A DNA stretch of 64,000 nt from Sphingomonas anseongensis (GTDB lineage Bacteria > Pseudomonadota > Alphaproteobacteria > Sphingomonadales > Sphingomonadaceae). Shown piece after piece: positions 1-64,000 of the stretch. The notes beneath the pieces are model-generated. The model was not told where the DNA came from. It searched no databases and saw nothing but the letters and a program-made list of their open reading frames with translations. The stretch lies in NCBI RefSeq assembly GCF_023516495.1, contig NZ_JAMGBC010000001.1, forward strand, positions 2,132,501 to 2,196,500. The letters run 5' to 3'. The number at the start of each line of letters is the position of its first letter. Within the stretch, counting starts at the first letter, position 1. The translations under genes were made by a program, and so were the position numbers.

Positions 1-398
1 TTCGGATAGGCGACCAGATTCTGCTCGAGCCCGTACATCACGATCTCGCGGTTCAGCGCGGCGGCTGGCGAAAGGGTCGCCGGGTCCATCGAGCGAAGCA
101 GCGCGAGCGACGCCTGGTCCTTGGCAACGCTTTCCCGGCGCGACTGGTCGAACGGCTTCGGATCGAACGTCGAATGGAGATAGGCGAGCTCGCCTACGTC
201 GACGCCAAGGGCAGTGGCGTAGCCGGGGCTATCCTTCATCGTTTCTGTGAAGATCTTGTCGAAGGCGGCGTTGAGCGCAGCATCGCCGGTTCCGGCAGCA
301 CCCTGGACCAGAGCCAGCGCTTTTCCTGGAACAACCGACGAAACAAGGGGTGCGGCAAGCGCGGCAGTGCTCGTGGAAAGGAAAGTGCGGCGGTCCAT
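1..398 (-). CDS. DUF885 family protein with Tat signal (N-terminal part)
   Basis: Only the first 132 or so codons lie in the window; the gene runs off its left edge. The product opens MDRRTFLSTSTAALAAPLVS, a twin-arginine-like export signal (RR followed by TFL and a hydrophobic stretch), so it is probably sent folded to the periplasm. The following sequence (DKIFTETMKDSPGYATALGV, then ELAYLHSTFD) resembles the start of DUF885 proteins, which are predicted zinc-dependent hydrolases or carboxypeptidases. The HExxE-type metal site would lie in the missing part, so activity cannot be judged. An AAGGA-like ribosome site precedes the ATG. The gene is divergent from the pirin gene. Family call moderate, export signal good. 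Confidence 0.75.
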   Translation of the reverse strand, partial: MDRRTFLSTSTAALAAPLVSSVVPGKALALVQGAAGTGDAALNAAFDKIFTETMKDSPGYATALGVDVGELAYLHSTFDPKPFDQSRRESVAKDQASLALLRSMDPATLSPAAALNREIVMYGLEQNLVAYP

Positions 399-552
399 CG
401 GCGAGTCCTTTTAGGAGAAGCAGTCGGCCACAGGTTCGGACGCTTTTGACGCGGGAGCAACAGCCATTCGTCGAACGAGCGTGGCCGCCCGTAGCCGCTA
501 CGGTCACGCCCATGACACTTGAAGCCCGACTGCGGGTCGCCATCTTGGTCGC

Positions 553-1245
553 ATGATCGACATTCGCACTTTCGACAGCCTCGGCAGCGCCGACCATGGG
601 TGGCTGGATGCCCACCACCATTTCTCCTTCGCCAATTATTACGATCCAGCGCGAATGGGCTGGGGCGCGATCCGCGTGTGGAACGACGACCGAATCGCTC
701 CGAAGAGCGGCTTCCCGCCGCATCCCCATCGCGACATGGAGATCATCACCTATGTCCGCACCGGCGCGATCACCCACCAGGATTCGATGGGCAACAAGGG
801 CCGCACCGGCGCGGGCGACGTCCAGGTGATGAGCGCCGGCACCGGAGTGACGCATTCCGAATATAATCTGGAGGAGGAGGAAACGACCCTGTTCCAGATC
901 TGGGTCGAAACCGACCGAATGGGGGCTGATCCGGCGTGGGGCGCGATGCCGTTCCCGAAGGAAAGCCGCGAAGGCAAGTTCCAGTTGCTGGCGAGCGGCA
1001 AGGCCGACGACGGCGCGCTCACGATCAATTCCGACGCCAAGGTGTTTGGGGCGACTGTTCCCGCGGGAGAGAGCATCACGTTCGCGACCAGTCCGGCGCG
1101 CCACGTGTACCTGGTGCCGAGCGGCAAGATTCGGGTGAACGGCCATGAAGCCAATGCTCGCGACGGAGTCGCGATCGTCGGCGAAGAGCTGCTGACGATC
1201 CAGGCGGACGAAGACGCCGAGCTTGTGCTGGTCGAAGCGCGCTAG
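553..1245 (+). CDS. Pirin family protein (YhhW-like, quercetin dioxygenase-type cupin)
   Basis: The protein has 230 residues, the usual length for the YhhW-type pirins. Residues H57, H59, H101 and E103 (motifs HPHRDME and THSEYN) sit at the same numbers as the metal ligands of E. coli YhhW, so one metal-binding cupin site is complete. Members of this group oxidise quercetin in vitro; their cellular role is unclear and may be redox or stress linked. A second cupin fold follows in the C-terminal half, as expected. The ATG lacks a strong ribosome site, but the alignment with the family N-terminus supports it. It stands alone, divergent from the DUF885 gene. Confidence 0.9.
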   Translation: MIDIRTFDSLGSADHGWLDAHHHFSFANYYDPARMGWGAIRVWNDDRIAPKSGFPPHPHRDMEIITYVRTGAITHQDSMGNKGRTGAGDVQVMSAGTGVTHSEYNLEEEETTLFQIWVETDRMGADPAWGAMPFPKESREGKFQLLASGKADDGALTINSDAKVFGATVPAGESITFATSPARHVYLVPSGKIRVNGHEANARDGVAIVGEELLTIQADEDAELVLVEAR

Positions 1246-1354
1246 CGGTCGGTCGACGAACGTTCATGTAAGCTATGCTTGAAGTGCGGCCTGCGCGGCG
1301 TCATGAGCAGGCCGCGCGGACAACCCGCGTAAATCCGATCATCGTCGGGGGATC

Positions 1355-2539
1355 ATGAAAGCGCGTTTGGCGGTCATTGTCGCAGCTGCCCTCTGCATCG
1401 TTGCGGGGCCGCCGGCGCTTGCCCAGCAGACGCAGAATACGACCACTCCTACGCCCACCCAGAACGACCTGGTGGGGCCGCCGCAGCTGAGGGATTTCAC
1501 TCTGAACGGGACGGTAACGCGTCCCGCGCCGACTCCAACGGAGCAGCCGCCCGCGCCCCAGGCACGCCAGCCGGCCACAACCACGACTGCGCCCGCGCCA
1601 AGGAGCGCTCCGGGAGTCGAGGCACCCCGGGCAGCCACCGATTCAGCGAGGGACCGTTCTGCCACTCCCGCTCCGCAGGTCGACGCGTCCGACTTGCCGC
1701 GGCAAGCCACGCCAATCTTCGACACTCCGCCACCCGCGCCGGCGACGACCGAGCCGGTGCCTGCGGCGCCCGCAGCCACCACGTCCGGCTCGGAGAATGT
1801 CCCGATGCTCCCGTGGATCATCGCCGGTATCGCCCTTGCGGGAGCAGTCGCCTGGTTCTTCCTTCGCCAGCGGCCGCGAGAGCGGCTGGCGAGCGGGCCG
1901 ACCCTGGATCTGTTCGAAGAGCCCGAGCCTTCGGCCCCCGATCCCGTTGTGCGGCAGGCCGTGACCCCCGCAGGAGCTGGAGCAGTCGAATCGCCGCCGC
2001 CTGCACCGCCGCAACCGGCGCCCGCCGGCATCGTTTCGACCCGCCTCAGGCCCTGGCTTGAGATTGAGTTCAACCCGGATCGCGCCGTCGTCGACGAGCA
2101 GAAGGCCGCCGTCGCTTTCGAGCTGACGGTCTATAATTCCGGCAACGGCCCGGCACGCGACGTCGTCATCGAAGCGTCGCTGTTCAACGCTGGGCCCATG
2201 CAGGATCAGGAGATCCGCCTGTTCTTCGAAAATCCGCTCGGCAAGGGCGACAAGATCCCGGTCATCCCGCCCATGAAGCGGATCACGGTCAACACCGCCG
2301 TCTTCCTGGCGCGCGACCAGGTGCGACCGATCGAGATCGAGGGGCGCTCGCTTTTCGTGCCCATGGTCGCCTTCAACGCCATCTACTCGTGGGGCGCGAA
2401 TAAGGGGCAGACGTCGACCAGTTACCTGGTGGGCAAGGAGACTCAGGGCGAGAAGCTCGCGCCCTTCAGGCTCGATCTCGGCCCGCGAATCTTCCGTGGC
2501 CTCGGAGCCCGCCGGCACGAGGTCCAGGTCCGCACTTAG
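1355..2539 (+). CDS. Proline-rich single-span membrane protein, unknown function
   Basis: A 394-residue protein with a cleavable-looking signal (residues 1-24, ending ALAQ), then about 120 residues very rich in Pro, Thr and Ala. One hydrophobic span follows at about 151-170 (WIIAGIALAGAVAWFFL) with a basic flank RQRPRER. The C-terminal domain (about 225-394) is predicted cytoplasmic and contains segments such as LEIEFNPDRAVV and VAFELTVYNSGNGPARDV, which suggest an immunoglobulin-like or CARDB-like beta sandwich. I do not recognise a named family. The proline-rich part would span the periplasm as an extended linker. It is monocistronic and convergent with the glycosylase gene. Confidence 0.75.
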   Translation: MKARLAVIVAAALCIVAGPPALAQQTQNTTTPTPTQNDLVGPPQLRDFTLNGTVTRPAPTPTEQPPAPQARQPATTTTAPAPRSAPGVEAPRAATDSARDRSATPAPQVDASDLPRQATPIFDTPPPAPATTEPVPAAPAATTSGSENVPMLPWIIAGIALAGAVAWFFLRQRPRERLASGPTLDLFEEPEPSAPDPVVRQAVTPAGAGAVESPPPAPPQPAPAGIVSTRLRPWLEIEFNPDRAVVDEQKAAVAFELTVYNSGNGPARDVVIEASLFNAGPMQDQEIRLFFENPLGKGDKIPVIPPMKRITVNTAVFLARDQVRPIEIEGRSLFVPMVAFNAIYSWGANKGQTSTSYLVGKETQGEKLAPFRLDLGPRIFRGLGARRHEVQVRT

Positions 2540-2543
2540 AGGT

Positions 2544-3161
2544 TCAGAGCACGCTGCTGTTGTAGCTGTGCCAGGCGAGGATCGCTGCTGCGCCGCGATG
2601 CGGCCGCCAGGCTTCGGCAATCTCGCGAAGCTGCTTTTCCGAAGGTTTCCCTTCGATGCCCATGAGGCGGCCGATTTCGATCTGCACGGCCAGGTCGCCG
2701 GCCGGCCAGACGTCGGGCCGCCCCTCCGCGAACAGAAGGTAGATTTCCGCCGACCAGCGGCCGATGCCCTTGATCCTGATTAGGTGCGCGATCGCTTCCT
2801 CGTCGTCCTCGGGGAGCGCGCTAAGGTCGAGCTCGCCCGACAGCACCAGCTCGGCGAGGCTTCGCGCATAGCCGGCTTTCTGCCTCGAGATACCGGCCAA
2901 CCGCAGCTCCTCGTCGGTCGCGGTCAGGATCGCTTCGAGCTCGGGCGGGGAGCCATACGCGGCTTCCAGCTTCGACCACATCGAGCGGGCCGCGGCGACG
3001 CTGACCTGCTGCCCGACGATGGTACGGAGCAAGGTGTGCGCTCCAGGCTCGCTCCGGCGCGGCTCAGGGACGCCGTGCTTTTCGACCACTGAAGCGAAGG
3101 CCTTCTCGCGCCGGGCCAACGCCTCGACCGCCAAGCGAATGCTGTCCGCAGTCCTAACCAT
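2544..3161 (-). CDS. DNA-3-methyladenine glycosylase II-like (AlkA/HhH-GPD)
   Basis: A 205-residue base-excision enzyme of the helix-hairpin-helix GPD superfamily. The hairpin and catalytic loop are visible: IRIKGIGRWSAEIYLL followed by PAGDLAVQ, in which D156 matches the catalytic aspartate of AlkA. It would release alkylated purines from DNA. At 205 residues it lacks the extra N-terminal domain of E. coli AlkA, as in many short alphaproteobacterial forms. The ATG overlaps the stop of rlmB by one base (TGATG), implying translational coupling; a longer upstream open frame exists but only shadows rlmB. Confidence 0.88.
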   Translation of the reverse strand: MVRTADSIRLAVEALARREKAFASVVEKHGVPEPRRSEPGAHTLLRTIVGQQVSVAAARSMWSKLEAAYGSPPELEAILTATDEELRLAGISRQKAGYARSLAELVLSGELDLSALPEDDEEAIAHLIRIKGIGRWSAEIYLLFAEGRPDVWPAGDLAVQIEIGRLMGIEGKPSEKQLREIAEAWRPHRGAAAILAWHSYNSSVL

Positions 3162-3904
3162 CAGGCGACGGTCGCTGCGTAGAGGGCGACCGCGGCAGCG
3201 TTCGAAACGTTGAGGCTTTCCACGGCGCTGCTGATCGGCAGGCGGGCAAGCGCGTCGCAATGCTCGCGCGTGTTCTGCCGAAGCCCCGGCCCCTCGGCTC
3301 CCAGCACGAGCGCCACCCGCTTCGGGCCAAGCGCCTCCTTGAGATCCATGTCCGCATCGCCGGCAAGGCCGACGCGCCAGAAGCCGGCTTCGGCGATGTC
3401 GCCGAGCGCCCGGGCGAGATTCACCGTCCGGACCCACGGGACGACCTCGAGCGCGCCGGACGCCGCCTTGGCGAGCGCTCCGCTCTCAGGAGGCGAGTGG
3501 CGATCCTGAGTGACGATTCCGATCGCCCCGAAGGCCGCCGCCGACCTCAGGATCGCGCCGACATTATGGGGGTCTGTAACCTGGTCGAGGACCAGCAGCA
3601 CCGAGCGCTCCGGCGCTCCGGCGATGAGGTCGTCGAGCCACATCTCCTCGAGCGGCTCGACTTCGATCACCAGCCCCTGGTGCGGCGCGTCGCCGGGGAC
3701 CAGCCGTCCAAGGTCCGCAACGTCCGCAAGGGTGACCGGCACATCTTTCGGGAACTGCATCAGCTCGGCCGCGTCGCGGGTGGCCCAGGCCCTGCTGACG
3801 ATCCGCTTCGGATTGTCGAGCGCCGCTGCAACCGCGTGACGCCCCCAGAAGCGCGGGCGCTTGGGCGTGCCGTGGTGTTGTTGGTGAGAGCGCTTGCGGG
3901 CCAT
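3161..3904 (-). CDS. rlmB: 23S rRNA (guanosine-2'-O)-methyltransferase, SpoU family (RlmB-type)
   Basis: A 247-residue SPOUT methyltransferase. The basic N-terminus (MARKRSHQQHHG) leads to the small substrate-binding domain that opens RFWGRHAVAAALDNPKR. The knotted catalytic domain follows, with VLDQVTDPHNVGAILRSAAA, VLGAEGPGLR and the closing SLNVSNAAAVALY, the three SpoU motifs. It is expected to methylate the ribose of G2251 in the 23S rRNA peptidyl-transferase loop. TrmH-type tRNA activity cannot be excluded from sequence alone. It is the upstream partner of the glycosylase gene. Confidence 0.9.
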   Translation of the reverse strand: MARKRSHQQHHGTPKRPRFWGRHAVAAALDNPKRIVSRAWATRDAAELMQFPKDVPVTLADVADLGRLVPGDAPHQGLVIEVEPLEEMWLDDLIAGAPERSVLLVLDQVTDPHNVGAILRSAAAFGAIGIVTQDRHSPPESGALAKAASGALEVVPWVRTVNLARALGDIAEAGFWRVGLAGDADMDLKEALGPKRVALVLGAEGPGLRQNTREHCDALARLPISSAVESLNVSNAAAVALYAATVA

Positions 3905-3913
3905 CCCGCCCGC

Positions 3914-4384
3914 TTAGCTTGCGGAGCGGGTTAGTCCAGCGGCTGGGCGTTCGGCCTCGCGGCGCCGTGCCTCGATGGTCCGGCGATGTTGGCGCCAGGC
4001 GCCGATCACCAGGATAAGAAGGATCGGAAGGCTCCAGAACCGCTCCGCGGTCGCGTAGACGCGGGGGAGCAAATTCTCATCCATTGCCCGCATTAGATGC
4101 GAGCCGCTTCCGACGAGCTGGAGCCCGGCCACCCACAATGGCCAGAACCGGTCAGAGAGCAACGCAATGGCAATGAAGGCCAAAAGGACCGCCGAATCGA
4201 TGACCGTGTCGGTGCGACTGACCGACAGGTACAAAGCGTTCGAGAGCACATGGCCGGCGCTCGAGACGACCGTGGCCGTGATGCAGACGATCGCCGTGAT
4301 CCGCTCGTACTTGCGACCGCGCCACAGCGCGTAGCCGCAGGTCCCGAAGAGGATGAACCAGAAGAGAACCCAGTGCGGAATCAT
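3914..4384 (-). CDS. Small multi-span membrane protein, unknown
   Basis: A 156-residue protein with about four hydrophobic segments (residues about 4-21, 31-50, 62-92 and 117-135) and a basic, Arg/Glu-rich tail (RQHRRTIEARRREAERP) probably on the cytoplasmic side. I do not recognise a family. It lies 9 bases downstream-side of rlmB on the same strand, so it may be read into rlmB, but no functional link is evident. Confidence 0.65.
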   Translation of the reverse strand: MIPHWVLFWFILFGTCGYALWRGRKYERITAIVCITATVVSSAGHVLSNALYLSVSRTDTVIDSAVLLAFIAIALLSDRFWPLWVAGLQLVGSGSHLMRAMDENLLPRVYATAERFWSLPILLILVIGAWRQHRRTIEARRREAERPAAGLTRSAS

Positions 4385-4426
4385 GGTCGCGGACCGGACC
4401 GCATTGCTACGGTCCGGTCAACCTCC

Positions 4427-4771
4427 TCAGGCGACGATTCGAAGGTCGGCGCGGGCGCTTGCCGGCGGGCAAGGATCGCCGTCGCCCCAGGCGACTTCGC
4501 GAAGTCCGGGAACCTTCAACTTGGCGTCGGCCAGGGCTTCGTGGCAGGCGACGATCTCGCCGCGCGTGTCGACCAGCCTCGTGACCGCCGAGGCCAGCTT
4601 CTCGAGCGAGGGATGGATCACTCCGTAGCTGACCCCGGCGACGGTGTTCACGTGAATGATCCGCGACTGCAGCTGAGCGATCTCGTTCAGTGCGGCGTCG
4701 ATCGTGTCCTCGACCGCGCGGACCTGGGTCGCGACTTCATAGGCCGCGTCTTGGATGACTTGCTTGCGCAT
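4427..4771 (-). CDS. Small mostly helical protein, unknown
   Basis: A 114-residue soluble protein starting MRKQVIQDAAYEVATQVRAV, with two long amphipathic helices (about residues 3-38 and 55-88). It ends in a short GDGDPCPPAS stretch. The opening residues overlap the style of small chemotaxis or stress helical proteins, but no family is recognised. An AGGAG-like site (reading GGAGCAATC on the coding strand) precedes the ATG. Codon use is normal for the window, so it is probably a real gene. Confidence 0.6.
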   Translation of the reverse strand: MRKQVIQDAAYEVATQVRAVEDTIDAALNEIAQLQSRIIHVNTVAGVSYGVIHPSLEKLASAVTRLVDTRGEIVACHEALADAKLKVPGLREVAWGDGDPCPPASARADLRIVA

Positions 4772-4837
4772 GATTGCTCCTTCTCCGAAGGCCGCTGCCT
4801 CGGAGTGAATTGTACCGGATGGATCAGGCGGGTTCGG

Positions 4838-5407
4838 CTAGCTTTTGAGCAGCCTTGCGAGGCTCTCGAGGCCGGCGAGATACATCCCGGCCGAAAAAGC
4901 AGCACCGGTCGCGATTACCACGATCCAGAGCAGCCGAAGGCCGACACTCATCTCATTCCGGGGGTGACTCCTCGTTGCGAACGGTAATTGCAGGGAAGGC
5001 CGAAAAGATTCGTTCTTCTGCTCGGTATGAAAGCCCGGACCCTCCCAGACCTCCCCTGCGCGACCAGCGTGCCGAATCTGATTGCTGACCGCGGCACCTT
5101 CCTCGGCTGCCGGGGCGTCGCCGCCAATGTACGGCGATTGATGTATCAACCGTTGATATGGGCCGGAGTATTGCGCGACGATGCGTGCCGCCTGCGAGCG
5201 CCGCGACACGCGCAGTGTCTGCAGCGCCTGGCGGACGCGCTGGTCGACCGTATGGGGCGAGATTCCGAGCTCGACCGCGATTTCTTTTGAAGACAAATGC
5301 TGGTTGACCAGCCGAAGGCAGTCGAGCTGCCCTTCGGTCAGCTTGGCAACGCGTTCGACTACGTCCTGCTCCGCGGGACTATCGTCCCTGAGCGCGGAAT
5401 TCGGCAC
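4838..5407 (-). CDS. LuxR-type HTH regulator with C-terminal membrane anchor
   Basis: The LuxR-type helix-turn-helix lies near the N-terminus: LTEGQLDCLRLVNQHLSSKE followed by IAVELGISPHTVDQRVRQAL. No receiver or ligand domain precedes it. After a low-complexity linker, a single hydrophobic span (LLWIVVIATGAAFSAGMYLA) closes the protein, so the DNA-binding head may be tethered to the inner membrane. I chose the GTG at 5407 (189 residues) because an AAAGGAAG ribosome site lies 7 bases before it; a TTG six codons upstream is the alternative. Membrane-anchored LuxR heads of this shape are common orphans in sphingomonads; the signal sensed is unknown. Confidence 0.8.
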   Translation of the reverse strand: MPNSALRDDSPAEQDVVERVAKLTEGQLDCLRLVNQHLSSKEIAVELGISPHTVDQRVRQALQTLRVSRRSQAARIVAQYSGPYQRLIHQSPYIGGDAPAAEEGAAVSNQIRHAGRAGEVWEGPGFHTEQKNESFRPSLQLPFATRSHPRNEMSVGLRLLWIVVIATGAAFSAGMYLAGLESLARLLKS

Positions 5408-5548
5408 CCGAGCACTTCCTTTCAATGTTCCTTCTGCCCCGATTTCAAGACCGAGTCAGCGGCAACTTACGTCAGAATGGACGTTCTGGCCAAGGACATA
5501 GGGTTATCGAAAGTTAAGGCTGTGGCTTTTCGGCATTCGTGCGGGGGA

Positions 5549-5634
5549 TGGTGGAGAGGGCTGGATTCGAACCAGCGTACGCTTGCGCGGGCAGATTTAC
5601 AGTCTGCTGCCTTTAACCACTCGGCCACCTCTCC
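5549..5634 (-). tRNA. tRNA-Tyr (anticodon GTA)
   Basis: The minus strand folds as a class II tRNA of 86 bases including an encoded CCA. The acceptor GGAGAGG pairs with CCTCTCC, the anticodon loop reads CTGTAAA (anticodon GTA), a long variable arm follows, and the T loop is GGTTCGAATCC. It lies 79 bases downstream of tRNA-Gly on the same strand and is probably cotranscribed with it. Confidence 0.95.
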
Positions 5635-5713
5635 ACGAGGCGAGGCGCGCCATGTGGCGAGCCGGTCAGTTTGTGTCAACGCGCTCCATGGACGGCAGCA
5701 CAGGTCGCGAAGT

Positions 5714-5787
5714 TGGAGCGGGTGAAGGGAATCGAACCCTCGTCGTAAGCTTGGAAGGCTTCTGCTCTACCATTGAGCTACACCCGC
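5714..5787 (-). tRNA. tRNA-Gly (anticodon TCC)
   Basis: A 74-base class I tRNA with an encoded CCA. The acceptor GCGGGTG pairs with CACCCGC, the D arm begins TAGCTCAATGGTAGAGC, the anticodon loop carries TCC and the T loop is GGTTCGATTCC. It precedes tRNA-Tyr on the minus strand. The trp operon promoter lies about 75 bases away on the opposite strand. Confidence 0.95.
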
Positions 5788-5862
5788 TCGCGATGCAGCG
5801 ACGCGCGCAATGCCATTGCCCATCTGGGATCGTCAACCGAATTGGCAAGGCGAGGGCGCAGC

Positions 5863-5891
5863 TTGACCGGGTCCGCGACATTCCGTTATCA
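5863..5891 (+). promoter_or_regulatory. Predicted sigma-70-type promoter of the trp operon
   Basis: TTGACC at 5863-5868 and TTATCA at 5886-5891 are separated by exactly 17 bases. The -35 box is near consensus and the -10 box weaker. A start of transcription about 7 bases after the -10 would fall at or within three bases of the trpL ATG (5901). The leader message would then be leaderless, as reported for rhizobial trpL. No operator for a TrpR repressor was recognised. Confidence 0.6.
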
Positions 5892-5900
5892 CGCGGGGCA

Positions 5901-5987
5901 ATGGCACATCTGAACGCCACCGCTGCAACTTCGACCGTCCGCTTCTGGTGGCGCGCGTCGACCCTTGCGGCGCGATGGCGCGACTGA
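5901..5987 (+). CDS. trpL: trp operon leader peptide with Trp-Trp codons
   Basis: A 28-codon reading frame sits between a promoter and an intrinsic terminator directly ahead of the trp genes. The peptide starts MAHLNATAATST and contains adjacent tryptophans at residues 16 and 17 (TGG TGG, 5946-5951) and a third at 26. Tryptophan is normally about 1% of residues, so three in 28 is a strong mark of an attenuator peptide. No ribosome binding site precedes the ATG, which fits leaderless translation as known for alphaproteobacterial trpL. Ribosome stalling at the Trp codons would decide whether the terminator at 6018 forms. The reading-frame identity is good; the regulatory mechanism is inferred. 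Confidence 0.8.
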   Translation: MAHLNATAATSTVRFWWRASTLAARWRD

Positions 5988-6017
5988 TCGACTAAGCAAC
6001 CGATCAATCGACTGCCC

Positions 6018-6040
6018 GCCCGCCACCGGCGGGCTTTTTT
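6018..6040 (+). terminator. Intrinsic terminator acting as trp attenuator
   Basis: A perfect 7-base-pair stem (6018-6024 with 6028-6034) of G and C closes a 3-base loop and is followed by six T. It lies 31 bases after the trpL stop and 15 bases before trpD. A competing strand exists: 5967-5972 can pair with 6017-6023 with one bulged C, and would disrupt the terminator. 5952-5956 can pair with 5970-5974 and would occupy that competing strand. A small hairpin (5985-5990 with 6001-6006) lies between them. Confidence 0.8.
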
Positions 6041-6054
6041 GTTTCAGGTGACTA

Positions 6055-7128
6055 ATGCCCAGTCTAGTTTCCGTGTCCCCGAGTTTCTCGACGCCTCATC
6101 CGATTCCGGCTGAGCGCCAGGTCGAGCACACAATCGCACGCCTGCTCGATCGCCAGGATCTCGATCGAGAAGAGGCGCGCGCGGTCTTCACCGAACTGGT
6201 CGAAGGACGCCTGCCCGAGCCGTTGATGGCCGCCGCCTTCGTCGCTCTCCGCTTCAAGGGCGAGACAGCACAGGAGCTGACCGGCGCCGCGCTCGCGCTT
6301 CGCCAAGCGGCGCGGCCCTTTCCATCGCCCTCCTATCTGTTCGCGGACAGTTGCGGCACCGGCGGCGACTGCTCCGGATCGATCAACGTTTCAACGGCGG
6401 CCGCAATCGTCGCGGCGGCCTGCGGCCTCCCTGTCGTCAAGCACGGCAACCGTTCCTTCACTTCGAGATGCGGCTCGGCGGATGTGCTCGAGTCGCTAGG
6501 CGCGAAGCTGGATGTCAGCCCCCCAGCTTCGCGCCACCTTCTTGATAAGACCGGCTTCTGCTTCCTCCTGGCGCCCGCCTACCATCCAGGAATCGCGCAC
6601 GCCGGGCCCGTTCGGCGAGCGCTCAGGGTGCGGACGGTGATGAACCTGCTCGGCCCGTGCCTGAACCCGGCCAAGCCGAGGGTCCAGCTGCTGGGGGTTC
6701 CTCATCCGGACCTGCTGATTCCGATCGCGGAAACATTGCGGGCGCTCGGAGTGAAGCGGGCGCTCGTCGTCCATGGTTCCGGGCTCGACGAAATCGCGGT
6801 CCACGCCTTCACCCGCGCGGTCCGGCTGGTCGACGGCGAGCTGGAAACGGTCGAGATCACTCCCGAGCAGGCAGGCCTGCCCCGCTTCGACCTGGAGTCG
6901 ATCGGCGGTGGAGAGCCGGCTGAAAACGCGCAGCTGCTCACCGATATCCTGGACGGACGCGGTTCCGACGCGCAGCGGTCGATCGTGGCGATCAACGCCG
7001 GAGCGCTGCTCGAGATCGCGGGCGTCGCCGACGACCTTCGCGACGGAGTCGAGCGTGCGTTCGACGCCATCTCCACCGGGAGTGCACGGCGGCTGCTCGA
7101 TGATTTCATCGAGGGCAGCCGTGGCTGA
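6055..7128 (+). CDS. trpD: Anthranilate phosphoribosyltransferase
   Basis: This enzyme joins anthranilate to phosphoribosyl pyrophosphate, the second committed step to tryptophan. The 357-residue protein has the GTGGD loop at 101-105 (here GTGGDC where GTGGDG is usual), the KHGNR motif at 129-133 and the LLGPCLNPA segment. Stretches such as YLFADSCGTGGD, IVAAACGLPVVKHGNRS and PIAETLRALG resemble the TrpD half of enteric TrpGD more than typical alphaproteobacterial TrpD, but no glutaminase (TrpG) domain is attached. An AGGTG site precedes the ATG. It is the first structural gene behind the attenuator, and its stop overlaps the trpCF start by 8 bases. Confidence 0.93.
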   Translation: MPSLVSVSPSFSTPHPIPAERQVEHTIARLLDRQDLDREEARAVFTELVEGRLPEPLMAAAFVALRFKGETAQELTGAALALRQAARPFPSPSYLFADSCGTGGDCSGSINVSTAAAIVAAACGLPVVKHGNRSFTSRCGSADVLESLGAKLDVSPPASRHLLDKTGFCFLLAPAYHPGIAHAGPVRRALRVRTVMNLLGPCLNPAKPRVQLLGVPHPDLLIPIAETLRALGVKRALVVHGSGLDEIAVHAFTRAVRLVDGELETVEITPEQAGLPRFDLESIGGGEPAENAQLLTDILDGRGSDAQRSIVAINAGALLEIAGVADDLRDGVERAFDAISTGSARRLLDDFIEGSRG

Positions 7129-8509
7129 AGGAGTCCTCGCCGAGATCACGGAGTCGAAGCGCTCGGAACTTGCGGGGCGTCTCGCCGGAATTGCGCTGGA
7201 TTCGCTTCGGGCACGGGCGCGACCCACCGGCCGAAGCCTCGCCGACGCCCTCTCGCAGCCCGGAAGCCGCTTCATCCTCGAGATCAAGAAAGCCTCGCCC
7301 TCGGCGGGCTCGATCCGGCCCGCCGCCGACGTAAGCGCACTCGCGCGCGGCTATAGCGGCGTCGCCGATGCGCTCAGCGTGCTGACCGAGGAACGTCATT
7401 TTCGTGGTTCTCTCGAGGATCTCGCGCTTGCGAGGCGCGACTTCGACGGTCCGATACTTGCCAAGGATTTCTTCCTCGATCCGCGGCAGGTGGTGGAGGC
7501 GCGCATCGCGGGCGCCGACGCCGTCCTGGTCATGCTTTCCCTCGTGGACGACTCGCTGGCCGCAGAGTTGATCGCCGAGGCGCGCCGGGTCGGAATGGAC
7601 GCGCTGGTCGAGGTCCACGACGAGTGCGAAATGCGGCGCGCCAATGCGCTCGGCGCCAACATCATCGGCATCAACAATCGCGACCTTCGCGATCTTTCGA
7701 TCGACCTCAGGACCACCGAGCGCCTGGCGCACCTTGCGCGCAGCCGCGTCGTCGTTGCCGAATCCGGGATCCGCTCGAGCGAAGACGTGGAGCGGTTGTC
7801 GAGGCACGTCGATGCATTCCTGGTCGGAAGCTCGCTTATGGCCTCCGACAGCCCGGCCGAGGCGGCTCGAAAGCTGGTGTTTGGGCGGGTGAAGATGTGC
7901 GGCTTGCGCCAGCCGGAGGACGTACTTGCAGCTGCTCCGGCTACCTTCGCCGGATTCGTTTTCGTGCCTGGAAGCCCGCGCCACCTTACCGCCGAGGCCG
8001 CTGCCCCGCTGGCCGGGGTGGTCCGCAAGCGAGGGATGCTTCCGGTTGGGATCTTCAAGAACGCTCCGAGCGGGATCGTCACCGACATTGCGACGCTGCT
8101 CAACCTCCACGCGATCCAGCTTCACGGTATCGAGGACGAGACCTATGTGAGGCGTATCCGGCGCTCGCTAGCCGACCAATGCGAAGTGTGGACCGCGGTC
8201 CCCGTGGGCACGAGCAGCGCGATCGGTTTTCGAGGCGGCGATCGCACCTTGTTCGACAGCGGGCCGGGGGGGACCGGACGAAGCTTCGATTGGAGAATTG
8301 TCGGCGGAAGCGCGCGGCTCCCGCGGGCGCTGCTCGCCGGCGGCATCGGCGCCGCGAATGCACGGGCTGCGGCCGCGGTCGGCGCTTATGCGATCGACGT
8401 CGGTTCTTCCGCCGACGCGCTCCCCGGCGTGAAGTCGGAGCGAAAGATCCGCGCGCTGTTCGAAGCCCTCCGGCCGGACTCCAGGCAGGAGCAGCGCCTG
8501 TGCGCCTGA
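7121..8509 (+). CDS. trpCF: Bifunctional indole-3-glycerol phosphate synthase / phosphoribosylanthranilate isomerase
   Basis: One 462-residue chain carries two TIM-barrel enzymes. Residues 1-255 are TrpC ([47 protein letters not shown]). Residues 257-462 are TrpF ([29 protein letters not shown]). The chain length and domain order match the fused enzyme of E. coli (about 453 residues). Many local blocks are nearly the enteric ones, for example [13 protein letters not shown]. Most alphaproteobacteria keep trpC and trpF as separate genes, so the fusion stands out. The GTG at 7121 is chosen for overlap with trpD; an in-frame ATG at 7100 is the alternative. The stop overlaps the trpB start. Confidence 0.93.
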
Positions 8510-9675
8510 ATGGCCGCTTCGGCCGGTTCGGGGGCTGCTACGTCCCCGAAATCCTGGTTCCCGCACTCGAGCAGCTCGAGGCCGCCTTCCTCGATGCGCA
8601 GGACGACCCAGCTTTCGCCGCCGAGCTCAACGAGTTGCTTGCCAATTACGCCGGCCGTCCGACTCCGCTGACCCGCTGCCGCAATCTTCCCGGCAACATC
8701 TATCTGAAGCGCGAAGACCTGCTTCACGGCGGTGCGCACAAGACCAACCAGGTGCTTGCCCAGGCGCTGCTCGCTCGCAGGATGGGGAAGCGCCGACTGA
8801 TCGCCGAGACCGGGGCTGGTCAGCACGGAGTGGCGACCGCGATCGCGGGCTCGCTGCTCGGGTTCGAGACGGCCGTCTACATGGGCGCCGACGACGTCGA
8901 GCGGCAGAAGCTCAACGTCTTCCGGATGGAATTGATGGGCGCTCAAGTCGTGCCGGTGGAAAGCGGCGGGCGCACCCTCAAGGATGCGATCAACGAGGCG
9001 CTCCGCGACTGGTCGGCGAGCTTCGGGCACACGCATTATCTGCTCGGCACCGCCGCCGGCCCGCACCCATTCCCGCTGATGGTTCGCGAGTTCCAGCGGG
9101 TGATCGGGCGCGAGGCTCGCGCGCAGGTGATCGAGCAGGCGGGCAGGCTTCCCGACGCGGCCATCGCCTGCGTCGGCGGCGGATCGAACGCGATCGGGCT
9201 GTTTTCCGAATTCCTCGACGACGACGTTCGGCTGATCGGCGTCGAAGCGGCGGGTCGTGGCCTCGACGGCACTCACCATGGCGCGACCCTGCTGCGCGGC
9301 CGCGAGGGGATTCTCCACGGAGCGCAGACCTATGTGCTTCAAGACAAAGACGGGCAGATCGCCGACAGCTGGTCAGTCTCGGCGGGTCTGGATTATCCCG
9401 CCGTCGGTCCCGAGCATGCGCATCTCAAGGAAAGCGGCCGCGCCGAATATGTCGCGGCGAGCGATTCCGAAGCGCTCGACGCCTTCTCCTTGCTGGCGAG
9501 GTCGGAAGGGATCCTCTGCGCGTTCGAATCCGCGCACGCGCTCGCTCATGCGCTCAAGCTCGCGAGGCAGGACCCGGAGCTGCTGCTCGTCGTCGGGCTG
9601 TCCGGCCGCGGCGATAAGGATGTGTCTCAGGCGCAGCACCTGCTCGACGCTGCTGCGGCAAAGGCCGCCGCATGA
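8500..9675 (+). CDS. trpB: Tryptophan synthase beta chain
   Basis: A 391-residue PLP enzyme that condenses indole with serine. The Schiff-base lysine is K81 in [16 protein letters not shown], and the phosphate-binding loop [12 protein letters not shown] and the LSGRGDKD ending are intact. The sequence runs close to enteric TrpB throughout ([42 protein letters not shown]). The start is a GTG at 8500, overlapping the trpCF stop by 10 bases, with AGGAG about 9 bases upstream; the next possible start would lose the [10 protein letters not shown] region. Its stop overlaps trpA by 4 bases (ATGA). Confidence 0.95.
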
Positions 9676-10505
9676 GCCGCTACGCGCAAATGTTCGATCG
9701 CCTCGGAGAGCAAGGCGAAGGCGCGTTCGGCGCTTTCGTGATGCTCGGCGATCCTGATCCCCTGACCAGCGCTCGAGTCCTGGATGCGCTGGTGCTCGGC
9801 GGTGCGGACATGATCGAAGTCGGGATCCCCTTTTCCGACCCGGTCGCAGACGGACCGGTCATACAGGCGGCCGCGAACCGCTCTTTATGTGCCGGAGTCC
9901 GCACCGCCGATTGTCTCGACCTCATCGCAGGATTCCGATCGCTCCATCCGCAGGTGCCCATCGGAATTCTGACCTACGCGAACCTGGTGATGGCGCGCGG
10001 CCGCCGGAATTTCTTCGAGTGCGCGGCAGAGGCCGGCGCCGATAGCCTGCTGGTCGCCGACCTGCCGTCGCTGGAAGCGGAGCCGTGGGCCAACGAGATG
10101 CTGGAAGCTGGGATCGAGCCGGTGCTGATCGCAGCCGCAACTACGCCTCCGCAAGCGCTTCGAATGATCGCTCGGCTGTCGTCCGGCTACACCTATTGCG
10201 TCAGCCGCCGGGGCATCACGGGTACCCATCAGTCTGGCTGCTTCGATCCCACTCTGGTCGATAGGCTTCGCGATCTCGGCGCTGCGCCGCCGGTGTTCGG
10301 CTTCGGGATTTCAAAGCCGAGCCATGTCCGCGAGGCGCTCGCTGCTGGGGCGGCCGGAGTCATCGCGGGCTCGGCAATCGTGTCGGCCGCAGCGGACGCA
10401 TCGTCTCCCGCAGCGGCGGTCGCGCCGCTCGTCTCCGAGCTCAAAGCGGCCACGCGCCGCGATCCGTCGTGCCAACGGAACGAGTCTTACGCCCAAGCGG
10501 TTTGA
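9672..10505 (+). CDS. trpA: Tryptophan synthase alpha chain
   Basis: A 277-residue TIM barrel that cleaves indole-3-glycerol phosphate and channels indole to TrpB. The catalytic residues E49 ([11 protein letters not shown]) and D60 (PVADGP) are present at the enteric positions, and [10 protein letters not shown] and GVIAGSAIV form the phosphate site. It is a few residues longer than the enteric protein because of a polar tail ([16 protein letters not shown]). It is translationally coupled to trpB by an ATGA overlap and is the last trp gene. The ku gene follows after 28 bases on the same strand. Confidence 0.94.
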
Positions 10506-10533
10506 CCGGCGAACTTCTTGAGGAGAAGCGCCG

Positions 10534-11439
10534 ATGGCAGCCCGCCCAATTTGGCGAGGACAGATCCGGCTCGCGCTCGTGTCGATTCCTGTCGAGCTTT
10601 ATCCGGCCACCAAGAGTGGCGCGTCGATCCAATTCCACCAGGTCCACGAGCCCAGCGGCAAGAGGATCAAGTATGAAAAGGTGGTACCGGGGATCGGCCC
10701 GGTCGACCGCGACGAGATCATGAAGGGCTATGAGGTCTCCAAGGGCCATTACGTCCTGCTCGACCCGGAAGAAATCGAGAAGGTGAAGCTGGAGAGCAAG
10801 AAGACTCTCGACCTCGTCCAGTTCGTCGACGTGGGTGACATCGACGCGATGTATTTCGAAAAGCCTTATTATGTCGCTCCGGCGGACGACCTCGCCGAGG
10901 ACGCGTTCATCGTTCTGCGCGATGCCCTTCGAAAGTCGAAGAAGGTCGGGATCGGCCAATTGGCGATGCGCGGACAGGAATATGTGGTCGCCATCAAGCC
11001 GTGCGGTCGCGGCATCCTGCTCGAGACGCTCCGCTATGCCGACGAGGTCCACAAGGCGAACAGCTATTTCCGCGAGATCGGCGATTCGAAGCCGGACGAG
11101 GACATGCTCGACCTCGCATCGATGCTGATCGAGAAGAAGACGGGCAAGTTCGACGCGTCCGAATTCCACAACCGCTACATCGATGCGCTCAAGGAGCTCA
11201 TCAAGGAGAAGCAGAAGGCCAAGGGCGAAAAGGTGATCCAGGATCCGGATGCTGATGCCGCGCCGCCCAAGGGCTCCAACGTGATCGACCTCATGGCCGC
11301 GCTCAAGAAAAGCCTCGAGGCCGGGGGCGGCGGCGGAGCTGCGAAGGACAAGCCGAAAGCCAAGCCGGCGCCTCGGTCAAAGGCCCGGCCGCGATCGACC
11401 GGGACCGCGAAGAAAAAAGCGGCGGGCGGCCGCAAGTAA
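10534..11439 (+). CDS. ku: Ku protein of bacterial non-homologous end joining
   Basis: A 301-residue Ku homodimer subunit that caps double-strand DNA ends and recruits LigD. The Ku core opens RPIWRGQIRLALVSIPVELY and includes FHQVHEPSGKRIKYEKVVPG and LLDPEEIEKVKLESKKT. The C-terminal 60 residues are a Lys/Ala/Pro-rich tail (KAKPAPRSKARPRS) as in bacterial Ku proteins, likely for DNA binding. An AGGAG site lies 9 bases before the ATG. Only 3 bases separate its stop from ligD, so the two form an operon. The 28-base gap to trpA leaves open readthrough from the trp promoter. Confidence 0.95.
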   Translation: MAARPIWRGQIRLALVSIPVELYPATKSGASIQFHQVHEPSGKRIKYEKVVPGIGPVDRDEIMKGYEVSKGHYVLLDPEEIEKVKLESKKTLDLVQFVDVGDIDAMYFEKPYYVAPADDLAEDAFIVLRDALRKSKKVGIGQLAMRGQEYVVAIKPCGRGILLETLRYADEVHKANSYFREIGDSKPDEDMLDLASMLIEKKTGKFDASEFHNRYIDALKELIKEKQKAKGEKVIQDPDADAAPPKGSNVIDLMAALKKSLEAGGGGGAAKDKPKAKPAPRSKARPRSTGTAKKKAAGGRK

Positions 11440-11442
11440 GCA

Positions 11443-13941
11443 ATGGCCTCGCGCAAGCTCGACATCGACACCTACAACCGCAAGCGCGACTTCTCGAAGA
11501 CGAAGGAGCCCAAGGGCCGCAAGCTCAAGGGGAAGGGCGACAGCTTCGTCGTCCAGAAGCACGACGCCTCGCACCTCCATTACGATTTCCGACTGGAGAT
11601 GGACGGCGTGCTCAAGAGCTGGGCGGTACCCAAGGGCCCGAGCCTCGACCCGGCCGAAAAGCGGCTGGCGATGCGCACCGAGGATCACCCGCTCGACTAT
11701 GGCGGTTTCGAAGGGACGATCCCCGCCGGGGAATATGGCGGCGGCACCGTCATGTTGTGGGATCAGGGCCGCTGGATTCCCGAGCCCGGCAAGGACCCCC
11801 GCAAGACAATCGAGGAGGGGCATCTACACTTCACGCTCGAAGGCGACCGGATGAAGGGCGAGTGGGTGATGTTCCGCTTGAAGCCGCGGCCGGGCGACAA
11901 GCGCGAGACATGGATGCTCAAGAAGGTCACCGACGCATATGCCAATGCGGAGAATGGCGACGAGCTGGTCGATGAAGCCGTGACCAGCGTGACCACCGGT
12001 CGCACCATGGCGGAGATCGCGTCGGGGGAGGACGTCTGGCGATCCAACCGCCGCGGGCAGAAGGGCGGGCGGGCGAAGAAGAAAGCTGCCGACGCGCCGC
12101 CCGCTTTCGTCTCGCCGCAAAAGGCGACTTTGGTCGACGAGGTCCCGGCGGGGTCGGACTGGTTGTTCGAGTATAAATATGACGGCTACCGGCTGCTGAT
12201 CGCGACCGGCAGCGGCGCCGCGACGGCCTGGACGCGCAACGGCAAGGACTGGAGCGACAAGTTCCGGGCGCTGGTGAAGGCAGCCGCGAACCTCCCGCCC
12301 GGATGCCTGATCGACGGCGAGGCCGCGGCGCTCAACGACGAGGGCAAGCCCGACTTCCAGCTACTTCAATCAACGCTCAAGGAAAGCCGCGGCAAGAACC
12401 TCGTCTTCTACGCCTTCGACCTGCTCGTCGATCGCGGCGAGGACATCCGCAAGCTTCCCAACATCGAGCGCAAGGCGCGGCTGGCGAAGCTGCTGGAGAA
12501 TGCGCCGTCGGTGATCCTGTTCGGCGACCATGTGGTCGGCAAGGGCGAGGCGCTGTTCAACGCCATATGCGCCGAGGGCGGCGAGGGCGTAATCGCCAAG
12601 AAGGCAAGCGCGCCCTACCGCAGCGAGCGGACCAAGAACTGGCTGAAGATCAAGTGCATCCAGCGCCAGGAATTCGTCATCGTCGGCTGGTCGGAAAGCG
12701 ACCGGCGAGTCGGCTTCCGCTCCTTGCTCCTGGCCGCGAAGGAGCACGGCAAGCTCACCTACGTCGGCAAGGTGGGCACCGGCTTCAACACGCAGATGCT
12801 CCACGATTTGATGGACATGATGGAGTCGCTGGAGACGAAGGAGGCCCCGGTCGAAGTACCGCGAGCCGACCGCAAGGGCGCGCATTACATCCGCCCGGAG
12901 CTGGTTTGCGAGGTGGCCTTCACCGAGTTCACGACCGAGGGTATCCTTCGCCACCCGAGCTTCATCGCGCTCCGCGAGGACAAGCCGGCGAGCCAAGTGG
13001 TGGTCGAGACGCCCAAGAAGCTGTCCAAGGTCACGAAGAAGGCGGGCGCGAAGGCGCGCGAGCACCCGACTCCGGAAAGCTTCGGGATCACGATCAGCAA
13101 CCCTGACCGGGCGATCTACCCGACCGAGAAGATCACCAAGTACGAGCTCGCCTCTTATTATGCGGCGGTCGACCCGTTGCTGATGCCCGACGTGGCGAAC
13201 CGTCCCATCACATTGATCCGCTGCCCGCAGGGACGCGCCAAGAAATGCTTCTTCCAGAAGCACGACACCGGATCGATGGGCGAGGACGTCAAGCACGTGC
13301 CCATCCGCGAGAAGAAGGGCGAGGTTCAGGACTATCTCTACTTCGACGACATCCGCGGAGTGCTGTCCTGCGTGCAGATGGGGACGATCGAATTCCACGG
13401 CTGGGGAAGCCGCGCGGACAAGGTCGAATTTCCCGACCGGCTCGTCTTCGATCTCGACCCCGACGAGGGACTCGATTTCGGCGCGGTCAGGGACGCCGCG
13501 CGGCGGCTTCGCGGGCTGCTAAAGGATCTTGGCCTCGAAACCTTCCCGATGCTGACCGGGGGCAAGGGCATCCACGTCATCGCGCCGCTCGACGCATCGG
13601 CCGATTGGGATGCGGTGACCAGCTTCGCCGAGCGCTTCTCGCGCGCCGTGTCGGAAGCCGAGCCGGAGCGGTTCACAGCCAACATGCGCAAGGTGCAGCG
13701 CAAGGGCCGCATCTTCCTCGACTGGCTGCGCAACCAGCGCGGGTCGACCGCGGTCATGCCTTATTCGGCGCGAGCCCGGGAAGGCGCTCCGGTCGCCGCC
13801 CCGATCGCCTGGGACGAGCTCGACGATTACGAAGGCGGCAACGCCTTCACCATCCGCGAGCTCGACCTCCTTTTCGAGCGATCGGAATCCAAGTTCCTGA
13901 AAGGCTGGGGACAGGCGAAGCAGGCGCTGCCAAAAGCCTGA
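11443..13941 (+). CDS. ligD: Multifunctional ATP-dependent DNA ligase LigD (phosphoesterase-ligase-polymerase)
   Basis: An 832-residue enzyme with the three NHEJ modules in the order seen in Pseudomonas and rhizobia. The 3'-phosphoesterase is at about 20-180 (HDASHLHYDFRLEMDG, GEYGGGTVMLWD). The ATP-dependent ligase is at about 215-520 with adenylation lysine K245 in EYKYDGYR and the later DGEAAAL and EGVIAKK motifs. The primase-like polymerase starts at about 545 (ISNPDRAIYPTEKITKYELA) and carries the metal-binding DLDPDEG. All catalytic motifs look intact. It seals ends brought together by Ku after gap filling. No ribosome site separates it from ku, so it may be coupled. Confidence 0.95.
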   Translation: MASRKLDIDTYNRKRDFSKTKEPKGRKLKGKGDSFVVQKHDASHLHYDFRLEMDGVLKSWAVPKGPSLDPAEKRLAMRTEDHPLDYGGFEGTIPAGEYGGGTVMLWDQGRWIPEPGKDPRKTIEEGHLHFTLEGDRMKGEWVMFRLKPRPGDKRETWMLKKVTDAYANAENGDELVDEAVTSVTTGRTMAEIASGEDVWRSNRRGQKGGRAKKKAADAPPAFVSPQKATLVDEVPAGSDWLFEYKYDGYRLLIATGSGAATAWTRNGKDWSDKFRALVKAAANLPPGCLIDGEAAALNDEGKPDFQLLQSTLKESRGKNLVFYAFDLLVDRGEDIRKLPNIERKARLAKLLENAPSVILFGDHVVGKGEALFNAICAEGGEGVIAKKASAPYRSERTKNWLKIKCIQRQEFVIVGWSESDRRVGFRSLLLAAKEHGKLTYVGKVGTGFNTQMLHDLMDMMESLETKEAPVEVPRADRKGAHYIRPELVCEVAFTEFTTEGILRHPSFIALREDKPASQVVVETPKKLSKVTKKAGAKAREHPTPESFGITISNPDRAIYPTEKITKYELASYYAAVDPLLMPDVANRPITLIRCPQGRAKKCFFQKHDTGSMGEDVKHVPIREKKGEVQDYLYFDDIRGVLSCVQMGTIEFHGWGSRADKVEFPDRLVFDLDPDEGLDFGAVRDAARRLRGLLKDLGLETFPMLTGGKGIHVIAPLDASADWDAVTSFAERFSRAVSEAEPERFTANMRKVQRKGRIFLDWLRNQRGSTAVMPYSARAREGAPVAAPIAWDELDDYEGGNAFTIRELDLLFERSESKFLKGWGQAKQALPKA

Positions 13942-14128
13942 TATCGCTGGCCGAAGTCCGACAACCCCGCCATTCTGGTCGTTCGCCGCGCGCCGAAATG
14001 TGATAAGATCAGCGCGGGATCAGGGAACACGTCCGGAGGCCAAAAGCTAGCGGTTGCTCTTGCGAACAGGTGGGGTGAGGGGCTCGCGACTCGGAGGGCC
14101 CAAGGCATTGTAACGGGGGTATCTTCCA

Positions 14129-16408
14129 ATGCGTCAGGCTCTGCTCAATTGCGTCGCCGCTTCGGCCATCATCGCCATTTCGTCCGCTGCTCACGCTCAA
14201 TCCGCAGCACCGGTCAGTCGCCAGTTGAGAGCGCAGGCGCTCGCTTCACCCAAGCTTGCCGTGGTCGTGCCTCGTGTCGAGCAAGCAGCCGACCAGGTAC
14301 AGATCGTTTCGATGGTCGCGGCGCCGTCGCTTCCGAAAACGCTCGTCGTCCAGAGTGCCAACCCGCTGACCTCGATCCAGGCGCTGCCGGTCGAGCGCGA
14401 ATTGTCGCTCTCCGAAATGCGCTCGACCCGCGCGCTGAAGCTGGGAAGCTCCACGATCGATCTGTCCGCGATGCTCGCCAACAAGGACGCGCTTCCGAAC
14501 ATCGCCCGCCGGCTCGAGGCGTCGCCGGGCGCGGTGACGGTGAAAGCCACCGACGTGAACGCTTATGTCGTTCCGCAGGGCCTCATCGTCCGGTCCTTCC
14601 TCAACTACCGGATCAAGCCGGGTGCGTGCAGCGATTCCTCGCGGCGAAGCCAGATCGAGCAGGCTGGAGTAAGCTGCGCCGAGCGGCTGTCTGAAAGCCA
14701 GAAGGTCGCCGATTACGCCAATCCCAACTCCGCCCGATATGTCGAAGACCCGGCGCAACGTGACGCCGCGATCGCCAAGGCGAGGGAAGACTGGGCGAAG
14801 CAGGATGCGGAGACCGCCGCGCAGGTAGCCAATTTCCGGGCGATCCTCGCCAACCCGGCCGAGCGGGAGAAGATTGCCGCCGATATCGGCGCAGCGGAGA
14901 CTACTCGCCTGGAGTCCCTCAATGACGATGCCCTCGCGGAGGAGCTGATCAGCTCCGCCGAGACCAAAATCGAAGACGTGATGTTCATCCCGAAGGAGGA
15001 TGAAGTCGACAAGGGCAGCCGAGCAATGGTCGCGGACTACCGACGGCTCGGCGTTGAAGCCGCGGCCCTCAACCTGCCCGTCGTCGAGAACCAGCCCATT
15101 TCGAAGGTCGTGTTCCTCACCGGCTTCACGCTCGGCCGCCAATATGAGTGGAGCAAGCGGATCGAGAAGACGATCAACTGGTGCTGGGTCGGCTGTTCGG
15201 TGACCTATTACGCGGGGGCGAGGGCGGGCTTCAGCTACGGCTTCGGGCTCCGCTTCCCGATCGTCCTCGACGGTACCTACAGGACGGTGAGCGATAGCAG
15301 CGGCGAGAAGGGCTATCTGATCGCGAGCATGAACCCGGTCGACGGGACGCCGGCGCAATATGCCGCCTCCGGACTCGCCTCGACCCAGATTTTCAACGGG
15401 CAGGAGTTCGTGGCCGAGCTGAAGGCCTCGGCCGGCTACGATTACAAGCTTCCGCTGATGGGCGAGGGCCACAAGACCCTGACCGTCGGGTACGACCTGG
15501 CGGACAAGCTCCCGGCCCCTTACACCCACGGGCAATTCACTCCGCCAGCGCCCGGAACGTCGTCGGGCGAAATTCCCTTCGTGTTCGACCAGATCGACCT
15601 GCTGATGGGATACGGCAACTGGGGCGCCGCCGGGATCCTGGTGCACCCTGCCGTGAAGGTCGGGCTCCATTCGGACGCGCTTCGGATGACGGTCCACGAC
15701 AATGTCAGCGGGACTGACCAGCTCATCGTGAACGGCAAGAAGCTGCCGCTTGCGATCAACCCGACCGATCACAAGAGCAGCTTCTGGATCGGCCAGCCGG
15801 TCTATAACATCGGCTTCATCGTCACCCCCGGAGTGAACGCGCACGCCTTCATCGACGTAGGTGTCTGGTCGGACAGCTGGGACTTCCCGGTCTGGTTCCC
15901 CGACGTCGCGATTACGCTTCCGCCGGGCGGAGTCGATTTCGCCTGTCACTCCGGCACGGTCTGCCGCCGCGACTATGCCTATACCGGCAGCTCGCGGCCC
16001 GGGCTTATAGATACGGCGGCCGCAACCGGAACTCTGGAGGTCATGGACAGCGCCACTGCAACTCCAAAGCCGCCTTCGCCGGCCGTCGAGGGCGCTCTTG
16101 GAACGCTGCGGCAGCGGCGCGGGGCGATACAGGCTCTGGGCACCGTGGCCGCCGTTTCTGTCTGCCCCGAGGGACTGGTCGAGCGGCTCGCCAACGCCGG
16201 CGATCACAAATGCGTGTCCGCGGACGAAGGAAAGCGCATTGCCGACGAGAACCGGCTCGATGCGTCCAATCACGACCCTTCCGGCGCCTATGGACCGGAT
16301 ACCTGCCTGAGCGGTCTCGTCTGGCGCGATGCCGTTCCTGGCGATCACGTTTGCGTCTCGCCGCAACGCCGCGACGAGATCAGCCGGCTGAACGCCGAAG
16401 TGAGGTAG
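14129..16408 (+). CDS. Large secreted protein with C-terminal Cys-containing GDHxCV motifs, unknown
   Basis: A 759-residue protein with a clear signal peptide (residues 1-24, ending SSAAHAQ). The first 300 residues are helix-rich and polar. A beta-rich middle part holds Trp/Cys-rich stretches (INWCWVGCSVTYYAGARAGF, GFGLRFPIVLDGTY), and a proline-bounded linker follows at about residue 630. The end carries two copies of a short motif: CPEGLVERLANAGDHKCVS and CLSGLVWRDAVPGDHVCVSP. That motif occurs as a repeat in various bacterial exported proteins. I do not recognise the main domain. A GGGGG ribosome-site-like run lies just before the ATG. It is transcribed with the acylase gene, 29 bases downstream. 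Confidence 0.75.
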   Translation: MRQALLNCVAASAIIAISSAAHAQSAAPVSRQLRAQALASPKLAVVVPRVEQAADQVQIVSMVAAPSLPKTLVVQSANPLTSIQALPVERELSLSEMRSTRALKLGSSTIDLSAMLANKDALPNIARRLEASPGAVTVKATDVNAYVVPQGLIVRSFLNYRIKPGACSDSSRRSQIEQAGVSCAERLSESQKVADYANPNSARYVEDPAQRDAAIAKAREDWAKQDAETAAQVANFRAILANPAEREKIAADIGAAETTRLESLNDDALAEELISSAETKIEDVMFIPKEDEVDKGSRAMVADYRRLGVEAAALNLPVVENQPISKVVFLTGFTLGRQYEWSKRIEKTINWCWVGCSVTYYAGARAGFSYGFGLRFPIVLDGTYRTVSDSSGEKGYLIASMNPVDGTPAQYAASGLASTQIFNGQEFVAELKASAGYDYKLPLMGEGHKTLTVGYDLADKLPAPYTHGQFTPPAPGTSSGEIPFVFDQIDLLMGYGNWGAAGILVHPAVKVGLHSDALRMTVHDNVSGTDQLIVNGKKLPLAINPTDHKSSFWIGQPVYNIGFIVTPGVNAHAFIDVGVWSDSWDFPVWFPDVAITLPPGGVDFACHSGTVCRRDYAYTGSSRPGLIDTAAATGTLEVMDSATATPKPPSPAVEGALGTLRQRRGAIQALGTVAAVSVCPEGLVERLANAGDHKCVSADEGKRIADENRLDASNHDPSGAYGPDTCLSGLVWRDAVPGDHVCVSPQRRDEISRLNAEVR

Positions 16409-16437
16409 GAAAACCCGGGAGGGTGGACGGTCGCCGC

Positions 16438-18660
16438 ATGCCGGTTACAAAAGCCGGCATGCGCACCTTTGCCCTCCCGCTTCTCTTCCTCCTCACCGCC
16501 GCCGCAAGCCCGGACGACCTCCATCGCTGGCAATCCGAGGCCTTGCGAGTGACGATCGCCCGCGACGACTGGGGCATCGCCCACGTCAGCGGGCAGACCG
16601 ACGCGGACGCGGTGTTCGGGATGATCTACGCGCAGGCGGAAGACGACTTCCCGCGCATAGAGGCCAATTACCTGACTGCGCTCGGGCGAACGGCGGAAGC
16701 CGAAGGCGAAAAGGCGATCTGGCAGGACTTGCGAGCACGGCTGTACGTCAGCGACGACAAGCTGAAGCTCGAATATTTGAAGAGCCCCGACTGGCTGAAG
16801 ACGCTCATGCGCGCCTGGGCGGATGGGCTGAATTATTATCTCGAAACCCACCCCGACGTGCATCCGAAGGTGCTGACGCGCTTCGAACCATGGATGGCGC
16901 TCAGCTTCACCGAAGGGAGCATCGGCGGCGACATCGAGCGGATCGATCTCGACGAGCTAGCGAAATTCTATACCGGCCATAACGCGTCGCGCACGGCCAC
17001 CGCGGACGGTGCCGTGTTCGAGCCGCAGGGATCCAACGGCATCGCCATCGCGCCGAAGCTCGCGGCACCCGGCACCGGCTCGCTTCTGCTCATCAACCCG
17101 CACACCAGCTTCTACTTCCGCTCGGAGCTTCAGATGAAGAGCAGCGAAGGCCTGGACGCCTACGGCGCGGTCACCTGGGGCCAGTTCTTCATCTACCAGG
17201 GCTTCAACCCGCACGCCGGCTGGATGCACACCTCCAGCGGCGTCGATAATGTCGACGAGTTCGCCTACCAGGTGGAGCTGCCGGAGCTCGGACCCCGCTA
17301 TCGCTACGGAAGCGAGTGGCGGGTGATGGAGCAGCGGCCGGTGACGATCCGCTTTCGCAAAGCTGACGGCAGCTTCGGCGAGCGGAGCTTCACCACCTAC
17401 TACACGCATCGCGGCCCGATTATTCGAAGCGAGCTGAGCTCGAGCTGCGCGCCTCCGCCACATAAGGATCAGCGCATTTGCTGGATCGCGTTCGCGATGA
17501 TGGACCGTCCGATCGAGGCGCTCCAGCAATCCTACCTTCGCACCAAGGCGACTGACCTCGCGTCCTTCATGAAGGTGTCCGACCTCAAGGCGAACAGCTC
17601 CAACAACACCGTCTTCGCGGACGACAAGGGCGAGATCGCGGTCCTGGCGCCGCAGTTCATGCCCAAGCGCGACAATCGCTTTGATTACACCAGGCCCGTC
17701 GACGGCAGCGACCGCGCTACGGACTGGCAGGGCCTCCATCCGGTGTCGGAACTGCCGAACACGATCAACCCGCCGACAGGCTGGGCTTTCAACAGCAACG
17801 ACTGGCTCTATTCCGCGGCGGGACCTTTTTCGCCCAAGTCCGCAGCCTTTCCGAAATATCTGGACATGGCGGGCGAGAATTACCGCACGGTCCACGCGAC
17901 GAGGCTGCTGACCCAGCCGGGCCAGTGGAGCCTCGACCGCCTCCAGGCGACGGCCTTCGACAGCGCCCAGCCAAGCTTCGAAGTGCTTGTTCCGATGCTG
18001 GTGAAGGCGTGGCGGGCGCTGCCCGCGAAGGACCCGCGCCGCGCGCGGTTCTCGGCGCCGATTGCCGCGCTCAACAAATGGGACAAGCGCTGGTCGACCG
18101 AGTCCGTGCCAAATACCGTCGCGCAATTCTGGGGCGACGAGCTGACGAAGATGGTCGCGGCTCGAAAGTGGAACGACCAACAAAATCCGTTCCGCCACAT
18201 GGAAGCGCTGAGTGCGGCAGAAAAGCTGACGGCGTTCGGCCGCGCGCTCGATCGGCTCAACCGCGACTTCGGCGGCTGGCGCGTGCCGTGGGGCGAGGTC
18301 AATCGCTTCCAGCGCATCTCGCCGCTGATTGATCCGCCATTCGACGACAACGCGCCGAGCATTCCCGTGGGATTCACCTCGAACAAATGGGGCTCGCTCG
18401 CATCGTTTGGAGCATCGCAGAAGCCGGGCACGAAGAAATGGTACGGGACCAACGGCAACAGCTTCGTGGCAGTAGTCGAGTTCGGGCCGAAACGGGTCCG
18501 CGCGCGCGCAATCACCGCGGGCGGCGAAAGCGGCCATCCAAATTCTCCGCACTTCAACGACGAAGCACTTCGCTACGCGTCGGGCGCGCTCCGCGAAGTC
18601 TATTTCTATCCCGACCAGCTCAAGGGTCACACCGAACGGGTGTACCGGCCCGGCGGCTGA
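16438..18660 (+). CDS. Penicillin acylase family protein (Ntn hydrolase)
   Basis: A precursor of 733-740 residues of the family that includes penicillin G acylase and acyl-homoserine lactone acylase. A signal peptide (MRTFALPLLFLLTAAAS) precedes the alpha-chain region (IARDDWGIAHVSGQTDADAV). The autoprocessing site and N-terminal serine nucleophile are expected at GSNGIAIAPK (S199 counted from 16438). The beta chain has the INPHTSFYFRSEL and THRGPII segments. The substrate cannot be told; an amide such as an acyl-homoserine lactone or a peptide is likely. The ATG at 16438 has GGGAGGG upstream; the ATG at 16459 would give a more standard signal peptide. Confidence 0.85.
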   Translation: MPVTKAGMRTFALPLLFLLTAAASPDDLHRWQSEALRVTIARDDWGIAHVSGQTDADAVFGMIYAQAEDDFPRIEANYLTALGRTAEAEGEKAIWQDLRARLYVSDDKLKLEYLKSPDWLKTLMRAWADGLNYYLETHPDVHPKVLTRFEPWMALSFTEGSIGGDIERIDLDELAKFYTGHNASRTATADGAVFEPQGSNGIAIAPKLAAPGTGSLLLINPHTSFYFRSELQMKSSEGLDAYGAVTWGQFFIYQGFNPHAGWMHTSSGVDNVDEFAYQVELPELGPRYRYGSEWRVMEQRPVTIRFRKADGSFGERSFTTYYTHRGPIIRSELSSSCAPPPHKDQRICWIAFAMMDRPIEALQQSYLRTKATDLASFMKVSDLKANSSNNTVFADDKGEIAVLAPQFMPKRDNRFDYTRPVDGSDRATDWQGLHPVSELPNTINPPTGWAFNSNDWLYSAAGPFSPKSAAFPKYLDMAGENYRTVHATRLLTQPGQWSLDRLQATAFDSAQPSFEVLVPMLVKAWRALPAKDPRRARFSAPIAALNKWDKRWSTESVPNTVAQFWGDELTKMVAARKWNDQQNPFRHMEALSAAEKLTAFGRALDRLNRDFGGWRVPWGEVNRFQRISPLIDPPFDDNAPSIPVGFTSNKWGSLASFGASQKPGTKKWYGTNGNSFVAVVEFGPKRVRARAITAGGESGHPNSPHFNDEALRYASGALREVYFYPDQLKGHTERVYRPGG

Positions 18661-21002
<2,342 letters not shown>

Positions 21003-21014
21003 TCGCGGCGGCGA

Positions 21015-21755
21015 TTAGCGCCAGTCACCGGCGAGCGCCATATAGATAGTGACAGCGGCAAGGACGGCCGTTTCGGCGCGGAGGATTCGCGGTCCCAGCG
21101 AAATCGGGATTGCGCGAGGCTGCGAGCGGATCAGGTTGCGCTCTGCCGTGGTGAAGCCGCCCTCCGGTCCGGTGAGGATTGCCGCTGGGCCCGGGGCAAA
21201 CGCTGAGCCGGCCGGGTCGCCGCCGGTCTCGTCCGCGAAGTAGAGCGTCCGGTCCGCCGCCCGCTGTTCGAGGAAACGGGCCAGCGGCAGCGGCTGGCCA
21301 AGCTCGGGCAGGCGGGTTCGCCCGCACTGCTCGGCAGCCTCGATGGCGATCGATTTCAACCGCTCGAGCTTCACCCGGTCGACGATCGTCCGTTCGGTGA
21401 TCACCGGGACCAGCCGCGCCGCACCGAGTTCGGTCGCTTTCTCGACCAGCCAGTCGGTTTGCGTCCGCTTCACAGGAGCGAAGGCGAGCCAAAGATCGGG
21501 GACCGTTTCGGGACCGCGGGTCTGCCGCTCCACGGCGAGAGTCATCCGTTTCCTCGAAGCGTCTGAAATCCGCGCCAGCCACTCCCCGGACTCGCCGTCG
21601 AAGACGAGCAATTCGGAGCCCTCACCAAGCCGCAGGACATTGCCGAGGTAGTTTGCCTGCGCCTGATCCAGCTCGACCTTGGCGGCCTCGGCCAACGGTT
21701 GCGGGATAAATAGGCGCGGCAGGCTCTTGGGCGGCCAGGCTGGAGTGGCGGGCAT
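21015..21755 (-). CDS. rsmE: 16S rRNA (uracil-1498-N3)-methyltransferase
   Basis: A 246-residue SPOUT methyltransferase. The PUA-like N-terminal part (YLGNVLRLGEGSELLVFDGE) is followed by the knotted domain with KRTQTDWLVEKATELGAARL, the ILTGPEGGFTTAERN S-adenosylmethionine loop and SLGPRILRAETAVLAAV. It modifies the 16S rRNA decoding region. It leads the operon with gshA and pip. Confidence 0.94.
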   Translation of the reverse strand: MPATPAWPPKSLPRLFIPQPLAEAAKVELDQAQANYLGNVLRLGEGSELLVFDGESGEWLARISDASRKRMTLAVERQTRGPETVPDLWLAFAPVKRTQTDWLVEKATELGAARLVPVITERTIVDRVKLERLKSIAIEAAEQCGRTRLPELGQPLPLARFLEQRAADRTLYFADETGGDPAGSAFAPGPAAILTGPEGGFTTAERNLIRSQPRAIPISLGPRILRAETAVLAAVTIYMALAGDWR

Positions 21756-21791
21756 CGATGCGGGCTTAGCCGCCAGCCGCGGTTGAGACCA

Positions 21792-22208
21792 CTAGATGCG
21801 CGAGCTTACCGCAAGCGCAGCCTCGACCAGCGCGGGGTGGAGTTCATTCAGGAACTTGCAGCCCACCTGGACGCCCTCCTGCCAGACCACATAAGCGTCG
21901 AGCGGCGAAAGGCCGCCGATCTCCAGCATGATGACCGTGCCCGGCTTCGCTCGCGCATCGATCTCGATCCTGAACCCGCAAGTCGACAGGTCGGAGACGA
22001 TCACTCGGCGTGGGTGGGTGCCGAGATGATGAAGTGTCGCGCCGATGCGTGTGGGATGACGATAGGCGCCGCGCTTTTCGGGATGTTCGAGGAGGTCGCG
22101 ATAGTAACGTGAAGTGCGCAGGTGAACCGAACGCTCATCGGCGTCCGTCGCCTCCTCCGCGAGGCTGAGCGCCTTCAGAAGGCGCCGGGTAAAATAGGCC
22201 TCATACAT
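21792..22208 (-). CDS. PilZ domain protein (possible cyclic-di-GMP receptor)
   Basis: From the ATG at 22208 the product has 138 residues. The N-terminal 40 residues are helical (FTRRLLKALSLAEEATDADE) and the rest matches a PilZ barrel: an Arg-rich lead-in EKRGAYRHPTRIG, then the DLSTCG box (D/N-x-S-x-x-G), PGTVIMLEIGG and GCKFL. PilZ domains bind cyclic di-GMP and control motility or polysaccharide. The first arginine motif is imperfect, so ligand binding is uncertain. The open frame reaches a TTG at 22262; neither start has a good ribosome site. Confidence 0.75.
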   Translation of the reverse strand: MYEAYFTRRLLKALSLAEEATDADERSVHLRTSRYYRDLLEHPEKRGAYRHPTRIGATLHHLGTHPRRVIVSDLSTCGFRIEIDARAKPGTVIMLEIGGLSPLDAYVVWQEGVQVGCKFLNELHPALVEAALAVSSRI

Positions 22209-22443
22209 CTCCGCGGGCGTCCCGTCGGCGGCCTTCAATCGGTCGTCGTTACAGGTCCACAACGCTTGTTTCAGTTTTCGGATGCAACTCCCGCGAGCAA
22301 ATTTTTGACGCTAACGTGGATTAACTTCGCTCCGGCTCGTCGGCGGCGCTGCTCGGTCGGGCGGCGCGGGATGTTTCGGCCCGCCGGTTCGCTCGCGCGC
22401 CGCCGGGCTTCCGAACCGTCGAAACTTCGTCGATACGGGCGGC

Positions 22444-23355
22444 ATGCATTCGGCGGACATCGTCCCGGACAGCGAGCGGCGCGGCTTCGTCGGTGCGCTT
22501 CCGCCGCCGCTTCGTCCCTACGCATCGCTGATGCGGCTCGACCGCCCGATCGGGACCTGGCTTCTCTACTGGCCGTGTGCCTGGGGGGTGGCATTGGCCG
22601 GCGTGGGCGGCCGCTGGGACTTGTTTGCCTGGCTCGCGCTCGGGGCCTTCGCGACCCGGAGCGCGGGCTGCGTCTACAACGATGTTGTCGATCGCGACCT
22701 GGACCGTCGGGTCGAGCGCACAAGACTTCGCCCGCTGGCCAGCGGCCGGGTGACGGCGGCCAGTGCTACCGTCCTGATCGCCATGCTGCTCGCTCTCGCT
22801 CTAGTGGTGCTGTTGCAGCTCAATCGGACGGCGCAAATCGTGTCGCTGGTGAGCGTTGCGCCTGTCGCAGCCTATCCGTTCATGAAGCGGATCACCTGGT
22901 GGCCGCAGGCGTGGCTCGGAATCGTCTTTTCGTGGGGAGCGCTGGTCGGTTGGCCGGCGGTGACCGGCGATCTTGCATGGCCCGCCATCCTGCTTTGGTT
23001 GGGAAGCGTCGCGTGGGTGATCGGCTACGACACCCTCTACGCTATCCAGGACATGGAGGACGACGCACTCGTGGGGGTGAAGAGCAGCGCCCGCCGCCTC
23101 GGCGACAAGGCCGCGCTTGGCGTCGGTATCTTTTACACGCTGGCCCTACTGCTGTGGGTCAGCGCGATCTGGTCGGTGCGGCCGGACTGGCTGGCACTTC
23201 TCGCGCTGGTGCCGGCTGCGCTCCACCTCGCTAACCAGGCGCTTCGAGCGAACCCCGCCGACGGGGAGCTGGCGCTTGCCCTGTTCAGGTCGAACCGCAC
23301 CTGCGGCCTGCTGGTTTTCCTGGCGATGCTGGTCGTCGGCTTCTCCAGCCGCTAA
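22444..23355 (+). CDS. ubiA: 4-hydroxybenzoate polyprenyltransferase
   Basis: A 303-residue integral membrane prenyltransferase of ubiquinone synthesis. The two aspartate motifs are present: NDVVDRDLDRRVERTRLRPL near residue 80 and GYDTLYAIQDMEDD near residue 195, both needed for magnesium and diphosphate binding. About eight membrane spans surround them. The start ATG follows a GC-rich intergenic region of 235 bases that holds no other gene. pmbA follows 9 bases later on the same strand. Confidence 0.95.
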   Translation: MHSADIVPDSERRGFVGALPPPLRPYASLMRLDRPIGTWLLYWPCAWGVALAGVGGRWDLFAWLALGAFATRSAGCVYNDVVDRDLDRRVERTRLRPLASGRVTAASATVLIAMLLALALVVLLQLNRTAQIVSLVSVAPVAAYPFMKRITWWPQAWLGIVFSWGALVGWPAVTGDLAWPAILLWLGSVAWVIGYDTLYAIQDMEDDALVGVKSSARRLGDKAALGVGIFYTLALLLWVSAIWSVRPDWLALLALVPAALHLANQALRANPADGELALALFRSNRTCGLLVFLAMLVVGFSSR

Positions 23356-23364
23356 CGGGCGGCC

Positions 23365-24711
23365 ATGCTTTCCCTCGACGAATGCCGCGACGCAGCCGAG
23401 CGGCTGGTCAGCCGCGCAATCAAGGCCGGCGCCGACGCCGCCGACGTCCTTTATATGGGCGGACGATCGACCGAGGTGCAGGTGCGGCTCGGCGAGCTCG
23501 ACCATGTCGGCCGCTCCGAAGGCGAGGAGATCGGGCTTCGCCTGTTCCTCGGCGCGCGGTCGGCCTCGGTCGCCTCCTCGGATCTGTCGGAAGAGGCGTT
23601 GGGCGAGCTGGTGAGGCGCGCCGTTGCAATGGCGGGCGAAGCGCCGGAAGATCCCTTCGCAGGACTGGCGCCGCCCGGTCTTCTCGCCTCCAGCCCGTTC
23701 GCCGATCTCGATACCGTGGACCCCGCCGAGCCAGATCCGGCGCAGCTTCGCGAGCGCGCGCTCGAATGCGAAGCCGCCGCGCTCGCGGTGCCCGGAGTCA
23801 CCAACTCGAGCGGCGCGGGCGCAAGCACTTCCGCTTCGGTCATTGCGCTCGCGACCAGCGGCGGCTTCTCCGGCTCTTTCTCTGGCACCGGGCACGGGTG
23901 CTCCGCGTCCGTCGTCGCCGGGGAAGGCGCTTCGATGCAGCGCGACAGCTGGTGGCAAAGCGCGCGGCACCTGAGCGACCTCGACAGCGCCGAGAGCATA
24001 GGCCGAGAGGCGGGACGACGCGCCGTCGCACGACTCGATCCGGTGCGGCCAAAAGCGGGCAGGATGCCCGTCCTGTTCGACCCGCGGGTATCGGGCAGCC
24101 TGCTCGGCCATTTCGCCGGCGCGATCAGTGGCTCCTCGGTGGCGCGCAAGTCGAGCTTCCTGCAGGACAAACTCGGTCGGAAGATTTTCCGCGAAGGCGT
24201 CACCATCGTCGACGATCCGCTTCGCCCTCGCGGGTTGCGCTCAAGACCGTTCGACGGGGAAGGCGTGGCGGTTGCACGGACGGAGATCGTCTCCGGCGGA
24301 GTGCTCGACGGGTGGATGGCGGACAGCGCTTCGGCCCGCCAGCTCGGAATCCAGCCGACCGGCCATGCGGCGCGATCGGTCGGCAGCGCACCCGGAGTTT
24401 CGCCGACGAATTTCTACATGGAAGCGGGAAGCCGCAGCCGCGAGGAGTTGCTGGCCGCATTTCCGGAAGCTCTGCTCGTGATCGAGCTGATCGGCCAGGG
24501 CGCCAACCCGGTGACCGGCGACTACAGCCGCGGCGCAGTCGGCTTCCTGGTGAAGGACGGAGAGATCGGTCCGGCGGTGCAGGAAATCACGATCGCGTCC
24601 AACCTGCTCGACATGTTCGCCAGCCTTGAGCCTGCGTCCGACCTGGAGTTCCGGCGGGGCATTGATGCGCCGACGATCCTGATCCCGGAAATGACCGTGG
24701 GGACCGCCTGA
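23365..24711 (+). CDS. pmbA: TldD/PmbA family protein (TldE-type)
   Basis: A 448-residue member of the TldD/TldE protease pair, which matures peptide antibiotics and degrades unfolded peptides. Typical segments are ADAADVLYMGGRSTEVQVRL near the start, VLFDPRVSGSLLGHFAGAIS in the middle and GANPVTGDYSRGAVGFLVKD near the end. It lacks the HExxxH zinc motif that marks TldD, so it is the TldE/PmbA subunit. It probably shares a message with ubiA. It converges with the secretin fragment with a one-base gap. Confidence 0.92.
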   Translation: MLSLDECRDAAERLVSRAIKAGADAADVLYMGGRSTEVQVRLGELDHVGRSEGEEIGLRLFLGARSASVASSDLSEEALGELVRRAVAMAGEAPEDPFAGLAPPGLLASSPFADLDTVDPAEPDPAQLRERALECEAAALAVPGVTNSSGAGASTSASVIALATSGGFSGSFSGTGHGCSASVVAGEGASMQRDSWWQSARHLSDLDSAESIGREAGRRAVARLDPVRPKAGRMPVLFDPRVSGSLLGHFAGAISGSSVARKSSFLQDKLGRKIFREGVTIVDDPLRPRGLRSRPFDGEGVAVARTEIVSGGVLDGWMADSASARQLGIQPTGHAARSVGSAPGVSPTNFYMEAGSRSREELLAAFPEALLVIELIGQGANPVTGDYSRGAVGFLVKDGEIGPAVQEITIASNLLDMFASLEPASDLEFRRGIDAPTILIPEMTVGTA

Positions 24712-24712
24712 T

Positions 24713-25645
24713 TTAGCGCCGGGGCGGCTGCAGCGGGTCGCCGGAGGGAATGTCGCTCGGCAGCTGCTGGGGATAATATTGCGGCTGGCCGTTCGCCGGT
24801 CCCGGGATGGTGGTCACCGGCTGCGAATCGTACGGCTCCTGCCTCGCCACCGTCATCGCCTGCGATCCGACGCGATGCACGACGTGCGGAGTGACGATGA
24901 TGTAAAGCTCGGTCCGCGAACGCGTGTTGCGGTCGGTCCTGAACGCCTGGCCCAGGATCGGGATGTCGCCGAGGATCGGGATCTTCCACTTGTTGGTGAT
25001 GTTCTCGTCCTGCGTCAGGCCACCGATGACGAACGAATCGCCGTCCCTGACGGTCGCCGACGTTTCCGCCTGGCGCTGGCTGATTGTCGGATAGCCCTGG
25101 CTGAAGCCGGTCACGCTCGACACGACCGCATAGACGTGGCTGGTGACGAAGCCGTCGCCGCTGACTCTCGGCGCGATCTGCAAGGTGACGCCGACGTTCA
25201 CATATTGGACCTGCTGCGAAACGCCGTTCACTCCCGAAAGCGTGATCGCAGTTAGGATCGGAAGCGCGTCGCCGGTGATGATCTTGGCGGTCGAGCCGCT
25301 TTGCGCGGCGATCCGCGGCTTGGAGACGATGCGGCCGTTGCCCTTGCGAATCTCGGCGTACAGCGCGGCCTGGAACTGGAAGCTGGTCAGGTGATCGCCA
25401 GCCGGGACTCCCGGCGGAATGAACTGCCCACCCTGGTAGGTGACCACGCCCAGCTGACCATTGGCGTTGGCGAAGTCGATTCCGACCGCTTTCGCCCCGG
25501 TTTCGGTCAGCTCGACCATCTGTGTTTCGAGAATGACGCTGTCGACGGGAATGTCGATCAAGGAGATCAAGATCGACGGGGTGGCAGGCGACTGGTCGCA
25601 GCTCGACCAGCGGGAGTTTGCCTCGTTCCAAATGCAATGTGCTGC
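24713..25645 (-). pseudogene. C-terminal secretin domain, 5'-truncated (remnant of a GspD/CpaC/PilQ-type gene)
   Basis: The open frame begins after a TGA at 25646-25648 and encodes the outer-membrane secretin domain: VDSVILETQMVELTETGAKA, VSKPRIAAQSGSTAKI, VTLQIAPRVSGDGFVTSHVY, FVIGGLTQDENITNKWKIPI, LGDIPILGQAFR and ELYIIVTPHVV. These are hallmarks of type II/IV pilus or type II secretion secretins. Normal members have 450-750 residues, with a signal peptide and N0/N1 domains ahead. Here the frame opens at the last N-domain helix (LISLIDIP), without a signal sequence, and the only start codons in it are TTG (for example 25570). No missing half is found in any frame upstream. Either a pseudogene remnant or a very unusual short protein. 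No pilus or secretion partner genes are nearby. Confidence 0.7.
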
Positions 25646-25687
25646 TCAGCCGTTCTTCGTGAGTGACGTAACCCCCGCCAACTGAGC

Positions 25688-26128
25688 CTAGCTTGCAGAT
25701 GCCTGGCGGACCGCCGGAATACCAAGGCGCGCAATCTCGATCTTCGGGCAGCGGTTCATCACCACCTTGAGCCCGGCTGCTTCGGCCCGCCCCGCGGCCT
25801 CTGGGTTGATCACGCCGAGCTGCATCCACACCGCCTTGGCGCCGACTGCAATCGCCTGGTCGACCGCTTCGCCGGCGGCTTCTGAATTGCGGAAGATGTC
25901 GACGATGTCGATCGGCTCGCCGATCTGCGACAGCTCGCGCCAGACATATTCGCCGTGGACATGCTCACCGGTAATCGTCGGATTGACGGGCAGTACACGG
26001 TAGCCGCGGTCTTGGAGGAACTTCATCACTCCATATGAGGCGCGGTCCGGCCGGTCCGACGCTCCGACCATCGCGATCGTCCGCGCATTGCTCAGAAGCT
26101 CGGCAATCTCGTCATCGTCTCGAAGCAT
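25688..26128 (-). CDS. CoA-binding domain protein (YccU-like)
   Basis: A 146-residue single Rossmann-fold protein of the succinyl-CoA-ligase-like CoA-binding family: TIAMVGASDRPDRASYGVMK, VNPTITGEHVHGEYVW, IDIVDIFRNSEAAGEAV, VWMQLGVINPEAA and VVMNRCPKIE. Members bind CoA, with an unknown cellular role. Its ATG lies 17 bases inside the 3' end of mrp, so it is translated from the same message. Confidence 0.88.
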   Translation of the reverse strand: MLRDDDEIAELLSNARTIAMVGASDRPDRASYGVMKFLQDRGYRVLPVNPTITGEHVHGEYVWRELSQIGEPIDIVDIFRNSEAAGEAVDQAIAVGAKAVWMQLGVINPEAAGRAEAAGLKVVMNRCPKIEIARLGIPAVRQASAS

Positions 26129-27134
26129 CGGCCATCTCCTCGACAGGCGAATGCTCGTCGGCCGAACTTGTTTCGAGCGACGCCATCAACTTGCGAGCAA
26201 TTGCCTCGAAAGCTTCCGATTGCGGTCCGCCGCTGGCTGCCGGCGGAGTTCCCACGTCAGACGCTTCGCGAAGCGCGGAGTCGAGGGGAATACGACCGAG
26301 GAACGGGATGCCCATCGCCGCCGCGGCCTCTTCGGCGCCGCCGCTTCCGAACGGGTCGGACTGCTCGCCGCAATGCGGGCACGTATAGCCCGACATGTTC
26401 TCGACGAGCCCGATCACCGGCACCGACATCTTGCCGAACAAATCGACAGCGCGCGTCGCGTCGATCAGGGACAGCGCCTGCGGGGTGGACACGATTACGG
26501 CTCCGTCGGGCCTCGACTTCTGGATCAGCGACAATTGAACGTCGCCGGTCCCCGGCGGGAGGTCGACGACCAGGATTTCCGCGTCGCCCCAATTGGCCTC
26601 GATCAGCTGGGCGAGCGCGCCCGACGCCATCGGCCCACGCCAGGCGAGCGCGTGGCCGGTGGAAACCAGCTGGCCAAGCGACAGGAAGCGGATTCCATGA
26701 GCCTCGACCGGGTTGAGCTTCTTGTCGTCAGCGGTCGGCTTCTCGTCGCTTCCGAGCAGCCGCGTCTGCGAGGGCCCGTAAACGTCCGCGTCGATCAGCC
26801 CGACCTTCTTTCCGGTCCGGGCGATGGCGATCGCCAGGTTCGTCGACAGCGTAGATTTCCCCACTCCGCCCTTGCCGCTGGCGACCGCGATCAGAGTCCG
26901 CCGAGGCTGGCTCGCCGTAAGAGCTATTCGGATGTCCTTGACGCCCTCGATCGCTCGCGCCGCGGAGGTCAGCTCTGCCTCGAGCTTGTTGCGCTCGGCC
27001 GCCGACAGGCCTGACGCGTCGACGACGAGAGTAACGACGCCGTCGGAGAGCCGGCGCGAGCGGATGCGGCTGCCGCAATCGAGCGCATCGAGACTTTGAA
27101 GGCCGTCGGCGGTGGTCATTTGTTTGAACGACAT
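26112..27134 (-). CDS. mrp: Iron-sulfur cluster carrier Mrp/ApbC
   Basis: A 340-residue P-loop ATPase that carries [4Fe-4S] clusters to target proteins. The deviant Walker A GKGGVGKST is at 87-95, followed by LIDADVYGPSQTRLLG, VVDLPPGTGDVQLSLIQ and the cluster-binding CPHCG near the C-terminus. The N-terminal 70 residues form a MIP18/DUF59-like region (LVVDASGLSAAERNKLEAEL). A second possible start lies five codons downstream; neither has a good ribosome site. It is divergent from hflK across 60 bases. Confidence 0.92.
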   Translation of the reverse strand: MSFKQMTTADGLQSLDALDCGSRIRSRRLSDGVVTLVVDASGLSAAERNKLEAELTSAARAIEGVKDIRIALTASQPRRTLIAVASGKGGVGKSTLSTNLAIAIARTGKKVGLIDADVYGPSQTRLLGSDEKPTADDKKLNPVEAHGIRFLSLGQLVSTGHALAWRGPMASGALAQLIEANWGDAEILVVDLPPGTGDVQLSLIQKSRPDGAVIVSTPQALSLIDATRAVDLFGKMSVPVIGLVENMSGYTCPHCGEQSDPFGSGGAEEAAAAMGIPFLGRIPLDSALREASDVGTPPAASGGPQSEAFEAIARKLMASLETSSADEHSPVEEMADASRR

Positions 27135-27194
27135 AGGAATTCGAAACTGCCTTGCCACTGTTTTTCGCCCGAGGGGCTTCTTATAGAAGGCTGC

Positions 27195-28277
27195 ATGAGC
27201 ATGATTTCGGGGTGGGCCGGTCGCGCACGCGGCCTTTTTGCCGACAACAAGGGTCCTTGGGGCCCGAAGGGTTCCGGAGACGAGCCGGAAGAACCCGCGC
27301 CTGGCCCGTGGGGGGAAACCCCCAAGCGCGGTAAGCGCACGGCTGCCGATCCGATGACTGGCGGCTCCTCGCTCGACGAATTTCTTCGCCGGAGCCGGGC
27401 GCGCTTCTCGACCGGTGGCGGTGGCGGCCTTCCGGGACGGCCCAACGCTTCGCTGATCCTGTGGGGCGCGCTGGGGCTCTTGGCGGTCTGGCTGGTGTTC
27501 ACCAGCTTCCACAGCATTTCTCCGAGCCAGCGCGGAGTCGTCACGCAGTTCGGGCGTTACAGCCGCACTCTCTCGCCCGGTGTCGGGCTTACGCTTCCGT
27601 CGCCCATCGAAAAGGTGCGCAAGATCGACGTCGAAAACATCCGCAATACCGATCTGGGATCGGGCAATTCCACCGACCTGATGCTGACCGGCGACCAGAA
27701 TTTGATCGATATCGCCTACACGGTGCGCTGGAACATCCGCACGCCGGAGCTTTACCTGTTCGAGCTGGCCCAGCCGGACGAGACGATCCACGAGGTCGCC
27801 GAAAGCGCGATGCGCTCGATCATCAGCCAGGTCAGCCTCAACGATGCCATGGGAGACCGGCGAGCGGACATAGAGACTCTGGTCGCCGAGAAGATGCAGC
27901 AGATTCTCGACCATTATCGCTCGGGAATTCAGATTCAGGGCATTGCGATCAAGCAGGCCGATCCGCCCGACCAGGTCAATGACGCGTTCAAGCAGGTGAC
28001 CGCCGCCCAGCAGGACGCGCAAACCTACATCAACAACGCCAACGCCTATTCGCTTCAGCTTGGGCAGAAGGCGCAGGGCGAAGCGACCGCCTTCCAGAAG
28101 GTCTACGAGCAATACAGGCTCGCTCCGGAAGTCACTCGCCGCCGAATGTATTACGAGACGATGGAGCGCGTTCTCCAGGGCGTTAACAAGACGATCATCG
28201 AGGCGCCCGGGGTACTGCCCTACCAGCCGCTTCCGCCGCCCAAGCAGTCACAGCCGACGGAAGGAGCGCCGCAATGA
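27195..28277 (+). CDS. hflK: FtsH protease modulator HflK
   Basis: A 360-residue membrane protein that assembles with HflC around the FtsH protease. The N-terminal 80 residues are Gly/Pro-rich and cytoplasmic (KGPWGPKGSGDEPEEPAPGP). One span (residues about 86-103) leads to the periplasmic SPFH/band-7 domain (SPSQRGVVTQFGRYSRTLSP, TGDQNLIDIAYTVRWNI) and a coiled coil ending AQQDAQTYINNANAYSL. AGAAGG lies before the ATG. It overlaps hflC by 4 bases (ATGA). Confidence 0.94.
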   Translation: MSMISGWAGRARGLFADNKGPWGPKGSGDEPEEPAPGPWGETPKRGKRTAADPMTGGSSLDEFLRRSRARFSTGGGGGLPGRPNASLILWGALGLLAVWLVFTSFHSISPSQRGVVTQFGRYSRTLSPGVGLTLPSPIEKVRKIDVENIRNTDLGSGNSTDLMLTGDQNLIDIAYTVRWNIRTPELYLFELAQPDETIHEVAESAMRSIISQVSLNDAMGDRRADIETLVAEKMQQILDHYRSGIQIQGIAIKQADPPDQVNDAFKQVTAAQQDAQTYINNANAYSLQLGQKAQGEATAFQKVYEQYRLAPEVTRRRMYYETMERVLQGVNKTIIEAPGVLPYQPLPPPKQSQPTEGAPQ

Positions 28278-29137
28278 TCGACTCCGTCCGCCGCCACCCG
28301 ATCCTCGCCTCCGTCTCGGCGCTATTCCTCCTGTTCCTGATCATCGCCAGCTTCCCGATCGTCCCGGAAACGAAAGAGGCGGTGATCGTCCGCTTCGGAA
28401 AGCCGGTGCGAATCCTCAACGAATACAAGCCCGGGCGCCCGATCGGCGCGGCCGGCGCGGGAATATCCTGGCGCATTCCGTTCGCCGAGGAGATCGTCTG
28501 GATCGACAAGAGAGTGCAGGACGTCGACATGCAGCGCCAGCAGGTGCTGTCCACCGACCAGCGCCGGCTCGAGGTCGACGCCTTCGCGCGCTACCGGATC
28601 GTCAACCCGCTGCTGATGTACGTTCGCGCCCGGACCGAGGCGCAACTCACCGACCAGCTTCGCCCGATCCTCGGCTCCGAAGTCCGCAACGAGCTGGGCA
28701 AGGTATCCTTCGCCGCGCTGCTGACGCCGGAGCGGCAGGGGATCATGGAGGACGTTCGAAGCTCGCTGAACAAGATCGCCGGCCAATATGGCGTCGAGAT
28801 CATCGACGTGCGGATCAAGCGCACCGATCTTCCAAGCGGAACTCCGCTCGAATCCGCATTCGAGCGGATGCGCACGGCGCGCGAGCAGGAAGCGCGGTCG
28901 ATCCGGGCGGAAGGCGCCAAGCAGGCGCAGTTCATCCGAGCCCAGGCGGACGCCGATGCCGCGAGGACCTACGCCGCAAGCTTCGGAATGGACCCGGCTT
29001 TCTACGACTTCTACCGGGCCATGCAGTCCTACCAGACGACATTTCTTGGCGACGGGACGGATAAACCCGCGCCGACCACCGTTATCCTGTCGCCGGACAA
29101 TGATTACCTGAAGCAATTCTCCGGCCGGTCGAAGTGA
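28274..29137 (+). CDS. hflC: FtsH protease modulator HflC
   Basis: A 287-residue partner of HflK with one N-terminal span (PILASVSALFLLFLIIASFP) and a band-7 domain (ETKEAVIVRFGKPVRILNEY, VDMQRQQVLSTDQRRLEVDA). The conserved end of the helical part reads FERMRTAREQEARSIRAEGA and then FYDFYRAMQSY. It is coupled to hflK by an ATGA overlap and followed by a Do-type protease gene, the usual alphaproteobacterial order. Confidence 0.94.
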   Translation: MIDSVRRHPILASVSALFLLFLIIASFPIVPETKEAVIVRFGKPVRILNEYKPGRPIGAAGAGISWRIPFAEEIVWIDKRVQDVDMQRQQVLSTDQRRLEVDAFARYRIVNPLLMYVRARTEAQLTDQLRPILGSEVRNELGKVSFAALLTPERQGIMEDVRSSLNKIAGQYGVEIIDVRIKRTDLPSGTPLESAFERMRTAREQEARSIRAEGAKQAQFIRAQADADAARTYAASFGMDPAFYDFYRAMQSYQTTFLGDGTDKPAPTTVILSPDNDYLKQFSGRSK

Positions 29138-29204
29138 GGGCGTTCAATTGTAGTTCACTCTCCCGGCCTAGTGCGGTGGTGAAAATCCAGACCAAGGGGT
29201 ATCG

Positions 29205-30743
29205 ATGAAGTCAAAGGAGTCCCGAAAAGTGCGCTATGCCTATGGGGTCGCAACGGCCCTCCTCCTGGGTGGTACTGCATTTTCCCTCGCGACAGGCCCG
29301 GTCGGAGCGCAGACTGCGCCGGGCACCGCCATCACCCCCGTTCCTGGCGCCCCGGGCTCCTTCGCAGATCTCGCTGCCCGAGTGATGCCGGCGGTCGTCA
29401 ACATCTCGACCAAGCAGAAGGTCACGGTGAAGCAGCAGCAGGTGGACCCGCTGGAAGAGCTGTTCCGCCAGTTCGGCGCTCCAATTCCCGCTCCGCCGCA
29501 GGGCCAGCGCGGCCCGCGCACTCAGGAGACCGGATCGCTCGGCTCCGGCTTCATCATTTCGCCTGACGGCTACATCGTTACCAACAACCACCTGATCCAA
29601 GGGGCGAACGGGACCGGCACCGTCGACACGGTCACCGTAACCATGTCGAACCGCAAGGAATATACTGCGCGGATCGTCGGCCGGGACGAGCTCGCCGACC
29701 TCGCCCTTCTCAAGATCGACGCCACCAACCTGCCCTACGTCCAGTGGGGCGACAGCAGCCGCGCGCGGATCGGCGACTGGGTCGTCGCCATCGGCGATCC
29801 CTACGGCATCGGAAGCACCGTCACCGCCGGAATCATCTCCGCGATCAACCGCGGGATCGCGGGAACCGGTGCCTACGACCGCTACATCCAGACCGACGCC
29901 GCCATCAACATGGGCAATTCGGGCGGCCCGATGTTCGACATGAACGGCCGGGTGATCGGCATCAACTCCGCGCTGATCTCGCCAACCGGGACGAACGTCG
30001 GAATCGGACTCGCAATTCCCGAAGAAGCCGCCAAGCCGGTGATCGACGCGCTCCGCCGAGGGCAGAAGCCGGAGCGCGGCTATCTGGGCGTCAGCCTGCA
30101 GTCGGTCGACGAGGACATCGCCGGCTCGCTCGGTCTGCCAAAAGATCGCGGCGAGATCGTCCGCGCGGTCCAGCCTGGCGATCCCGCGGCAAAGGCGGGC
30201 ATCCAGCAGGGCGACGTCATCATCTCGGTCAACGGCAAGGAAGTGAACCCGGACCAGACGGTATCCTATCTGGTCGCCAACGTTCCGGTCGGATCGCGAA
30301 TCCCCATCGAGGTGATCCGCGGCGGACGCCACATCACGATCCCCGTGACGATTACCCAGCGCCCGACCGAGGAAGAGCTTGCCAAGCAGCTTGGCCAGGG
30401 CACTCCGGGCACCGACCAGGCTCCTGGCCCGACGACGTCGGCCGGCTCGACTCTCGGACTATCGCTCCAGCCCCTGACGCCGCAGATCGCGCGCGCCCTC
30501 AACCTCCCAGCGGGCACCGCCGGAGTGGTGATCACCGCGATCGATTCCTCGAGCGACGCGGCCGAAAAGGGACTTCAGCGCGGCGATCTAATCCTCGCGG
30601 TCCAGGGCCAGCGGGTGACGACGCCCGCGCAAGTGGTTGCCGCGGTCGAGGCAGCGAAGCGCGCAGGCCGGACCAGCGTCCTCCTGCTCGTCAAGCGAGG
30701 CACGGCACCCGAGGCCTTCGTCGGCGTCGACATCCGCGGTTAA
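29205..30743 (+). CDS. degP: Periplasmic serine protease, Do/DegP-HtrA family
   Basis: A 512-residue envelope protease-chaperone. A signal peptide (ending PVGAQ, about residue 36) precedes the trypsin-like domain with the triad H129 (VTNNHLIQG), D165 (ELADLALLKID) and S239 (GNSGGPM). Two PDZ domains follow (from about 300 and 415). The usual VTNNHVI is VTNNHLI here. The 67-base gap after hflC contains no terminator, so it may be partly cotranscribed. The exact paralogue (DegP, DegQ or MucD) cannot be decided. Confidence 0.93.
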   Translation: MKSKESRKVRYAYGVATALLLGGTAFSLATGPVGAQTAPGTAITPVPGAPGSFADLAARVMPAVVNISTKQKVTVKQQQVDPLEELFRQFGAPIPAPPQGQRGPRTQETGSLGSGFIISPDGYIVTNNHLIQGANGTGTVDTVTVTMSNRKEYTARIVGRDELADLALLKIDATNLPYVQWGDSSRARIGDWVVAIGDPYGIGSTVTAGIISAINRGIAGTGAYDRYIQTDAAINMGNSGGPMFDMNGRVIGINSALISPTGTNVGIGLAIPEEAAKPVIDALRRGQKPERGYLGVSLQSVDEDIAGSLGLPKDRGEIVRAVQPGDPAAKAGIQQGDVIISVNGKEVNPDQTVSYLVANVPVGSRIPIEVIRGGRHITIPVTITQRPTEEELAKQLGQGTPGTDQAPGPTTSAGSTLGLSLQPLTPQIARALNLPAGTAGVVITAIDSSSDAAEKGLQRGDLILAVQGQRVTTPAQVVAAVEAAKRAGRTSVLLLVKRGTAPEAFVGVDIRG

Positions 30744-30850
30744 GAACATCTAGCGCTTGCGCGCTGCCCATAGTTTCGCAACTGTAGGACGGTGGAGCAG
30801 GGGAACGTTCTGGCTGGTCTGACAATGCCTCCGTTCGCGGACGGCGGCCG

Positions 30851-31480
30851 GTGAGTTTTGCGGCGGCATTGGCGGCGCTTCTCATCGGCGCGAACCCGCA
30901 GCCGAGCGCTCCCCTTGCCGGCGTCTATGCGACGAACCAGATGGAAATGGCGGGCGCGCTCGAGCTCAAGGCCGACGGGCATTTTCGCTACCAGTTCGAC
31001 TATGGCGCCGCGTCGGAAGTCGCGCAGGGCGACTGGGCGTTGGACGGGAACATTGTCCGGCTGACCAGCAACCCAATGCCCAGGCAGCCGGCGTTCTCAC
31101 TCCTCAAAGACGATCCCGCGCCGGCCGGCGAGCTCTATGTTGCCGTCGGCGGCGGCGATGTCACCTGGACCCCGATCACGGCCATCGTCGCCCTGGAGGG
31201 CATGGACCGACCGGTGGCGATCTATGCCGAGGACGACGGGCACGTGGTCCTCCCGCCTGGAAAGCGCGCAACCTCCGTCCGGCTGCTGATGCCCGTGTAC
31301 GAAGCTGCCGACGATCCGGTGGTGCTTAGCGCGGACCGCGGCCACCGGCTTCTGTTCCGGCTCGACATGAACGATGCCGGCCAGGCTCCGTTTCGAGGGG
31401 AGCCGCTGACGATCGAGGGCAAGACCTTGGTCATGCACCGCTATGATGCGAACATCATCTTCCGCCGGGCGAAGCAATGA
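30851..31480 (+). CDS. Secreted or periplasmic protein, unknown
   Basis: A 209-residue protein beginning at a GTG. The first 20 residues are hydrophobic (FAAALAALLIGANPQPSAP), a short signal or anchor. The body looks beta-rich (GVYATNQMEMAGALELKADG, HFRYQFDYGAASEVAQGDWA), like a small beta-barrel of the kind that opens with a GxY...ELxxDGxF pattern, seen in various periplasmic proteins. No named family is recognised. It lies 10 bases before the NTF2-like gene. Confidence 0.65.
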   Translation: MSFAAALAALLIGANPQPSAPLAGVYATNQMEMAGALELKADGHFRYQFDYGAASEVAQGDWALDGNIVRLTSNPMPRQPAFSLLKDDPAPAGELYVAVGGGDVTWTPITAIVALEGMDRPVAIYAEDDGHVVLPPGKRATSVRLLMPVYEAADDPVVLSADRGHRLLFRLDMNDAGQAPFRGEPLTIEGKTLVMHRYDANIIFRRAKQ

Positions 31481-31490
31481 GGGTCGGCCG

Positions 31491-31904
31491 GTGATCGAAA
31501 CGAAGTGGGAGCTGATCGATTCACTCGAGCGTGAATGGCGCGACGCCTTGTGTGCCAAGGACATCGCCCGTCTCCGGCTATTGATCCATCCCAAATTCGT
31601 CCTGATCGGGACCCGTTCGATCGGCCCGTTCACTTTGTCGCGCGAGGAATGGCTCGACGCCATCCAGAAGCGCGAACTGATCAGCATCGATCTGGACGTG
31701 AAGGACGCATACGTCCGGGAAAGCATGATCATCGGCACCGTGGAGGCTCGCTGGCGGGTCTCCTATCTCGGCCGCCCGATCGAGGATTCGGTGCTTCTGA
31801 CCGACGTGTGGGTTCACGAGGAAGGCCGCTGGCAATGTGTCCGGCGCCACTCCAGCCCGATCCCGCCGGCGAGCTCGCCCACCCCCAAACCGCACAAGAA
31901 GTAA
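31491..31904 (+). CDS. NTF2-like / DUF4440-type small protein
   Basis: From the GTG at 31491, preceded by GAGGG at 7 bases, the product has 137 residues. The pattern LIDSLEREWRDALCAKDIAR, then LIHPKFVLIGTRSIGPFTLS, REEWLDAI and LTDVWVHEEGRWQCVRRHSS is that of DUF4440 proteins in the NTF2/SnoaL fold, a cone-shaped fold used for many small ligands. The proline-rich tail is not part of the fold. It leads into the OPT transporter gene 10 bases later. Confidence 0.75.
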   Translation: MIETKWELIDSLEREWRDALCAKDIARLRLLIHPKFVLIGTRSIGPFTLSREEWLDAIQKRELISIDLDVKDAYVRESMIIGTVEARWRVSYLGRPIEDSVLLTDVWVHEEGRWQCVRRHSSPIPPASSPTPKPHKK

Positions 31905-31914
31905 GGAAACGCGA

Positions 31915-33936
31915 ATGGCAACAGTGACCGGGTCGGGCCTGCGCGGAACTGGTAAGGTGGCCGAACTCACCCTGCGCGGAATCATCCTCGGCGCGGTGAT
32001 CACCGTGCTGTTCACCGCCGCCAACGTCTATCTCGGGCTTCGCGCCGGCCTGACCTTCGCAACGTCGATTCCGGCTGCGGTCATCTCGATGGCGGTCCTG
32101 AAGTTCTTCCGCGATTCGACGATCCAGGAAAACAACATCGTCCAGACCATCGCTTCGTCCGCGGGCACCTTGTCGGCGATCGTCTTCGTCCTGCCGGGGC
32201 TCGTGATGGTCGGCTGGTGGACCGGTTTTCCCTATTGGCTATCGGTGGCGGTGATCGCGATCGGCGGGATCCTGGGGGTGATGTATTCGGTGCCGCTTCG
32301 CCGAGCGCTCGTCACCGGCTCGGACCTGCCATACCCCGAGGGCGTCGCGGCCGCCGAAGTGCTGAAGGTCGGTGCAGGAGTGGGCGGCGCGGAGGAGAAC
32401 AAGCGCGGACTCGCGGCGATGGTCGTCGCCGCCTTGATGTCCGCCGCCTATCCGCTGCTCGCCAAGATGAAGCTCGTCGCCGAATCCGCCGACGGCACTC
32501 TCCGGATCGGCGCCGGAGCGACCAATCTCTCGGCAGGGCTGTCGATGGCCTATATCGGCGTCGGCCACCTGGTCGGGCTGAGCGTCGGGCTGGCGATGCT
32601 CGCCGGAATCATCATCGGCTTCATCATTCTCCTGCCCCTCTATACCTCCACGGGCGCCCCCGTGGGCACCGAGCTGAGCGATTTCGTGGCGACGATATTC
32701 AGCGCGAAGGTCCGCTACGTCGGCGCGGGCGCAATCGGAGTCGCGGCGATCTGGACCTTGCTCAAGGTGATCGGCCCGATTTCGCGCGGCATCGTCGGCG
32801 CGATGGCCGCCAACCGCGCCCGGCGAAGCGGCGGGAACGAGTCGCTCGACATTACCGAGCGCGACATTCCGATCACCATCGTCGGATCGGTCATACTGGT
32901 TTCGATGCTGCCGATCGCTCTGCTCCTGCTCGCGTTTGCGAGCACCAATCCGATTGCCGCCAACCCCGGCGCAACCATCGGGCTGAGCGTCATCTACGTG
33001 CTGATTGCGGGCGTCGTGATCGCCGCGGTGTGCGGCTACATGGCCGGCCTGATCGGAGCGTCGAACAGCCCGATCTCGGGGGTCGGAATCCTGTCGGTGC
33101 TCGGGATTTCGATCATCCTCGCTCTGCTGTTCCCGGCTGTCGACGCGGACTCGACCAAGGCGCTCGTCGCCTTCGCCTTGTTCGTGACCGCGATCATCTT
33201 CGGCGTGGCGACCATCTCCAACGACAATTTGCAGGATCTAAAGACCGGCCAGCTGGTCGCTGCAACGCCGTGGCGGCAGCAGGTTTCGCTCGTGCTCGGA
33301 GTGCTTTTTGGCGCGGTCGTGATCCCGCCGATCCTCGACCTGCTCAACCAGAGCTTCGGTTTCGCCGGAGCTCCCGGAGCCGGAGAGGGCGCGCTGGCTG
33401 CACCGCAGGCGGCACTCATCTCCGCCATCGCGCAGGGGGTGCTCGGCGGCACGCTCGACTGGAACCTCATCGGAATCGGCGCAGCGATCGGGGTCGTTGC
33501 GGTCATCGCCGACGAGGTGCTGCGCGGGACCAAACGCGGCTGGGCACTGCCGCCGCTCGGAGTCGGCATGGGCATCTACCTGCCGGTCGGAGTGACCGCC
33601 TTGATCGTCGTTGGAGCGGTCATCGGCCACATCTACAACCGCTGGGCGGCGAAACAGGACCAGCCGGGCTTTGCCGAGCGGCTCGGCGTCCTTGCCGCGA
33701 CCGGCCTGATCGTCGGCGACAGCCTGTTCAACGTCGTCTATGCGGGCCTCGTCGCAGGATCGGACAATCCCGACGTGCTCGCGGTAACCGGCGCGACCGG
33801 ATGGCAGATGCCGGTCGGAGTCCTCCTTTTCGTCCTCCTCGTCGGCTCGCTGTACGTCTGGACTCGCCGCCGCGCGGCTGATCCGCTCCCCGCGACCACG
33901 GACGCTCCGCAACCGGACGAGGCGAGCTACCGCTAG
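31915..33936 (+). CDS. OPT family oligopeptide transporter
   Basis: A 673-residue integral membrane protein with about 14-16 hydrophobic segments. The OPT signatures are visible at the start (ELTLRGIILGAVITVLFTAA, then NVYLGLRAGL), in LPYPEGVAAAEVLKVG and near residue 420 (NLQDLKTGQLVAATPWRQQV). OPT proteins import small peptides or metal chelates by proton symport; the substrate is not predictable here. AAGGA lies 7 bases before the ATG. The gene converges with queF with no gap. Confidence 0.92.
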   Translation: MATVTGSGLRGTGKVAELTLRGIILGAVITVLFTAANVYLGLRAGLTFATSIPAAVISMAVLKFFRDSTIQENNIVQTIASSAGTLSAIVFVLPGLVMVGWWTGFPYWLSVAVIAIGGILGVMYSVPLRRALVTGSDLPYPEGVAAAEVLKVGAGVGGAEENKRGLAAMVVAALMSAAYPLLAKMKLVAESADGTLRIGAGATNLSAGLSMAYIGVGHLVGLSVGLAMLAGIIIGFIILLPLYTSTGAPVGTELSDFVATIFSAKVRYVGAGAIGVAAIWTLLKVIGPISRGIVGAMAANRARRSGGNESLDITERDIPITIVGSVILVSMLPIALLLLAFASTNPIAANPGATIGLSVIYVLIAGVVIAAVCGYMAGLIGASNSPISGVGILSVLGISIILALLFPAVDADSTKALVAFALFVTAIIFGVATISNDNLQDLKTGQLVAATPWRQQVSLVLGVLFGAVVIPPILDLLNQSFGFAGAPGAGEGALAAPQAALISAIAQGVLGGTLDWNLIGIGAAIGVVAVIADEVLRGTKRGWALPPLGVGMGIYLPVGVTALIVVGAVIGHIYNRWAAKQDQPGFAERLGVLAATGLIVGDSLFNVVYAGLVAGSDNPDVLAVTGATGWQMPVGVLLFVLLVGSLYVWTRRRAADPLPATTDAPQPDEASYR

Positions 33937-34380
33937 TCAGCGTCCCCGATACGCCGGCACGCCCTGGTCGGGGATCCATAGCCCGCCGGGCGGCGAGCCC
34001 GACTGCCAGAAGACGTCGATCGGCATTCCGCCGCGCGGATACCAGTAGCCGCCGATTCGAAGCCATTGCGGCTTCATCTCCCCGGTCAGGCGCTTGCCGA
34101 TCCCGACCGTGACGTCCTCGTGGAATGCGCCGTGGTTGCGGAAGGCGCTCAGGAACAGCTTGAGGCTCTTGCTCTCGACGATCGTCTCGCCGGGCGCATA
34201 GTCGATCACCAGATGCGCGAAGTCCGGCTGGCCGGTGATCGGACACAGCGACGTGAACTCGGGCGCTGCGAAGCGCACTAGGTACAGCTCGTCCGGCCGA
34301 GGGTTCGGCACGTAATCGAGCACCGCCTCGTCCGGGGACGAGGGCAGGGCGCTCTGCTTGCCGAGATGCTTGGGTTCCAT
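33937..34380 (-). CDS. queF: NADPH-dependent 7-cyano-7-deazaguanine reductase (preQ0 reductase)
   Basis: A 147-residue unimodular QueF, the enzyme that reduces preQ0 to preQ1 for queuosine in tRNA. The catalytic cysteine lies in [16 protein letters not shown], the NADPH-binding [16 protein letters not shown] and the substrate histidine in [12 protein letters not shown] are intact. The short form rather than the fused long form is typical of this class. It is preceded by ung on the same strand at 10 bases. Confidence 0.95.
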
Positions 34381-34390
34381 GGCGCGCCCC

Positions 34391-35092
34391 TTACTCGGCG
34401 GCGGCGCACTCGGGCAACGCCCAGTCGATCGGCGCAAAGCCGCGCTCCTCGAGGAACGCGTTCGCCTTGGAGAAATGGCGGCAGCCCAGGAAGCCGCTGT
34501 GGGCGCTGAGCGGGGAAGGGTGCGGAGCCTTGAGAATCAGGTGGCGCGAAGTATCGACGAATGCCGCCTTCTTCTGCGCGTAGCTTCCCCAGAGAAGGAA
34601 CACGACCGGATCTCTCTTGCCGTTCACCAGCCGCACGACCGCGTCGGTGAACCGCTCCCACCCGCGCTCGCGATGCGATGCAGCCTGGCCCGTCTCGACC
34701 GTGAGCACGCTGTTGAGGAGGAGGACGCCCTGGCTGGCCCAATGCTTCAGGAAGCCGTGCGGCGACGGCTCGATTCCGAGGTCGCTTCGAAGCTCCTTGA
34801 AGATGTTGACGAGGCTCGGCGGCGGCCGGACTCCGGGCGGTACGGAGAAGCAAAGGCCGTGCGCCTGGCCGGGTCCGTGATAGGGGTCCTGGCCGAGGAT
34901 GACGACGCGCACCTTGTCGAGCGGCGTCAGGTCGAGCGCTCGGAACCAGTTGGGCGCGCGCGGAAAGATCGTCCGGCCCCTCTGTCGCTCGGAAAGCAGG
35001 AACTGCTTGAGCTCGCGCATGTACGGCTGTTCGAATTCGCTGCGCAGCGGGTCCAGCCAGCTGGGATGAAGCTTGATCTCCTGCGTCGCCAT
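34391..35092 (-). CDS. ung: Uracil-DNA glycosylase, family 1
   Basis: A 233-residue enzyme that removes uracil from DNA. The water-activating loop [14 protein letters not shown] (67-80, with D69), the [11 protein letters not shown] segment and the [13 protein letters not shown] minor-groove loop are all present, which defines family 1. It is divergent from sseA across 29 bases and upstream of queF. Confidence 0.96.
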
Positions 35093-35121
35093 CGGCGCTT
35101 ATTGTAGCCTATGATCGCGAA

Positions 35122-35952
35122 ATGGAATCGCTCGTCTCGACGCAATGGCTCGCCGACCATCTCGGCGAAGCGGACCTCACCATCATCGACTCAAGCTGGC
35201 ACATGCCGGCAAGCGGCCGCAATGGCCGAGAGGACTATCTGCAGGCGCACATCCCGGGCGCCCGCTTCCTCGACATCGACGCGGTAAGCGACCGGGCGAA
35301 CCCGGCGCCCCACATGCTCCCGACCGCGGAAGATTTTGCGCGGGCGATGGAGGAGTTGGGGGTGAGCAGCGACGACCGGATCGTCGTCTACGACAATTCG
35401 CCGATCCGAACCGCTGCCCGCGGGTGGTTCATGGTCCGCCATTTCGGAGTGCGTGAGGTCGCGATCCTCGACGGCGGCTTCCAGAAATGGATCGCGGAGG
35501 GTCGCCCCACGCAGTCCGGTGAGCAGGAGCCGCGAAACGCGCGATTTCAAACAGCCGAGCGCGGCGACGTAGTCACCAAGCAGCAAATCCTGGGCGGAAT
35601 CGAGCTTCCGATTGTCGATGCACGCGGCGCCCCGCGCTTCGAGGGAAGCGAGCCCGACCCGCGGCCCGGTGTCGCGGCAGGCCATATCCCAGGCGCCCGC
35701 AACGTGCCTTTCTCGGCGCTCTACAATGAGGACGGGACCTTCAGGTCGCGCAAGGAGCTGGAGCAGCTGTTCGAGGAGGGCGGCGTCGATGCCAAGCAGC
35801 CGTTCGTCGCCAGCTGCGGATCTGGAGTCACGGCCAATTCGCTGCTGTTCGCAGCCTACTTGCTCGGCAACGACACCACTCGGCTCTACGACGGAAGCTG
35901 GACGGAATGGGGCGCCGATCCGGCTACCCCGAAGGCGACCGGCCCGGCCTAG
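35122..35952 (+). CDS. sseA: 3-mercaptopyruvate sulfurtransferase (two rhodanese domains)
   Basis: A 276-residue tandem rhodanese. The first domain (residues about 5-130) is the inactive one. The second holds the active-site loop CGSGVTA with C232, the form that marks 3-mercaptopyruvate rather than thiosulfate enzymes. The protein moves sulfur from mercaptopyruvate to thiols or cyanide in the cytoplasm. Its stop overlaps the stop of the convergent small gene by 3 bases. Confidence 0.93.
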   Translation: MESLVSTQWLADHLGEADLTIIDSSWHMPASGRNGREDYLQAHIPGARFLDIDAVSDRANPAPHMLPTAEDFARAMEELGVSSDDRIVVYDNSPIRTAARGWFMVRHFGVREVAILDGGFQKWIAEGRPTQSGEQEPRNARFQTAERGDVVTKQQILGGIELPIVDARGAPRFEGSEPDPRPGVAAGHIPGARNVPFSALYNEDGTFRSRKELEQLFEEGGVDAKQPFVASCGSGVTANSLLFAAYLLGNDTTRLYDGSWTEWGADPATPKATGPA

Positions 35953-36305
35953 CGGCTGAAGATCTGCTCGAGGTCCTTGAGGCCGGTCTTCAGCTCGTCG
36001 GCGATGACCCGAAGCGCAGCGATGTTGGTCTCCAGCCCTTGATCGCGCTGGAAGGACACCGCCTCCAGCCCGGCAGCCGCGACCGAAACCAGCTCGGCCG
36101 AGCGACGGTCGAAGCAGCGCCTGGCTGCTTCGTCCGCGCTCTCCCACCGCACTGAAACCTCATCGTCCATGTCGCCTGCCGGACCGCCGCCGAACTCGTC
36201 CACGACGCGCAGCGCGTTGCGAAGGCTCGCAAGGCGGGTGACCGGCTCCGGGTGGAGTCGCTCGGACGGTTGCGGTGCAGGGCTTTGGGCGAACAGATGC
36301 AACAT
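35949..36305 (-). CDS. Small helical protein, unknown
   Basis: A 118-residue, probably cytoplasmic protein with helical segments (RLASLRNALRVVDEFGGG, ADEAARRCFDRRSAELVSVA, IAALRVIADELKTGLKDLEQ). There is no signal peptide, metal motif or family recognised. It lies 35 bases downstream of the wHTH regulator gene on the same strand and may be read with it. Confidence 0.6.
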   Translation of the reverse strand: MLHLFAQSPAPQPSERLHPEPVTRLASLRNALRVVDEFGGGPAGDMDDEVSVRWESADEAARRCFDRRSAELVSVAAAGLEAVSFQRDQGLETNIAALRVIADELKTGLKDLEQIFSR

Positions 36306-36340
36306 TCCGCCGGTTGTCGCCGGGCATGCCTAAGGAAGTG

Positions 36341-36892
36341 TTAAGCGCCCGACTGCGGGGAGATGTCGCGAAGGATCCAGCCGCGCTGCGGGATCGTCTC
36401 GATGAACTCGGTGCCTCCGGCCGCGCTCCGCAATTTCTTGCGCAGCTTGGAGATGAAGACGTCGATGATCTTGGGCTGCGGCTGGTCGTCGGCGCGGCGG
36501 TAGAGGTGCTTCAGAAGCATCGCTCGGGTGACGACATTGTTGCGGGCGAAGGCAAGCAGCTCCAGCACCCGATACTCCATCTCGGTAATCCCGATCGGAT
36601 GGCCGTCGATCCGGATAAGGCGCTGCATCTGGTCGACTGAAAGCCGCCCGCCGCACAGGGTCTCGGGCATCTCGCCGCCCGACGCTCGAAGCGACGTCAG
36701 GAGCCGCGACGCGGCTTCCTCGCTTTCCTGCGGTGATATGCTGTCGGGCGATCCGATCAGCGCCTGCTGGATTTCGGCGAGTGCCTTGTGTGCTTCCTCG
36801 ACCAGGCGGGTGCCTTCCTCGAAGCGACGCCGTGAGCGGTCGAGCATCGACTCGACTTCCACCAGGCGGGTCGAGAGCGTTTCTTCAGCCAT
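36341..36892 (-). CDS. CtrA-like winged-helix DNA-binding protein without receiver domain
   Basis: A 183-residue protein. The first 60 residues form a predicted coiled coil (TRLVEVESMLDRSRRRFEEG, TRLVEEAHKALAEIQQAL). From about 95 to 175 it has an OmpR/PhoB-type winged helix: DGHPIGITEMEYRVLELLAF, TRAMLLKHLYRRADDQPQPK and IIDVFISKLRKKLR. The block KIIDVFISKLRKKL is nearly that of the cell-cycle regulator CtrA. No phosphorylatable receiver domain is present, so activity would not depend on a histidine kinase. It may bind CtrA-like sites or modulate CtrA by dimerising through the coiled coil; both ideas are inference. Confidence 0.85.
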   Translation of the reverse strand: MAEETLSTRLVEVESMLDRSRRRFEEGTRLVEEAHKALAEIQQALIGSPDSISPQESEEAASRLLTSLRASGGEMPETLCGGRLSVDQMQRLIRIDGHPIGITEMEYRVLELLAFARNNVVTRAMLLKHLYRRADDQPQPKIIDVFISKLRKKLRSAAGGTEFIETIPQRGWILRDISPQSGA

Positions 36893-36920
36893 TGGCTTCT
36901 TCTACCCCCCTCGTTCCCAC

Positions 36921-37316
36921 TTAGGGAACCTGAGCGGATGCGACGTCGCTGTCGCTGGCCGGTGCGGCGATGATCGCCTGCGTCGTTGCGCCCATGTCGA
37001 TAACGTTGGTCGCGGGGTCGCCAGCGACGGAGCGGGCGCCAAGCGCGGCGCGGTCGCGACCGGCCTCGTCGAGAAGGAGCGTTTCCGAAGGCGGCCGCGG
37101 AGCGGGCCCGCCGAACAAGGCTTCGATCGCCTGCTGCTGCGAATCTTCCGGGGTGCTGGTGACCGTTCCGGCAACCGGCGGGGTAAGCGTATAATCCGGC
37201 GGGATGACCAGCGGAGCGTTTCGGGCCACCGCGAACTCGTCGGGCGTGCTGGTCCTATGGGCGCAGCCGCCGAGCGCAATCGCCGGAGTCAGGAAAAGAA
37301 TAAGGCTCTTACGCAT
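36921..37316 (-). CDS. DUF3035 lipoprotein
   Basis: A 131-residue outer-membrane-type lipoprotein. The signal peptide ends in a lipobox (IALGGC, lipidation at the Cys). The mature start CAHRTSTPDEFAVARNAPLV is followed by PPDYTLTPP, the core of DUF3035, a family found next to lspA in alphaproteobacteria and linked by some authors to the beta-barrel assembly machine. The rest is low complexity. The gene overlaps the end of lspA by 8 bases, so it is expressed with it. Confidence 0.82.
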   Translation of the reverse strand: MRKSLILFLTPAIALGGCAHRTSTPDEFAVARNAPLVIPPDYTLTPPVAGTVTSTPEDSQQQAIEALFGGPAPRPPSETLLLDEAGRDRAALGARSVAGDPATNVIDMGATTQAIIAAPASDSDVASAQVP

Positions 37317-37815
37317 TTTCGACGGACTCCTTGGGTTCCTCGCCGCGCATCAGGAACGCGCGCAGTAACAGGATGACGACGCCGATGCTAATAGCAGCAT
37401 CGCCGACATTGAAGACCAAAAAGGGGCGGAACGCCCCGAAGTGAAGATCGGCGAAGTCGACCACATAGCCGTGGCGCACCCGGTCGAGGATATTGCCCAG
37501 CGCACCGCCGAGGATCATGCCCAGCGCCGCCTGGTCCCAGCGGTGCCTTTCGCGGCCGATCCACACCGCAACCGCGACCGCGATGGCGCTCGTCACACCG
37601 ACCAGCATCCAGCGGCCGACCTCGGTCGTCGCGTTGAACAGGCCGAGCGAGATCCCGTTATTCTCGGTCCAGGTGAAGTTGAAGATCGGAAGGATCGTGA
37701 TCTGCGCCACTTCCTGGAGGTGAAGCGGGCCCGATACGAACCACTTGGCCAGTTGGTCGGCCAGAAAGACGATCAGCGCGATCGTGAAGCCGAACGTGCG
37801 CTCACGCATCCACAT
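37309..37815 (-). CDS. lspA: Lipoprotein signal peptidase (signal peptidase II)
   Basis: A 168-residue four-span aspartic protease of the inner membrane that cleaves the signal peptide of lipoproteins. The catalytic aspartates are in GNILDRVRHGYVVDF and FADLHFG, and NVGDAAISIG follows. The start overlaps the 3' end of ileS by 8-14 bases; ATG codons at 37815 and 37809 are both possible. Its neighbour downstream encodes a lipoprotein that would be a substrate. Confidence 0.94.
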   Translation of the reverse strand: MWMRERTFGFTIALIVFLADQLAKWFVSGPLHLQEVAQITILPIFNFTWTENNGISLGLFNATTEVGRWMLVGVTSAIAVAVAVWIGRERHRWDQAALGMILGGALGNILDRVRHGYVVDFADLHFGAFRPFLVFNVGDAAISIGVVILLLRAFLMRGEEPKESVENA

Positions 37816-40729
37816 ATTCCTCGCAGCGGTCGCACAAATCCCCGTCCTCCTCGACTTCCGGCAGGTAGCGCCAGCAGCGCCCGCACTTGTGGTTGCCGGT
37901 CTTTGTGATCTTCAAAGTGTCGCCCTGATGAACCGCCGACGTGATGAACAATTCGGCGAGCAATTCCGCGGGCGCGGGAAGCTCCGGCAGCGTGACTTCG
38001 GCCTCCAGGCTCGATCCGATGACCTTGTCGCGGCGAAGCGGCTCGATCGCCTCGGTCACGATCGCCCGAAGCTCGCGAAGGCGCGCCCACGAGGCGGCAT
38101 CGACCCTGAGCTCCGGGGCCAGATGGACGTTCGGCCATTCCAGCAAGTGGACGCTTCCGCCCTCCGGGAAGCGGGTCCCCCACACCTCCTCGGACGTGAA
38201 GACCAGCACCGGCGCTGCGTACCGGATGAGTGCGTGAAAAAGGACGTCGAGCACCGAGCGATAGGCTCGACGCGTCTGCGACTGGCGGCCGGTCAGCGCA
38301 TCGACGTCGCAATAGAGCACGTCCTTGCGGATATCGAAGTAGAAGGCGGACAGGTCTTCGTTGCAGAAATCGGTAAGCGCGCGGACATAATCGTTGAAGT
38401 CGAAATCCTGGATCGCAGTGCGAAGCCGCTCGTCGAGGTCGCTGAGAAGGCCGAGCATGTAACGCTCGAGCTCGGGCATCTCGCCCGGCGCCACGCCGTC
38501 CGCGCCGTCGAAATCGCTCAAGGCGCCGAGCAGGTAACGGAAGGTGTTGCGGAGCTTTCGATACTGGTCGGCGACTCCGCTCAGGATCTCCTTCCCGATG
38601 CGGTGATCCTCGGTGAAGTCGACCGACAGCGCCCACAGCCGCAGGATGTCCGCGCCGTAATCTCGCATGAGGTCGAGCGGATCGACGGTGTTCCCAAGGC
38701 TCTTGGACATCTTCATGCCCTTGGCGTCCATCGTGAAGCCGTGGGTGAGCACCGCATTGTAAGGCGCGCGGCCGCGGGTCCCGCAGCTTTCGAGCAGAGA
38801 CGACTGGAACCAGCCGCGGTGCTGGTCGGACCCTTCGAGATAGAGGTCCGCCGGCCAGACCAGATCGGACCAGCGTCCGCTTTCGAGGACGAAGGCGTGG
38901 GTGCAGCCGCTGTCGAACCAGACGTCGAGGATGTCGCCGACCATCTCGTAATCGTCAGGGTTGCGGTTGCCGAGGAAATGCGCCGCATTGGCTTCGTCCC
39001 AGGCGTCGACGCCCTGTTCGCGGATCGCCTCGACGATGCGGCTGTTCACATTGGGATCGACCAGGACTTCGCCCGTCGCCCGCTCGACGAACAGCGCGAT
39101 GGGCACGCCCCAGGCGCGCTGGCGGCTGATCACCCAGTCCGGCCGGCCCTCGACCATCGACTGGATGCGGTTGCGTCCCTTCTCGGGGACGAAGCGGGTG
39201 TCGGCGATGGCGTGGAGCGCTACCTGGCGAAGCGAGCGCTTGGGACGCTTCTCGAGCGGTTTTTCGAGGAGTGCGCCGCCCTCGTTCTCCCACCGGCTCT
39301 CGAAGAACCAGCGGCAGCTCCGCTCGTCCATCAATTTGTCCATCGGGATGAACCATTGAGGGGTGCAGCGATAGATGACCTTTGCCTTCGACCGCCACGA
39401 ATGCGGGTAGCTGTGCTTGAAGTCCGCACTCGCCGCGAGGAGGGCGCCGGCTTCGCGAAGGTCGGAGCAGATCGGCCCGTCGGGCGCGTTGAACTTGGCG
39501 TTGATGACCGAGCCTTGCCCGCCGAGCCAGAGCCAGTCGGGCCGGTAGAAGCCGCCCGCATCGACCGCGAACACCGGGTCGATACCGTTGGCGCGGCACA
39601 GCTCGAAATCGTCCTCGCCATGGTCGGGCGCCATGTGGACCAGGCCGGTGCCCTGGTCGGTGGTGACGAAGTCGCCGGCGAGGAACGGACGCGGTTTCGC
39701 GAAGAACCCGCCGAGCTTGTGCATCGGGTGGCGGGCGATCGTGCCGGCGAGGTCTGAGCCTTTGCAAATCAGTTCCGAGAGCGCCATTCGAGCCTGAGCG
39801 CTCTGCGTTCGATCTAAGAAGGCATCCACTAGCTCACGCGCGACGAGGAATTTTCCATTGTGCCACGGATTCGCGGCTAGACGAGCTTCGTATTCGGCTT
39901 GTGACTCATCGTCCTCTCTAGGAACGACCGTCATGATTAGAAAGTAATCAACGTCGGGCCCGTAAGCGATTCCCTGGTTGACCGGGATTGTCCACGGCGT
40001 GGTTGTCCACACGACCGCATAGGCGCCGACCAGCTCGGGGATCGGGCTCTCGACGATCTCGAACGCGACATCGATCTGGGTCGAGACGATGTCCTCATAC
40101 TCGATCTCGGCCTCGGCCAGCGCGGTCTTCTCGACCGGCGACCACATCACGGGCTTGGCGCCGCGGTACAGCTGGCCGCTCTTCGCGAACTTGAACAGCT
40201 CCGAGACGATGGTCGCCTCACTGTCATATTGCATCGTCAGGTAGGGGTTGGCCCAATCGGCGCCGATGCCGAGCCGCTTCAGCTGCTCGCGCTGAACGTC
40301 CACCCAATGCTGGGCATAGGCGCGGCACTCGGCGCGGAACTCCTTGACCGGCACCTCGTCCTTGTTGAGCTTCTTCTTGCGATACTGCTCCTCGACCTTC
40401 CATTCGATCGGAAGGCCGTGGCAGTCCCACCCGGGAACGTAGGGAGCGTCCTTGCCCAGGAGCGTCTGCGTCCGGACCACCATGTCCTTCAGGACGTGGT
40501 TCAGCGCATGACCGATGTGCATGTCGCCGTTGGCGTAGGGCGGGCCGTCGTGGAAGATGAACTTGGGCTTCCCCGCGCGCGCACGCCGCACTTCGCCGTA
40601 GAGGTCCTGTTCCTCCCAGCGGGCAAGGATCGCCGGCTCCTTCTGCGGAAGCCCGGCCTTCATCGGAAAGTCGGTCTTCGGTAGGAATACGGTCGGCCGG
40701 TAATCGGGTTTTTGCGGCGCGTCAGCCAT
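37802..40729 (-). CDS. ileS: Isoleucyl-tRNA synthetase
   Basis: A 975-residue class I synthetase. The HIGH motif is at 71-74 (HIGHALNH), KGMKMSKSLGN holds the second signature, and a C-terminal zinc-binding CGRCWRYLPEV...CDRC closes the protein. The editing domain lies between them. From about position 39770 to 39965 (residues about 255-320) codon use turns sharply AT-richer, with CTA, TTA, AGA and CAA codons that are otherwise avoided; the reading frame is intact. It leads an operon with lspA and the DUF3035 gene. Confidence 0.96.
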   Translation of the reverse strand: MADAPQKPDYRPTVFLPKTDFPMKAGLPQKEPAILARWEEQDLYGEVRRARAGKPKFIFHDGPPYANGDMHIGHALNHVLKDMVVRTQTLLGKDAPYVPGWDCHGLPIEWKVEEQYRKKKLNKDEVPVKEFRAECRAYAQHWVDVQREQLKRLGIGADWANPYLTMQYDSEATIVSELFKFAKSGQLYRGAKPVMWSPVEKTALAEAEIEYEDIVSTQIDVAFEIVESPIPELVGAYAVVWTTTPWTIPVNQGIAYGPDVDYFLIMTVVPREDDESQAEYEARLAANPWHNGKFLVARELVDAFLDRTQSAQARMALSELICKGSDLAGTIARHPMHKLGGFFAKPRPFLAGDFVTTDQGTGLVHMAPDHGEDDFELCRANGIDPVFAVDAGGFYRPDWLWLGGQGSVINAKFNAPDGPICSDLREAGALLAASADFKHSYPHSWRSKAKVIYRCTPQWFIPMDKLMDERSCRWFFESRWENEGGALLEKPLEKRPKRSLRQVALHAIADTRFVPEKGRNRIQSMVEGRPDWVISRQRAWGVPIALFVERATGEVLVDPNVNSRIVEAIREQGVDAWDEANAAHFLGNRNPDDYEMVGDILDVWFDSGCTHAFVLESGRWSDLVWPADLYLEGSDQHRGWFQSSLLESCGTRGRAPYNAVLTHGFTMDAKGMKMSKSLGNTVDPLDLMRDYGADILRLWALSVDFTEDHRIGKEILSGVADQYRKLRNTFRYLLGALSDFDGADGVAPGEMPELERYMLGLLSDLDERLRTAIQDFDFNDYVRALTDFCNEDLSAFYFDIRKDVLYCDVDALTGRQSQTRRAYRSVLDVLFHALIRYAAPVLVFTSEEVWGTRFPEGGSVHLLEWPNVHLAPELRVDAASWARLRELRAIVTEAIEPLRRDKVIGSSLEAEVTLPELPAPAELLAELFITSAVHQGDTLKITKTGNHKCGRCWRYLPEVEEDGDLCDRCEEYVDA

Positions 40730-40767
40730 TGACCGCGGGCCTTAGCGGGCGGCTTGCGGAATGCAAA

Positions 40768-41694
40768 CTAGGGACCGAGCAGCCGGCGCGCTTCCGCTTC
40801 GTCCTCGCGCATTCGCTCGACGAGCGCGTCGACGCTGTCGAACTTCTTCTCCGGCCGGATGAACGCGACCAGGTCGGTCTCGATGGTACGGCCGTAAAGG
40901 TCGCCGTCCCAGTCGAAGATGTAGGTCTCGAGATATTCCTCGCCCTCCTCGAACGTCGGGCGAACTCCGAAGCTGGCCGCTCCGCTATGCTCGCTTCCGT
41001 CATCGAGCCGCACGCGTACCGCATAGATCCCATAGGCCGGCCGCTGGTAGCGGCCCAGCGACACGTTGGCGGTTGGAAAGCCGAGGTCGTGGCCGCGGCC
41101 GTCGCCGCGCTGGACGACCGCTTCGACGGCGAAAGGGCGGGTGAGGAGGTGGGTCGCGCTCGCCGTATCGCCAGCGGCGAGCGCCTGCCGAATCCGGCTG
41201 GAGGAAACAGGTTCGCCGTCGAGGATAACCGGCGCCACGGTTTCGGCGTCGATCCCATGAGCCTTGCCCAGCTCGCTCATGGTCTCGGCATTCCCGGCCC
41301 GCCCGCGGCCGAAGGTGAAGTCGGTGCCGGTAACCACAGCTGCCACCCCGAGCCGCTTGGCCAGGACGTCTGATACGAAATCCTCGGCGCTGGTCGTCGC
41401 CAGCGCCTTGTCGAAGCCGAACACCAGCATGCCGTCGGCACCGGCATGGGCGAACAGCCGCTCGCGCTGGTCGAGGCTGGTCAGCCGGAACGGCGGCACG
41501 TCGGGCTTGAAGAAGCGGACCGGGTGGGGATCGAAGGTAGCGACGATCACCGGCCGCCGCTCGTGAAATCCGAGCGCGATCGCCCGGTTGACGACGGCCT
41601 GGTGGCCCAGGTGGAAGCCGTCGAAATTGCCGAGCGCGACCACGCTCCCGCGGAGGCTTTCCGGCATCGGCTGGTCGTGCGACAGGCGGATCAT
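40768..41694 (-). CDS. ribF: Bifunctional riboflavin kinase / FAD synthetase
   Basis: A 308-residue enzyme that makes FMN and FAD. The adenylyltransferase half opens VVALGNFDGFHLGHQAVVNR and has VVTGTDFTFGRGRAGN. The kinase half has VVQRGDGRGHDLGFPTANV and the substrate segment YGIYAVRVRLDDG. It lies 38 bases upstream of ileS on the same strand, the common bacterial ribF-ileS-lspA order. Confidence 0.95.
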   Translation of the reverse strand: MIRLSHDQPMPESLRGSVVALGNFDGFHLGHQAVVNRAIALGFHERRPVIVATFDPHPVRFFKPDVPPFRLTSLDQRERLFAHAGADGMLVFGFDKALATTSAEDFVSDVLAKRLGVAAVVTGTDFTFGRGRAGNAETMSELGKAHGIDAETVAPVILDGEPVSSSRIRQALAAGDTASATHLLTRPFAVEAVVQRGDGRGHDLGFPTANVSLGRYQRPAYGIYAVRVRLDDGSEHSGAASFGVRPTFEEGEEYLETYIFDWDGDLYGRTIETDLVAFIRPEKKFDSVDALVERMREDEAEARRLLGP

Positions 41695-41749
41695 TGGACG
41701 CCGGCTCTATCCGGCAGCGTCACGCTCGGCAATCGCGCTCCTCCCAAGC

Positions 41750-41856
41750 TTGACTCGGCAGTAGTGGAATCCTACATGGGTCCTATCCCGATCTACCGGT
41801 TTCCGGCGGCGCATTCGTGCGCGCGTCGGTTTTTCGTTTTGATCGGGACCACATAG
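41750..41856 (+). promoter_or_regulatory. Predicted promoter and structured leader ahead of rpsM
   Basis: A -35-like TTGACT (41750-41755) is followed 17 bases later by TACATG (41773-41778). The transcript would then fold: 41787-41793 pairs with 41841-41847 (seven perfect pairs) around an inner hairpin at 41803-41829. A 26-codon frame (41776-41856) spans the whole structure but lacks a ribosome site. The layout resembles an autoregulated ribosomal-protein leader, but no known motif was recognised. Confidence 0.4.
41803..41839 (+). terminator. Intrinsic-terminator-like hairpin upstream of rpsM
   Basis: An 11-base-pair stem (41803-41813 with 41818-41829, one bulged G at 41823) is capped by a TTCG tetraloop and followed by TTTTTCGTTTT. 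It points toward rpsM, but no plus-strand gene ends before it because ribF is on the minus strand. It is therefore either an attenuator in the rpsM leader or a leftover of a gene that once preceded rpsM. Confidence 0.6.
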
Positions 41857-41939
41857 CGAGGAGATAGGCGGCGGTTTCTACGAGTGGGCTTTCCCTCTCG
41901 CGAAGCATGATCGCCTGTGGAGCTTAAAAAGGAAATAGA

Positions 41940-42308
41940 ATGGCACGTATTGCCGGCGTCAATATCCCATCGAACAAGCGCGTCGAGATCGCGCTCACCT
42001 ACATCCACGGAATCGGCCGAACCACGGCCAAGACGATCATCGGAAAGCTGGGCATCGCGCCCGAGCGCCGGGTCCAGGACCTGACCGACCAGGAAGTCCT
42101 GCACATCCGTGAGGAAATCGATGCGAACCAGACGGTCGAGGGCGACCTTCGCCGCGAGACCGCGATGAACATCAAGCGGCTGATGGACCTCGCCTCGTAC
42201 AGGGGCCTGAGGCACCGCAAAGGCCTGCCGGTCCGCGGACAGCGCACGCATACCAACGCGCGCACCCGCAAGGGCAAGGCACGGCCGATCGCGGGGAAGA
42301 AGAAATAA
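41940..42308 (+). CDS. rpsM: 30S ribosomal protein S13
   Basis: A 122-residue ribosomal protein of the small-subunit head. It begins [20 protein letters not shown] and ends with the basic [20 protein letters not shown] tail. AAGGA lies 7 bases before the ATG. In most bacteria it follows secY-adk; here the divergent ribF gene is its neighbour, so the spc-type genes are elsewhere. Confidence 0.97.
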
Positions 42309-42379
42309 CCGAAGTCCGAGGGACTCTTGGTTCTTTCTTCCCACTCCACCGTCAGCAGTTTTGAACAGGATTTAGCTTA

Positions 42380-42769
42380 ATGGCCCAGGCACCGCAGCGT
42401 CTCCGCAGAAGGGAACGCAAGAACATTACGGCCGGCGTGGCTCACGTGAACGCCAGCTTCAACAACACGATGATCACCATCACCGACGCTCAGGGCAACG
42501 CAATCGCGTGGAGCTCGGCCGGGATGATGGGCTTCAAGGGCAGCCGCAAGTCGACTCCCTATGCCGCCCAGGTCGCAGCCGAGGACGCGGGCAAGAAGGC
42601 CGCCGAGCACGGCGTCCGGACGCTCGAAGTGGAGGTCAAGGGACCGGGATCGGGCCGTGAGAGCGCGCTTCGCGCCCTCCAGGCGGTCGGATTCACGATC
42701 ACCTCGATCCGCGACGTGACGCCGATCCCCCACAACGGGGTCCGGCCGAGCAAGCGCCGCCGGGTGTAA
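42380..42769 (+). CDS. rpsK: 30S ribosomal protein S11
   Basis: A 129-residue platform protein of the small subunit: [40 protein letters not shown] and the arginine-rich end [17 protein letters not shown] lies 11 bases before the ATG. The 87-base gap to rpoA holds a 7-base-pair hairpin and a second small one, both without a T run, possibly processing or stability elements. Confidence 0.97.
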
Positions 42770-42856
42770 TCGGACGAGTGCGTCCCCGCTTGCCGGGGAC
42801 GGCGAACAGAGATTTCAAATCGGGGCTGCGAAGCCCCCAACTGCCAAGGGATGAAA

Positions 42857-43924
42857 ATGGCCGTCAACGCAAAGAACTGGCAGGAATTGAAGAAGCCCAA
42901 CGCTCTCGAGAGGAAGCAGGGCCATGGCGACGTCCGCCGTCGCGCAGTCTTCGTCGCGGAGCCGCTCGAGCGCGGTTTTGGAATGACTCTCGGCAACTCG
43001 CTTCGGCGGGTTCTGCTCAGCTCGCTCCAGGGCGCCGCAGTCACCTCGATCAAGATCGAGGGCGCGCTCCACGAGTTCAGTTCGCTTCCGGGAATCCGCG
43101 AGGACGTGACCGACATCGTCCTCAACGTGAAGCAGATCGCTCTGAAGATGGAAGGCGAGGGGCCCAAGCGGCTCCAGCTTTCGGCGACCGGCCCCGCGGA
43201 AGTCACCGCAGGGATGATCGCGACCGCAGGCGACATGGAGATCACCAACCCCGATCTCGTCATCTGCCACCTGGACCAGGGCGCGACTCTTAACATGGAG
43301 CTGACCGCCGACATCGGTAAGGGCTATGTCCCGGCGCAGGCCAACCGGCCGGTCGACGCTCCGATCGGGCTGATCCCGGTCGACGCGCTCTATTCCCCGG
43401 TCCGCCAGGTCGCCTACAAGGTCGAGAACACCCGCGTCGGGCAGGAGCTCGATTACGACAAGCTGACGCTGACGATCGAGACCGACGGCACCGTCGCCCC
43501 GGAAGATGCGCTCGCTTATGCGGCCCGGATCCTCCAGGACCAGCTGCAGCTGTTCGTCCACTTCGACGACAGCCAGGTCCGCGCTGCTGCTCCGGCGATG
43601 ATCGGGCAGCCGGCGATGGCCGCCGAGACTCCGGCCGACACCAACCAGCTCAACCGCTACCTTCTCAAGAAGGTCGACGAACTTGAGCTGTCGGTTCGCA
43701 GCGCCAACTGCCTGAAGAACGACAACATCATCTACATCGGCGACCTGGTCCAGAAGACCGAAGCCGAGATGCTTCGTACTCCGAACTTCGGCCGCAAGTC
43801 CTTGAACGAGATCAAGGAAGTGCTCGCCAGCATGGGCCTTCGTCTCGGAATGGACATCCCCGGATGGCCGCCCGAGAACATCGAGGAAATGGCGAAGAAG
43901 CTCGAGCAGGAAATGCTCGGCTAA
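42857..43924 (+). CDS. rpoA: RNA polymerase alpha subunit
   Basis: A 355-residue subunit. The N-terminal assembly domain ([20 protein letters not shown]) is followed by the C-terminal domain that contacts promoters and activators ([40 protein letters not shown]). I place the start at the second ATG because AAGGG lies 6 bases before it and the family begins [15 protein letters not shown]; the ATG two codons earlier is the alternative. A strong terminator follows, so rplQ is not read from the same message without readthrough. Confidence 0.97.
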
Positions 43925-43951
43925 GCAGCCGCCGGGTTTACGAGACAAAGG

Positions 43952-43985
43952 AGGGCCGTCCCGATGGGGCGGCCCTTTCCTTTTG
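43952..43985 (+). terminator. Intrinsic terminator after rpoA
   Basis: A perfect 7-base-pair GC stem (43952-43958 with 43970-43976), an 11-base loop and a T-rich run (TTCCTTTT) follow the rpoA stop by 27 bases. Confidence 0.8.
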
Positions 43986-44057
43986 TGCTATCGGCCGCGC
44001 GACCAGTGCTTCGCGGCGGCGACCGCCAAGCCGCGACGCGCCTGGACGGAGGCAGAT

Positions 44058-44351
44058 ATGGCAGACCGAAGGCGCAACGATCCCTACAGGAATTTCAACT
44101 TTCGAATGGTGTTCGGCGCAGCGATCGCGGCGATTGCCGGCTTCGCCCTGGTGAAGAAGGTGATGCCCGGAGTTTCGGCAAAGTACCGCAAGCCGAGGGA
44201 CTATGTCTCGGAAGTGCCGGCCGGGTCACGCCCGATCGAAGCGGTAGGGACCAGCGTCGCGGCAGGCCGAACGGCTGGCAAGGCCAAGAAGCGCCCCGCA
44301 AGCCACGGGCGAGCGCGCAAGAAAAGGACCGCCGCGCCCAAGCGGCGCTGA
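44058..44351 (+). CDS. Small basic membrane-anchored protein, unknown
   Basis: A 97-residue protein starting MADRRRNDPYRNFNFRMVFG. It has one hydrophobic span (AAIAAIAGFALVKKVMPG) and a strongly basic Lys/Arg/Ala tail (KAKKRPASHGRARKKRTAAP) like that of a nucleic-acid-binding or ribosome-associated protein. GGAGG lies 7 bases before the ATG. No family is recognised. It sits in the stretch that separates rpoA from rplQ. Confidence 0.65.
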   Translation: MADRRRNDPYRNFNFRMVFGAAIAAIAGFALVKKVMPGVSAKYRKPRDYVSEVPAGSRPIEAVGTSVAAGRTAGKAKKRPASHGRARKKRTAAPKRR

Positions 44352-44376
44352 GGTCGGGAAAGCGCCACAAATTAAA

Positions 44377-44416
44377 GGGGCGGCCCCAATCCCCGAAGGG
44401 AAAAGGACCGCCCAAA
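44377..44416 (-). terminator. Possible second minus-strand terminator or stem-loop
   Basis: 44378-44383 pairs with 44408-44413 (GGGCGG with CCGCCC), and on the minus strand the stem is followed by CTTTAATTTG. An inner small hairpin is also possible. It lies beyond the terminator at 44567-44601 for the same strand, so its transcript is unclear; an unannotated small RNA between them is one option. A 10-base direct repeat (44488-44497 and 44544-44553) lies between the two terminators. Confidence 0.3.
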
Positions 44417-44566
44417 TGCCGGCTTGAGCCTCTGGCGGGTGGCTGCCAACGCGATTCTCTGGCCAGAAAACCGGTCCCGTTACAAGCAAAATCAGAGCTT
44501 CGGGCGCAAGCTTTGCTGCGGAAGCGACATGATTGTCATCATTAAATCAGAGCGGCCAGGCCCACG

Positions 44567-44601
44567 AAAAAAGGGGCGGCCGGCAATGCGTCGGCCACCC
44601 C
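44567..44601 (-). terminator. Intrinsic terminator of the secreted-protein gene
   Basis: On the minus strand a 10-base-pair stem with one mismatch (44592-44601 with 44573-44582) closes a 9-base loop and runs into six T. It lies 17 bases after the stop of the gene at 44619-44957. Confidence 0.8.
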
Positions 44602-44618
44602 TCAATCGGTGAGTCTGG

Positions 44619-44957
44619 TTACTTCTTCTGGCTGAGAAGCTGCTTGTTCACGCTCTGAGCGAGAGCCTGCGAGCCTGATTTGGCGGTGCAGGTCGCGTCA
44701 CCGCTCTTGAGCTGCTTGGCGAGCACGTTGGCGCTGACGTCGCAGACGTTGGCCGCAACGCCGATGGGGACCTGAACAGTGACCGGGATGTTGAGGTTGT
44801 TGAGCGCCGCAATCTGGTCGTTGTTCAGGAAGTTGTTCAGCAAGGTCACGTCGCCGATCTGGACGTTGACGAGTCCGCTGCCGAGGTTCTGGCCTACTGC
44901 CGGGGCGGCAAAGGCAATCGAAGCGGCCGCTGCCGCCATCATGATACGCTTACTCAT
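44619..44957 (-). CDS. Small secreted protein, chaplin-like in character
   Basis: A 112-residue product with a signal peptide (MSKRIMMAAAAASIAFAAPA, cut near VGQ). The mature part is Asn/Val/Leu-rich: GLVNVQIGDVTLLNNFLNN, IPVTVQVPIGVAANVCDVSA, with two cysteines. The alternation of small hydrophobic residues and Asn, with the NIPVTVQVPIGVAANVC segment, recalls streptomycete chaplins, which form surface amyloid, but there is no proven relation. A start shared with the long upstream open frame was rejected. It lies opposite to its neighbours, inside the rpoA-rplQ gap, and has its own terminator. Confidence 0.7.
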   Translation of the reverse strand: MSKRIMMAAAAASIAFAAPAVGQNLGSGLVNVQIGDVTLLNNFLNNDQIAALNNLNIPVTVQVPIGVAANVCDVSANVLAKQLKSGDATCTAKSGSQALAQSVNKQLLSQKK

Positions 44958-45277
44958 CGGTCTTCTCCTGGTGTTGGGCAGGGCGAAGCGAGTCCACGCC
45001 CTGCTTGGCTGGGGATCAAAACGAGCGAGTGCCGAGTTCGTCCGTTCAGTAACGACGACTCGCGCCCCCCGTGCGGCAGGAGACGTGAACAGCCATAAGA
45101 AGTTGATCTTTGGCACGAAATTCGGACAGCTAGGGATGTCGGCGACCGGTCGCGGGCGCCCGCCGGCAGGCCTTGATCGACGCTCACGTACGGTTGGCGG
45201 GGCTAGTCTCCGCGTCATTGGTGGTGAGATCGCCAAGCTTGACTTCGAAGCGCTCTTGGGGTTGAGGAGCGCCTGCC
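44958..45277 (+). other. Intergenic stretch of about 320 bases with no gene seen
   Basis: Both strands were read. Open frames here are shadows with no ribosome site. It must hold the promoter of the minus-strand secreted protein (starting at 44957) and probably that of rplQ. No tRNA or known riboswitch was recognised. Confidence 0.5.
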
Positions 45278-45307
45278 GGCGGGACGCTTCCCGCCGCTTT
45301 TGTTTTG
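45278..45307 (+). terminator. Intrinsic-terminator-like hairpin 73 bases before rplQ
   Basis: A perfect 7-base-pair stem (45278-45284 with 45289-45295) with a 4-base loop is followed by GCTTTTGTTTT. No plus-strand gene ends just before it. It may end readthrough from upstream or act as an attenuator in the rplQ leader. Confidence 0.6.
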
Positions 45308-45380
45308 GGGACGGCCGCCCCCACAAGCGCGGCCTGGCCGGAGCTACCTCACACGGGCTCCAGACGAACGGAGAATGAAT

Positions 45381-45797
45381 ATGCGCCATCGTGTTGGCCA
45401 TCGTAAGCTTCAGCGCACCTCGAGCCACCGGACGGCCCTGTTCCGCAACATGGCGGCCGCGCTGATCAAGCACGAGCAGATCACCACCACCACCGCCAAG
45501 GCGAAGGAGCTTCGTCCTTACGTCGAGAAGCTGGTTACGTTGGCGAAGAAGGGCGGACTTTCGAACCGTCGCATCGCCCACTCGCGGATTATGGACGAGA
45601 CCCAGGAGCGCAAGCTGTTCGACGTCATCGGCCCTCGCTACGCCGATCGCAACGGCGGCTACACCCGCGTGGTGAAAGCCGGCATCCGCATGTCGGACTC
45701 CGCCTCGATCGCGATCATCGAGTTCGTCGACCGTGACCCCGCCGCCAAGGGACAGGATTCCGGCCCGGTCATGACCGAAGAGCTCGAAGAAGCCTAA
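45381..45797 (+). CDS. rplQ: 50S ribosomal protein L17
   Basis: A 138-residue protein of the large subunit. It begins [20 protein letters not shown] and contains [20 protein letters not shown] and RLSNRR-like sequence ([10 protein letters not shown]). The ATG at 45381 has GGAGA at 7 bases; the in-frame ATG at 45375 is too close. In most bacteria L17 directly follows rpoA; here it is 1.45 kb away behind two terminators. Confidence 0.96.
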
Positions 45798-45925
45798 GCC
45801 CTTCAACCAAGCTGAATATTGGCAGACCGCTGCATTCAGCGGCGGTGCAATCGCGCGCGCCTAAACCTTCCGCATCCTCGGTTCGTTGTGTCCATCGAAT
45901 CGAGCTTGTTCGAAGGAGAGTGGCC

Positions 45926-46486
45926 ATGAAGGCTGTGAAAAAGATTGCGATCGGTGCGGTTGGAATGGCCGCTCTGCTCGGCGCATCGGCCCCGGCCGCT
46001 GCGCAATATTATCCGGGTTCCGGCTACGGAAACGTCATCGGCCAGGTGATCCAGTCGGTGATCAATCCCTATGGCAGCCAGTACGGCCAGTACGGCCAGT
46101 ACGGGCAGTACGGTCAGTACGGCGGCCAATACGGCTATGGCATGAACCAGCAAAGGGCGGTGCAGCAGTGCACGGCCGCGGTTCAGCAACGGCTCGCCGG
46201 CTACAGCAACTATGGCGGCTACGGCGGCTACGCCGGCTACGGAGGAGCATACGGCTACACCAATGCCTACAGCCAAGGCCGGGTCCTCGGGGTCACGCGC
46301 GTCGACCAGCGGTCGAACACGACCCTGCGCGTTCGCGGCTATGCGACCAGTGGCATGAACTACGGCGGATATGGCGGTTACGGTACGTACGGCGGCTACA
46401 ACAACGCCCAGGCGGACCTGACCTTCAAGTGCGACGTCGACTATCGCGGCTACGTCCGCGACATCGACATCGACCGCCGCTACTAA
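45926..46486 (+). CDS. Secreted Gly/Tyr/Gln-repeat protein, unknown
   Basis: A 186-residue protein with a signal peptide (residues 1-27, ending APAAAQ). The mature protein holds GQY repeats (SQYGQYGQYGQYGQYGGQYG) and later GGY repeats (NYGGYGGYAGYGGAYGYT and NYGGYGGYGTYGGY), separated by a helical Gln-rich segment (QQRAVQQCTAAVQQRLAGYS). It ends in a folded-looking part (LTFKCDVDYRGYVRDIDID). Gly/Tyr-rich repeats are often disordered and adhesive. AAGGAGAG lies 5 bases before the ATG. Its strong terminator follows. No family recognised. Confidence 0.75.
   Translation: MKAVKKIAIGAVGMAALLGASAPAAAQYYPGSGYGNVIGQVIQSVINPYGSQYGQYGQYGQYGQYGGQYGYGMNQQRAVQQCTAAVQQRLAGYSNYGGYGGYAGYGGAYGYTNAYSQGRVLGVTRVDQRSNTTLRVRGYATSGMNYGGYGGYGTYGGYNNAQADLTFKCDVDYRGYVRDIDIDRRY
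46079..46123 (+). repeat. Tandem 9-bp repeat, five units
   Basis: Five consecutive units of CAGTACGGN encode the GQY repeats of the secreted protein. The third bases vary between units, which suggests selection on the peptide or an older duplication. Confidence 0.85.
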
Positions 46487-46507
46487 TCGCTCCAACCAGG
46501 GCGAACG

Positions 46508-46545
46508 AGGCGCCGGGGCTCACGCGAGCTCCGGCGCCTTTCCTT
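46508..46545 (+). terminator. Intrinsic terminator after the Gly/Tyr-repeat gene
   Basis: A stem of about 13 base pairs (46508-46520 with 46527-46539, one G-T pair) with a 6-base loop is followed by TTTCCTT. It overlaps by two bases the stop codon of the opposite gene at 46544. Confidence 0.8.
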
Positions 46546-47734
46546 ATAAGCTGACGCAGTCGGCTCGGGTGAGCGGCGGCGGGGCGTCCGCCCGCAAGTG
46601 CAGGCGCGGAGACAGCTGGACCAGCCGCCGCACATAAGCGTCCGTGAACACTGTCGCGCACTTGCCGCTGAGATGCGACCATTCGGGCAGGTTCAGCTTC
46701 TGCGCCTGGGCAAGATCGTCCGCGTGGATTCCTGCCGCACGCGTCCCGACGAGAAGCGCGTCCCATCCGCGCGCCTTGGCAATTCGCTGCTCTTCGTTGA
46801 CACGAATCGGCGGCGCTGACGGAGGCCGGACGAAGATGACGTCACCGCCTCTGGCGCGGATCCGGCGAATGGCCTCGGCGCTCCTGGCGATCACTGCATT
46901 CGCGAGCGGCGGCGGGATCGGCTTGCCCTTGAAGCCATCCCAGGCGTGCCTGGCGTGGGCACGAAGATAGGGGTCGGTCTCGATCCGGTCCCACATCACA
47001 TATTGGCGGCCGGGATAGGTGACCGAAATCTTCCAGACGTCTTCGTAGGGGCTGTCGACGCCCTTTCGCCAACCCGTGTCCACCTCGTTGACCATTCGGC
47101 TGAGGCGATATTCGTTGTCCATGAACGCCAGGAAGCGCTGAAGCTGGCGGTCGAGCCACAGCCCGCTTAGCTGCGAAGGCTTCCCGTTCTTCGAGTAATT
47201 GTCGACGGCGGTCTGCCCGAGCCCCATCACCGGCATCCCGAAATACATCGTGTCGGCGAGGCCGACGATCAACAGCCCGCGGAAATTGGGGTCGTCGGCG
47301 AAGCCGTCCAGCAGCATTCGCGCATTGGTGCCGACATGCGAGACCTGGACCGGGCGCACTCCGGTCAAAGCCTGGAAGCGCTGCTGGTCCGTATCGAACA
47401 GGATGCGGCTGTCGCCGATGATCGCAACGGTCGCATGGTCGGCCGCTCGCCGGGCCTCTGCCCATGCCTGCGGGCTGTCGCCGATGTCGCCGGGGCGAAG
47501 TCCGATGGCGGTCCGTGCCTGATATTCCCAGAGTGACACCATCAGCGCGACCGCGAGGAACACGGCGATGCCCATCTTCGCCCAGGGCTGCGCCGGAATG
47601 TCGCGGGTGGGGACCGGCTGAGCCTGCCCGGGCCGGTCGGACGCGGTCTTCCTCAGGCCTGGGGGGAGCGCGCCTTCGTGAGTCCCGTGGATCTCGTGCC
47701 TTCGGGCCTTAGAAGGCGAAATAGATGAAGGCAT
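46544..47734 (-). CDS. SGNH-type partner of an MBOAT acyltransferase (AlgJ/DltD-like), predicted
   Basis: A 396-residue protein with a cytoplasmic N-terminal part (about 50 residues), one span (MGIAVFLAVALMVSLWEYQ) and a periplasmic domain. The domain has a GDS block (TVAIIGDSRILFD) and a late WSHLS block, which are the serine and histidine regions of SGNH hydrolases. Its gene overlaps the end of the MBOAT gene by 26 bases. Such pairs O-acylate extracellular polysaccharides or teichoic acids, the membrane partner passing the acyl group across. The substrate is unknown, and no polysaccharide genes are near. The catalytic Asp was not identified with certainty. Confidence 0.75.
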   Translation of the reverse strand: MPSSISPSKARRHEIHGTHEGALPPGLRKTASDRPGQAQPVPTRDIPAQPWAKMGIAVFLAVALMVSLWEYQARTAIGLRPGDIGDSPQAWAEARRAADHATVAIIGDSRILFDTDQQRFQALTGVRPVQVSHVGTNARMLLDGFADDPNFRGLLIVGLADTMYFGMPVMGLGQTAVDNYSKNGKPSQLSGLWLDRQLQRFLAFMDNEYRLSRMVNEVDTGWRKGVDSPYEDVWKISVTYPGRQYVMWDRIETDPYLRAHARHAWDGFKGKPIPPPLANAVIARSAEAIRRIRARGGDVIFVRPPSAPPIRVNEEQRIAKARGWDALLVGTRAAGIHADDLAQAQKLNLPEWSHLSGKCATVFTDAYVRRLVQLSPRLHLRADAPPPLTRADCVSL

Positions 47735-49127
47735 TGCCTTGCCCCTGTTCGATGATCACCGCGAAAAGCAAAACTGCCCACGCCGACCCGAGGACCAGGG
47801 CGGGAGTGCGCTCCAGCACGGCCTCCAGCGTCGTGTTGCGCATCGCCACGTGCGTTCCGAAGATCGCTCCGACAATCGCCAGGGCGATGATCATCGGGCC
47901 CGCCGGGATGAGCGGCTCCGGCTTGACGGCGAGCCCGCTCATTCCCTTCAGGACGAGCGCCGCGCCGCCGAACGTCTTTGCCCGGAAAAAGACCCAGGTG
48001 ACGTTGACGAGCACGAACGTGAGCGCAGCTAGAGCGAGCAAGGTCACTCGGCCGGGAGTGAAGCCCTTGAACCGCGTCTTCAGCCAGCGCTCGACGGACA
48101 GATACAGACCGTGGAGCCCGCCCCAGACGACGAAGGTCCAGTTCGCGCCGTGCCACAGTCCGCCCAGAAGCATCGTGCCCATCAGCGCGGCATAGGTGCG
48201 CGCGGGCCCGTGCTTGTTTCCGCCGAGCGGAATGTAGAGATAATCGCGAAGCCAGCTCGACAAGGTGATGTGCCAGCGCCTCCAGAAATCGGAGAAGCCG
48301 ACCGCGCCGTAGGGGAAGCGGAAATTGTCCGGCATCGCGAAGCCCAGGCACAAGGCAACCCCGATCGCCGAGGTCGAATAGCCCGCGAAGTCACAGAAGA
48401 TCTGTCCGGCAAAGGCGAGCGTCGCTACCCAGCTGTCGAGCATTCCGGGCACCGATCCGTGCGCGTCGTAGACGGACTCCACAACCGGACCGAGGAAGCC
48501 GTCGGCGAGGACCACCTTCTGGAACATGCCGAGGGTGAGGAGCGCCAGGCCGAAAAATATCTGGTTGGAGTGCGCCCTCCGCGGCGTTTCGAACTGCGGC
48601 ACCAGCTCGGTCGGCCGCATGATCGGGCCGGCCACCAAATGCGGGAAGAAGGTCACGAACAGGGCGTAATTGAGGAAGCTACCCGCGGGAGCCGATCGCC
48701 GAAGATAGACGTCGAGCGTGTAAGACAGGGTCGCGAACGTATAGAAGCTGATCCCGACCGGCAGGATGATGTCCCACTTCGGCGGCTGGTAGACGATCCC
48801 GATCGAGCTCGCGACCGAGACGAAATTGTCCATCAGGAAGCCGCCATATTTGAAATAGCCGAGCATCCCGAGGTTCACGACGACGGAGATCAGCATCCAG
48901 ACTCGGCGGGTGTGCTCGCGCTTGGCGCGAACCATCCACTGCGCCGCCCACCAGTCGACCACCGTCGAGACCCAAAGCAGGATAACGAACGGCGGATTCC
49001 ACGCGGCGTAGAAAAGATACGACGCGATCATCAGGTTGATCTTCTTCTGGTGCCAGCTGAAGGGCGCGTTGTGCATCGCCAACACGACGGCGAAGAAGAC
49101 GATGAACGTCAGCGAATTGAAGATCAC
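47709..49127 (-). CDS. MBOAT family O-acyltransferase
   Basis: A 472-residue membrane protein with about 11-12 spans. It begins MIFNSLTFIVFFAVVLAMHN, contains YSTSAIGVALCLGF and the GGLWHGANWTFVVWGGLHGL block that carries the catalytic histidine of this family. The AlgI/DltB-like group O-acetylates alginate or other exported polysaccharide with an SGNH partner; here the partner is encoded next. The start is a GTG at 49127. Confidence 0.9.
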   Translation of the reverse strand: MIFNSLTFIVFFAVVLAMHNAPFSWHQKKINLMIASYLFYAAWNPPFVILLWVSTVVDWWAAQWMVRAKREHTRRVWMLISVVVNLGMLGYFKYGGFLMDNFVSVASSIGIVYQPPKWDIILPVGISFYTFATLSYTLDVYLRRSAPAGSFLNYALFVTFFPHLVAGPIMRPTELVPQFETPRRAHSNQIFFGLALLTLGMFQKVVLADGFLGPVVESVYDAHGSVPGMLDSWVATLAFAGQIFCDFAGYSTSAIGVALCLGFAMPDNFRFPYGAVGFSDFWRRWHITLSSWLRDYLYIPLGGNKHGPARTYAALMGTMLLGGLWHGANWTFVVWGGLHGLYLSVERWLKTRFKGFTPGRVTLLALAALTFVLVNVTWVFFRAKTFGGAALVLKGMSGLAVKPEPLIPAGPMIIALAIVGAIFGTHVAMRNTTLEAVLERTPALVLGSAWAVLLFAVIIEQGQGNAFIYFAF

Positions 49128-49318
49128 CGGGCAGCCCCCCGCCCGTAATCACCAGCCATGCACAGCTCCCCTAAGCTGTACGCGCCGCCGGCAATACAGG
49201 GCCGGTGGACGGCGCACGGCGTCGCACCATCAATGTTGTCCGGCAATCCTATCTTTCGATAAGGGCGGCTGTGCGATCAGGCATTGAACGGAAGCCGGCG
49301 CCGACCATTTGAGGGGAC

Positions 49319-50320
49319 ATGGTAAAGCTCTCCGTCCTCGACCTCGCACCCATCGTTGAAGGCGGCAACGCCGGCGACGCGCTACGACATTCGGCCGAGC
49401 TTGCGAGAGCCGCCGAGCGGCTCGGCTACACCCGCTACTGGATGGCCGAGCACCATTCGATGCCGGGCATCGCAAGCGCGGCCACGGCAGTGGCGCTCGC
49501 GTTTGTGGGATCGCAGACGTCGACCATCCGCATAGGCGCGGGCGGCGTGATGCTTCCGAACCATGCGCCGCTCGTCATCGCCGAGCAGTTCGGGACGTTG
49601 GAGTCGCTGTTTCCGGGCCGGATCGATCTCGGCCTCGGACGCGCGCCCGGGACCGACCAGGCGGCGGCCTATGCAATGCGGCGCAGCATGACGGCCGACG
49701 AGAACCAGTTCCCCAACGATGTCGTCGAGCTGATGCGTTATTTCCGGGGCGACAACGGGAGAGTTCGGGCCATTCCCGGCGAGGGGCTGGACGTTCCGCT
49801 CTATATACTCGGGTCGAGCCTGTTCGGTGCGCAACTGGCGGCGGCGCTGGGGCTTCCTTACGCCTTTGCGTCGCACTTCGCGCCGCAGATGATGATGGAG
49901 GCGATCGAGCTCTACCGGCAGCGATTCGAGCCGTCCGAGCAACTTGCCGAGCCATATGTGATGCTCGGCTTCAATGCATTCGTTGCCGACACGGACGACG
50001 AGGCGGAGCTGCTTTCGACGTCGATCCAGCAGGCATTCGTCGCGCTTCGAACGGGGCAGCCGATGCAGTTGCCGCCGCCTAAAGCCGGTTACGCCGACAC
50101 CCTGCCGATGCAGGCGCGCGCGATCCTCCGAAGCGTCCTGTCCTGCTCGGCGATCGGTGCTGCGCACAAGGCGCGGCAGGAGGTCGAGGAGTTCATCAGG
50201 AAGACCAAGGCGGACGAGCTGATCGTCACCGCCCAGATTTACGACCCGGACGCGCGAATCCGCTCATACGAGTTGCTCGCCGAGGCGGTGCTCCAGCCGC
50301 AACCGGAACCCGCGGCTTAG
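49319..50320 (+). CDS. Luciferase-like flavin monooxygenase (LLM class)
   Basis: A 333-residue TIM-barrel flavoenzyme of the YhbW-type group. Markers: [77 protein letters not shown]. It uses reduced FMN and oxygen on an unknown substrate. GAGGGG lies 2 bases before the ATG. It stands alone behind a 190-base intergenic region that also serves the MBOAT gene. Confidence 0.9.
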
Positions 50321-50847
50321 GGATAGACAATCGAGCCGTCCTCGACCTTTGCGCCCGGCGTCAGCTGCGCCGGAGTGACTCGGCTGTCGCCCATCAGGTG
50401 CAGCACCGTCCGTCCGCGCGCGAGCAGATAGTCGGCGATGATCCGCCGGTGGCAGCGCCACCAGACGGCTTCCGCGCACATGATCGCGCAGCGGCGCTCG
50501 GAGCTCAGCTCGAGCAGCTCGTCGAGGGCAGCGGCAAACTGCGGCGATAGCGCGTAATCGGCATAGTTGTGAAAGCTCTGGTTCTCCCAAAAGCCGTTCA
50601 CTTCGGGTGGGACCTCGTGGGATCGGCCACGGAGTCCGCCGAGACCGGCGATCCGCGTGTAGCCGACCTGGTAGGGAGCCAGCTCGTCCGCAATCACGTC
50701 CTCGCCATATTGCGGGTTCCGGCGCGACTTCGGCACCGTCCGCACATCGACGACGAGGTTCGCCGGTCCGCTTCGAAGAAGCTCGACGAACTCCTCTATC
50801 GATCGCGTCGAATGGCCGATGGTGAAGATCGGAGGCTGCTCGCTCAT
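50317..50847 (-). CDS. DUF488 family protein
   Basis: A 176-residue protein with the DUF488 marks: [40 protein letters not shown], and [19 protein letters not shown] with the C-x(7)-C-H pattern. The function is unknown; the fold is a small alpha/beta protein. A GTG five codons upstream is possible but the ATG at 50847 fits the family. It is divergent from guaA by 79 bases. Confidence 0.88.
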
Positions 50848-50926
50848 GCTCTGTGAACGCACCGGCGGCCTAGAGGATCGATAGCGACTTTTTGACAGCG
50901 GGCGGCGCGATACCTATCCGCCCGCC

Positions 50927-52486
50927 ATGACGGTCCAACCCACCGACTCCATCCTCATCATCGACTTCGGAAGTCAGGTCACCCAGCTTATCGCCCGGCG
51001 GGTGCGCGAAGCGGGCGTCTATTGCGAGATCGCGCCCTTCAACACGGCCGAAGAGGCGTTCGAGCGGATGAAGCCGAGGGGCGTCATCCTCTCCGGCGGA
51101 CCGTCGTCCGTAATAGACAGCGAGAGCCCCCGAGCGCCCCAGGCGGTGTTCGACAGCGGCCTTCCATTGCTCGCCATCTGCTACGGACAGCAGACGCTGC
51201 ACCAGCAATTGGGGGGCAAGGTCGTCACCTCCGACCAGAAGGAATTCGGCCGCGCCTTCATCGAGGTGGTCGCACCGTCGGCATTGTTCGACGGACTGTG
51301 GAACGTCGGCGAGACCCACCAGGTGTGGATGAGCCATGGCGACCGGGTCGAGACTCTGGCGCCCGGTTTCGAAATCGTCGCCAAGTCCGAAGGCGCTCCT
51401 TTCGCGATCGCCACCAACGAGGAGGCGAAGCGCTACAGCCTGATGTTCCACCCGGAGGTGGTTCACACTCCGGACGGCGGCAAGCTCCTCGCCAATTTCG
51501 CCCGGCACATCTGCGGCTGCGCCGGCGACTGGACTATGGCGGGTTTCCGCGACGCCAAGATCGCCGAGATCCGCGAGCAGGTGGGCGACGGGAAGGTGAT
51601 CTGCGGGCTCTCGGGCGGCGTCGACAGCGCGGTCGCCGCCGTTCTTATCTACGAGGCGATCGGCGAGCAGCTGACCTGCGTGTTCGTCGACCATGGCTTG
51701 ATGCGCGCGGGCGAAGCTGAGCAAGTCGTCTCCCTGTTCCGCAACAGCTACAACATCCCGCTCGTCCACGTCGACGCCAGCAAGGATTTCCTCGGCGGCC
51801 TGAAGGGCGTCACCGACCCGGAGAAGAAGCGCAAGTTCATTGGCGCCGAGTTCATCAGCGTGTTCGAGGCGGAGGCGAAGCGCATAGGAGGCGCCGACTT
51901 CCTCGCCCAAGGGACTCTTTACCCGGACGTGATCGAGAGCGTCAGCTTCACCGGCGGTCCGAGCGTCACGATCAAGAGCCACCACAATGTCGGCGGGCTT
52001 CCCGAGCGGATGAACATGAAGCTGGTCGAGCCGCTTCGCGAACTGTTCAAGGATGAGGTCCGCGTGCTCGGCCGCGAGCTCGGACTCCCCGAAGCTTTCG
52101 TCGCCCGCCATCCATTCCCCGGCCCCGGTCTCGCCATCCGAATCCCCGGCGAGGTGACCGAGGAGAAATGCGACATTCTCCGCAAGGCGGATTCGATCTA
52201 CCTCGAGGAGATCCGCAACGCCGGTCTGTACGACGCCATCTGGCAGGCATTCGCGGTGCTTCTTCCCGTGCAGACCGTCGGCGTAATGGGCGATTACCGG
52301 ACATATGATTTCGTCTGCGCGCTTCGGGCGGTGACCAGCGTCGATGGGATGACCGCCGACGTCTATCCGTTCGACGCCGTCTTTCTAAGCCGCGCAGCGA
52401 CGAGGATCGTCAACGAGGTCCAGGGCATCAACCGGGTCGTCTACGACTATACGTCGAAGCCGCCGGGAACGATCGAATGGGAATGA
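50927..52486 (+). CDS. guaA: GMP synthase (glutamine-hydrolysing)
   Basis: A 519-residue enzyme converting XMP to GMP. The class I glutaminase half holds C85 in AICYGQQT, with a later HPEV. The ATP-pyrophosphatase half has the P-loop SGGVDSAV and [15 protein letters not shown]. The C-terminal dimerisation part ends KPPGTIEWE. There is no tRNA or integrase at its 3' end, a known integration site in other bacteria. Confidence 0.97.
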
Positions 52487-52530
52487 CTGGTCGCATTCTC
52501 TAGGACTGCGCTTTGGGGGGAAGCGGCGCC

Positions 52531-53100
52531 ATGGACATGTTCAACTATGTGATGGTGCTGGCCTCGGTGATAATCGGGCTGGGAGTCACGCATTTGCTCC
52601 ACGGCATCGGCGGGATCGTCCAGCATCCCAAACGCGAAAAGCTTTACTGGGTGCACCTGCTTTGGGTCGCCGCGATCTTCCTCCGGGCGATCTTCTGGTG
52701 GTGGTTCGAATTCCGGCTCTCGAGTGTCCAAGTTTGGACGTTCACGCTTTTCCTATTTGTCCTTGCATACGCATTCCTGATCTTTTTGTGGTGTGCGTTG
52801 CTCTTCCCGCGCGACCTTGCCGGCTACGACGGCTTCAAAGACTATTTCTATTCCCGCCGGCGGTGGTTCTTCGGATTGCTGCTGGCGGGCCAGGTGATCG
52901 ATGTCGCCGATACGTTGCTCAAGGGGATGGCGCATTTCCGGTCGCTAGGCCCGTCCTACCTGGTTTCGATTGTCGCACTGTCCGTGCTGCTCGTGATCGC
53001 GATGCGGACGCGCAATGAGCGCTTCCATGGCGCACTCGCGATCTTTGCGGTCGTGTACCTGCTCGCTTATCCGTGGCTCGTCTTCGACACGGTTGGATGA
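52531..53100 (+). CDS. Six-span membrane protein, unknown
   Basis: A 189-residue protein with six hydrophobic segments (about 5-23, 43-62, 72-95, 113-132, 144-162, 168-187). Trp and Phe are unusually frequent (AIFWWWFEFRLSSVQVWTF). The sequence between about 52730 and 52830 is a little less GC-rich than the surroundings, as is usual for hydrophobic segments. GGGGGG precedes the ATG by 9 bases. No family recognised. The M28 peptidase gene follows 9 bases later. Confidence 0.7.
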   Translation: MDMFNYVMVLASVIIGLGVTHLLHGIGGIVQHPKREKLYWVHLLWVAAIFLRAIFWWWFEFRLSSVQVWTFTLFLFVLAYAFLIFLWCALLFPRDLAGYDGFKDYFYSRRRWFFGLLLAGQVIDVADTLLKGMAHFRSLGPSYLVSIVALSVLLVIAMRTRNERFHGALAIFAVVYLLAYPWLVFDTVG

Positions 53101-53109
53101 AGGCGATTT

Positions 53110-54609
53110 ATGTCTGTGAAGCTTGCGATTGCCATTGCCGTCTCAATCCTTGTCGGAGGGGCGGGGCCGAAGATGGATGCCGACACCACCGAATGGTGGC
53201 GCACCACGAGCGAGCTTTCCAACGATGCGATGGAAGGGCGCGACACCGGCTCGGCGGCCTATCTTCGCGCGGCGAAGCTAGTCGCTGCGAGGCTCGAGGC
53301 AGCGGGGGTTAAGCCTGCAGGCGAGAACGGCGGCTGGTTCCAGACGGTGCCCATGCACGAGATCGCCATCACCAAAGCAACGATCCGGGCCGGCGCCCGC
53401 CCGCTCGTCTTCCTTCACGACCTTACGATTTCCCCCAACGCGGCTACCCCGGCGCGCGTCGACGCGCCTCTCTATTACGGCGGCTATTGCGCCCCCGGCG
53501 CGCTTCGCAACGCGCGGGGCGCGATCGTCGTCTGCCACGGAACGCATCGCGAAGGGCTGCCCAGTGGCGCCGAGCGCGAGAAGGCAGTTCGCGCTGCCGG
53601 GGCTGTCGGGATCCTGACGATCGCCGACCCTGGATTCGCGGTCGAGCCGCCGCGCTGGCCCTATGCTTATGCACGCACCGTCACCCATGCGGATGCCAAG
53701 CCCGACCGCGATCCGTTCCTCAGGATGACGCTCAACGCGGGCTCTCTCGGGAAGCTGCTGACGACCGTTTCGAAAAAGGGGAATGTCCTCATCCGCGACG
53801 GCGCTTCGGGAAAGCCGCTGCCGAGCTTCTCGCTTCGCGAGCGTTTCAGGGCCAGCTTCACGATACGCCAGCGCGACATCGCATCGCCGAACGTCGTCGG
53901 GATTCTTCCGGGGTCGGACCCGAAGCTCGCCGGCCAGGCGATCCTGCTCGGCGCCCATCTCGACGGCTACGGCTACGGCGAGCCGGTCAATGGCGACCGG
54001 CTATACAACGGGACCCTGGACGACGCCGCTTATGTGGCGCTTCTGATCCGCCTCGCCGAGCGGAGGCACGGAAAGCCATTCCAGCGACCAGTGATATTCG
54101 CCGCGTGGACCGGCGAGGAGAAGGGGCTGCTGGGGTCGCGCTGGTTCGTCGCTCATCCGACGATGCCGCTGTCGCGGATCGCCGGTGTCATCAATCTCGA
54201 CCAGCTGCGGCCGATCTTCCCGCTCAAGCTGCTAACCGTGCACGGGCTCGACGACAGCAGCCTTGGCGAAGATGCGCGGGCCGTTGCCAACGGGCTTGGA
54301 ATCGCAGTGCAAAACGATCCCGAGCCGGAGCGGAACCTGCTCCGCCGGACCGACCATTGGCCGTTCATGCAGGCCGGCATTCCGGCGGTGAACTTCGTGT
54401 TCGGCTATCGGCCCGGAACGAAGAGCGAGCAGATCTACCGCCATTGGTACCGCACCGGCTATCACAAGCCGCAGGACGATCTGAAGCAGCCGATGGACTT
54501 CAAGGCCGCGGCCGATTTCAACCGCTTCTTCTACAAGCTCGTCGAGCGAGTGGCAGACGACCCGCAGCCTCCCGCATGGAAACCGACAAGCCCGCTGAGG
54601 CCGCGCTGA
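53110..54609 (+). CDS. M28 family metallopeptidase with PA domain, exported
   Basis: A 499-residue aminopeptidase-like protein with an N-terminal signal (KLAIAIAVSILVGGAGP). The M28 core has the zinc ligands expected of the family: GAHLDGYG, NGTLDDAA, WTGEEKGLLGS (two Glu) and NLDQLR, with a late TGYHKPQDD. A protease-associated domain is inserted before the core (GGYCAPGALRNARGAIVVCH). It should work in the periplasm on peptides; the family also includes glutaminyl cyclases, so the substrate is uncertain. The stop is followed by GNAT after 4 bases. Confidence 0.9.
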   Translation: MSVKLAIAIAVSILVGGAGPKMDADTTEWWRTTSELSNDAMEGRDTGSAAYLRAAKLVAARLEAAGVKPAGENGGWFQTVPMHEIAITKATIRAGARPLVFLHDLTISPNAATPARVDAPLYYGGYCAPGALRNARGAIVVCHGTHREGLPSGAEREKAVRAAGAVGILTIADPGFAVEPPRWPYAYARTVTHADAKPDRDPFLRMTLNAGSLGKLLTTVSKKGNVLIRDGASGKPLPSFSLRERFRASFTIRQRDIASPNVVGILPGSDPKLAGQAILLGAHLDGYGYGEPVNGDRLYNGTLDDAAYVALLIRLAERRHGKPFQRPVIFAAWTGEEKGLLGSRWFVAHPTMPLSRIAGVINLDQLRPIFPLKLLTVHGLDDSSLGEDARAVANGLGIAVQNDPEPERNLLRRTDHWPFMQAGIPAVNFVFGYRPGTKSEQIYRHWYRTGYHKPQDDLKQPMDFKAAADFNRFFYKLVERVADDPQPPAWKPTSPLRPR

Positions 54610-54613
54610 CATT

Positions 54614-55048
54614 GTGAGCGAGGCCCGGATCCGCATCGCGACGGCGGGTGATGCCGAAGCAATGGCGCGTTTGATCGACGAGCTTGGCTATCCAGTGACG
54701 GCCGAGGAGGTCGAATCCCGTCTCGCCGAAATCGAAGCCGCAGGTCATTGCGCCCTGCTGGCGGAGATGGATGATGGGGTGGTCGGCTGCCTGACCACCT
54801 CGATGACTTTGGTGCTCCACCGGCCGGCCCCCGTGGGGCGAATATCCCTTATGGTGGTCGACGAAACTTTCAGGAGCCAGGGCATCGGCGCGCAGATGGT
54901 CGCCGCGGCGGAGCGGATGCTTGCGGACAAAGGCTGCCAGCTTGTCGAGGTGACCAGCAACCTGCGGCGAACCGACGCACACCGCTTCTGGGAGCGGAAC
55001 GGGTACGACCGGACCAGCGCGCGCTTTGCCAAGCAGGTGCGCGACTAG
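54614..55048 (+). CDS. GNAT family N-acetyltransferase
   Basis: A 144-residue acetyltransferase. It begins at a GTG (MSEARIRIATAGDAEAMARL) and shows the acetyl-CoA loop RSQGIGAQMVAAAERM after LMVVDETF. The C-terminal part (SNLRRTDAHRFWERNGYDRT) matches the family. The substrate is not predictable. The stop codon overlaps that of the convergent glutaredoxin gene. Confidence 0.88.
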   Translation: MSEARIRIATAGDAEAMARLIDELGYPVTAEEVESRLAEIEAAGHCALLAEMDDGVVGCLTTSMTLVLHRPAPVGRISLMVVDETFRSQGIGAQMVAAAERMLADKGCQLVEVTSNLRRTDAHRFWERNGYDRTSARFAKQVRD

Positions 55049-55293
55049 GCCGCCTGGGCTTCCAACCAGCGTTCCAGCTCTTCCGACCCGCCGATCCGTT
55101 CGCCGTCGACAAAGCATTGCGGGGTGGTGTCGACCTGATGCTCGGCCTCGAACGCGTCTACCTCCTCGCGCGATCGAAGGACCCGGTCCTCGAACCGGAT
55201 CCCCGCGCTGTCGAGCAACTCCGCAGCCCGCACACCATAGGGGCACGTATGCTCCGGAAGGATCATTCGAAAAAGCGTCACGGACTGAGGCAC
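55045..55293 (-). CDS. Glutaredoxin-like protein with CPYG motif
   Basis: An 82-residue thioredoxin-fold protein. The active site is CPYG, a single-cysteine version of CPYC, so it may be monothiol. The cis-Pro motif TTPQCFVDGERIGGSEELER is present. A GTG at 55293 with AGGAG at 7 bases was chosen; the upstream open frame begins at a TTG. The organism makes glutathione (gshA in this window), its likely partner. Confidence 0.85.
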   Translation of the reverse strand: MPQSVTLFRMILPEHTCPYGVRAAELLDSAGIRFEDRVLRSREEVDAFEAEHQVDTTPQCFVDGERIGGSEELERWLEAQAA

Positions 55294-55434
55294 CGGCTTA
55301 CTCCTGCTGGGCCTGTCCAAGCGCGGCGGCAGAGACCAAGTTCCGGCCCCGCTGCATTTTTTCGCGGTTAACCGCTAATTTCGCGTTTACCGACGGATTG
55401 ACGAAAGCCGCCGCTTCGGCTGTTTCACTGATCC

Positions 55435-56010
55435 ATGAGGACCGTGATCAAATGGACCGTCGCGGCGGCCGTCGCTGCGCTGCTCGCAAGCTGCTCGACC
55501 GCGCCGAGGCGCGTGGCCGTTGCGCCGCCACCGCCTGTGTCGCTCGAGCTACCCTATCAATGGAGCCAAGGCGCCGCGCCCCAGGCGCACAAGGACGCAG
55601 TCGCGCTGTTCGGCCCCCTGACTCTCAAGCCCGGGGAATATAAATGGGCGGCCGAGGTGCCGAAGGACGGCGAGACCAAGGTCGTCATCGACCGGCTCCA
55701 GCAGCTTTTCTACGTCTATCGCGGCGACAAGCTTGTGGGAGTTGCAACTGCCTCCACCGGCAAGAAGGGCCGCGAAACGCCGCTCGGCTTCTGGCAGGTG
55801 CGCCTGAAGAAGGTGAAGGGCTACAGCCGCAAATATGACAATGCGCCGATGCCCTTCATGCAGATGTACGACGCCAAGGGCATCGCCTTCCACGCGGGAC
55901 CGAACCCCGGCTATCCGGCAAGCCACGGGTGCGTCCGGTTGCCGCTGAAGTTCGCTGAGCGCCTCTATGGCCTCACCCAGGTCGGCACGAAGGTCGTTAT
56001 CGAAGGCTGA
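55435..56010 (+). CDS. L,D-transpeptidase (YkuD family) lipoprotein
   Basis: A 191-residue lipoprotein. The lipobox LLASCS ends the signal peptide. The catalytic part has the family signature: IDRLQQLFYVYRGDKLVGVA, RETPLGFWQV, FHAGPN and ASHGCVRLPLKFAERLY (the active cysteine is in SHGCVRL). It would form 3-3 crosslinks or attach lipoproteins in peptidoglycan. A TTAACC box is seen upstream but is not a full regulator site. Confidence 0.92.
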   Translation: MRTVIKWTVAAAVAALLASCSTAPRRVAVAPPPPVSLELPYQWSQGAAPQAHKDAVALFGPLTLKPGEYKWAAEVPKDGETKVVIDRLQQLFYVYRGDKLVGVATASTGKKGRETPLGFWQVRLKKVKGYSRKYDNAPMPFMQMYDAKGIAFHAGPNPGYPASHGCVRLPLKFAERLYGLTQVGTKVVIEG

Positions 56011-56066
56011 TCCGCTGGCGAAAGGCCGTTCGTCTGCTATCCTGCATCCGACTGCAGGGGGGAACA

Positions 56067-56501
56067 ATGCGCGACAATCTCTATTCGCGGCGGCCGCTCG
56101 CCCGCTGGTATTGGGCCGGTGCGATCGCCTCGCTCCTGTTCATGGCGCTCGGCTGCGTAACCTATCTCATGCACGTCACCGCCGACCCCGCTTCGCTTCC
56201 GCTCGACCAGCGGGCGGCGTTCGATGCGGAGCCCGTCTGGCTGACCGCCGCCTATGCGATTGCTGTGTGGATCGGGCTGGCCGGAGCACTCATGCTCCTG
56301 CTTCGACGCAAGCTTGCCCAACCCCTGATGCTGATATCGTTGGCTGCGGTGGTGGTTTGGCTGGCGGGCCTGCTTCTGGTTCCCAACCTGCGTGAGACGA
56401 TCAGTTCCAACGACCTGGCAGTCGCCATCGCGGTCGCGGCGATCACCTGGACGATCTTCTGGTTCGCTCGCCACTCGGCGAAGCGAGGCTGGCTCCGTTA
56501 G
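56067..56501 (+). CDS. Four-span membrane protein, unknown
   Basis: A 144-residue protein with four hydrophobic segments (about 16-35, 60-78, 87-106 and 118-135) and charged termini. It resembles small sphingomonad membrane proteins that have been called sugar-transporter-like in databases without evidence. The start ATG has GGGGGG at 4 bases. Convergent with the tiny gene that follows. Confidence 0.65.
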   Translation: MRDNLYSRRPLARWYWAGAIASLLFMALGCVTYLMHVTADPASLPLDQRAAFDAEPVWLTAAYAIAVWIGLAGALMLLLRRKLAQPLMLISLAAVVVWLAGLLLVPNLRETISSNDLAVAIAVAAITWTIFWFARHSAKRGWLR

Positions 56502-56507
56502 CGTCGC

Positions 56508-56690
56508 TTAGCCCTGGGCCTGCGAAGCGCGGGCCGCGTCCGATCTCAAGTCCGCCATCGCGACCGACGACTGGGCCGCGGCGACATGACTGTCGACGCT
56601 TCGGGGGGTCGGTGCTGCTGGGAGCACCGCTGGGATCGCGATCAGGGCGGCAAGGCCAAGATCGGTCAGCAGGTGACGATCCATCATCAT
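56508..56690 (-). CDS. Very small exported or membrane protein, unknown
   Basis: A 60-residue product if the ATG at 56690 is used; GGAG lies 5 bases before it. It has a hydrophobic N-terminal part ([17 protein letters not shown]), probably a signal or anchor, and a short Ser/Ala-rich rest. Three ATG codons in a row make the exact start uncertain. The gene could be a shadow, but it has its own ribosome site. Confidence 0.4.
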
Positions 56691-56837
56691 TGTCACTCCA
56701 ATTCACTCACCACGGCACCCGATCGAGCGCCGCACCTGCACGCCCGACTTTTGCGGACCTTTGTTGTTCCGCATTATCGCCAATGCGTTTCCGTAGCGGG
56801 CTTGGCTGAAGCGCCGCCGACCCGTAGAAGCCCGCCG

Positions 56838-57707
56838 ATGTCCAAAGTGACGATCGATACCGATACCAGCCGGGCGACGCCGTCGCCGGTCCCCGGAAAG
56901 CGGACCACGGTCCCTTCGATCCGCGGGCGCAAGGTTGAAGGCAAGACCGAGCAGCCGATCGTGATGCTCACCGCCTACACGATGCGCATGGCACAACTGC
57001 TCGACCCGCATTGCGACATGCTCCTGGTCGGCGACAGCCTCGGCCAGGTAATCTACGGCCTGCCCTCGACCATTCCCGTGACCTTGGACATGATGTGCGC
57101 TCACGGCGCCGCGGTGGTTCGCGGAAGCTGGCACGCGCTGGTCGGCGTCGACATGCCGTTCGGAAGCTATGAGGAATCGCCCGAGCAGGCGTTCGCGAGC
57201 GCCGCCCATGTGCTCAAGGAGACGGGCTGCGCGGCCGTGAAGCTGGAAGGCGGCGAAGCGATGGCGGAGACCATCGATTTCCTGACGCACCGCGGAATCC
57301 CGGTGATCGGCCACGTCGGGCTGACTCCGCAGGCGGTGAACGTGCTCGGCGGCTACGGCGTGCGTGGCCGCGAAGGGATGGAGGCGGACAAGATCCTGGC
57401 CGACGCCGTCGCCGTCGCCGATGCCGGCGCCTTCGTGATGGTGGTCGAAGGGGTGATGGAAGAACTCGCCACGCGGATCGCCAAGGAAGTCGCGATTCCG
57501 GTCATCGGGATCGGCGCGTCGGCCCAGTGCGACGGGCAGGTCCTCGTCACCGAGGATATGCTCGGCCTGTTCGAGCGTACCCCGCGCTTCGTGAAGCGCT
57601 ATCATGACCTCGCCGGAGAAATCGCCGGCGCGGCCCAGAAATATGCCGAGGAAGTGCGGTCGCGGACTTTCCCGTCCAGCGAGCAAACTTACCGGCCGAA
57701 AAGCTAG
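56838..57707 (+). CDS. panB: 3-methyl-2-oxobutanoate hydroxymethyltransferase
   Basis: A 289-residue enzyme of pantothenate synthesis that adds a hydroxymethyl group to ketoisovalerate. Markers: [65 protein letters not shown] and [20 protein letters not shown]. The first 25 residues are polar and not conserved. The ATG at 56838 lies at the end of a longer open frame that shadows other genes; it is the family start. Confidence 0.95.
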
Positions 57708-57718
57708 CGCGAAGCTAG

Positions 57719-57737
57719 GGGCGGAGGTCCGCCCTTT
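57719..57737 (+). terminator. Likely terminator after panB
   Basis: A 6-base-pair GC stem (57719-57724 with 57729-57734) with a 4-base loop and only three T follow the panB stop by 11 bases. The short T run makes it a moderate call. Confidence 0.5.
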
Positions 57738-57816
57738 GGCGCTGCCTCCAGCATTATGCCGATTTTGCCAGCTGGGCCCTGCGCCTACTTCGTCTCCCTC
57801 ACAGACAGGGGGAAGT

Positions 57817-58230
57817 ATGCGTTATCTGCTTCGGGTCGCGACCTTGGCTGGGACGGCCTGTCTCCTGTCCCCGCCGGCGGCCCTTGCCCAGAAGAGCAGT
57901 CAGGACCTGGTCTTGCGCAACCCGTCGAACAGCGTTCACGTGCGAATCCATCCCTGCGGAAAGACCCGTTGCGGGACCGTCGTCTGGGCGAACGACAAGG
58001 CCAAGGCAGATTCCGCGCGCGGCGGGACGCCGAACCTCGTCGGAACCGAGCTCTTCCGCGAATTCCGTGAAGTCAGCCCGAAGGTGTGGAAGGGAAAGGT
58101 GTTCGTCCCCGATCTCAACAAGGTCCTTACCGGCACCGGCACTGTCCAGGACGAGAATACGGTCGTGGCGCGCGGCTGCCTTTTCGCGGGCATCGGGTGC
58201 AAGTCGCAGAAGTGGACGAGAGTTCGATAG
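57817..58230 (+). CDS. DUF2147 family secreted protein
   Basis: A 137-residue protein with a signal peptide (residues 1-25, ending ALAQ). The mature part has the DUF2147 features: VHVRIHPCGKTRCGTVVWAN with two cysteines, LVGTELFREF, GKVFVPDLNKVLTG and GCLFAGIGCKSQKW. The domain is a small lipocalin-like barrel of unknown function found in periplasmic proteins. GGGGGAAG lies just before the ATG. Confidence 0.85.
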   Translation: MRYLLRVATLAGTACLLSPPAALAQKSSQDLVLRNPSNSVHVRIHPCGKTRCGTVVWANDKAKADSARGGTPNLVGTELFREFREVSPKVWKGKVFVPDLNKVLTGTGTVQDENTVVARGCLFAGIGCKSQKWTRVR

Positions 58231-58342
58231 GGCGCCGGGAATAACCATAAGCCCCACAGCCGTTCGTCGAATCTGCCAACCGGCGGTTGCTAGTCTGAAA
58301 TCAGCCAGTTAGGCCTCGTTGCTCAGCTCTCCGGGGGGAACG

Positions 58343-59218
58343 ATGCTCGAAATCCAGAACCTGTCGCACACCTATCCGAACGGCACCGTCGCTCTGGATG
58401 ACGTCAGCCTTTCGATCCCACGCGGGATGTATGGGCTTCTCGGGCCGAACGGGGCCGGCAAGTCGACGCTGATGCGGACCGTCGCGACTCTCCAGGAGCC
58501 GACATCGGGCACGATCCGCTTCGGCGACATCGACGTTCTCGCCGAGCCGCAGCGGCTTCGAAGGACGCTCGGCTACCTTCCCCAGGATTTCGGAGTCTAT
58601 CCGCGCGTTTCGGCCTATTCGATGCTCGACCAGGTCGCGATCCTCAAGGGGATCACCTCGGCGTCGGAGCGCAAGCAGGTCGTCGAGACCCTCCTCAACC
58701 AGACCAACCTGTGGGGCGTGCGCTACAAGTCGCTGGCCGGCTTCTCCGGCGGGATGCGGCAGAGATTCGGGATCGCGCAGGCGCTGATCGGCAACCCCGA
58801 GCTGATCATCGTCGACGAGCCGACTGCGGGCCTCGATCCGGAGGAGCGCAACCGCTTCCTCAACCTGCTCGCGGCGATCGGCGACAATGTCGTCGTAATC
58901 CTTTCGACCCATATCGTGGCGGACGTTGCCGACCTGTGCCCGCGGATGGCGGTCCTCGCCAACGGGCGAGTGCAGCTTGAAGGCAAGCCGCTTGAGCTCA
59001 TCGCCTCGACCCGCGGCAAGGTGTGGAAGAAGACGATTCCCCATTTCGAGCTCGAGCAATATCAGCAGACCCATGAGGTGATCTCGACCCGGCTGTTCGC
59101 CGGAAACACGATCGTCCACGTGCTGGCCGACAAGAAGCCCGAAGGCTTCGAGCCGGTCGAGGGAGGGCTCGAGGACGTCTATTTCTCGACGCTCTCGACC
59201 CTCCGCCGCGCGGCCTGA
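58343..59218 (+). CDS. ABC transporter ATP-binding protein
   Basis: A 291-residue ATPase. Walker A is GPNGAGKST at 34-42, the signature reads FSGGMRQRFGIAQ, Walker B is LIIVDEP with the Glu, and the switch histidine is in STHIVADV. It is the type that powers ABC-2 permeases. The ATG at 58343 has GGGGGGAA before it; an upstream ATG is possible but not supported by the family. It precedes the large permease-peptidase gene by 16 bases and is its probable partner. Confidence 0.92.
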   Translation: MLEIQNLSHTYPNGTVALDDVSLSIPRGMYGLLGPNGAGKSTLMRTVATLQEPTSGTIRFGDIDVLAEPQRLRRTLGYLPQDFGVYPRVSAYSMLDQVAILKGITSASERKQVVETLLNQTNLWGVRYKSLAGFSGGMRQRFGIAQALIGNPELIIVDEPTAGLDPEERNRFLNLLAAIGDNVVVILSTHIVADVADLCPRMAVLANGRVQLEGKPLELIASTRGKVWKKTIPHFELEQYQQTHEVISTRLFAGNTIVHVLADKKPEGFEPVEGGLEDVYFSTLSTLRRAA

Positions 59219-59234
59219 GCGGGAGGGCGGGGCA

Positions 59235-62200
59235 ATGCTGCTGGGAATCACCAGGTTCGAAATCCGCTACCAGCTGAAGAACCCGGTTTTCTGGGTCGCC
59301 GTGGCGATCTTCTTCCTTCTGGGCTTCGGGATCACCGCGAGTGAGAACGTCAGCATCGGGACCCCCGGTGCAGTCCACGAAAACGCGCCTTATGCGATCG
59401 CGGTCGCGACCTCGGTCTTCTCGCTCTTCTACCTGTTCGTGGTCACCGCTTTCGTCGCCAATGCGATCGTTCGCGACGACAGCAGCGGCTTTGCGCCGAT
59501 CGTCCGATCGACGCCTGTTTCGCCCACGCAGATCATCCTTGGGCGATTCCTCGGCGGCTTCATCATCGCCCTTCTGGGTTACGTCGCGATCCCGCTCGGG
59601 ATGGCCTTCGGGTCGATGATGCCCTGGGTGGATCCGGAAACGATCGGCCCGCAGAAGTTCGAATATTACGGCTGGCCGTTCCTGATCTTCGCCATTCCCA
59701 ACATCTTCCTGACCAGCGCCATCCTGTTTGCGCTGGCGACGCGCCTGAGGTCGATGATGGCGGCGTATATCGGCACCGTCGCGCTGGTGATCGGTTATCT
59801 GATCACCTCCAGCATCGTCGGCCAGAAGATCGAATATCGAGAGACCGCTGCAAAGTGGGAGCCCCTGGGCACCGCCGCTCTCGGACAGGTCACTCGCTAT
59901 TGGACCCAGTCGGAAATGAACAATCGGCTGGTCGAGCTGAGCGGCACCTTGCTGTTCAACCGCATCTTCGCGGTGCTTCTCGGGCTGGCGTTCCTCGGTT
60001 TCACGCTGTGGACCTTCACGATGACCGAGCGCGCGCCGTCGAAATGGCGCCTCAGGCGGATGGCAAAGCGCGAAGCGCGCGAAGGCGTGGCATCCAAGGT
60101 GGCGCCGAAGCTTGGCGGCGGGGCCTTCACTGCCCGTGATCTCAAGCCGTCGCGCTGGGCGCAATTCGTGTCGCGCCTTCGGATCGAGATGCGCCAGGTG
60201 CTGACCAGCCCCGGCCTCATCGTGCTGACGCTGTTCGGAGTCGGACTGAGCTCGGTCCTGCTCTGGTTCAGCCCGTCGACCTACGGAACGTCGGATCACC
60301 CGACAGTGTCGGCGACGGTGAGCATGGTCCGCGGGGGCTATGGAGTGACCCTGCTTCTGATCGCGGCCTTCTATGGCGGCGAGCTGGTCTGGCGGGAGCG
60401 TGACCGAAACGTCAACGAGATCCTCGATTCAACGCCCGTCGCGAGCTGGGTGATGACTGTCCCGAAGATCCTGGCGATCTTCGTGGTCCTGCTCATCGTG
60501 AACTCGACCGGCCTTCTCACGGGCATCCTCTACGAAGTGCTGAACGGCGCTCGCGAGCTAGGGGCCGGCGACTTCATCACATGGTTCATCCTGCCCGCAG
60601 CCGTGGACGGCCTCCTGATCGCGGTGCTTGCCGTCTTCGTTCAGGTGCTCAGCCCCAACAAATATGCGGGCTGGGCAATCCTGTTCGTCTGGTTCGTCGC
60701 GGGGATTTTCCTCCAGAACATGGGTTATTCCGACCCGCTCTACCGCTACGGCGAAGGGCCCAATGTTCCACTGAGCGACTTCGTCGGCCAGGGAAGCTTC
60801 TGGTTCGGCTCGGTCGTGTTCCAGCTCTACTGGCTCTGCTTCGCCGTGATCCTGATCGTCGTCGCTCATCTGCTGTGGCCGCGCGGGACCGATCTTTCGC
60901 TTCGCGTGAGGCTGCGGCGCATGCGGCGCAATGCGTCGGCGACCTCGCTTGCGGTGCTAGGCACCGCTGCTGTCGCGATGGCCGCGACTGGCGCCTACGC
61001 TTATTACAACATCAAGGTTCTCAACCGCTACCAGACGTCGGACGACGTCGAGAAATACCAGGCCGAGTATGAGCGGAAGTATTTGAAGTTCGAGAGCCTG
61101 CCGATGCCGGCGGTCACCAGGGTATCCCTGGACGTCAAGCTGTTCCCGAACGAGAAGAAACTGGTCGCGACCGGCAGCTACTTGCTCCAGAACAAGACCA
61201 GCGCGCCGATCAGCGAGGTGCATGTTCGGCAGGGCGATCGCGACGCCAAGTTCACCAACCTGACGATCCAGGGCGCGCGGCTAATCCAGGACGACCCCAA
61301 GTTCGCCTATCGGATTTACCGTTTCGATACGCCGCTTGCTCCCGGCGCATCGGCGCAACTGAACTTCGCTTCGCAGATCTGGCACCGCGGTTTCCGCGCC
61401 GGCCGGCCCGAGACGGACATCATCGAGAACGGCACGTTCGCGAACAATTTCTCCTTCGCGCCGGTCATCGGGATGGACCGCAACGGGTTGCTCAGCGATC
61501 GCACCCAGCGCCGCCGCCAGGGCCTTCCGCCAGAGCTTCGCCCGGCGAAGCTGGAAGACATGAAGGCCACGGCGCGTAACTACATCCACGCCGACTGGGT
61601 GATGTCCGACATCACGCTGACGACGGATGCGGACCAGATCCCGATCGCGCCGGGCAACCGAACCTCGGACACGACCAGCAACGGACGGCGGACCGCGCGG
61701 TTCGTCAGCCCGGCGCCGATCCTCAACTTCTTCTCGATCCAGTCGGCGAAGTATGAGCAGGCGACCCGCGAGCACAACGGCATCAAGCTCAGCGTCTTCT
61801 ACCACCCGGGCCACGACTGGAACGTCCAGAAGATGCTGAACGCGATGGGCAGTGCGCTCGATTATTATCGCGCGAACTTCGGGCCCTATCAGTTCAACTA
61901 TGCCCGGATCATCGAATTCCCGGGCTATGCGAGCTTCGCCCAGGCCTTTGCGGGAACGATGCCTTATTCGGAATCGATCGGCTTCAACGCCAACACCAAC
62001 GATCCCGAGAAGATCGACTTCACCACCTATGTCGTCGCCCACGAAATGGCCCACCAATATTGGGCCCACCAGGTCATTGGCGCCGACATGCAGGGCGGGA
62101 CGATCACCAGCGAGACGCTAGCGCAATATTCGGCGCTGATGGTGATGAAGCACCTCTACGGCCCGGACAAGATCCGCCGCTTCCTGAAATATGAGCTCGA

Positions 62201-62831
62201 CAATTATCTGAGCGGGCGGAAAGCCGAGGCGGTCGAGGAGCTTCCGCTCGAGCGGGTCGAGAACCAGCCCTACATCCATTACCGCAAGGGCGCGGTCGCG
62301 ATGTACCTGCTCCAGGAGCGGCTGGGCGAGGATGCGGTCAACCGGGCGCTCGCGCGCTTCGATGCGAGGTTCCGGTTCAAGGGCGCGCCCTATCTTCGCT
62401 CCGTCGACCTGATCGACGAGTTCCGGAAGGAAGCGAAGACGCCCGAGCAGCAGCAGCTGATCACCGACCTGTTCGAGAAGATCACGCTCTATGACCTCAA
62501 GGTCAGCGAAGCGGTGACCAAGAAGGTCGGCAGCGAGTGGGAGACGACGCTGACGGTGTCGGCCGGCAAGGTCTATGCGAACGGCAAGGGCGATGAGACC
62601 AAGGCCAAGCTCGACGAGCCGATCGAGGTCGGGCTGTTCACCGCCCGCCCGGGGCTCGGCGCCTTTTCCGCCAAGGACGTGATCGTCATCGGCCACGAGA
62701 GGATCCGCAACGGCAACCAGCGAATCGTGATCCGGAGCAAGGCGAAGCCCAGCTTCGCCGGCGTGGATCCGTATAATTTCTACGTAGACCGGAACAGCGA
62801 CGACAATGTGAAGGACGTAAGCGCCGGCTGA
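59235..62831 (+). CDS. ABC-2 permease fused to an M1-type gluzincin metallopeptidase
   Basis: A 1198-residue fusion. Residues 1 to about 600 contain two ABC-2-type blocks of about six spans each, starting MLLGITRFEIRYQLKNPVFW, and a linking span near residue 585. From about 620 the chain is M1-like: a beta-rich N-domain (PNEKKLVATGSYLLQNKTSA) and a catalytic domain with H936-E937-M-A-H940 (HEMAHQYWAHQ) and E960 (SETLAQY) as zinc ligands. The H-to-E spacing is 19 residues, one longer than the classical M1 spacing. The aminopeptidase GxMEN exopeptidase motif was not clearly found. It may process or export a peptide on the outer face of the inner membrane. The fusion is known in proteobacteria, but its substrate is not. 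Confidence 0.88.
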   Translation: MLLGITRFEIRYQLKNPVFWVAVAIFFLLGFGITASENVSIGTPGAVHENAPYAIAVATSVFSLFYLFVVTAFVANAIVRDDSSGFAPIVRSTPVSPTQIILGRFLGGFIIALLGYVAIPLGMAFGSMMPWVDPETIGPQKFEYYGWPFLIFAIPNIFLTSAILFALATRLRSMMAAYIGTVALVIGYLITSSIVGQKIEYRETAAKWEPLGTAALGQVTRYWTQSEMNNRLVELSGTLLFNRIFAVLLGLAFLGFTLWTFTMTERAPSKWRLRRMAKREAREGVASKVAPKLGGGAFTARDLKPSRWAQFVSRLRIEMRQVLTSPGLIVLTLFGVGLSSVLLWFSPSTYGTSDHPTVSATVSMVRGGYGVTLLLIAAFYGGELVWRERDRNVNEILDSTPVASWVMTVPKILAIFVVLLIVNSTGLLTGILYEVLNGARELGAGDFITWFILPAAVDGLLIAVLAVFVQVLSPNKYAGWAILFVWFVAGIFLQNMGYSDPLYRYGEGPNVPLSDFVGQGSFWFGSVVFQLYWLCFAVILIVVAHLLWPRGTDLSLRVRLRRMRRNASATSLAVLGTAAVAMAATGAYAYYNIKVLNRYQTSDDVEKYQAEYERKYLKFESLPMPAVTRVSLDVKLFPNEKKLVATGSYLLQNKTSAPISEVHVRQGDRDAKFTNLTIQGARLIQDDPKFAYRIYRFDTPLAPGASAQLNFASQIWHRGFRAGRPETDIIENGTFANNFSFAPVIGMDRNGLLSDRTQRRRQGLPPELRPAKLEDMKATARNYIHADWVMSDITLTTDADQIPIAPGNRTSDTTSNGRRTARFVSPAPILNFFSIQSAKYEQATREHNGIKLSVFYHPGHDWNVQKMLNAMGSALDYYRANFGPYQFNYARIIEFPGYASFAQAFAGTMPYSESIGFNANTNDPEKIDFTTYVVAHEMAHQYWAHQVIGADMQGGTITSETLAQYSALMVMKHLYGPDKIRRFLKYELDNYLSGRKAEAVEELPLERVENQPYIHYRKGAVAMYLLQERLGEDAVNRALARFDARFRFKGAPYLRSVDLIDEFRKEAKTPEQQQLITDLFEKITLYDLKVSEAVTKKVGSEWETTLTVSAGKVYANGKGDETKAKLDEPIEVGLFTARPGLGAFSAKDVIVIGHERIRNGNQRIVIRSKAKPSFAGVDPYNFYVDRNSDDNVKDVSAG

Positions 62832-62959
62832 GCGTGCCCAGCCCCTTTGCCTTTCCCACCGCAGCGGCTAGACGAAGCGCCGCCAGCTTCCGTTCATCTC
62901 CCGTGGGGGAGGGAAGCGGCTCCGCAACGGCCGTTCGGTCTTCGTAAGTTGAGGCATCC

Positions 62960-63685
62960 TTGGCTCTGACCCCCGACACTCCTGACGAACCCAACCAGGC
63001 CTTCCTTCGCGAGGTGGACGAGAACCTGCGGCGGGACCAGCTGCAAAGCTTCGCCAAGACCTATGGCAAGTGGCTGATCGCTGCTCTCATTCTCTTCCTC
63101 GCTGCCGTCGGCGGCTATCTCTACTGGCAGCAGAAGCAGATCGAGAAATCGCAGGCGCAGTCGGAAGAGCTGACCAAGATTTACGAGCAAATCGGAAGCG
63201 GCGGCGCCGAAGGCGCGAAGACCCGCCTCAAGCCGCTCGAGGATTCGGGCAACGACGTCGTTCGGGCAGTCGCGCTGATGGCTGATGCGGCCATCGCGCT
63301 CGACTCCGGCGACCGGGCCACGGCGCTAGGCAAATACAGGGCAATCGTGAACGACAAGGGCATTCCCGACCCCTATCGCGACGCCGCGACGATCCGCTCG
63401 ACCGCCCTCGAATTCGATACGCTCAAGCCGGAGGAGGTGATCGCCAGGCTCGAGCCGCTCGCCAAGCCGGGCAACGCCTGGTTCGGAACCGCGGGCGAGA
63501 TGACCGCGATGGCCTATTTGAAGCAGGGCCAGAAGGACAAGGCCGGCCGCCTGTTCGCCGCGATTGCGACGAACTTGGAGGTGCCGGAAACGCTCCGCAA
63601 CCGCGCTCAGCAAATCGCCGGCACGCTCGGCATCGACATCACTGCCGCCGCACCGCCGGCGAGCCAGCCAGGAACAAGTGAATGA
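62960..63685 (+). CDS. YfgM-like membrane-anchored TPR protein
   Basis: A 241-residue protein that begins at a TTG, with GAGG at 5 bases. A cytoplasmic N-terminus (NLRRDQLQSFAKTYGKWL) leads into one span (AALILFLAAVGGYLYWQQKQ) and then helical repeats (ALMADAAIALDSGDRATALG, LGKYRAIVND, GEMTAMAYLKQGQKDKAGRL). YfgM-family proteins associate with the PpiD chaperone and SecYEG, and are usually encoded next to bamB. Its stop overlaps bamB by 4 bases. Confidence 0.88.
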   Translation: MALTPDTPDEPNQAFLREVDENLRRDQLQSFAKTYGKWLIAALILFLAAVGGYLYWQQKQIEKSQAQSEELTKIYEQIGSGGAEGAKTRLKPLEDSGNDVVRAVALMADAAIALDSGDRATALGKYRAIVNDKGIPDPYRDAATIRSTALEFDTLKPEEVIARLEPLAKPGNAWFGTAGEMTAMAYLKQGQKDKAGRLFAAIATNLEVPETLRNRAQQIAGTLGIDITAAAPPASQPGTSE

Positions 63686-64000
63686 ACCGCAAGCAGCTGA
63701 AGATTGGATTCCTGATTGCCGCGGCGCTCGCCGCTAGCGGATGCGGGATCTTCAAGAAGGGCAAGCCTTCGACTCCGGTCGTCGGCGAGCGGATCGCGGT
63801 ACTCGCGACCGAAACCAACGTTTCCGTCGATCCGGCGACGGCCGCGCTTCCGATGAGCCTTCCGGCGCCCGTGACGAACGCCAATTGGGCGCAGTCCGGG
63901 GGCAATGAATCCAAGAACCCGGGCCACGTCGCCCTTCCTGGCACCCTCAACCAGGCCTGGGCCGTGTCCATCGGCCAGGGAACGAGTGTCGCGGCGCGCC
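63682..64000 (+). CDS. bamB: Outer membrane assembly lipoprotein BamB (N-terminal part)
   Basis: The first 106 codons lie in the window; the gene runs off its right edge. The signal peptide ends in a lipobox (AASGCG). The mature part begins CGIFKKGKPSTPVVGERIA, and the segment AWAVSIGQGTS shows the start of a beta-propeller blade, as in BamB, the scaffold of the beta-barrel assembly machine. It is coupled to the YfgM-like gene by an ATGA overlap, the usual yfgM-bamB order. Confidence 0.85.
   Translation, partial: MNRKQLKIGFLIAAALAASGCGIFKKGKPSTPVVGERIAVLATETNVSVDPATAALPMSLPAPVTNANWAQSGGNESKNPGHVALPGTLNQAWAVSIGQGTSVAAR

What the first reader, a model, noticed from the sequence alone, without database searches (positions are those of the whole stretch)
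5863..6040. Leaderless trp attenuator with a Trp-Trp leader peptide ahead of trpD
Seen directly: a 17-base-spaced promoter whose start would fall at the ATG, a 28-codon frame with TGG TGG at 5946-5951 and a third TGG at 5976, then a 7-bp GC terminator with six T, then trpD. Known: leaderless trpL with a Trp stretch is described for rhizobial trpE(G), and in E. coli trpL precedes trpE. Here it precedes trpD. Candidate alternative pairs are 5952-5956 with 5970-5974, and 5967-5972 with 6017-6023. The Trp-codon strand itself (5946-5953) can also pair with 6021-6028, and an identical CGCCACCG occurs at 5915-5922, so the switch may be more complex than the textbook one. That part is inference.
Basis: partly seen in the sequence, partly recalled or inferred. 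Interest (0 to 1): 0.7.

Follow-up and report, generated by a model that had tools for sequence, protein, structure and literature searches.

The report
Tryptophan attenuator on a salvage operon
A tryptophan-sensing RNA switch sits in front of the late tryptophan genes of a sphingomonad that appears to have lost the early steps of the pathway, so it probably controls the making of tryptophan from a scavenged or recycled intermediate.

Summary
Window 5901-5987 encodes MAHLNATAATSTVRFWWRASTLAARWRD, then a GC hairpin, six T and trpD. In 61 genomes (own plus 60 of its genus) the element lies directly before trpD in 44, before aroF-trpE-trpG-trpD in 13, at neither place in 4. Folding gives a consistent switch: antiterminator 5967-5990 with 6001-6023 against terminator 6014-6034; covariation is scant. 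Promoter-to-ATG spacing suggests a near-leaderless mRNA.

'Before trpD' is explained by gene order: 13 relatives keep trpL-aroF-trpE-trpG-trpD, 17 have a second leader before a separate trpE gene. The window's genome has no match for TrpE/PabB, chorismate synthase or DHQ synthase, yet has kynureninase. Within the genus kynureninase tracks trpE loss: 14 of 16 trpE-less against 1 of 21 trpE-bearing genomes; this is not independent of kinship, and in other families trpE-bearing genomes often have kynureninase too.

Verdict: a ribosome-mediated trp attenuator, new variant of a known kind, on an anthranilate-to-Trp operon of an apparent aromatic auxotroph. Nearest precedent: Chlamydia caviae/felis/pecorum (PMC3937554, passages).

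The parts
5863..5892 (+). Promoter-like pair: TTGACC 5863-5868 and TTATCA/TATCAC 5886-5892
   Evidence: Seen directly. Missed by the strict scan. TTGAC in at least 90% and TA of the -10 in all of the 16 rows of A1; in 15 of the 15 close-clade loci scripted, TTGAC plus a 17-18 base spacer, first in-frame start 2-10 bases after the -10; but no promoter-like pair in 26 of all 49 loci scripted.
5901..5987 (+). Leader ORF trpL, 28 codons, MAHLNATAATSTVRFWWRASTLAARWRD
   Evidence: Codon-level support outside the Trp codons is weak: synonymous share 0.197 in frame against 0.133 and 0.167 out of frame.
5946..5951 (+). Control Trp-Trp codons
   Evidence: Kept in 15 of 16 close sequences; the exception (G045, L004) reads W-C.
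5915..5980 (+). 1:2 hairpin that forms without a ribosome; conserved core 5921-5927 with 5966-5972
   Evidence: MFE of the full leader; core helix in the RNAalifold consensus of 16 sequences.
5967..5990 (+). Strand 2 (antiterminator 5' half); holds the third Trp codon and the stop codon
   Evidence: 23 of 24 columns invariant in 16 sequences, including three bases after the stop codon.
6001..6023 (+). Strand 3 (antiterminator 3' half, overlaps the terminator 5' arm)
   Evidence: Pairs with 5967-5990, -25.6 kcal/mol for 5961-6027; at least 4 bases of the terminator 5' arm pair with strand 2 in 37 of 37 trpD-type and 11 of 11 trpE-type leaders tested.
6014..6040 (+). Intrinsic terminator: GCCCGCCCGCC ACC GGCGGGC, then T6 (two registers)
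   Evidence: the same GCCCGCCCGCC arm and GGCGGG(C/T) arm in 16 of 16.
6055..7128 (+). trpD, anthranilate phosphoribosyltransferase, 357 aa
   Evidence: PF00591 296.6 bits; intact ORF.
7121..8509 (+). Fused trpCF (start GTG 7121 overlaps the trpD stop)
   Evidence: ORF; tblastn to relatives.
8507..9675 (+). trpB (start approximate)
   Evidence: ORF frame ending at 9675; tblastn.
9672..10505 (+). trpA, overlaps the end of trpB
   Evidence: ORF; tblastn.

Best explanation
It is a ribosome-mediated (class of E. coli trpL) tryptophan attenuator. Transcription starts at or within a few bases of the leader ATG, so the leader is translated as a near-leaderless mRNA. With little charged tRNA-Trp the ribosome stalls at codons 16-17 (5946-5951), strand 2 (5967-5990) is free to pair with 6001-6023, the terminator cannot form, and trpD-trpCF-trpB-trpA is transcribed. 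With enough Trp the ribosome runs to the stop at 5985, covers strand 2, and the terminator 6014-6034 forms. Without translation the 1:2 hairpin hides strand 2 and the terminator forms by default. The third Trp codon lies inside strand 2, so a stall there would mask strand 2; it is probably kept for the RNA pairing rather than for sensing. The operon it controls starts at trpD because the aroF-trpE-trpG block has been lost; the genome has no anthranilate synthase and no sign of the chorismate route, so the operon most likely turns anthranilate from outside, or from kynurenine by kynureninase, into Trp. Shown here: sequence, conservation, gene order, gene absence and presence in the assembly. 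Inferred: start site, ribosome positions, Trp response, source of anthranilate.
For: Leader, tandem Trp codons, terminator and trpD in order. Fold z -4.88. Conserved in 57 of 61 genus genomes at a trp operon (44 directly before trpD, 13 before aroF-trpE-trpG-trpD). Of 13 same-genus genomes not used to build the model, 10 carry it at trpD or trpE. Antiterminator pairing in 48 of 48 leaders folded, mean z -2.43 for 37 trpD-type and -0.99 for 11 trpE-type. 23 of 24 strand-2 columns invariant. No TrpE, PabB, AroC or AroB match in the own genome, where control genomes ring in 14, 14, 14 and 11 of 14 for the four families. Kynureninase over its curated cut-off (273.6 against 246.4 bits; KYNU_C) and a Trp dioxygenase match (144.5 and 91.8 bits in one frame).
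Against: Duplex energy of strand 2 with the terminator arm alone beats composition shuffles in only 1 of 49 leaders: much of the pairing potential is GC composition. Consensus folding shows little covariation (3 of 34 pairs with a change on both sides, covariation term -1.22), mainly because the elements are invariant. At equilibrium the terminator state is about 5 kcal/mol more stable than the antiterminator state (-30.6 against -25.6), so the switch must be kinetic. No promoter-like pair in 26 of 49 loci. Rfam score below cut-off. Kynurenine link: two trpE-less genomes (G014, G019) lack kynureninase over cut-off; outside the genus many trpE-bearing genomes have it; in the own genome kynU is not in an operon with trp or with the dioxygenase; the genus-wide association rests on at most 2 well-supported independent pairs.
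Confidence: 0.88

Rival explanations
1. Attenuator as above, but the operon does not use kynurenine: it uses anthranilate or indole released by neighbours, and kynureninase serves Trp breakdown or NAD synthesis.
For: A Trp dioxygenase is found in the own genome and 32 of 36 genus relatives whether or not they have kynU; kynU is common in trpE-bearing genomes of other families; G019 has the leader and trpD but neither trpE nor kynU over cut-off; kynU stands apart from trp genes in the own genome.
Against: Within the genus kynU over cut-off goes with trpE loss: 14 of 16 against 1 of 21 (Fisher p 2.7e-7 without correction for kinship).
Confidence: 0.4
2. A relic: the genome imports Trp and the trpDCFBA operon with its attenuator is decaying and no longer matters.
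For: The early pathway is gone; the window TrpD has a long end branch (0.4-0.5); G037 shows a 64-residue TrpE remnant before trpG.
Against: trpD, trpCF, trpB and trpA are intact and overlapping; strand 2 is invariant in 16 sequences, all but one (G012) from genomes without a PF00425 match; 18 of 20 genomes without any PF00425 match keep the leader before trpD.
Confidence: 0.1
3. The leader acts mainly as a small RNA or peptide in trans, like rnTrpL/peTrpL of Sinorhizobium.
For: A terminated leader of about 140 bases would be such an RNA; leaderless trpL RNAs act in trans in S. meliloti (PMC7298713, passages seen).
Against: The conserved part is the switch itself; the peptide N-half varies and shows weak codon-level constraint. 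No target was sought here.
Confidence: 0.08
4. Chance: an ORF with Trp codons and an ordinary terminator of the upstream region.
For: The terminator alone is at chance level (1 against 0.8).
Against: Same element at the same place in 44 of 61 genomes.
Confidence: 0.02

Closest known systems
E. coli-type trpL attenuator (ribosome-mediated; Rfam RF00513 Trp_leader)
   Same: Short leader ORF with tandem Trp codons, antiterminator, terminator, Trp-pathway genes downstream.
   Different: Scores under the Rfam gathering cut-off (24.1 against 41 bits); near-leaderless start; before trpD, not trpE; second Trp site inside strand 2.
Sinorhizobium meliloti trpL/rnTrpL (leaderless, before trpE(G))
   Same: RNA starting at or near the leader ATG, consecutive Trp codons (PMC7298713, passages seen).
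   Different: 14-codon peptide and trpE(G) there; 28 codons and trpD here; trpDC is a separate operon hit in trans there.
Chlamydia caviae/felis/pecorum trp operon with kynU
   Same: trp operon without anthranilate synthase, kynureninase in the genome, possible Trp-Trp leader before the anthranilate phosphoribosyltransferase gene in C. felis (PMC3937554, passages seen).
   Different: trpR and kynU are in the chlamydial operon; no attenuator structure had been reported there at that date; obligate intracellular hosts. Here kynU lies elsewhere, trpR was not searched, and the attenuator is conserved through a genus not known to me as intracellular (recalled).
Other trpL-trpD arrangements: Sphingosinicella, Sorangium, Synergistaceae loci
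   Same: Trp-rich leader directly before trpD with no trpE upstream in the locus (L126, L137, L146; L149, L152, L153, L170; L154, L176, L182).
   Different: Different peptides; whether they have trpE elsewhere was not searched.

Membership tests
Ribosome-mediated trp attenuator | Short leader ORF with tandem Trp codons | tested here: met
   WW in 15 of 16 close sequences.
Ribosome-mediated trp attenuator | Intrinsic terminator between leader ORF and first structural gene | tested here: met
Ribosome-mediated trp attenuator | Mutually exclusive antiterminator that includes the terminator 5' arm | tested here: inconclusive
   Pairing in 48 of 48 folded, but the duplex-only test is at chance in 48 of 49 and covariation is scant.
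Ribosome-mediated trp attenuator | Controls Trp-pathway genes | tested here: met
   trpD-trpCF-trpB-trpA downstream.
Ribosome-mediated trp attenuator | Readthrough rises when charged tRNA-Trp is scarce | not testable with these tools
   Needs RNA or reporter work.
Rfam RF00513 Trp_leader | Score at or over the gathering cut-off | tested here: not met
   24.1 against 41 bits.
Rhizobial leaderless trpL | Transcript begins at the leader ATG | not testable with these tools
   Spacing from the -10 to ATG of 8-9 bases in the window fits.
Rhizobial leaderless trpL | Precedes trpE(G) | tested here: not met
   Precedes trpD; no TrpE match in the genome.
Chlamydial Trp/kynurenine/Trp cycle operon | trp genes without anthranilate synthase | tested here: met
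Chlamydial Trp/kynurenine/Trp cycle operon | Kynureninase in the genome | tested here: met
   273.6 bits over cut-off 246.4; KYNU_C.
Chlamydial Trp/kynurenine/Trp cycle operon | kynU inside the trp operon | tested here: not met
   kynU at C1:1210792, trp at C1:2138555.
Chlamydial Trp/kynurenine/Trp cycle operon | TrpR repressor | not tested
   No search made.

The most novel reading that the evidence does not exclude
In this sphingomonad genus a Trp attenuator acquired with a fused-trpCF operon became a portable, near-leaderless Trp sensor. It was copied before trpD when the operon split, kept when trpE and then the shikimate route were lost, and copied again before uptake-type operons (TauE-like permease plus 2OG-Fe(II) oxygenase; TonB-dependent receptor plus amidohydrolase), making a Trp-hunger regulon that runs a kynurenine-to-anthranilate-to-Trp recycling economy outside any known intracellular niche.
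Probability: 0.3. Interest if true: 0.8.

Novelty: new variant of a known kind. Interest (0 to 1): 0.55.

Why it matters
It shows an end-product attenuator kept for half a pathway: the switch outlives the gene (trpE) that the textbook example controls. It gives a natural series of genomes (contiguous operon; split with two leaders; trpE lost; shikimate genes lost) in which regulation and pathway decay can be followed. It makes the kynurenine recycling idea, so far tied to Chlamydia in what I read, directly testable in sphingomonads, some of them named strains.

Tried and rejected
Rejected: the CGCCACCG repeat as a working part (1 of 16). Rejected as proof: duplex energies of strand 2 with the terminator arm (1 of 49 beyond shuffles); codon-position test of the leader N-half (weak); covariation (3 of 34 pairs). 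R1 matches of low score are unreliable: tRNA-type false matches in L227, L228, L233 and weak matches in 3 of 39 genomes of other families. Tried for the own genome: further leaders with R1 at E up to 10; the second best has 21.5 bits, not followed. The own TauE-like homologue (L262) has no Trp leader within 450 bases upstream. Horizontal transfer of the operon is suggested, not shown: the TrpD tree used hits chosen by likeness to the query plus 20 other-family rows, and 41 of 130 rows were thinned out beforehand. The first scan of relatives misread loci stored on the other strand and was redone. A row was dropped by the distance filter (L051), so 48 of 49 were folded; the misplaced second L033 row was left out of later counts; L055 was left out of alignment A4.

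Papers: PMC3937554 and PMC7298713, passages only; all others, search listings only. Merino et al. 2008 (PMC2387123) is not held and is known to me through the reference list of PMC3937554 and recall; Vitreschak et al. 2004 is recalled only. Searches that gave no paper on trp attenuators of this genus or on Trp leaders before TonB receptors: (listings, capped; this library only).

Full report
What is there. Window 5901-5987 is a 28-codon frame with TGG TGG at codons 16-17 and a third TGG at codon 26, followed by GCCCGCCCGCC-ACC-GGCGGGC and six T, then trpD at 6055. The leader folds at -64.7 kcal/mol, z -4.88 against 200 shuffles. The terminator alone is at chance level for this GC-rich stretch (1 found, mean 0.8 in shuffles) and the strict promoter scan found nothing. 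Rfam's Trp_leader hits the right place on the right strand but below its cut-off (24.1 against 41 bits). By itself this would be suggestive only.

Conservation. The window lies in a 2.23 Mb genome (99.95% complete, 2 contigs). Its genus can be named from equal contig lengths of relatives: Sphingomonas sp. URHD0057, Sphingomonas arenae, Sphingomicrobium astaxanthinifaciens. A model of 48 leaders (R1) was searched in 100 genomes. In own plus 60 same-genus genomes the leader is directly before trpD in 44, before aroF-trpE-trpG-trpD in 13, at neither in 4 (G007, G014, G016, G033). G007 has it before a separate trpE; G014 and G033 gave no trpD match. Of 13 same-genus genomes outside the model, 10 have it at trpD or trpE. 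In the 39 genomes of other families only 3 weak matches occur (E 2.6e-4 to 6.4e-4); three genomes of family f2 (L055, L056, L057) do show Trp-rich leaders before trpD by the script.

Anatomy. In 16 sequences chosen for a like leader (window plus 15), 23 of the 24 bases 5967-5990 are invariant, across the stop codon into non-coding sequence, while the loop that follows varies. That block pairs with 6001-6023, which contains the terminator 5' arm (-25.6 kcal/mol for 5961-6027). In 37 of 37 trpD-type and 11 of 11 trpE-type leaders folded, at least 4 bases of the terminator arm pair with strand 2; mean z -2.43 and -0.99. Against this: the plain duplex of strand 2 with the arm is beyond composition shuffles in 1 of 49, covariation is small, and the finished transcript prefers the terminator by about 5 kcal/mol, so the switch has to act while the RNA is being made. 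The third Trp codon lies inside strand 2, so a ribosome there would mask strand 2; only 5946-5951 fit as control codons (inference).

Start. The -35/-10 pair ends 8-9 bases before the ATG, leaving at most a few untranslated bases and no conserved Shine-Dalgarno site. All 15 close-clade loci scripted show TTGAC with a 17-18 base spacer; 26 of all 49 loci show no such pair by the same script. Near-leaderless start is therefore likely for this clade and untested for the rest.

Why trpD. Thirteen relatives keep aroF-trpE-trpG upstream of trpD with the leader before aroF; four named loci of that order run on into trpCF-trpB-trpA (L125, L131, L132, L140). Seventeen have one leader before trpD and a second before a separate gene with the chorismate-binding domain. 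A search with TrpE separates true TrpE (32 of 61 genomes, E 1e-115 or better) from PabB-like matches (E 1e-25 to 1e-37); 29 of 61 have no TrpE-level match, 26 of these with the leader before trpD. G037 keeps a 64-residue TrpE remnant before trpG, leader and trpD. The likely order of events is leader copied before trpD, trpE moved or lost, then wider loss (inference).

The missing early pathway. The own genome has no match to PF04715, PF00425, PF01264 or PF01761. Across the genus the three states go together: of 20 genomes without PF00425 all 20 lack PF01761 and of 41 with PF00425 all 41 have it; PF01264 is absent from 12 of 12 and present in 25 of 25 examined. Some of these genomes are incomplete, but the own one and several others are 96-100% complete. 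In family f2, G061 and G084 lack the same three families and have kynureninase; G061 also has a Trp leader before trpD. So the operon under the attenuator can only work from anthranilate or later intermediates, unless an unknown anthranilate route exists.

Where anthranilate may come from. Kynureninase is in the own genome over its curated cut-off with the KYNU_C domain, beside dnaB and RNase R type genes, not with trp. Of own plus 36 genus genomes searched it is over cut-off in 14 of 16 trpE-less (not G014, G019) and 1 of 21 trpE-bearing (G028; G010 is just below). Fisher p is 2.7e-7 without regard to kinship; on the TrpD tree only 2 well-supported independent pairs remain, both concordant. 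Outside the genus many trpE-bearing genomes have kynureninase over cut-off, and a Trp dioxygenase is nearly universal in the genus (32 of 36 plus own), so a catabolic role is a fair rival.

Origin. On a TrpD tree of 89 rows (thinned from 130) the genus and Sphingosinicella-type rows form a supported set of 37, apart from a supported set of 17 of the 20 other-family Sphingomonadales rows. The operon has fused trpCF, and aroF-trpE-trpG-trpD order also occurs in Kangiella and other gammaproteobacterial loci. Acquisition by transfer is plausible, not shown.

Paralogues. Leaders like this one also stand before a TauE-like permease and 2OG-Fe(II) oxygenase (G045, G041, G038, G050) and Trp-rich leaders before a TonB-dependent receptor and amidohydrolase (G022, G036, G031; in G043 only the amidohydrolase frame was listed). 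The own genome has the permease (68% identity) without a leader.

Compared with what is known. By mechanism it is the textbook trp attenuator. By Rfam membership it fails the cut-off. It differs from rhizobial trpL in peptide length and target gene, and from the chlamydial trp/kynU operon in having kynU elsewhere (PMC7298713, PMC3937554, passages). The element is therefore a new variant of a known kind; the metabolic setting is the more interesting part.

Noticed in passing
L221 (G045), L222 (G041), L223 (G038), L229 (G050): A near-copy of the trpD leader (e.g. MTHLNAIAASSTFRLWWRGATLAARWRD) precedes a TauE/SafE-like permease gene and a 2OG-Fe(II) oxygenase gene; the permease occurs in 17 of 100 genomes searched, 13 of them without PF00425.
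   Followed up: partly
L224 (G022), L225 (G036), L226 (G031), L235 (G043): Trp-rich leaders (WRWR) with a GC terminator precede a TonB-dependent receptor and an amidohydrolase gene in genomes without PF00425 (in L235 only the amidohydrolase frame was listed).
   Followed up: partly
L161, L167, L168, L175, L181, L183, L184, L186, L189, L190, L191, L197-L199 (Pseudoalteromonas) and L171, L173, L178, L192, L193 (Kangiella): Two Trp-Trp-Trp leader ORFs in tandem, most followed by a GC hairpin and T-run, before trpE or aroF (19 of 80 loci): possible double trp attenuators.
   Followed up: no
L149, L152, L153, L170 (Sorangium); L154, L176, L182 (Synergistaceae); L126, L137, L146 (Sphingosinicella): Trp-rich leader directly before trpD without trpE upstream in the locus: trpL-trpD is found well outside this genus.
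   Followed up: no
G061 and G084 (family f2): Genomes of another family with no PF00425, PF01264 or PF01761 match but kynureninase over cut-off; G061 also has a Trp leader before trpD.
   Followed up: partly
G037:C83:4870-5070: A 64-residue TrpE C-terminal remnant before trpG, leader and trpD: a trace of trpE decay.
   Followed up: no
window 10534-13941: Next to the trp operon lie ORFs that look like Ku and an ATP-dependent LigD-type ligase (recognised by eye from the translations; no family search made).
   Followed up: no
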